From Chromera velia (lineage: Eukaryota > Sar > Chromeraceae), in NCBI GenBank assembly GCA_018398765.1, contig JAHBMJ010003590.1, forward strand, positions 131,648 through 166,575: a DNA stretch of 34,928 bases, written 5' to 3'. Both the position numbers and the translations under genes were made by a program. Shown here in pieces: positions 1 through 34,928 of the stretch (its first letter is position 1; each line of letters opens with the position of its first letter). Below the pieces are notes generated by a model. It worked only from the letters and a program-made list of their open reading frames with translations, had not been told where the DNA came from and searched no databases.

Positions 1-179
1 AAATACGAGGAAAAAAACTGAATTCAATCTGTTTAAGACTTACTTTTTGACGTCTATAGCTACCTTTACATTCAAAAGTTTAACAAAACAATACAAAAGA
101 TCGATCCTGCAAGCCCTTTCCATCCCCCCCCCTTCTTTTGTGGTCTTCTTTAACTGTTAGCTTTGGCTTTTACCTTGCC
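1..179. other. Window edge, no gene seen
   Basis: AT-rich start of the window with a short C-run near 127-133. I see no coding signal, RNA gene or repeat structure here. Confidence 0.4.
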
Positions 180-352
180 TTTTGGCCTTCTTTCATTCAT
201 CATTCATTCATTTATTCACCTACTCCCTCATTTACTGACGCTTTCTTTCTCTTACTCACTCAACGACTCACTCACCCAGCCTCACTCACTCATTGACTCA
301 CTCCCTCCAACTCCTTCCCACACCACCTTCACTCACTCATCCATTCACTCAC
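180..352. repeat. CATT/CACT tetranucleotide-rich tract, left part
   Basis: Degenerate ATTC and ACTC/CACT units run through this stretch. The same type of sequence resumes at 1414, on the other side of the inverted-repeat element, so the two tracts look like one simple-repeat region split by an insertion. ORFs here are low-complexity artefacts. Confidence 0.8.
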
Positions 353-353
353 C

Positions 354-1413
354 ATAGGGGTCTTAGACTAGATACGGGGGGGGGGNNGGGGGGGGGGGGG
401 TGGCGTAGTATATAGAGATGTGCCTAGGGGCTACGCCTTAAGGACGTTGTATATAAAGGCGTTTTGCCCTAAGAGCAACGCCCCTAGGGTGTTACGTTAT
501 ATGTAGAAGGTTTTAGACAAGCTATGCCTAGGGGGGGGCACTCTGCAAGGTTATGGTAGATTTTGAGCCCAAAATAACATAAAATATAAACAAAAATAAA
601 TTTTTGCGAGCCAGTCCAGCAACCTGGAGCTCCACTTGGTCAAGTTACGTCGAAATCTGATGTTTTTGAAGTGTAAGCTACGTGGTTACTTTGGGTTACC
701 CCCTTGTTATCTTTGTCACACAAAGAGGTTACAGGTTACATCAGGTTACCCAGTTACAAGCATTTTAACCTCAGTAACCAATCAAATTTTCAACTTTTAA
801 AAACATTCAAAATGATGTTCAGAACACGTTTGAATGCTTTTTGAGGGAGGTTACTTCATTTTTGAGGGGGGTCAAAAAAGGTTACGGGTTACCCGGTTAT
901 GGGGGGTTTGGGGGCAAAGTGAGTGTGACATATCATTTTTCATCATTTTTGACTATAACCTGAATTGTTTAACAATTTTGATACCAGTTTTGTGAGTAAC
1001 CAAACGTAACTAATCGATTGGCACCACTTTTGACTGATGGTTATATATCACACATTGTAGGGGGGGGGTGTAGGGTCAGTAACCATGGTATAACCAGCTG
1101 AAGTGCCCCCCTCTAGAGCTATACCTCTTTATTAACAAAAAAAATGAACTGAACTCACAAAAGCTCACAAATAATGATATGGTGCTAGTCACTGTAGTCA
1201 GCTTACATCAGTCTACACCATTCTACACCCTTTTTTCTAGAGCAGCAATCTTTTAAAATCAATCAGAGTTATGGAAGAAGGTCCTTACCGGCATGCAGAT
1301 CTGAATTCAACGGCTCTTAAAGGCTCCTAGGAAGGCCTCCCGAGGCGCTATATATACGCAACGCCCACAACGCCCCCTCATAAGGTGTTGTGATAGCAAT
1401 TCTAGACCCCTAT
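354..1413. mobile_element. Putative 1.06 kb non-autonomous DNA transposon inside a simple repeat
   Basis: The left end reads ATAGGGGTCTTAGA and the right end, on the opposite strand, reads ATAGGGGTCTAGA: short terminal inverted repeats differing by one indel. Both ends abut CACT/CATT repeat. The interior has no ORF of note. It contains a G-homopolymer with an NN gap (about 377-400) and many GGTTAC/GTAACC motifs between 680 and 1090, some in opposite orientation. The target duplication cannot be read because both flanks are repetitive. A non-coding MITE is the likeliest reading; the superfamily is unknown. Confidence 0.55.
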
Positions 1414-1640
1414 CACTCACTTACTCGCACTTACTCGTTCTTTCACCCACTTCCACTCACTTATCCACTCAGTCACTCACTCTCATATTTACTTGCACTC
1501 ACTCGACGCTCACTCACTCACTCACTCACTCACTCATTTATTCACTTACTCACTTATTGACTCATCTTGATATTCAGTCACCCATCTATTCATCTCGATC
1601 CATTTATCCATTCATTTATTCATTCATTTATTCACCCCTC
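1414..1640. repeat. CACT/CATT tetranucleotide-rich tract, right part
   Basis: CACT-type units followed by ATTC-type units, matching the tract left of 354. It probably continued directly into the left tract before the 354-1413 element inserted. Confidence 0.8.
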
Positions 1641-2118
1641 CTGACCTTCGCAGAGAGTCATTTTGTCAGGCAGGCAGTCAGGCACGCAGACACAGCGACA
1701 AGCAAGGACAGCCAGGCACAGACAGGCACAAGCACACTTCTCCCGTCTATCATCGTCTATCTCCATCTCCAGTACGCTTTCTCTGTCTGAAGGCGTATAT
1801 GCTGGTCACGGCGATTCCTGCATCAAAAGATCAACAGCAGCTTAACAAGATCGTACCTCATCGGTTAGCAATGGTTAATTGGCTTCTTTAGCTTACCGGT
1901 CTTAGAGTCAATGCAATCATTTGCTTGTATGAGCATGCATGCATATATGCATATGATTGAATGATTGAATTGCATGCAGGATGCATTAATTCACTGCATG
2001 AAGAACCGTATGAGATTTCTATGCCAGGGCCCTCTGTTAGCCATACAACGCCCGAATTACGGTTTTTTGGTAGTTTTAGAATGGAACAAATCGACAAACT
2101 AGGTTATAGATCCGCCTC

Positions 2119-2160
2119 TCATATATGGGGACGCGGCATGCATGAAAAAACCCTTAATCG
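2119..2160 (+). repeat. Short dispersed repeat shared with the satellite array
   Basis: CATATATGGGGA, then GCGGCATGCATGAAAAAAC. The same roughly 42-45 bp sequence, with small differences, occurs twice within the satellite at 18846-18890 and 19147-19190. Here it sits outside any satellite. Confidence 0.75.
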
Positions 2161-2335
2161 TTTTTCCGTACTAAAAAATTGGCGCCGAAGGCGCCAAGTC
2201 ATAGAAAAACCATAAGGAAAAAAGCCGTAATCCGTAAACCCCTCACAGACCCCCATCGTAACCCTTATATGGACGGTGTATAACTTAGGTTCTATAAGTA
2301 GCTTTAGCGGTCCTAGTACTGTTTGCCATAGACGG

Positions 2336-2413
2336 TCTCATCTCATCTCGTCTCGTCTCGTCTCATCTCGTCTCCTCTCGTCTCGTCTCGTCTTGTCTCG
2401 TCTCGTCTCGTCT
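2336..2413. repeat. TCTCG/TCTCA pentanucleotide microsatellite
   Basis: About fifteen tandem TCTCG-type units with occasional TCTCA and TCTTG variants. Confidence 0.9.
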
Positions 2414-2490
2414 TGGCAGACTGTCACGTCCATCACGATCGATCGCGCAAGCGTATGCATGTACCTTCATCGCGACACCAGACCACCAAC

Positions 2491-2534
2491 GGGCCCCCCG
2501 AAGCACTCATCCAACTGGTTGGGTGTATCACGTT
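2491..2534 (+). repeat. Dispersed 42-bp repeat, copy 1
   Basis: GGCCCCCCGA...CACTCA..CAACTGGTTGGGTGTATC. The reverse complement recurs at 31961-32002 with only three or four differences. Function unknown; possibly the end of an unrecognised mobile element. Confidence 0.75.
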
Positions 2535-3858
2535 ATCATAAACACAATGGGCATAACCCATTCAAATGTAAAAGACAAATTTCTTTTGCTAGTTGAAGTT
2601 GAACCTAGTTCTTTGGATCTATACTTAAGCCGATGTGTATGCTAGCAGTGGGCAGTGCACTGCTGCCAGTGTGACTGGTGTACTAGTTGACATGAATGAA
2701 TGAATGGATGAATGACTACATACAAGAATTTTTTGCGCTACGTACATGACTCAAAGCAAGCTTCGCAAGCAGGACAAGCAAGGGAAGCAAAGCCTCAGAA
2801 CTCTCCTCATGGACAATTGCATTCGTGTTGGCGTTTCCCTACAGCACATGTTGTTCCCCCCACCTCACTCTCGGCCTCTCCCGCCGTACGTCCGCCCTGC
2901 CCACTCCCCAAAATTCCGACTGCATGCAATTTGATGTGCATTGGCCAGATCACTCAGTGGCTTCATTGACAGAGCGACAAAGAGTCGAATTAAACAGCTG
3001 CCGCCGTTTTGCAGGATTGGAGGTGCGTGTCTGCCTGAACTGTTCTCTGTGGCGCACACCCGCTTAGCAATCTTGCAAGAGACGTGCCACAAGAGATCGA
3101 GTCAACCAATTCGTTACCACTTCATTGTGCATGCACTGGTTAACGGTGAATGGGAGCAGGAGGCGTAGACAGATGAAGCATTGAATGCGTGCATGTGGAG
3201 GAATATTCGATTGGTCAATAAACTGATTGACCGGTGACCAGATGGATGGATGGAAGAATATTCAGGCGCGAAGTATGGCTTCGAGCTGCCTTCCTTACAA
3301 GCTCTCTCCCTCACTGACTGTTTTGTGCTTGCTCATCTACTTGTGTTGAGTGTGTTGTTCAGGGTCAAAATTTGTTTGCATGTTGCTTGAAAGAAATTCG
3401 TTTCGACCTCGTCACTTCTTAATTCACCACTGCAGGGACTTGAGGAGGAGGAAAGGACACGGGAAGAAAGGGAGTGAGGAAGGAAGGAAGGAGGGAAAGG
3501 AAGAAAGGAAAGAATGTTCCGTCTTCGGGATCGCCTGCGAGGGGATGGCTGTCTTCCTGCTTTCTCCATCTTCTTTTCTCTTCTCTTCTCTTCTCTTCTC
3601 TTCTCACCTCATCTCTCTGGTCGACAAAAAAACGCATACCGACACATGCATTCATTCATTCATGCAGTAAGTAAGTCAGTCAGCCGATGAGCGGTCCATT
3701 CGGTTCTGATTTAATTCGGTGGCTCGATCTGCAATTTTCTAATTTCATTTCCCCCCCTCCAGTTGAAAGAAGGGGGAGGAAGCTGGGGCACTTCTTTTCG
3801 CCCTGTCAAAGTCTAGGTCGTGCTCTCTCTATCAGTCTTCATCTTATTTTTTCATTCT

Positions 3859-4870
3859 TCAAACTTCATCCTCAGCTGCCTCAGGCTGGTGCTGCTGTAG
3901 CGCTGTCCCAGCCCGTGCTATCATTGCGGCCGCACCGAAGCCAGGATGTCCCATCATACCTCCCCCAAGGCCACTGAAATCATTCTGCTCCTTGCTTGGC
4001 GGTGCCACATGGTGAGCGACGTGAACCCCTGAATTGCTTTTCCCCGACTCGCCTGAATGGCGTTTGTCCCCCGATTTACTTCCTCGTCTCTTTCCCCCCT
4101 CCTCCTGATCTGCCGCCCCGTACAATTCTGCCTTCTCCTTTTCCTTTCCCCCTTCCTTTGAGTCTTCTGCAGAGTCACCCTTTCCCTCTTCCTTTTCCTT
4201 CTCCTCCTCTTCCTCAAGCTCTGCGTACTTCCTCTGCTTCCGAAATACCGTCACCAGCACAGCAGCACAGGCAACAAACGCCACCAACACGTACACCCAG
4301 AAATAGCAAATGAAGTCCAACATTGAGCCGATTGGGGGGGCGTCTGGGTATGTGTTTCTGAGAAAAGGGAGGGTGAACAGAAGTCCGAGGGCGACTCCGG
4401 GAATGTCCCAACTGGCTTCCTTGCCCTCTTTGAAATACAAGATGGCCAGAGTGACGTAGGAGAAACCAAAAAACCAAAGAAGAGTCGTCAGAAGAACGGA
4501 GAGGAAGATTGTGACGAAGGATCGTCTGAAGGTTGTTCTAACCACCAGAGCCTCAGAGCCGTTCCACTGGTAGTTCACCTCCCAGTTGTTGTTCCACCCA
4601 TGGAGGTGACCTGCAAGAGTTGACCGGAGGAAACAATTCTTCACGCATGCTTCTCTAATTTGCCAAGCGAAGTCAGGCGGGCAGGCAGACAGAAATACAT
4701 GCAGACAGTTAGGAAGGACATAGGACAAAAGGAAGAAATGAAGGAACGAATGCAGGAAGAAACGAAAAGAGAAAGGAAGGAAAAAAGAAATGAGGGAATG
4801 AATGAATGAATGAAAGAAGGAAGGAAGGAAGGACGGAAGGAAGGAAGGAAGGAAGGAAGGAAGGAAGGGA

Positions 4871-4917
<47 letters not shown>

Positions 4918-4978
4918 AGAATGGAAGGAATGAAGAGCGAAAGAACGACTGAATGAATAAATGAATGAAAGAAAGAAA

Positions 4979-5018
<40 letters not shown>

Positions 5019-5070
5019 GAAAAGACAAAATGAGGGAAGAAACAAACCACACACACACATGCGCACACGC

Positions 5071-5157
<87 letters not shown>

Positions 5158-5846
5158 CCGTCTTGCGCAAATTGAATGTACACGAAGAATAGAAGAGGAG
5201 AGGAAGAGAGAGGCAGCCAAACACGCCAAAAATATCAGCAAAAAAACCTCGAGACGCCCACTGATCGACCAAGGATGTGTAGGGAGATGGGAAGATCCTC
5301 CAGGCTGCCGTCAGAGAGTCTCCACGAGCCCCTCACTGTGGGGGTCCACCGGTAGCTGTCGAAGGGGTAGAAGTATAGAGGGTCGTCCACCACCAGCATA
5401 AAGTTTGAAGTGGAGATTTTGTTCTCGTCGCCGTCACTGAACGAAAAACTGACGGCGTTGCCAAAGGATACGACGAGGGATCGATCTGATGGGAGTTTGA
5501 AGATGCCTGCGTTTTTGGGAAGGTATTCTGTGTAGGCCCCACTGAACTGCACCTCCGTCTGGATCTCCCCGACGGCTCCTTTGGGCTCGAGGGAATCTAG
5601 ATTCATTCTGAGGAGGACGCCGTCAAAGGGCACTTCACTTAGTCGGTCAGCCTCTACCGGGCGTTTCACGGTGGGAGGGTAGTAGACTCCATCGATATCT
5701 TTCCTTGCTCGTTGGGAAGTCTCCTGGCTCAGCGGAGTAAGAAATGCAGCCAACACCGCGGCGATGGCAAACATGATGACGGTGGTGTAAACGAAGGGGT
5801 TGGACATTCCCCTCTTCTTGGCATTGCCAAACATTTTTCTGCACAT
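3859..5846 (-). CDS. DUF4436-like multi-pass membrane protein, two exons
   Basis: Exons 5846-5270 and 4610-3859 (442 aa); intron 4611-5269 joins in phase 1 with donor G|GTCGAT and acceptor CTTGCAG|GT. Residues about 18-39 form an N-terminal membrane anchor. A lumenal/extracytoplasmic domain follows, with YPFDSY at 160-165. Hydrophobic segments lie near 224-252, 262-276 and 288-315, around an APPIG...D...F.W motif (283-297). The layout and the YPFD and PPIG..D motifs match the DUF4436 family known from actinobacteria; its biochemical function is not established. The tail (316-442) is Glu/Lys-rich, then Gly/Ala/His-rich, and looks cytosolic and disordered. The start is uncertain: ATG at 5846 or 5834 precedes the anchor, while the frame stays open to an ATG at 6035. 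It is divergent from the CBS gene. Confidence 0.8.
4797..5152. repeat. Compound microsatellite filling the intron
   Basis: Consecutive blocks of GAAT, GGAA, GGCA, GAAA, GACA, CA and GA repeats occupy most of the intron of the DUF4436-like gene. On the coding strand this is an extreme pyrimidine-rich tract ending upstream of the acceptor. Long ORFs across it are repeat artefacts. Confidence 0.9.
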
Positions 5847-6439
5847 CTTTGCAAAAGTAACAGATTTCGCTGTTCGAAAATGAGTGTTGCTCGACGAAAG
5901 AGTCTGATTCGCCCGAGAACTCTTCAAAAGTTTTTTTGGCAGCCAAAGCAGCTCTGAAGAAGCTTTTATGCTGAATGAGAGAATTGAGTGGGTTTCTATT
6001 GCGGAGCTCCATGACTGACGCATTGAAGTCGACACTACACCAGTCGACCCGATTGAAGGGCCGATTCAATTAATGGCGCCTGACCTTTGTCATCGTATAC
6101 ATGCAGTTAAATTCATCTCCGCTCGCATTGCGCGCGCCTGCATGTAGACTTTGTTGATCGAATCAAGAATTTTGTCAAGAAGAGCTAGCGCATGCTAGCG
6201 CTCACACCGATACGTACGTACGTGCGCAATGATACGAGGACGCGTCCGGACATGTCAGGACGTCAGCCAAGCTGACGAGGTCGGACAGCGAAGACGTCCC
6301 GTGGTGTCACCACAGCAAGCGTCCAACAGCTTGCATCAGCCAGCCTGCCTTGTTCTCCTTTGTTTGATGGATTGCTGACTCGAAACGGATTCAGAAATCG
6401 CGTTGCCAGCACTCAGACAGACAGGCAGAGAATTCCAGG
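5847..6439. promoter_or_regulatory. Divergent intergenic region between DUF4436-like gene and CBS
   Basis: About 590 bp separate two outward-facing start codons, so both promoters and 5' UTRs should lie here. It contains an ACGTACGTACGTGCGC tract (about 6213-6228) and GCTAGC repeats near 6185-6200. I see no convincing TATA box or other assignable element. The first part (to 6035) may be coding if the upstream ATG is used. Confidence 0.45.
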
Positions 6440-8311
6440 ATGTCGTCTCTCCAAGAAATCTTGAAGCTCGCAGAGAAAGAGGCAGTCATTGAGTTTCCCC
6501 ACTATGCGGGCTGTGACAAGTGCACTTGGAAGCCAAACTCGAAGGAGAAAAGCCCCCACCCTGCCCTCCCCCTGAAACCCCAGCCGAAGATCCTCGACTC
6601 AATTCTCGATGCTATCGGTCGTACCCCCATGGTTCGCTGCAGCCGTCTGGCAGAGCGGCACGGACTGGAGTGCGAACTTCTGGCCAAGTGCGAGTTCATG
6701 TCCGCGGGAGGATCCGTGAAGGACCGGATTGGACTTCGGATGGTGTTGGAGGCCGAAATGGCCGGGAAGTTGAAGAAGGGGGACACCCTCATTGAGCCCA
6801 CCAGCGGGAACACGGGGGTCGGCCTCTCTCTCGCTGCGGCCATCAAAGGATACAAAATGCTCATCACACTTCCCGAGAAAATGTCTGGGGAGAAGGTATG
6901 TTCTTTCACGCAATGAAGAACTTCAAGTCGGTAGACCATCAGTGAGTGTTGCTTGCTTCCCAAGAGACGTATCCCCGTCTCCCCCTTCTGCCTCCGTGGA
7001 CCGTCAGCCGAATTGTTGACGGCCAAAATCGCATCCGCTTCACATGTTTGCCTGTACGCCCTGCACTCTTTGTAGCCCTGAAAGGAACCTCACTTAGGAT
7101 GTCGTCCGTTCCGCTGCATTTTCCTCTTTTCCTTGTCAAACGCTTGTTGGATTGGTGTGCGTCTTTGCGACTTGGACAGGCCGGCTTCGTGTTTGATAAA
7201 AGGGAACCTGTGACTGGAGACACCTGACTGATGTCAAAAATAACGAAACGCGTTCTCAAGCTGAGCACACACCCTCCTTCCAATTGAATCAAATGAGTAA
7301 CTTAGAAGGACGATCGATCGATCGATCGATCCGTCCGTCTGCGTGTCCACTCCACCCGCCACGTGCATGCTTCCTTCAGGTGAACATGATGAAGGCCCTG
7401 GGTGCCGATATTCTCCGCACACCCACGGAGGCGGCATGGAACGCCCCGGAGAGCCACATAGGCCTGGCTCTGAAGCTCAACAAGGTGATCCCCAACAGCC
7501 ACATCCTTGATCAGTACAAAAACCCGGCCAACCCGATGGCACACTACGAGTGGACAGCCGAGGAAATTCTGGAAGCGTGCGAGGGGCAGCTCGATATGGT
7601 CGTACTCACAGCAGGTCTGTCTGTCTGTCAGTAGAAGGGACCTGAGCGAATGCTTTGTCGTTCCTCCTTTCGGGATCAAAACTATTGCCTGGCATGTTTG
7701 TCTTGAGCGTAATTCGGTCAGGAACTCTGGGGGGGAACTTGTTTGTCTTGGGGGGAGGAGGAGAACAGAACGTTTCTTCCGATGTTTGTCTTTAGTGCAC
7801 TTCACTCAGAAAGGAGCGTGTGTTATCAATCGAGATCATACCCGAAGCTTGTTCTCTTCATGTCTTGGTGGCTGCATGTTGCTCTTGTGAGAAGAAGACT
7901 GACTGCCCTCTTTCTCCTTCCCACGGCAAGACAGCACGTGAGCAAAAGCAATTGAATCAATTTCCTTTTCTGCATGCCAATGATCATTCCTCCGTGTGTG
8001 CCTGCAAAAAGGCACTGGAGGGACCCTGACGAGCATCAGCAGGAAGATCGTTTATTTTGATACAGAATTCATACAGAAATAAACGTATGAAAGTAAACGC
8101 ACGTCTGCAGGCACTGGAGGGACCCTGACGGGCATCAGCAGGAAGATCAAGGAGAAGTGCCCGAAGTGCATCGTGGTGGCTGTGGACCCGAAGGGCAGTA
8201 TTTTGGCAGAGCCTCCAGAGCTGAACGAGGACGGAAAGAACCGACCCTACCAGGTGTGGGGGGGTTGGAAGGGGAGGACGGGAGTGGAAGTCAAGGGAGA
8301 CGCGGAGAACA

Positions 8312-8361
<50 letters not shown>

Positions 8362-10525
8362 CCGATGAGAGAGACTTACTTCCTCACTTTGAGCTCAAAA
8401 GAGCAAGATTGAGCGACTCAATGACGTCCTTTTGTTTTTGTCTTCGCTCGTTGATCAACAAACGAAACTAGCAATTTTCTTCTTGTGTTCCCTTATCGTT
8501 TTTGTCTGAGTGAAAACGGACGAACAAGCACAATGGGTGGTCCTGCATTGCAGGTGGAGGGCATCGGGTATGACTTCATCCCGACAGTCCTTGACAGATC
8601 TCTCGTGGATAAGTGGATGAAGTCCGCAGACAGGGAGTCCTTCCTCACTGCCAGAGACCTCATCAGGTTGGTCGGTCGGTCGGTCAGTGCGGGGGGNGGG
8701 GGGGGGGGGGGGGAAGCGGAGCCCGTGGATTGGGAGCGGCAATCGAGGTGAGGGCAGGAACGCTGTAATGATTCTGCAAGCCTCTCTGCTGATTGTCCTT
8801 TTTGTTGTGTTTGCAGGTATGAGGGTTTGCTCTGTGGGGGCAGTAGTGGTGCCGCAATGTGGGGTGCTCTGACGGCGATTAAGGAGATGAACATGAATGT
8901 GAAGGGCAAGAGGGTGGTGGTGCTCCTGCCAGACAGCTCCCGAAACTACATGAGCAAATTTGTAGCGGACGACTGGATGATTGACAGAGGGTCGGTCGGT
9001 CGGTCCGTCAGCTTCTCCGTGTGTATGTGCCCCTTTGCTTTGTTGTCTGACAGAAAGTCTGTCTCTTTGTCTGTTTGTGTTCATGAAGAAAAGCAGGGAA
9101 AGAAACCATATAGTCTGTCTGTCTGCCACTTTGTCTGAGTTATCTTGATGTTCTTTTGTCTTTGTTGCTTTCTTTCTTTTTGTCTGTTGTGTTCATGAAG
9201 AAGAGGGAAAGAAACCATATAGTCATTCTGTCTGCCACTTTGCCCGTCACTCTTTGTCAAGAAGACAGAAAGAGAAGAAAGGTGATCAGCAGCAAGGAAT
9301 GCATTGGAAAGAAGAGTGGGGCAGAAAAATAGAGGAAGATAGCGGATGGTGCTCATTTCCAAAGGAATACGGTATGGAAGCGAGAGAAAGCATGCCGACA
9401 ACATCCACAAAGAAGTCACTAATCTGTCAAGAAGCAGTCACTACGCAGTGAAATGAATTGAAAAAGACATGAAGATGACATTCGGAATCGACTGCTTTTT
9501 TCACCTTCTCCGCCTAATCTAGTCTGTCCATGTGTCTGCCTGCCCGACTCATGGAAGCAGGTTCATGGAAGCTGACTTGACGGGGAGCGCCTCGGAGGAC
9601 CCGATTGACTTCCAGGGGAAGAAGGTGGGGGCTCTGCAGATGCAGCCTCCCGTCACTCTTCATCCCTCTGTGACCTGCTCTGAGGCGGTGATGGTCATGC
9701 ACGACCACGGGATTGATCAGGTCGGTCAGACAGAGGGTGCGTGGGGAAGTGGATGGTTTGGTGGGGTTGCTTGTGCGGAGTTTTGAGGCCTTTGCGAAAA
9801 GAACGCAGGGGCCTAATCGTGCATCTGCCTGAGAGAGTGCAATGGTGCTTCCGACAGGTCTCCTTCATGCCCGAGTGTATGGGGGAACGAGCGATCAGTG
9901 CATGTCCTACAGCGGTAGTTGTGTGTTGTTTCACATGTGAAAGGAGACGAGAGCGCAGACGCAGTTGCCAGCAGCCCTCCGTGTGTGGATTATGAGGGGA
10001 GGGGCCTAGCTTTGATGTAGAGCAGCACATGAGAGAAATTGCAACGCCGAGGAAAAGAGAGGGACGGAGAGAATTCAAATCAGAGAGCTAGACGAATAGA
10101 GACGCGGTTTCAAGGGTTGACCTAGAAAGCAAGATCACCACAAAATAAAAGAAGACATCGGAAGACCCACACTGTTTGTAACGCACACTGAATGTAGGTC
10201 CATGTGTGTTCAGGTCCCCGTGGTAGACCAGGAGGGTGAGATCAGAGGAGTCGTGACGCAGGGGAACCTTGCAGGGTATCTGGGCAGCAAGAGGTGCGTG
10301 GCCTCGGACCCTGTGTCGAAGGTCATGTACCGCACCTTTACTGCCGTCTCTCTGGACACCGCCCTGAGAATGGTGTGGAAGCTGCTGGACAGTGCGCCGT
10401 TTGTTCTGGCAGTTGCAAAGCAGAAGGTGTACAGCACTCAGGGGAGCTTCCAGCAGAGACAGATCGTGGTCGGAGTTATCACTCGCATTGATTTGCTGGC
10501 ACTGCTGACGGGGGAGAGTCAGTGA
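6440..10525 (+). CDS. CBS: Cystathionine beta-synthase, heme/PLP/CBS-pair type
   Basis: Seven exons: 6440-6895, 7380-7614, 8111-8253, 8554-8666, 8817-8990, 9561-9720, 10214-10525 (530 aa). All junctions keep frame. The enzyme condenses serine and homocysteine to cystathionine (cytosolic transsulfuration). An N-terminal heme-binding segment is present: Cys28 in CTW and His40 in SPH align with human Cys52/His65, one residue closer together. The PLP core has SVKDR with Lys94 as Schiff base, SGNTG (122-126), GTGGT loop (231-235), a CPKC redox-type CxxC (247-250) and GLLCGGSSG (319-327). Two CBS domains follow (about 385-450 and 455-530), the regulatory SAM-binding module in animals. Length and order match the animal-type enzyme. 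Heme type is unlike plant or yeast CBS. Introns carry microsatellites and, in intron 2, a partial copy of exon 3. Confidence 0.96.
7308..7337. repeat. GATC tetranucleotide run in CBS intron 1
   Basis: About six CGAT/GATC units grading into CCGT, about 45 bp before the exon 2 acceptor at 7379. Confidence 0.85.
8012..8049 (+). repeat. Partial duplicate of CBS exon 3 start within intron 2
   Basis: These 38 bases match 8111-8148, the first 38 bases of exon 3, with one difference. The copy is preceded by CTGCAAAAAG, so it keeps an AG acceptor dinucleotide. If spliced in from exon 2 it would read on in frame, then run into unrelated sequence and a TAA about 34 bases after the copy. It has no downstream exon, so it looks like a decoy or dead copy. 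Confidence 0.9.
8308..8359. repeat. (CA)n(GA)n microsatellite in CBS intron 3
   Basis: A CA run passes directly into a GA run, the same compound order as in the DUF4436-like gene intron and in intron 7 of the Prx-Grx gene. Confidence 0.95.
8690..8714. repeat. G homopolymer with an N, CBS intron 4
   Basis: A run of about 23 G with one ambiguous base at 8697. It is probably of uncertain true length in the assembly. It lies inside an intron and does not affect the protein. Confidence 0.9.
9060..9252. repeat. Imperfect tandem duplication in CBS intron 5
   Basis: A segment with TTCATGAAGAA, GGGAAAGAAACCATATAGTC and TCTGCCACTTTG occurs at about 9069-9134 and again at about 9183-9243. The divergence suggests an old intronic duplication. 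Confidence 0.8.
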
Positions 10526-11560
10526 GAGCTGGTGAAAGTGAAATGAGAGAGAGAGAGAGACGGACAAGGAGGAGAAGAAAATGCGTGAAGATTGAAAGGG
10601 GGACCTGATGCTTCTCTTCCTGAGGATGGCAGGGCGAAGGGAGAAGGTCTAGCTGGTCCGAAGAAAGAGGTCCAACTAGCTCTGTTTTGGTCTCTTTTTG
10701 TCGGAACCCGGTTTGTCAAAGCCTCGGTCAAAGCCTGCATGGAGAAAATCTGGTCGAGAGACACGTACATGCACACATGAGCGGCTCAATGCATATCGGG
10801 ACAGTTGCCGTGTGGGGCAGGCAATGAGCTAATATGTGGCGCTGGATGATCCGATGAGGCGCTGCATCTTCTGATTATCTACATACCTAGCGACGAGTAT
10901 CCATCTACATCTACATGGCTAGTACATGCAGGTGTCTGAGTGACCTCTCGATGGTGCAAGTCGAGGCCCGGCAGTGGACCGCGGGACAACCCGGAACATA
11001 AATCCTATTCTATCCTGTCGGCCGCGTAGATGAACAAATTCCTAGATAAATTCTCTCGGCCAGGGCCAGCCTATAGGTAGCTGTAGGATTTTATGGACCT
11101 TGGGACAAACCTGGAACATAAATCCTAATCCCAATCCTATGGGATTGCTGCGAAACAGTAGACGCGCAGAAGTAGGCTGATAGTAGCTGATAGCGATAAC
11201 GAGCGATAGCGTAAGCCTTCTGTAAGGTGCTGCGCACTAAAGATTTTTCCTAAGATTTTTTGCAACCCCAACGTTACCCCGTTGTACCCTATTGCCAAGA
11301 ATGGGGGGGGGGGAGGGATTGCTAAATGCCCAGTCAATGTCTCTAACCTCTGCAACACATCTATTGTTTAAGTGTTGCACAAGTGTTGTTTAAGTATTGC
11401 ATCAGACTCTAGATTAGACTTGTACTAAGATGACTCCACGGCTTGCCTAGTCAAATATACAAACTCCCGGTAAAATGCTATGAAACTGCTAGCCAAATTA
11501 GAAAAGATGCCTAAAAGACCGGGGGGGCTTCTAGGCAGTTTCCCTAAGGTCTACTAGGCA
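10526..11560. other. CBS 3' flank and gene-free spacer
   Basis: I see no gene here. GA repeat follows the CBS stop codon. The sequence GGGACAA.CC.GGAACATAAATCCTA occurs near 10981-11010 and again near 11101-11128, an imperfect direct repeat. A G-run lies at about 11300-11312. Confidence 0.5.
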
Positions 11561-11802
11561 AGTGCTCAGCTAGTGATTCCCAGGGAGCTACCAGACAAAC
11601 ACCAAAGCATTCCGAGGGACCATGCATCTAGGTAAGTCAAGAAGAGCAATTGTGAATCCTCAGCGACCAAACACACATTCACAAGCTTCAAACAGTCCAG
11701 ACAAAGAGTTTCCCAGAGACTCTGACTCTGACTAACACTGGACCACGCCGGATACACCGTATTTGTCAGTCAAGCCACATATCCTTCCCACTTACCAGTA
11801 TC

Positions 11803-11997
11803 TGCAGCAGCCACTGGGGGGATCTTGCTCCTCTGAGGTGCATCCGACGAGCACAATGGATGAATATCATTGTACTGGCCTTGGCTGTAGCGGATGACCC
11901 AGTCAGGACAGCTTCTGGATAGACCTGGTGGCTCTTTGCTTACCATCAAGAAGGCAACAGACTCGTCAGCCCCACAAACAAATCCCAGAAAAATCAA
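11803..11997 (-). CDS. Exon-like ORF, product unknown
   Basis: A minus-strand frame of about 65 codons ends at a consensus donor, GATACTG|GTAAGTGGG (donor at about 11802). Its protein (GFVCGADESVAFLMV near the start, then DWVIRYSQGQYNDIHPLCS) has normal composition rather than the low complexity of its surroundings. I do not recognise it. No ATG with confident context and no partner exon was found. It may be a gene fragment or part of an old transposon. Confidence 0.3.
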
Positions 11998-12033
11998 TGT
12001 CGGCTACAGCCGGCTGCAATGCAAAGAAACGAA

Positions 12034-12041
12034 GAAGATAC
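12034..12041. repeat. Left target-site duplication of the hAT-like element
   Basis: GAAGATAC directly before the left terminal repeat. It matches GAAGACAC at 12710-12717 in seven of eight bases, the length expected for hAT insertion. Confidence 0.7.
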
Positions 12042-12709
12042 TAGGGCTGGGAAAAGGTTCATTGAGAAAAGGTTCAAATCTGAAAAAGTAAACCTGTTGA
12101 ACCTGTTTTGAACCTATTGAACCTGTTGAACCTGTTTTGGAGGCCAGACGTGCGGCCACTGGCACAAGGCCGGCCAGGCCCGCGCCGCTCGCGGCCGATA
12201 TAGGTGAAATAAGGAGCCGGAGCCGCGCGCACAGCAACTGTCCCCAGCCGGTTCAATCTATTGTGCCGGACAAACGTATGTCAGCATATGTCAGCATCAT
12301 ATGTCAGCATGAAAGAAAGAAAGAAACACTGTGACAGTCTTATGTTGACTGAATTGTCATGATTGATACGATCATATAAATTTAATTATGGCATTTTCCA
12401 ATTTTTTAAAGCTTTTTTGATTGCTAATTTTCGACTATAAACAGTGAATAACTTGAGACTAGCACCTAATGTCAGCCTAGCTAAATATTGATTTAAACTA
12501 TTTAAAAACACTACTAAGGCATAAATTCTATAATAAAACGTTCTAAAAATGCATTAAAGCCTAATTTAAAGGCATAAAATAATATGAAAAAATGAGGTTT
12601 CTATTAATTAAAAGTGAAGCTGTTTTTGAACCTGTTTTTGAACCTGATTCAGGTTCATTACTTCGAAGTGAACCTTGAACCTTGAACTTTGAACCTTTTC
12701 CTAGCACTA
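12042..12709. mobile_element. hAT-like MITE, 668 bp
   Basis: The left end is TAGGGCTGGGAAAAGGTTCA; the right end, reverse complemented, is TAGTGCTAGGAAAAGGTTCA (18 of 20 identical). Near-identical 8-bp direct repeats flank it. The TAGGGCTGGGAAA-type terminus and 8-bp duplication fit the hAT superfamily. Inside both ends are clusters of GGTTCAA/TTGAACC motifs (12055-12140 and 12620-12695), plausible subterminal transposase-binding repeats. There is no coding capacity, so it depends on a transposase elsewhere. Confidence 0.75.
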
Positions 12710-12717
12710 GAAGACAC
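12710..12717. repeat. Right target-site duplication of the hAT-like element
   Basis: GAAGACAC, partner of GAAGATAC at 12034-12041. Confidence 0.7.
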
Positions 12718-12727
12718 CTTGCTCAGC

Positions 12728-12856
12728 ATGGCTGGGCAGAGCGCAAACAGCCTGCTTGGTGTCAGAAAGGTGTTGATGGAGGGGCCAACAGGTGTTGCTA
12801 ACACCGTCTTCTACGCTGGATCCTTCGAAAGGATCTCATCACACAGTCATAACAAA
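12728..12856 (+). CDS. Exon-like plus-strand ORF, product unknown
   Basis: An ATG at 12728 opens a 43-codon frame (MAGQSANSLLGVRKV, then TVFYAGSFERISS) that ends at a possible donor AAAAG|GTGAAT. It may pair with the open stretch 13236-13409, but I could not confirm a joint. It lies just beyond the hAT-like insertion. Function unknown. Confidence 0.22.
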
Positions 12857-13235
12857 AGGTGAATCTCAGACATACCATAGAGTTAGATGGTTTTGTAGCA
12901 ATACAACAGTTACTGTACCAGTTTACTTATAGGATCTGCTTCACAGCCACTTCCTTACATCAAAGATAATTCATACTGCATGGGTGTGACTGAATTCAAC
13001 TTTCAGAGCCGATTTTGAAAGCCAATTTTGAAAGTTGGGGGGGAGGGGCACATTTGGCAATGAGGTTGCCAAAAATCTTTAGTAATATGATACAATAATT
13101 TAAAAACTAGTTTAAAAAACAAAATTTTAGTAAAAAACAAAGAAATAAGCATAATTATACTAATAATTTAGTAAAGAGTGGGTACTAAAGTTTTTTTTAT
13201 AATATAGTTTGCTGGTAAAACTTTAAACTTTAACT

Positions 13236-13409
13236 TTTAAAACTTTAAAAGTAAATATGCAACCAGACATACAAAAGTTGATCCCAGAATTGATCTAAAA
13301 GACGTTGCTAGAGAAGTTGATTTCATTTATATCATTGCAGGCAAAGTTGCTGCTTTATATACTAGTAGATATACTAATTATATAAAAGTTTCACAACTCA
13401 GAAAACGAG
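13236..13409 (+). CDS. Exon-like plus-strand ORF, product unknown
   Basis: An open frame of about 58 codons lies in otherwise AT-rich, stop-filled DNA (KVDPRIDLKDVAREVDF, then YTSRYTNYIKVSQLRK). It ends at a good donor, CGAG|GTATGT. There is no ATG in frame at its start, so it would be an internal exon. Its codons are AT-rich compared with the four solid genes. Not recognised; a decayed transposon gene is possible. Confidence 0.3.
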
Positions 13410-13480
13410 GTATGTAATGCATTACTATATTAATAATTATAATTCTCATAAAAATTCTGAGAAACAACATTGATATAAAT

Positions 13481-14073
13481 TCAAACTTGAACGACCGGTG
13501 ACTTTGGTACTCTAGGGTCCTTCTCTAGAAAATCTACTTCTTTTTTTGCCACAATTACTTCTCCTAAAAGACGGTGGCGGCTGCTTGCAACCGCTATCTC
13601 CCCAGGTCTCTTTTCAATGTACGCTAACGTTAGCACAACATCTTTGATATTTGTTAATTCAAAGTCTTCTACCCACTCGGCAGCCCCAAACTGCTGAAAA
13701 AACTCCAACTCCTCTGTATCCTTCACTTTGTCTCGAATGTGCCTCACCACTTGCACCGTCAATTTCTCGTTTTTAGCTACTAGGTACACAAGAGAGAAGA
13801 CTCGGGTTCTAGATGATGTAAAAATGCCCTCAACCAGCCCTAGTTCGAGGTAGACTGTGCCGTTTTCATATTTTTGAGCGCTAATAGCCTCTTCGACTTC
13901 CTTCCCTCTCTTCTTTTGGAATCCGCGACCATGATCAGGAGACGCTGCCTTGCTGATAACAGCAGCTGCAGCAACAGTGGCTGTACGGCGAATCGGATTT
14001 ATGTAGTTGGAAAAAGTGTCTCCAAAGAACGTTGCTACTGCTGGTGACTTAATTAACGACCTATTCAGAAACT
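13481..14073 (-). CDS. Uncharacterised ORF or terminal exon of about 195 codons
   Basis: The minus strand is open from an acceptor-like TTTCAATTAG at about 14074 to a stop at 13481. The first in-frame ATG is only at 13789, so the upper half is missed by ATG-based calling. The protein begins with a Ser/Ala-rich part (SPAVATFFGDTFSNYINP), then a basic KKRGKEVEEA stretch, then a mixed alpha/beta-like part (FSLVYLVAKNEKLTVQVV, later DVVLTLAYIEKRPGEIAV). I recognise no family. It could be the last exon of a gene whose upstream exons lie beyond, or were split by, the transposon at 14216-16072. Confidence 0.45.
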
Positions 14074-14217
14074 AATTGAAAAATATTTTTTCAAAATAAA
14101 GTTTAGAGGGCAAAAAAAAAAACTTTAACAAAAAAAAACTTTGAAACTTTAGTGTCCACTCGTAGTAATTTAGTAATAAATTATTTTTTAAAAAATTTAT
14201 TTTTGATTATTGTTATA

Positions 14218-14407
14218 TACCCTGCAGGTAGCCAGGATTTTACGGGATTTTAGCTCAGGATTTTAGCGGATTTTACGGGATTTTGGCCAGGATTTTAGTG
14301 GATTTTAGCAGATTTTGCCCAGGATTCTGCCAGACTGTTAACGTTAAAAAGATAATCCCTACACTTAGGATTTAAAAATCTAAAATCCTGGAAGAAAGCT
14401 AAAATCC
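14218..14407 (+). repeat. Left terminal inverted repeat
   Basis: Starts CCCTGCAGGTAGCCAGGATT and contains at least six GGATTTTA/GGGATTTT units. It pairs with the right arm at 15865-16070. Confidence 0.9.
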
Positions 14408-15089
14408 TAGCCTCCAGTGTTGTTAAGTCTCGGTACTTTCAGTACTTCGGTACCAGAGGGGGGGTCGGTATCAGATTTCGGATCGGATCTTTCGGTATCG
14501 ACCTAAATGACTCTCAAACTTAAAAATCACATGTAGTCTGATGTTACAATATCATTTAAACACACTTCATAAAACAAAATAAACAAAATACAATGATAAA
14601 TTAAAATTAAGAAAGTCTTTTCTAGCTTTTTTGATTGTTCCACGACTTCTGTCTTCTAGAACGGTCTATGGATTGAGGCATAAAACTCATGCATAGAACT
14701 GTTTGCTTGCATGAATCGAAGATGCATGCTCTTGAGGCTGATCGAATCAGATCGATGCATGCTGCATGGCAATACATGGCAATAGATGTGTCGCCAAATC
14801 AGAATCGGTCGGCCAGATAATGAACTTAGATCATGCCGAGTCGGATGCGATAATATGCGATACACTGACTTGCACAGAGGCTGGTGACACACACACACTC
14901 CCTCCCTCGTACGATCTGACGCATGAATGAAATATACACACACGGAACAAGCAGGAAAGAAGGCTTATCCTCGTTGTTTCTTTGCTTCTCCTGTAGAACG
15001 AATTCGTTAGTTGTAGAGAGAGAGAGAGAAGCCTTAGGAGAAGCCCCACCTTATACACATAAATTCGTGCATGTTGAGACAGACAGACA

Positions 15090-15283
15090 GCCAAATAGAG
15101 AGGATGAAATGGGGGGTATCAAACAAAAGATACTCTTCCCACTGCTTCTCCCAGGCCTCCTTTCGCTCCTCCTCCCCCTCTTCTGTTCTCCTCCCTGCGC
15201 ATTCTCCTCCCTCACGGCATTGCTGCAACTTCGCTGCCTGGCGGTGGAGACTGATATCCACCTCTTGCATAACAAAAGAGGAA
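15090..15283 (-). pseudogene. Possible captured host exon inside the transposon
   Basis: A minus-strand open frame includes DISLHRQAAKLQQCREGG, then a charged EEERKEAWEKQWEEYL stretch. It runs into GTCTGTCTGTCTC (donor near 15089), the same tetranucleotide-style donor seen in the solid genes of this window. This suggests a piece of host gene carried by the transposon. Product unknown; the acceptor side (TTATGCAAGAG) is weak. Confidence 0.28.
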
Positions 15284-15864
15284 GAAAAAAAAAGAAAGTC
15301 CAAACAAAGAGGTAGCTTTCAAATTTTTCCAAACGGAATTTAAGTGAAAGTCGGGACTTATACACAAATCTCCCTGACCAGTGTTGATCACTGTTGGAGG
15401 AGAGAGATCAATTGAAGGATAGGAACAACATGAAAAAAGACTCAGACCAGCACTCTTGTTTTTTTTGTGGCGGTGCACGTGTGCAGCCCCAAAATTCATG
15501 TAAGGAGACGGTGATGCTTCAGATGGCAGTTCTCCATCCATGTGAGGATATGCGAGACACACACAATGCGCAGTGCAGGGCCCGCACGCCGTGGCCCATG
15601 CAGGCGCTTCAAATTAGACATCAAAAGTTCATGCTAGTCATCTTTGAGCATTTCAGTGTCCTAACGGCGTATAAACAGTCTGTAAAGAGTTCTAAAAACC
15701 TGTTTAGAATATGTAAAAAAGCCGGTATCGAGAGTACCGAAAAAGTACCAAAAGTACCAAAAAATTTCAGATCGGGGGTCGGTATCGGATTTCAGTCTAG
15801 ATTTCAGTACTTAGGTTTGTCGGGACTTAACAACTCTGCTAGCCTCTTCCTAGGATTTTATGGG

Positions 15865-16070
15865 ATTATACGAGATTATAGGATTTTAGCTTTCTTCCAG
15901 GATTTTAGATTTTTAAATCCTAAGTGTAGGGATTATATTTTTAACGTTAATGGTCCGGCAGAATCCTGGGCAAAATCTGCCAAAATCCGTTAAAATCCTG
16001 GCCAAAATCCCGTAAAATCCGCTAAAATCCTGAGCTAAAATCCCGTAAAATCCTGGCTACCTGCAGGGTA
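15865..16070 (-). repeat. Right terminal inverted repeat
   Basis: Reverse complement begins CCCTGCAGGTAGCCAGGATT and follows the left arm closely, with small indels and an extra ATAATC-rich stretch at its inner edge. Confidence 0.9.
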
Positions 16071-16072
16071 TA

Positions 16073-16930
16073 GATGATTGTGAACGCTTTCCCTGGCACT
16101 CAAAAATGAAAAAAGGCTTCAAGTTACACATCAAAACAAAAAAATGATTAATTGATTGATTGATTAATAGGTTCCGCACTAGGCCTTCCCGCTATGTCCA
16201 TCTGTTGCCAATAGCAAAAAAACTATGAAAAAAAGTAGCAAAAAAAAATATAACAAAGTCAATTCTCCCTTAACTATTTTTTTTTCTTTTTTGCAGACGA
16301 TATTAGGTGATAAACATCTATGAACTATCATTCATGCAAGTGTTATGTAACTGTTGTTTTCAATGGCTAGCTAGTGTTTGGGTGTTGACTATAACCTTGA
16401 CTATAACATGATCATGTTATGATGATCATAATGATTATTTAAAGTATAATACTATAGGTATAATATTTTTACATTCATTCACTATGAAAGACGATGATGA
16501 GACATGATGAGAGCTTCAAAAGTTTTAAAGATTACAAAAATATATTACTAAGTCACAGTATATGCAGTGTTGAACAATTGCTAGTAACTGCTAGAGTAAC
16601 CACCATCCAGTGACTTAGCCTTAGTTAAAGTATATTAGAATAAGAGAAATCAAATAGGAAACTTTAATGTTTACTTTTAAATTATTATATAGTACATGTG
16701 CAGTATAAACAAAACTTTAATAATTTTGAACGGTAATTAACTTTGATTCTTAATTTGAAATATTCTACATATAAACCAGAATTTAATAAATAAATGTTAA
16801 AAAAAAAATGTTTACTTAAATATTTACGACTTGAAAATAGACTTTTCACAGTTGGTTTTCAATTTATGTATACATTCAATAAGTTTTTGGAGACACTGGC
16901 ACTTGCGATAGAACATTATCAACCAAGAGT
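16073..16930. other. AT-rich gene-free spacer
   Basis: A/T runs, TGAT repeats (about 16149-16167) and no ORF of note. It resembles the AT-rich DNA at 12860-13230, so both may belong to one old, low-GC transposon-derived region now split by later insertions. Confidence 0.5.
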
Positions 16931-16944
16931 GGCAGCAGCATCGA

Positions 16945-17726
16945 TTGAATCGAAATGAATCCAAAGCAGTAGTTGTAGACCCAACTCGTGACTCAAGCCT
17001 CCGTAACGCCTTCTGCGTAGCCCCATCTTGTCTGCTCCTGCATTTAAAAAAAGGAATTACAGGGGAACAAGACCTGTTAAAAGCAAATCAATTTATATCA
17101 TTGCGTAACACTGACTGCAATGGCAGTTACTGTTTCTATATCAGCCTCACTGCAAACGACAAACAGCTTTTTGGCACACACCCGACAGCCATTCGTAGTC
17201 TGCAGGTGCGGCCGTCATTCTGTAGGAAGCAATGAAGCGGAACTCCAATATCAGCATGAGGAAAGCCAAAACCGTTGGCTGTCTTGCCGACGTAGCTGCA
17301 AGTTCCTTTGAGATTGGATTGTCTTTCAAAGGAACAACAAAGCCTTCGAAGTTGCAGTTGTTGCACTTGAAGCTTGGCGGCACTGCCCGCGTGAGCTAAA
17401 GGAAAACTCAAGCAGGCAGGCGGTACAAAGCGGGCAGTCTTTCTTTTTCATAGGAATAATGTCGCCCCAGCTTCTCAGGTCTTTGTGAGAGATAAGAACC
17501 TGGTCGCCCGACTAAATCTCTGGGTCTTCTTTTTCCATTCGCTTTTCTTTGAGCACCTTCCAATCAATGTTTGCTTCCTGCAACTAAAAAGATGTGAATA
17601 TTCCTTATGCCCTTCAAAAGAGGTGAAGCAGCAAAACAGAGAGCGGGGACCTCCCTTTGCTATTTTGATCAGCTTGTTGATGCTGGAGTCCTTCAAACCT
17701 TTTGGTAAGAGTCCGAGGTCTACCAT
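16945..17726 (-). pseudogene. Broken transposase-like remnant
   Basis: Minus-strand frames must be changed several times to read through: MVDLGLLPKGLKDSS near 17726, then DCPLCTACLL near 17435-17405, then FKCNNCNFEGFVVPL near 17370-17325, then EFRFIASYRM near 17245. Two CxxC pairs suggest a zinc-binding segment. The later part is loosely like the N-R-R-F-x-A...G core of Mutator/Kolobok-style transposases. That family call is a guess from pattern only. The frame breaks show a dead copy. Confidence 0.3.
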
Positions 17727-18845
17727 TTTTTACTTGAAGCTGTCGTTCTTCAATTTCTCCGACAAGGCAGTTTTGAGAGCCTACAAAACTTTGACTTCCG
17801 GATCTAGAGTTTGTTTTTTCATGCCTGCAACAGTCTCTCTCCCGTATAACTTTAATTAACTTCTAGAACCAGCATTTCTTTCTTTATGTCTGTCTCCTAC
17901 TGCAGAGCCCTATACATAACTTTAACTTCTAGATCTAGATTTTTTTATTTTATGTATCTTTATGTCTGCAATAGTCTGTCTCTCGCACAACTTTAACTTC
18001 TAGGACCAGCATTTTTTTTTTTATGTCTGTCTCCTGCTGCAGAGCCCTAGCTACAAAACTTCGACTTCCGGATCTAGAGTTTGTTTGTTCATGTCTGCAA
18101 CAGTCTGTCACTCACACAACTTTAACTACTAAGACCAGCATTTTATTCTTCATGTCTCTCTCCTGCTGCAGAGCCCTATACAAAACTTTGACTTCCAGAT
18201 CAGTAGTTTGTTTGTTCATATCTGTCATAGTCTGTCTCTCGTATAACTTTAACTTCTAGGACTAGCATTTGTTTCTTCATATCTGTCTCCGGCTATCTCC
18301 GGCTACCAAGCCCTATACATAACGTTGACTTCCAGATCTAGCATTTGTCTGTTCATGTCTGTCACAGTCTGTCTCTTGCATAACTTTAACTTCTAGGACC
18401 AGCATTTCATTCTTCATGTCTTTCTCCTGCTGCAAAGCCCTATAAAACTTTGACTTCCAAATCTGGAGTTTATGTATTCATATCTGTCACAGTCTGTCTC
18501 TCATATAACTTTAACTTCTAAAATCAGCATTTCTTTCTTCATATGTGTTTCCTACTGCAGAGCCCTACACATAACTTTAACTTTTGGATCTAGATTTTTT
18601 TACTTCATGTCTGCAATAGTCTGTCTTTTGTATAACTTTAACTTCTAGGACCAGCATTTTTTTCTTCATATCTGTCTCCTAGGTACTGCAGCTCGAGCCC
18701 TACAAAACTTTGACTTCCGGATCTAGAGTTTGTTTGTTTATATCTGTAACAGTCTGTCCCTCGTATAACTTTAACTTCTAGGACCAGCATTTCATTCTTC
18801 ATGTCTGCCTCCTGCTGTAGAACCCCACAAAACTTTGACTTCCGA

Positions 18846-18890
18846 ACATATATGGGGATGCGGCATGCATGCATGAAAAAACCTTTAATC
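18846..18890 (+). repeat. 45-bp insert in the satellite, copy A
   Basis: ACATATATGGGGATGCGGCA... interrupts the sequence ACTTCCG at the same point in the unit as copy B. ACTTCCG-like sequence flanks it on both sides, as a short target duplication would. Related to 2119-2160. Confidence 0.8.
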
Positions 18891-19146
18891 AACTTCCGGA
18901 TCTAGAGTTTGTTTATTCATGTCTGTCACAGTTTGTCTTTCACATACATAACCTTAACTTCTAAAACCAGAATTTCATTTATCATGTCTGTCTCCTATAA
19001 AACTTTGACTTCTGGATCTAGAGTTTATTTGTTCATGTCTGTAACAGTCTGTCTCTCGAGCTCGCACAACTTTAACTACTAGGACCAGCATTTCATTCTT
19101 CATGTCTGTCTCTTGCTGCAGAGCCCTACAAAACTTTGACTTCCAG

Positions 19147-19190
19147 ACATATATGGGGATGCGGCATGCATGCATGAAAAAACCTTTAAT
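19147..19190 (+). repeat. 45-bp insert in the satellite, copy B
   Basis: Nearly identical to copy A, 301 bp further on. Two dimeric units plus one insert make about 300 bp, so a single insertion was probably amplified along with its satellite units. Confidence 0.8.
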
Positions 19191-19710
19191 TGACTTCCGG
19201 ATCTAGAGTTTGTTTGTTCATGTCTGTCACAGTCTGTCTTTCACATACATAACCTTAACTTCTAAAACCAGAATTTCATTTATCATGTCTGTCTCCTACA
19301 AAACTTTGACTTCTGGATCTAGAGTTTGTTTGTTCATGTCTGCAACAGTCTGTCACTTGCACAACTTTAACTACTAGGACCAACATTTCATTCTTCATAT
19401 CTGTCTCCTGCTGCAAAGCCCTACAAAACTTTGACTTCCAGATTTGGAGTTTGTTTTTTTATGCCTGCAACAGTCTGTCTCTCACTTAACTTTAACTTCT
19501 AGGATCAGCATTTCATTTTTCATGTCTGTCTCCTGCTGCAGAGCCTTAGCTACAAAACTTTGACTTCCACATCTAGAATTTCTTTGTTTATGTCTGTCAT
19601 AGTTTGTTTCTTGCATGTCTCTCGCAGGCTCAAGGTACAGAGCAAGGACAGGCCCGGAGAGAGACGGTACAGGAAACGGGGAGAAAGGGGAGGATGCGGA
19701 CATGCGGTGA

Positions 19711-20313
19711 ATGAAGAGGGAGGGGAGGGGAAGGACCGACCCCCCCCCCCCCAAAGACAGGAAAGGTCACACAGAAGAGAAGGAGAGAAAGAAGAAGATA
19801 GAGCTCATGGGAACAGAAATGAAAAGAATAGAAGAGCTAATTCATAGAGAAGAGAGAAGGTGTAGAAAGCTGCAGAGAAAAGAAAAAGAAATAGAGAGAG
19901 AGGCACGAGAAGAGGCAGAGTGGTACGTGATTGAGGCATTGGAGGAGACGGGAATGTTTAATAGTTGGAAAACCAGAATCGAACAGAAAAAAGAGGTCGA
20001 AGAGGAAAGGAGAGGCCCAGGGACGGAGTTATTCCGAAGAAACAAGTTCGCCGTCCTAGTGGAAGAGGCAGATGAAAAGGAAGAAGGGATGGAGGAGGAG
20101 GGGTGGAAGAAGGATGGGAAAGGGAAAGGGAGGAGGGAAAGGCACACCAAAGGTTCTGGTGGTTGCAATCGCTCATGTGGAGAAAGAGAAAAGGCCAAAG
20201 AACAGACCCAAAAAGAGAAAACGGCATTCCCTCTGTCAAATTCTGACTTTGTACGAGAGAGTGGGAGGACACACCATCTTCCTACCAAGGCGACAGGACA
20301 GGACAAGGCCTAG
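19711..20313 (+). pseudogene. LINE 5' ORF (ORF1-like), coiled-coil and basic
   Basis: A 200-codon frame after a C-homopolymer at 19740-19752. Residues about 25-75 are heptad-like Glu/Lys/Arg-rich coiled coil. A RRNKFAVLVEE motif follows, similar to the NRF-x-x-L motif found ahead of EN-RT in many LINEs and retroelements. The rest is acidic, then basic. It probably encodes the nucleic-acid-binding ORF1-type product or the N-terminus of a single polyprotein. A second open stretch at 20589-20861 in another frame suggests decay between it and the endonuclease. Confidence 0.55.
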
Positions 20314-20909
20314 GGACAAGGCAGTCAAACCCAAAGACCCCAGTTAGCCACTGGGGGAAGGGGGGACGGGAGGACTGATAGCAACGCCAGAGGTTCTCCT
20401 GACACCGGTAAGCGGGTATGGGACGGATCGCAGTGAAACTCTTGCAATCATAAAACAGACTGAGAAGAAAACAGTTTCCCCCCCTCCCTCTCTCCGTGTG
20501 TGCAGACACAATGGAGGAGACGGAGGCCGAAGGGAACTCGAGGAGCGAAGAGAACCCGTAGCAGGAGAACAGTGCCAGACTTGGGCATGTGACAGAAGCC
20601 AGAGCGAGATGGCAGGGCCAAGGGATGGGCAGGGATCTTGGGGAAGGGAGGGTAGGGAAGGGAGGGACGGGAGGGTGTGGAAAGGGGGGCCCGGGGGCAG
20701 AAAGAAGAAAACGAAAAAGTAAGAATGAGCAAGAACAGAGGACGTGGGAAGAGAAAGATGCCTCAAAGAGAGACTCGACCGAAAGATACGACAAAGATTC
20801 CTTCAAACACGATGCAGCGCGCTCTTCAATTTCTGTGACAAGCTCAGTCCCAACTTCATAGGCATATTTATTTGAATTAAATGATGCATGTGCATATGAT
20901 GCTCCGTCT

Positions 20910-23900
20910 GTGTGTTCCACAAATGTTGTTTCTTTGTCTGAGTGTGTTAATTCTGGTTTCTTGGGTGGGGAAGGAAAGGAAACGGCTCAAAGGAGGAGAA
21001 AAAAAGAGGACAATGAAGAGAGTCAGACCGAGTCGTTCTCATCTATCACCACGCCAGTGAGCAGTTCATCAGAGAGAGGACAGTCCCTGCCATCATCGCC
21101 ACCATCGTCGTCATGCAGATCTGAAGCATTGAGCATAATAACATCAAGTGAGTCAGACGGGGAGGAAGAGACAAAGGAGGAGGAAAGAGTAACCATTTGC
21201 TTGCAGAACAATAGAGGAATGACAAGAAGATTGATGGATAGTGACTCTTTTGCAGCAGAAATGGAAAAACAGAGAACAGATGTACTGGTGCTAACGGAAA
21301 CGAGAACGGAAATAATAATGTGCAGTCTGAGTGGAGGAGGGATGGGGGGCACGAACTACTTGCTGAAGAGAAAAGGGAGAATGGTAACAGCCATAGGAGG
21401 GGTTACGGTTTTGTTGAGCAGAAGAGCAAGAGAACTGGGCTTTTAGACAGAAAGAGCAACAAAAGCAGCCGTTTTTGTACAGGCACCGGGATTCTCCCTG
21501 ATAGTGGGACTGTATGACCCGCCAGGAGACTCTACTCATGAAAACGATGGCTTTCTTGAGGAAATAAGAGAGAAAGTGGAGGAAAAGAGAAGAGAAAGAA
21601 AGCAAAGAGGGGACGAATGAGTGAATGAAGTGTGCGTGTGTGGGGACTTCAATGCCAGGACAGCAAACAAGGTGCCTCTGGTGGTATGGGGAGGGAGGGA
21701 AGGAGACGAAGGAAGGGACGAATGGGAAGGAATGGTGAAGGGGGGGAGGGTGGGGGGAGTGTACCAACCAGAGAGAACATCAGAAGATGAAACGGAAAAT
21801 TGGAAAGGAAAGCTGTTCATAAGGTTCTGCAAAGACCTTGGACTGGTCTTACTGAATGGCCTCAGAAAGTATGCACTTAAAGAGGGAGGGAGGGAGCACG
21901 ACTTTGCTTCTGATGGTCAGTGCACCTATCAGAGTGCAGGGGGCGGCGAATCTCTCATCGATTATGTATACGTGACTCCTTGTTTGCTTTTGTCTTATGT
22001 ATCTTTTTCGTTGTGTATGCTGATAAGTGCCCCTTTTGATCATGCATATCTGAGACTGACCCTTAAAGGAGGAAAGAAGAAACCACCATAAGAAGAGAAG
22101 GAAAAGAAGGGAGAGAGAAAAGAAAAGGAAAAGAAGAGAGGACAAAAAGAGAAGAAAGGAAGGAAAAGACTGATCTTCAAAGAAACAGAAAAGGAAGAGG
22201 ACAGAATAAGACCTAGATGGAAAAGGACTTTCACACGAAGAACGGAAAGAGAATTCATAGAAGAATTGGACAAGAGAGTCACCATAAAGAAGATAGGGGA
22301 GGTATTCTAAGAAGCAAATGGTAGGAAGAAAGGAGAAACCATAGAGAGAGAAGCATTAGAAAGAGAATACAAGAAAATGAGACAGGTAAGAGAGGAAACA
22401 TATAGGTGGGCACTAAGGCAACAAAAGAAGAGGGAAAGAAAAGGGAATGGAGAAGCCTTAGAAGCCGATGAGTCAGTGAGAATAGAAAAGGCAGAGTAAA
22501 GAAGAATAAGAGCACTTAAAAGAAAAATCAGAAAGAAAATAAAAAACTTGAAACAGAAGAAAGGCGAAGGGACAGAAAGAGGACAAGAAGAGAGATGGCA
22601 GAGAGAATACAAAGAGAGAAGAAAACAACTAGAAGAGGTAGAGAGAGAGAGGATCAGGATTCAGAAAAGGGAAGCATCCAAGGAAACAATGAGAAAGGTG
22701 CAAAGAATAAGGAAGGAAATAGGAGAAGGAGGATGCTGGAAGGTCTGGAGGAGACTAGGAACAGAAGACAAGAAGAGAGAACCGAGGAGGATGAAGGACA
22801 GTCTCATAATGGAACAAGTTCCGAAAGGATGGAAAAAACAGACAAAGCTCCCAGACGATGAAGTGGAAACAGAAAAGAAAGAAGAATGCAAAAGATGCAC
22901 AGCAGTAAGAGAAAAGAACACGAAGATAGCTACCGAAAAGGAAGTGAGGGAGGCAATAAAAAAAGCCGGGAATCCTAAAAAAGCTGCTGGAAAGGATGGA
23001 ATGCCTCCGGGTCTGCTCAGGTTGCATAAAAAATCTTTAGTAATGGTGAATGTATATGCTGATTTGATTAATGCATCTTTTCGTTATGCGTGGTGGCCAG
23101 AGGGATGGAATGATTTACCAGTGACGGCATTGCCGAAGCCTGGCAAGTCACAGGCAGTGATGGGGGGATGGAGAAACGTGCACCTGGCATGTGCAGACGC
23201 AAAATGGGGAGACACGATTCTCGGTAATAATGTAGAAAGAGAAGCAAGGCAGAACCTATAGCAGTTTACATATAGAAAGAAAGTAGGAACATGCGATGCC
23301 ATCTTTCTTCTTTTGTTTGTGATTGCCCACCATTTCTTTATGATTGTGGCCCTCGTTGATTTCACTCGAGCTTTTGACGAAGTCAGGCATAGCAAGCTTG
23401 AGCAGCAACTGAGAGAGGCAGGGGTTTCAGAGGAGCTAATCCGATGAGCCCTGGCATCGCTTGAGAAAGTAAGAGCAAGAGTGAAAGGGACAGGAAAGTG
23501 GTATCAAGAACAGATAGGGATGAAACAAGGGGGGTCTAGTGGGCCCACTTTTTTCAAAGGATACGTACACGACCTGTCAGAGAGAGTAAGAAAGGAAGGG
23601 AGGGCTGGGAGAAGGAGAATAGGAGAACAGGGAGAAAGACCGAAAGTACCGGTCGGAGAGGATGGGAGGTGGATAGATTTTTTCTCCCTATTATTTGCAG
23701 ACGATACGACTTTGCTCGATGCAACAGACAGAGAATTGAACAAACTGCTGGAGGGATTAAGGAAGTACGCAGAGCCGCTCCGTCTCCTCTTTTCTGACAA
23801 ATCGAGAGTACTAAGGTTTGGAAGGCAAAGGCAGACAGAAGAGATCAGAATAGGCAGCATAGTACTAAAAGAAGAGAAAGTACAGCCATTTTTGGGTTTG

Positions 23901-24479
23901 GTTCTTCCCTCAAACTGCGACCTCGATGTAATGATGGCAGACAGAGCAGTGAGAGCAGAGAAATGCATGCAAGGATTGATAGGAAAGTTAGCCAGAGAGC
24001 CAGCCGTGCCGCCGGCAGAATGTTTTCATTTGTTTAATCAGACGGTGCGTGTAGTGTGGATGTATGGATGCGAGATACACCCATGCACAGACAGGGCCTG
24101 TGCAGAATTCGACGAAAAACAAAGACGCTTTGTGAGGTGGGTCTTGGGGCTAAGGAAGACAGAAAGCGCAGACACTACATTGATGGAGGGGGGGGTGTTT
24201 TCAATTGATATTGAAGTGGCAGAAAGGATGATCAGATGGGCAAGAAAGGCACTAAAAGAAAAGAAGAAGGAGACGATTGGGCAGGCTGTCATTCATTTCT
24301 TCAGAGGAGAAGTGGAGGATGAACTGAAGGGGAAGAAGAACAGAGTTGCATCCCTTTCACTTCTTTCTGTATTTGAAGAAATACACACAGACACTATTCA
24401 CAGAGAGAAGCCTTCATCCTTTTTCAAAAGAGAAGCTCGCAGGCCAGCCAGGAGAGATAGGGACACACGCAGTGAATGA
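20910..24479 (+). pseudogene. LINE endonuclease-reverse transcriptase ORF with in-frame stops
   Basis: One frame runs about 3.57 kb without a frameshift but is cut by stops at 21444 (TAG), 21618 (TGA), 22089, 22308 and 22497 (TAA), 23259 (TAG) and 23445 (TGA), ending at 24477. Endonuclease signatures: DVLVLTETR near 21280, GDFNAR at 21642, SLIDYVYV near 21955 and FDHAYLRL near 22035, as in APE-type LINE endonucleases. RT signatures: VDFTRAFD at 23355, MKQGGSSGP at 23520 and FADDT at 23694 with both catalytic Asp present. A coiled, Glu/Lys-rich linker lies between the two domains. Confidence 0.88.
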
Positions 24480-24714
24480 AAGAGTAGATAGGATGGAAAG
24501 ATGGATTGTAAGCAAGACAGATAAAGAAATAAAAGAGAGGAAGAAAGAAATCTTCAGGTGGAGAATTTAGAAGAGAGTGAGAGAGAGAGATAGAAGAGAG
24601 AGAGAAAAAGGAAGAAAAGTCTATATAGCACACATACACCGAACAAAAGCAAACGGAAACAGATTGTAGCTCATTTTATTTGAAAAGGCGTCAGAAGAAA
24701 GACCAAGAGAGGGA

Positions 24715-25125
24715 ATGAAAATAGAGAAAGAAAAACTGGGACGGGTGCCCTTTCCTTATAGAAGGCTAGCACTAAGAGGAGAACACAAAAGGAGAGCAGC
24801 CTGCAGAGTAGGAGATAGGACGTTAGCGGGAACAAAGGGAAAAGTGCCAGAAAGAGGAGGGCAGAGAGTGCTGTTGGAGGAGAGACTCTGCCCTTATTGC
24901 AAAGGATGGTTGGAAACAGAGGTGTTGGAGGATGAGATCCATATGCTGACTGAGTATCCGATTTATGATAGAGAAAGAGCGCACATGTATAGAACATTAG
25001 GAGCAGACTGGAACGAGGGAAGAGAAAAGAGAGCAAGAGAAGTTTGCAGAGAGAAAAGAGAAGGACAAAGAGGAAGACTGCACACTGAGGCTTTGTTAAA
25101 AATTCTTGATGAACGAAGGGCATAG
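24715..25125 (+). pseudogene. LINE C-terminal zinc-finger-like segment, frame-shifted
   Basis: The coding frame shifts by one after about 24450 (open at 24346-24570, then 24715-25125). It encodes CPYCKGWLETE, then EDEIHMLTEYPIYDRER. This matches the C-x2-C...H-x4-C motif followed by P-x-Y-x-x-x-R near the C-terminus of many LINE RTs, except that the last Cys is Tyr here. Downstream (25126-25600) is probably degraded C-terminus and 3' UTR. Confidence 0.6.
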
Positions 25126-25479
25126 TGCGGTAAATGAGTTTCTGGGGAGGGCGGCGTTCAGAAGAAGAGTATTCAAAGAAAGCCCAGGAAGGTATGCACT
25201 TGGAAGCTCATTAGATAAAACAGTGCTGGCACAGAGATATGGAGTGATCACAAAAAGAAAGGGAGGAACGGAAAGAAGAAAAGAAGAATACAAGACCATC
25301 CTGGAAGCAATGGAAGCAGGAAGACAGCTGAGGGAGGGGGAAGGAGAAATCGCTGAGAGAAGAATGGAGAGAGGGCGTGTACAAAGCCAAAGTGTCCTTT
25401 CGTCTTGTGTCATTAGATCGATTTTTAGAGCAGTCCCTTCTGAGCAGCCCATAGACCAAAGCATGCAAAGCGTAGATAG

Positions 25480-25621
25480 ATTGTTGTTTGTTAGCGGCCT
25501 GGGAAACCAGGCGGGCCATGGGGTGTGGTCTGAGCCTCAGCGATGAGGTATACCCCCCTGCCGTTTGCGGGGGCGACCTCTATAAGATAAAACGGCGACA
25601 GTGCTCTAGGGCACCACTAAT
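25480..25621 (+). other. LINE 3' end with hairpins and CACTAAT tail
   Basis: GCCTGG-GAAA-CCAGGC (about 25497-25513) and CCTCA-GCG-ATGAGG are small potential hairpins, followed by a G-rich segment and CACTAATCACTAATCACTA at the junction. Short tandem tails of this type are common at LINE 3' ends and serve in target-primed reverse transcription. Confidence 0.6.
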
Positions 25622-26490
25622 CACTAATCACTACTAGGACCAACATTTCATTCTTCATGTCTGTCTCCTGCTGCAAAGCCCTACAAAACTTTAACTTCCT
25701 GATCCAGAGTTTGTCAATTTGTTGATGTCTGCAACAGTCTCTCTCTCGTATAACTTTAATTAACTTCTAAAACCAGCATTTCTTTCTTCATGTCTGTCTC
25801 TTGCTGCAGAGCCCTATACATAACTTTGACTTCTAGATCTAGATTTTTTTACTTCATGTATCTTCATGTCTGCAATAGTCTGTCTCTCGCACAACTTTAA
25901 CTTCTAGGACCAGCATTTTTTTTTTACGTCTGTCTCCTGCTGCAGAGCCCTAGCTACAAAACTTTGACTTCCGGATCTAGAGTTTGTTAATTTATTGATG
26001 TCTGTCACAGTCTGTCTCTCATATAACCTTAACTTCTAAAACTAGAATTTCTTTCATCATGTCTGTCTCCTCCAAAACTTTAACTTCTGGATCTAGCCGT
26101 ATATTTCTAGAAATGATGTAAAAAATCTGTTCCATAGTTCTTTTTCTATCGTTACAACGTCTTCTTACACAAAGTTTCAGCTTCTAACTCCTTACCAATT
26201 ATGAGAACGAGTTTTTTGCGGAAATGCGCCGCTTTAGGGGGGCAAAAAGCACCCCACTCACCCCCGGCATGCGGCGTGGATCTAGCCTAGTCTGTCAAAA
26301 CGTTCCGGTTCGTCCCGCCGAGCCCTACAAAACTTTGACTTCCGGATCTAGGGTTTGTTTATTCATGTCTGTGACAGTCTTTCTCTAGCACAACTTTAAC
26401 TTCTGGGGCCAGAATATATTTCTTCATGTCTGTCTCCTGCTGCTGAGCCTTACAAAACTTTAACTTCGCAAAATTAGTGCAAGCCGCCGC
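25622..26490. repeat. Satellite array, right block
   Basis: About five more units of the same 127-bp dimeric satellite in the same orientation. The block starts mid-unit at CTACTAGGACCAACATTTC immediately after the LINE tail, matching the unit at about 19370. It ends just before the stop codon of the Prx-Grx gene. Confidence 0.92.
26097..26319. other. Non-satellite insert within the right satellite block
   Basis: The satellite stops after CTGGATCTAG and resumes at GAGCCCTACAAAACTTTGAC. The intervening sequence is unrelated, with a GC-rich end (GGGGGGCAAAAAGCACCCC). TGGATCTAGCC occurs at its start and again at 26277-26287, but the second copy is not followed directly by satellite, so a clean target duplication is not shown. 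Confidence 0.6.
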
Positions 26491-26503
26491 TGAACTCAGT
26501 GGT

Positions 26504-29467
26504 TCATCCTTCCGTTTGCGCCAAAAGTTTCTCCTTCACAAGTAAGCTCTTCAGCTCCCCCGACTCATACATGTCTTTCACGATGTCCGCACCTGAAGAC
26601 AGTGGAATGAGGCAGGTAGCAACAAAGCCAAGCAACGTAAGCTTGTATGTTTTTTGGCAGAGGCCTGGGCAGAGGCCGATCCAAAGGAAACGAATGCATG
26701 CATGCATCTGGCTGCATGGAGGACGAGGGGAAAAAAGAAAAAAAGTCGGCGGAGTCACACGTGAGTACTAGCCGAATAAAAAACAAGGAAGTGAAAGACT
26801 CAGCACACAGGTAGGTGCACGACAGAGGGGGAAACGTCAGTGGAGTGCATCGCAGTATGCAATGTTGTCGTCTTGTCGGAAACTCTTGACCGAACGGTTA
26901 TGAGAGAAGCGAAGCGTGAGTTGGAGGACGAATGGGGTTCATTCAAGAAGACAAATGTCTGTCTGCAGAAGATGAACTTCATTTTCCTCGAACGTTCATG
27001 TGAAACGTCATAGTCCTTCAAGAGATTTGAATGTGTAAGACAAAAAAGACAATTAAGAAGACCACACAGCACGGAGGGAGAGAGGAAGAGACCCACCTCC
27101 TTGGAGTTCACCCTGCACAGACAGAGCACACAACAAATTAAGGGCAGCCGAAACAGAAGCGAGGAAGATGCTGCTTTTGGCTTTACAAGTCGATCCGTAT
27201 GAAGCATGCAGAGCCGTTTGCGATCTTTGTTACTCACTGTGCACGCCTGTTTCTGTGTGAACGCGACCTTTTCTTCTTCTGTTTGAGTCTTCTATTGCCA
27301 CCTCCAACGCGCATGCTGCTCGTGAGCTCACCAAGCGAGCACTTCAGGGGATCTCGCGCTTAGCCTTATCTCTAGAGTTGAGTGATTGACGATCTCTGGC
27401 ATGAACATGGGCTGCTGGGAGCACGGCTCCACTCTAGCAAAGCCAACTTCATTCATTCATCATGCAGGACTGTGAGAGTCCTCACAAGACAGAATTCTTT
27501 GAGAAAGTAAGACGAAAAGCGTGGAATGGGAATTGAGAGTCCGACCTGCCTCTCACAAAAACAGCATGCAGCCAAGAAAACCATGAGCGTCTGACCTTAA
27601 CAAATAGTTGTGGGAAAGTAGGAAAGTTCGAGAAGCTCTTCACGCCTTCACGCAAATTGTCACTGCTGAGCACGTCCATCGAGACGAACTCCACGTCCAG
27701 TTGTCTGCACGTTCGTTCAACAGTTGACTTTTGTTTTCTTTCGTCCAGTTACAGAGAGTCTCCGCAAGCTGTGTGCAGGTTCACGTAGCAACTGTTTGAT
27801 TCCAAAGTTTCCATGTGGACTTTCGAGAGAGGGCGGAGAGGCGTTCAAGAAGGAAATAGAAATCGAATAAGGAAAAAAAGGCGGAAAAGAAAGAGAGGGG
27901 CTGAAGGAAAATGCATCCCAGCCACATACAACCTAGTGTGATGCTCAGCAAGCAGAGGCACGGAGGTAGCAGAGAGTAGATTTCATGGGCTGTTGGGTCA
28001 CAAAACCGCGTTGCCTCCTCGATCGCTTTGAGACCCAGTTGAGACGGATCTTGTCTTCTTCAACCATGGTAGCTCATGTCTCCCATATCTCCACTTTCCT
28101 CTCCTTGTGGCCACAGTTAAAGCATCATCAGAATCCCGACAGCAGGAAACACTCAAAGGGAACTCAGAGGAGCACACGCATGTGCAGACAGACTCACCGC
28201 AGGATCGCAACCACCGTGGCGGAGAAACCGCACCGGGGTTCCGCAGGGACTCCCTGACAAAGCAAAGACAATCAAGGAAGGCGTGCAGTCAGACTCGAGG
28301 CCAAGAACAATTTAATTATTCTTCTGTACCCTTTACAAGCCAGGCACGCCTATGGCAGTGGGCTCTGCATTCAAGACTGAGTGCAGCTGCCCCATACAAA
28401 TTTCTGCTGCTGGAGATCAAACTCCTTGCAGACACGTCAGCATAGAAAACAAGAGCGAAGGAAGGTGCGGGTGAGAGATAAGACTTGAAGGTCACCTCAG
28501 CAGAAGAGTCGATGATGGGTGCTTACTTGTCTGGTGAAACGCCCACGCAACTGAAAAGGGAGACGAGAGAGAGAGAGAAATATTCAAGCAATCAATACGG
28601 GTGTTGGAAGCAGACGGAACGGGTAAGGGGTCGGGGCACAGAGTTCTGCCAAATTCGGTACGCATCGATCGGCGAGGTTCATAACTGACTGACTGACTGA
28701 CTGACCTTCATGAACAAAAAAACGGGATATTGGTTGACAAGCTCTCTGCAAGCAGCATCAGAGAAAGAGAGAGCGGAGATCCAGAGCAGCCTTGGCAAGG
28801 AAAACGGGTAAGGGGGGGACACGAATGGAGGCCAGAGAGGAGACGGGTCTCTTTTTCCTTCTGCCTGAATCACCTGCGGGTGGGCTGGAAGGGCTGACAC
28901 GCAACTCGACTGCGAGAGCAGAGCTGATCCAAATAGAGATGGAAAGCGGGAGAACCGAGTACAGAAGAGGAGGTGGAGGGGAGGCATGAGTGAAACTCGG
29001 AGGGAAATCAGGAAGGAGGAAGTGCAACAAAAGAAAAGAGAGAGAGAAAAAGACAGGTGAAACAAAATCGGGCTGACGCACGCCAGAATTTCCTCGATGG
29101 GCTTGTCCACCTTCACAGATCGCGTCCCTGTGCTCCTTTCACCTTCATCCTCCCCCCCTCCAGTCTCCCCAGAGGCATCAGCACCCTCAGTGTTCAGAGG
29201 CATCCCGTTCGGACCCACTGCCCCCTGCATGTGATCGGATGCATGGCACAAAGAGTTCACCTGGTCACCAAGCAAAAAGAGTCGTTGATGGCATCAACAG
29301 CTCGGAGAAAAGGAAAAGTCTACAAACACAAATTCGGATCAACTTGAGACCACAAAGACAGATTCAAGGAGCAGTCCAGTAGGCGAGACCTCGGCCGAGC
29401 CTCAGACAGGAAAGCAAAACCTTCGACAGACAGAAAGCCGGAACGCACGCACGCACGTACGCACGCA

Positions 29468-29504
<37 letters not shown>

Positions 29505-31813
29505 GCACGCAGAGAGAGAGAGAGAGAGAGGAGAGAGAGAAAGTTCTACTACCTCGTTCCTTCTCACTTACTGACTGACTGACCCTCAGAAATCCGATTG
29601 CATTCCCTCCCATCGAGAGACCCTCCCTGGCGAGAAATTCGATCTTCCCTGCATGGGAGACAGAGAGAGATAAGAGCATGCACGAGTGCACATGAAAGCG
29701 AGGCACAAAACATTGTCGGAACGGAGTGGCAGGAAGAGCACTTGACGGGGGGAGGGCGGGAGAAACCGATTGAAGGGAGGACGGATGAGGACAGGACTGA
29801 GTGAACACAAACCTTCCACCGTGCTAGCGTTTCTCTCGCGTCAGAGACGAGATCGGCAGTACACACGCTCGGACTCACACATGACACACACACACACACA
29901 CACAAAACAGATCTGAGAGAGAGCAAATTAGAGAATTGCTGACACCAAGCGAAGACAAGAAGGGCGTCTGTCAAGACAAAAGAGGCACGAAGGACATGAT
30001 GGTGTGTGCAGTGCACTGACCTTCTTTGTTGATAACCGCCGCGTATCTGCATTTGAAGGGGAAACAAACAGGAGCGGCGTTATTGCTCATGTACCAACTT
30101 CGAACAGCTGCCAGTGAGCAGACAGGGAAGAGTAGCGGGTGGAAGAACAGGGGGAGAGGCAGCAGGAAGATGGTTGGGGGACGGCTGACAGATGCATGAC
30201 AGACACTCTCGCACGTGGTCATGAGACGCTGAGGGGAAAAGACCGGCAGCTGGAGAGAGGGATGGAAGAAGAGGGAGCTAGAAGGGCTCAACACAAAATT
30301 CCTCTTCGACTCACATACCTCGCGGACTTCAGACCCATTCCAGCATCAATAGCCTTCTCGTTGACCATGCCAGCAGCCTGCGTGTACACCCTTGCACATG
30401 TATGCATGCAGATCCCCGTGCACGCGAGAGAGGGGGGGGAGAGAAGAGAGAGAGAGAGAGGACACATGCAAAAAAGATGAGAACACGGGCGTCCACAAGC
30501 AGGAAAGAAGAAGGCCTTACACACCCCGTCTGTTCATTTCTGAGCACACACTTTCACGAAGAATCTTTGGAATAATCGCCAGGGATAGATTCCGCATCAC
30601 TCCACCGCCACAACTCGACAAAGCCGTTCAGGAAACCCGCCCTCCCTGCCTCCCTTTCCCTCTCCGACAGACCTGCGTGAAGGCTGCGTTACCGTCAGAG
30701 ATCATGCTGACGCCCTTCTCGCCTGCCCCTGCCTGCTGTTCCCAGGCTGGACACAGAAGGAACAAAAGGAATAAAGAAGAAAGGTTATGGGGAACAACAA
30801 ACAAGCGAGGCAGTTTTTTGCCTGCCCATCGGATCGCCAGCTTGTCTCTTTCTCTGACTTCTTCACTTGCCTCCCTGTTTGTGTTTGTTTTTCGTTCTCT
30901 TTCCTTCCTTCCTTTCTTCTTCCATTTCTCCCTCCCTCCTCCCTTGCTCCCTTGCTCCCTCCCTCCCTTCTTCCCATCATTCCTTCTTTCCTTCCCTTTC
31001 CCTACTTTCTTTCAGCACAATCATTCTACCTGCCGACCTCTCTCTGACCTTTTCGCGTCTCAACCCCCCACCCCACCCCCTTCCCTGTGCAGACTCACCC
31101 TTGAGCACAAACGCGTCGTTGGTTGACAGGCAGCCGATGAACTCGATGCCCAAAGACCGGAGCTCGTCTGCGGCCTGGATGTAGGAGGGCAGGTGCTCCC
31201 CCGAGCATTTTGGGGTGAACGCGCCTGCACGAACGAACGCATTCAGCCAGTCACACAAGAAACGAAGGTCCCAACGAGCACCTGAGGGTACAAGATTCGA
31301 ACACAAAAGCTGAAGAGAATCGTGAAGCGGGAAAGGAATTCTGAGCGAGAAAGTGTGCTGGAAGGGGGCCGCAAAAGAAAGAGGGAGACTGGAGACGGCA
31401 ACATGACACACTTGAGGGTCGGACAGAGAAGAGCGGACCCGAGGACAATGAGACGCAACATCATCACACAAACCCACCAGGGACAGCAAAAATGAGCGCC
31501 CTCTTTCCCTGCAAGCAAACTCAAACACACAAGGAGAGAAAGTTCACACACACTCGGACCTCTACGTCGTCTGTGAAATCCGGACGCTGCGCACCTTCAC
31601 AATCTCGGGCACGGTCGTCACTTGTCCATTGTACTTCACTGGCGCATCTGGCAGGGTCGATCCAACCTCCAGGGTCATGTACAGAGGGCTGAGGCGAGGC
31701 CTCCCTGCTCTCTTCTGGGAGACATGAAGGGGAGACGGCGTTCTCAACACGAAGGAGTGCACGGAGACGCTGAGCAGAGCCACGAGGGCCCACAAAGTGA
31801 GACGACAGATCAT
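26504..31813 (-). CDS. Type II peroxiredoxin fused to monothiol CGFS glutaredoxin, plastid-type leader
   Basis: Thirteen exons: 31813-31595, 31508-31478, 31224-31099, 30746-30673, 30377-30319, 30046-30021, 29648-29584, 29224-29082, 28745-28706, 28253-28198, 27704-27596, 27112-27097, 26592-26504. All phases match, giving 350 aa. Residues 1-20 are a signal peptide with likely cut VHS|F at Phe21; 21-45 are Arg/Ser/Pro-rich, so the leader is bipartite and plastid-type. The Prx5-type domain (about 48-200) has PGAFTPKC with peroxidatic Cys90, a second Cys115 in GCLSTNDAF, and Arg170 in SARYA. Residues 201-240 are a Gly/Glu-rich linker. The glutaredoxin domain (241-350) has CGFS at 269-272, FPTFPQ (TVP-like loop) and GGAD (glutathione-binding). 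Expected role: peroxide reduction coupled to glutathione. Bacterial hybrid Prx5 proteins have the same order but a CPxC glutaredoxin. The exon 7/8 junction is the least certain. Confidence 0.93.
28687..28705. repeat. CTGA tetranucleotide run at a 5' splice site
   Basis: On the coding strand intron 9 of the Prx-Grx gene starts GTCAGTCAGTCAGTCAG, so the donor GT is the first unit of the repeat. Confidence 0.95.
29443..29541. repeat. GCAC/CA/GA compound microsatellite in Prx-Grx intron 7
   Basis: ACGC units, then a CA run, GCAC units and a GA run. On the coding strand this lies about 45 bp after the donor of exon 7. Confidence 0.95.
29887..29904. repeat. Short CA run in Prx-Grx intron 6
   Basis: About nine CA units on the plus strand. 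Confidence 0.85.
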
Positions 31814-31960
31814 CGGGTCTAAGTCTCCACGTACTACGAGAAGGAAAGCTGATGGATCTGACGGAACCTATATACTGTTAATACATGCGAAGGTTATGGT
31901 AGAGAGGAGTCGCGCGCTCTTCATTGCCAGCACGCAAAAGATTGCCGCAAGTGAATTAAA

Positions 31961-32002
31961 ACGGGATACACCCAACCAGTTGGGTGAGTGCCTCGGGGGG
32001 CC
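31961..32002 (-). repeat. Dispersed 42-bp repeat, copy 2
   Basis: Reverse complement of the sequence at 2491-2534, with three or four mismatches. The centre is a near-palindrome, CCCAACCAGTTGGG. Confidence 0.75.
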
Positions 32003-32149
32003 ATTTAGGGAGTCGGCCAGAATGTGATTGATGCAAACCATCGGGGGCTTGGGGCATGTCTTGCCTACAATGGGCAAGTGGCGGGGGCCACGGCAACGCG
32101 CGCAAAATGTGCTTTTCGGGACCGCATCACGCGAATAATACAAATGCAA

Positions 32150-32175
32150 CTCCGTGCGAGTTGCTTGAGGGGCAC
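32150..32175 (+). repeat. 26-bp direct repeat, copy 1
   Basis: CTCCGTGCGAGTTGCTTGAG plus GGGCAC. An exact second copy starts 65 bp downstream, upstream of the Cys-rich gene. Confidence 0.9.
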
Positions 32176-32214
32176 GTAATAGGTATTAGCCAAGTAATTA
32201 TAATGCGATCGCGG

Positions 32215-32240
32215 CTCCGTGCGAGTTGCTTGAGGGGCAC
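32215..32240 (+). repeat. 26-bp direct repeat, copy 2
   Basis: Exact copy of 32150-32175. It could be a paired binding site or a trace of a small duplication. Confidence 0.9.
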
Positions 32241-32721
32241 ATTTTGGAGTCAGGGCGACACCGTGACAAACATCGAACCCCCCCCCCCCAAAATGAAAAA
32301 ATGCGTTATGCGAGTGCGTGCGATCTCAGGGCCTCTCGGCTGATCTCAGCAGAGCTGAGCTGCCCCCCGAGGCGACTGCATGCGGCAGTCCGGCGCGGGT
32401 GCGGCGACGCGCGGCCCGGGCGGGCCCATGCAGGACCGCGGACCAGGACCGCGACAGATATTGTGGCGAGAAACAGCTCAAAAACTAAAAAAAAAAAGCG
32501 AATTTTGGCTCCGAAACGCAAACTCAAAACTTAGTTCTGCAAAAACGGCGAACCGGATCACAGGGCTTCAACAATTCGACGAGAGATCGAAAGCGACAAG
32601 GTAGATCACCCTTCCCATGTCTTCCTACACAGTCCACGAATAGTACGCAAGTGCCAAAGGACCAGAACCTCGTATTGAGCTGACGGCTCTTAAAGCTGCC
32701 GATCTTTCAGGACAAGCAAAG

Positions 32722-33578
32722 ATGAAGTTCTTAAGCACTCTTCTGATTCTGCTCGCTGTCGTCTCCGTCTCCGGTCAGTTTGGCTTTGTGTGCGTCATGA
32801 AGTCCTCAAGACTTGCCCCTTCTGTATCTCCTTTCGGTGCCAGATTGCTTTCTTGACGTAGTCGCCCCAACTGAGTAGATACAGACGCAAGATGCTTCAG
32901 GGCTTCTTTGTGCATATCTGTCTCGCGCACCCCTCTTCTCTTCATCCCTATGCCTGTCTTTGCTTTGCAGAGGGGCAGAGGCGACGTGACTTCCGCGGAA
33001 GCATTCGATGCGGTCAGCAGTTGCGTTTGGCTTAACATACGCACAAACGCACACCCTCTCTCTCTCAGCAGGGCATCCGACTGCCGCAGTGGTGGTGCTT
33101 TGCCCACTTGCGCACTACCTGCAGTCACACACATCCCTTCTCTGTCGATTTGACTATCGATTTGACTATGGAACTCACTTTCTCCATCCGACCAGCCTTC
33201 TGCCTCTATTTGTCTCACTTCAGTTTCTCCTTCCACCTTGTTGCAGGCCGGGAGTGCATCTCCTATGGCGCCCAGTGCAGAGGTGCCAGAGCGGGGACCG
33301 TCTCGCCCGCCGCCGCTTGCTTCCCCTGCACGTACCTGTGCAGAGCAGGATACTCTGACGCGTGCAGGGGCGCAAGGGTCTATTGTCGCCGCGGCAGCCG
33401 CGGCGGTCGTGGCTCGACTTACAGAACCCCGAGCTCCCTTCCTGTGTATGGAACCACGCCTGTCTACAGACCCGCCACTTATGGACGCCGTATGCAACAG
33501 GAGAACGCCACCGAAACAAACGGTCAGTCAGTTTTATTGGGCTCAAGCCCTGAGCAGATCTGTGTAAATCCATGCCTC

Positions 33579-33654
<76 letters not shown>

Positions 33655-34137
33655 ATGAAAGCAGACGATCTGTGGGAGGGTGCCGAGATGGAGTATCATG
33701 AGGTCGAGGAGGCCCCTTCAAACTCTTCCTCCCCCTCTGTGGACCCTCTGTTGGACCAGCTGATCCACGACCTTCTGGATGAGGGCTCAGAGTCAGAGGA
33801 CACCGACGCTTCGTTGGAAACTGTGTCAGACTCCACTCAGACAAGCCAGGAGGAGGAGCAGCAAGAGCAGTCTTCTTCAGTGAACTTGTTCAGCAGATAC
33901 AGCCATGTCCAGGAGCAGGGAGAGAAAGAGGAAGGTGAAGAGGCGAAGGCAGAGGACTCCGTTCCTTCTCCCTCTCCCTCTTCCTCTCCGTCATCCATGT
34001 GTGAGGGAGACGAGTGCTTCAGCCTTGCAGACGTGTGTGTTGGGGGGGGTGAGGACGCCTGCAGTTCCTGTGCCGTCCTGTGCGAATCTGGGTACAGCGG
34101 CGGTTGCAGGGGACAGGAGGCGTTTTGCATTGCATGA
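32722..34137 (+). CDS. Secreted protein with two 8-cysteine modules, family unknown
   Basis: Four exons: 32722-32773, 32971-33012, 33247-33522, 33665-34137 (280 aa); all introns are phase 1 with donors GTCAGT or GTCAGC. Residues 1-17 are a clear signal peptide (MKFLSTLLILLAVVSVS). Module 1 (31-78) and module 2 (236-278) share C-x3/4-C-x6-C-x13/7-C-x2-C-x3-C-x7-C-x6-C, with GYS inside the x7 spacing and RG in the last. Eight cysteines imply four disulfides, fitting an extracellular or endomembrane protein. Between them lie an Arg/Gly/Tyr/Pro-rich part (79-123) and a Ser/Glu-rich acidic part (124-235). I do not recognise the module; no function is proposed. The start is the only ATG giving the signal peptide. 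Divergent from the Prx-Grx gene. Confidence 0.85.
33584..33653. repeat. (GT)n microsatellite in the last intron of the Cys-rich gene
   Basis: Two GT runs separated by GACA, ending 11 bp before the acceptor AAAGCAG at 33664. ORFs beginning inside it are artefacts. Confidence 0.95.
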
Positions 34138-34773
34138 TCGAGGGGGAGATGTATGATCGTTAAGAATGCAGTGCAGCTGAGAGGGTTTGAGGGATTTGAA
34201 AAAAGAAAGAACCTGGGTTGGCGTCGATGTCCGTCGGGTTTAAATCTGCTTCTTCGTCCCCTCAGAAAGGTGAGGGGCGGCGTGCGAAATTTGTCGATGA
34301 AGTGAAGTCACGACACCATGAGGTCGTTGCCACCCACTCAGCTGCTTGCTTGAATGTCGTTTCTGCATGTGCATGACTGCATCGCAATGATCTTTTGTGT
34401 CTTTTGTGGCCTCCATGCTACTTGAGTATCTCAACAAGGTGCATGCTTGTGCGCCTTTGAGTGCTCTATTCGTCTGTAATGCATGAATGCCTGCATTCGT
34501 TTGTGGACTAGGAGGGGCAATTGAGACTGCAAGAGGACAGTGGGAAGCAGTATCTGTGCTGCCTGTGAATTGGTGTACAGAAAGAAGAGAGAGGCGGACC
34601 CACAACCAGAAACTGCAGGGGGCTCAAAGGGTTTTCTTGTATGCGTAGGCAATCAAGAAAAGGGAAATCAGAAACACATACAGACATGTGCACATGCTTG
34701 GCGAGATCTTTTGCTTGCCGGAGCAACCAAGAGACCTCTTTGAGCCAATTTTTTGCACTCGCATGGGATTGCG

Positions 34774-34812
<39 letters not shown>

Positions 34813-34928
34813 GATTGTGGAATCATGAGATTTTGGGTATTCTTCTGTGAATGTCTCTATCTCCGTAACCGACTCTTGCCACTGGTTTATTTTGGGTGAC
34901 GCGAAGCAGGTGAAGATGCCATGGGGGG
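34138..34928. other. 3' flank of the Cys-rich gene, no further gene seen
   Basis: No ORF with protein character. ORFs on the minus strand (34240-34726) overlap each other and have no splice or family support. A (GT)n run lies at 34777-34811. Confidence 0.5.
34777..34811. repeat. (GT)n microsatellite
   Basis: About 17 GT units near the end of the window. Confidence 0.95.

Follow-up and report, generated by a model that had tools for sequence, protein, structure and literature searches.

In the available part of a 2009 survey, fusions of a peroxiredoxin (Prx) to a glutaredoxin (Grx) are listed as bacterial and carry a Grx of the CPYC class (PMC2679010), and a glutaredoxin-fused thiol peroxidase of Anabaena figures in that part as the title of a reference. 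The Anabaena protein all1541 is named 'peroxiredoxin 2 family protein/glutaredoxin' and may or may not be the same protein. In the hybrid of Haemophilus influenzae (HI0572, PDB 1nm3), we take the domain order to be Prx5 and then Grx. Here we describe a gene of Chromera velia, lying in a window of 34,928 nt (the whole stretch of DNA analysed), in which a Prx5 domain is followed instead by a monothiol Grx with a CGFS site. At the level of genomic DNA, this Prx5-CGFS fusion, as noted in a first-pass annotation, is confirmed.

Rebuilt from the raw sequence, the gene runs on the minus strand from 31813 to 26504, and its 13 exons splice into a single in-phase frame, just as the first-pass annotation had it (Table 1). 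The spliced coding sequence of 1089 nt, stop included, encodes 362 residues, which corrects an earlier length of 350. All 12 introns are GT-AG and their phases agree throughout; the borders previously given for exons 8 and 9 (29082/28745) are identical in our model, and each of the motifs reported before is found in the protein, namely PGAFTPKC (C90), SARYA (R170, its codon split across the exon 5/6 junction), CGFS (C281), FPTFPQ (319) and GGAD (333).

Table 1. Exons and key codons of the Prx5-Grx gene, in window coordinates
Feature	Position	Strand	Basis
Exon 1: leader of bipartite type (MICRLTLWALVALLSVSVHS, followed by FVLRTPSPLHVSQKRAGRPRLSPLY); Prx5 domain start	31595..31813	-	gene model, leader composition
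Exon 2: Prx5 stretch preceding active site	31478..31508	-	GT-AG, in phase
Exon 3: PGAFTPKC active site	31099..31224	-	gene model, Pfam, PDB, alignment
C90 codon (exon 3)	31207-31205		counted from gene model
C115 codon (exon 3)	31132-31130		counted from gene model
Exon 4: Prx5 domain	30673..30746	-	gene model
Exon 5: Prx5 domain as far as GLKSA, with part of R170 codon	30319..30377	-	gene model
Exon 6: Prx5 domain, YAAVINKE	30021..30046	-	gene model, alignment
Exon 7: Prx5 domain end (GKIEFLAREGLSMGGNAIGFLR)	29584..29648	-	gene model
Exon 8: Gly/Glu-rich linker and Grx domain start (KPIEEILA)	29082..29260	-	gene model, codon analysis
Linker C205 codon (exon 8)	29248-29246
Exon 9: early Grx domain, last residues MK (K273)	28706..28745	-	gene model, alignment
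Exon 10: GVPAEPR loop and CGFS	28198..28253	-	gene model, Pfam, TIGR00365, alignment
CGFS codons (C281; exon 10)	28232-28221
Exon 11: Grx body with FPTFPQ motif	27596..27704	-	gene model, alignment
Exon 12: micro-exon of 16 nt, GELQG(G)	27097..27112	-	gene model
Exon 13: (G)AD, Grx domain end and stop	26504..26592	-	gene model

The proposed identities of the two domains are borne out, well beyond chance, by Pfam, TIGR00365 and PDB matches, with Prx5 chains aligning to one half of the protein and CGFS Grx chains to the other. The front half matches Redoxin (PF08534) at 83.8 bits against a cut-off of 26.6 (1.3e-23), and in the alignment the Prx5 domain is complete, with the PxxxTxxC residues P83, T87 and C90 as well as the conserved Arg. 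C115, within CLSTND, lies at a position where Cys is found in 26 of 29 Prx rows, the fusion row included, whereas K89, adjoining C90, occurs in the fusion alone among the 29; several of the own-genome and PDB rows of the alignments are partial. In a 20-row tree the Prx5 domain groups, with modest support (86/81), with a stand-alone Prx5 of the same genome (C282), outside a group of four (100/98) that comprises HI0572, PfAOP (a row flagged as long and of odd composition) and the PfAOP-type proteins of this genome, which are other genes (C107, C366).

The rear half matches Glutaredoxin in Pfam (2.3e-16) and TIGR00365 at 118.9 bits against a cut-off of 117.1 (7.9e-35), and its closest PDB chain is human GLRX3; PDB 1nm3 matched the fusion only over the Prx part. 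The excerpt of PMC7138851 gives WP as characteristic of class II Grxs and an elongated loop as their determinant; it connects that loop with a lack of redox activity, and Fe-S binding with class II Grxs. Among 36 Grx rows, in which a Pelagibacter Grx is included twice (L029 and L030, the same place by coordinates), the loop from K to C is seven residues long in every one, the fusion included; WP is found in 34 and DP in one, where the fusion has FP (FPTFPQ), and Ala in the GGxD position (GGAD) occurs in the fusion alone, leaving the domain without a second Cys. Classed by its profile, its CGFS site and its loop, the domain is a variant class II Grx, despite the missing WP, since the loop and not WP is the determinant in that excerpt. 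The FP and GGAD substitutions suggest that the Fe-S site may be altered. In the Grx tree the domain falls between PICOT and bacterial Grxs, without a settled position.

Proteins of complex red plastids carry a signal peptide and, behind it, a transit peptide that is basic and starts with Phe. Judged by eye and by composition, the leader of the fusion resembles this arrangement (residues 21-45 hold five K/R and no D/E), in line with the plastid-type bipartite leader proposed earlier, and it would carry the protein to the plastid. The same genome, that of a photosynthetic eukaryote, has 58 LHC family matches (177.8 Mb assembly); a PsaF search gave no match, and an LHC compared with the PDB had no near-identical chain there.

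Does the fusion occur elsewhere? The earlier suggestion that it is undescribed agrees with the literature searched and with the matches listed, in which we found no other. A scan of genome contigs returned one relative, with Grx only, and a scan of viral contigs none, both weak negatives, as they used the same six narrow back-translated patterns. Among the matching records, no plasmid (0/159) and no phage (0/99) had a single place that spanned 80% of the query. The 41 prokaryote loci divide into 16 with the Prx domain only, 24 with the Grx domain only and one (L031) with both, there on opposite strands and with a weak Grx match. Of the 398 genomes from the phylum to which a Pelagibacteraceae locus belongs, 352 matched, none spanning both domains among the matches listed, and of the listed Prx matches the eight whose open frames were longest (238-938 aa) had no adjoining Grx; our trees took in 30 loci of the genome search (L032-L061; 8 Prx, 22 Grx) and not its remaining matches. 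Across prokaryotes, viruses, plasmids, phages and, for eukaryotes, the own genome only, and in searches run without a known-hybrid control, the fusion turned up in no second species. A fusion in an algal survey (PMC7539508), considered as a Prx-Grx precedent, was rejected: in the portion of that text at hand it is GST-MSRA. Within the C. velia genome there are 12 Redoxin matches (including C3021, C1315, C1525, two in C358, and C2119), and besides the stand-alone Prx5 there is a stand-alone CGFS Grx gene (C1636), each with a plastid-type leader, so the fusion may be redundant.

Are the two domains really joined? Because exon 8 bears the linker as well as the first part of the Grx domain, and because intron 7 (323 nt) is of ordinary size for a gene whose introns range from 86 to 504 nt, a single fused gene is the simplest reading. 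We consider it unlikely that two adjacent genes lie here, or that splicing leads mostly to a Prx5-alone and a Grx-alone product, with the fused frame an artefact or minor isoform. The join does sit between exons 7 and 8, where the Prx5 domain ends, and the open linker is weak evidence, as exon 8 is open over 59 codons with a chance of 0.22 at the intron stop frequency. Exon 8 scores 0.25 bits per codon in frame and -0.02 and -0.20 in the other frames; the linker's score of 0.235, set beside a 95th percentile of 0.217 and a maximum of 0.364 in 717 overlapping stop-free intron windows, gives the join marginal support, in a codon test itself weak (Prx domain 0.34, Grx domain only 0.19, leader -0.28). 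Against separate genes stand the 12 intron phases, all of which fit a fused frame, and the exon 7 frame, which stays open for 88 codons beyond the donor, to about 29320; in addition, exon 8 is preceded by an in-frame stop, and by eye its first Met codons (M211, M220) are followed by nothing like a leader for a separate Grx. The join is less strongly backed than the domain identities.

As to what the protein does, we give an even chance to a nucleus-encoded, plastid-targeted Prx5 that is tethered, through an acidic flexible linker, to a class II (CGFS) Grx that would hold a [2Fe-2S] cluster. C90 would reduce peroxides and is probably reduced in trans; GSH and either a class I Grx or a thioredoxin, as a separate protein, would restore it, and C115, at the position of the second Cys in plant and Plasmodium type II Prxs, is a candidate second Cys. 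For PRXIIE, a plant chloroplast type II Prx, the accessible text of PMC8256493 reports better recycling with GSH/class I GRX than with TRX. Against the tethered-peroxidase reading count the K89, FP and GGAD substitutions, the marginal codon score of the linker, the stand-alone paralogues and the lack of a second species with the fusion in the sets searched. No plastid class I Grx for the trans step came to light: a generic class I query gave no match, and is uninformative, since it also missed the one CxxC Grx frame seen in the genome (CKYC, C351). A GSH-ligated [2Fe-2S] cluster would bridge the Grx domain and a second copy of it, or a partner protein, and the fusion would thereby bring a peroxidase to a site of iron-sulfur storage or delivery, where the cluster would be protected and its loss would depend on local peroxide. 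A self-recycling peroxidase, in which C281 and GSH would deglutathionylate C90 within one chain or dimer, as in bacterial hybrids but by a monothiol route, seems to us somewhat unlikely. The domain order is presumably that of the bacterial hybrid, WP is altered to FP, and tethering might render a slow Grx useful; GSH and Grx act as reductants of PfAOP (PMC5361646), and Chlamydomonas class II GRX3 deglutathionylates GAPDH (PMC8256493, in part). The elongated off-switch loop (PMC7138851, excerpt) is intact, however, the domain has no second Cys, and class II Grxs reduce roGFP2 poorly in the available text of PMC8256493 and PMC7138851, failing at roGFP deglutathionylation when without a cluster in the former. 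Because the seven-residue loop is retained, [2Fe-2S] cluster binding by the Grx domain appears more likely than efficient recycling of Cys90. Of the earlier reading, then, the fused gene and its domains stand, while monothiol recycling of Cys90 is weakened by the kept loop and the missing Cys of GGC; a link of the fusion to iron-sulfur status, judged from sequence, is plausible. A plastid peroxide-gated Fe-S switch, in which oxidation of C90 would pass through GSH or linker C205 to C281 and release a bridged [2Fe-2S] cluster, is distinctly unlikely; were it true, one protein would convert peroxide into an iron-sulfur signal. We think it very unlikely that the fusion is a relic or dispensable, its Grx domain having lost its role (FP, GGAD) and been left as a dimerising or docking module. 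Conserved positions are indeed substituted and stand-alone paralogues with plastid-type leaders exist, but both domains are complete, the active-site residues are kept, and no stop or frame break interrupts the 13 exons.

Set among known proteins, the fusion is comparable to PICOT/Grx3, in which a Trx-fold domain precedes a CGFS Grx; that front domain is a thioredoxin, not a peroxidase, and the protein is cytosolic. The class II Grxs GRXS14 and GRXS16 have CGFS like the fusion, are plastid proteins, as the fusion is predicted to be, and have no Prx domain; GRXS14 has the same seven-residue loop but WP and GGCD in place of FP and GGAD, and GRXS16 is likewise a fusion, but with a GIY-YIG-fold domain (PMC8256493, available part). 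PRXIIE and PfAOP of Plasmodium are plastid-targeted, as the fusion is predicted to be, and share its Prx5 fold and motif, and the poplar (1tp9) and PfAOP rows have a second Cys at the C115 position, as in the fusion, whereas PRXIIE and PfAOP have no Grx domain of their own and are reduced by a separate Grx (PMC5361646; PMC8256493, in part). The bacterial hybrids of H. influenzae and Anabaena, like the fusion, hold Prx5 and Grx in one chain; the hybrid type is marked by a dithiol CPxC Grx, listed as CPYC in the excerpted survey, whereas the C. velia protein, known from its gene alone, has CGFS, 13 exons and a leader, and its Prx5 domain falls outside the HI0572 group. Because the excerpted survey lists Prx-Grx fusions as bacterial and with a CPYC Grx (PMC2679010), the fusion appears to combine known families in a new way. 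If a single mRNA is confirmed, it would offer a natural test of whether class II glutaredoxins, once tethered, are able to serve a peroxidase and of whether peroxide defence is coupled with plastid iron-sulfur trafficking, and it would set a Prx5 linked with an iron-sulfur-class Grx beside the bacterial, CPYC-only list in that part of PMC2679010.

Resplicing the raw sequence of 26504-31813 on the minus strand gives 13 exons joined by 12 GT-AG introns, 1089 nt encoding 362 residues. The first-pass annotation had proposed the same chain of 13 in-phase exons, and its phases agree throughout; the gene ends (26504/31813) and the borders of exons 8 and 9 (29082/28745) were exact, and the length of 350 residues was slightly low.

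One gene or two? We consider a single fused gene, as predicted from the genomic DNA, very probable. In its favor, the phases fit at every junction, the introns range from 86 to 504 nt, intron 7 at the domain border measuring 323 nt, and exon 8 carries the linker together with the beginning of the Grx domain. Exon 7 keeps its frame open for 88 codons beyond the donor, to about 29320, so no stop lies directly behind the Prx5 domain. Against a separate Grx start, there is an in-frame stop upstream of exon 8, and the earliest Met codons past the acceptor are M211 and M220; inspection by eye found no leader behind either. Two further points are weak or tell against it. Exon 8 is open for 59 codons, which at the stop frequency of the fusion's introns has a chance of 0.22. 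The linker codon score, for which six frames from this genome served as training set, is 0.235 bits, only just over the 95th percentile (0.217; maximum 0.364) of 717 overlapping stop-free intron windows, in a test that separates poorly, since the Prx domain, the Grx domain and the leader score 0.34, 0.19 and -0.28, respectively.

The identities first assigned to the halves, Prx5 and monothiol CGFS Grx, hold up against profiles and structures alike. The Pfam matches are Redoxin (residues 50-187, 1.3e-23) and Glutaredoxin (residues 268-331, 2.3e-16), and the NCBIfam profile for Grx4-family monothiol glutaredoxins, TIGR00365, scores 118.9 bits (cut-off 117.1); the front half matches the Prx5-type PDB chains 4f82, 5k2i and 1tp9, and the back half the CGFS Grx chains 2yan, 5y4u, 3zyw and 2mma (AtGrxS14). 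In the leader a hydrophobic stretch precedes FVLRTPSPLHVSQKRAGRPRLSPLY, which has five K/R and no D/E; read by eye, this arrangement fits a bipartite plastid signal. Cysteines stand at C3, C90, C115, C205 (in the linker) and C281. The Prx5 site is complete (P83, T87, C90, R170), the C115 position is Cys in 26 of 29 Prx rows, and a Lys directly before C90 occurs in the fusion alone (1/29). K273 is followed by a 7-residue loop, shared by all 36 Grx rows, and then C281; FPTFPQ stands where 34 of the 36 carry WP, and GGAD is again confined to the fusion (1/36). The fusion is among the rows counted, one Grx is entered twice, and the counts refer to the rows compared rather than to all known sequences: 17 prokaryote Prx loci and 24 prokaryote Grx loci, each domain with five window or own-genome rows and seven PDB rows.

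How might C90 be recycled? According to excerpts of PMC7138851, the elongated loop acts as an off-switch in class II Grxs, for which the WP motif is characteristic; excerpts of PMC8256493 report that GSH/GRX reduces PRXIIE more efficiently than TRX, that cluster-free class II GRX fail at roGFP deglutathionylation, and that glutathionylated GAPDH is a target of Chlamydomonas GRX3. Because of these statements, our leading judgement, held at about even probability, is that the Grx domain would carry a cluster and C90 would be returned to its reduced state in trans. The main rival, in which C281 would itself recycle C90, seems rather unlikely.

The assembly (177.8 Mb, 4040 contigs; 58 matches to the LHC family) encodes Prx5 and CGFS Grx genes separately as well as fused, so the genome holds the parts both apart and together. 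A search for the fused Grx domain in the loci of the other Prx5 genes (each about 3.1-3.4 kb) gave no match. At the frame break on C3601 there is an intron, or else the copy is broken, and the CKYC domain on C351 is possibly the Grx half of another fusion.

Features of the window and Prx5, Grx and related loci elsewhere (C, contigs of the own genome; L, loci examined; G314, a prokaryote genome; leaders judged by eye)
Feature	Location	Remarks
CGFS gene	C1636	plastid-type leader
CGFS gene	C1432	mitochondrion-type leader
PICOT-like CGFS gene, two Grx domains	C3486:6037-8032 (L002/L005/L013)	one Grx domain CKFS, not CGFS
Weak match in CGFS Grx set	C113	
Prx5 gene	C282	plastid-type leader
Prx5 gene, single-domain, PfAOP type	C107:9336-9701 (L018)	plastid-type leader
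Prx5 gene, single-domain, PfAOP type	C366:4407-4766 (L019)	
Prx5 gene	C831	
Doubtful Prx5-like frame	C3601:68886-69020 (L023)	plastid-type leader; frame breaks shortly past PGAFTPTCSEKHLPG
CxxC-type Grx domain (CKYC)	C351:13884-14087 (L004)	458-aa frame; long further stretch after the domain
Two Prx5 matches in tandem, prokaryote	G314:C2:450000-453400 (L073)	one strand, 107 bases between
Exon of pyridoxal-phosphate enzyme	window 6368-6916, +	PALP 89.6 bits; by eye, cysteine synthase or cystathionine beta-synthase type
Frames of LINE-like element (by eye)	window 22500-24479, +	second frame, weak RVT_1 (reverse transcriptase) match, 22.6 bits, under cut-off 29.6; first frame none
Frame matching DUF4436	window 3859-5310, -	58.5 bits
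Recurring short units (by eye), downstream of fusion stop	window about 26000-26470, -	among them AGATCC(A/G)GAAGT(T/C)AAAGTT and ACAGACATGA

Judging from the trees of both domains and the identities of the Grx, it seems likelier that the fused protein arose by joining lineages the genome already had than by transfer of the bacterial hybrid gene. The 20-row Prx5 tree joins the fused domain to C282 (86/81) and keeps it outside the group (100/98) that unites C107 and C366 with the bacterial Prx5-Grx hybrid HI0572 and the Plasmodium Prx PfAOP, whose row was flagged for its length. A 34-row tree places the fused Grx with the PICOT domains (91/90), at the midpoint root, which leaves its origin undecided; the sequences most similar to it are bacterial CGFS Grxs, at up to 59.8% identity. 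For C107, the one of the two PfAOP-type genes searched, the closest PDB chains are those of HI0572 (198.8 bits) and, second, PfAOP (1xiy, 140.9 bits). PMC5361646 leaves open the presence of PfAOP-type homologues in chromerids; C107 and C366 mean that they exist there, provided that this genome is a chromerid's.

The observation is sound, and in one genome known domains are predicted to be joined in what seems to be a new combination. Titles and abstract beginnings of openly licensed PubMed Central papers, among the matches listed, describe no Prx5-CGFS fusion. The protein may well exist in eukaryote sequence databases as an unstudied prediction, and other algae may carry the fusion. Among cyanobacteria, parts of PMC8147232 name the Prx-Grx protein all1541, and parts of PMC3514251 include 'glutaredoxin-family domain protein' among PRX annotations. 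PMC2679010 tabulates peroxiredoxin fusions, known at that time from proteobacteria only, solely with CPYC Grx, whereas the fusion described here carries a CGFS Grx.
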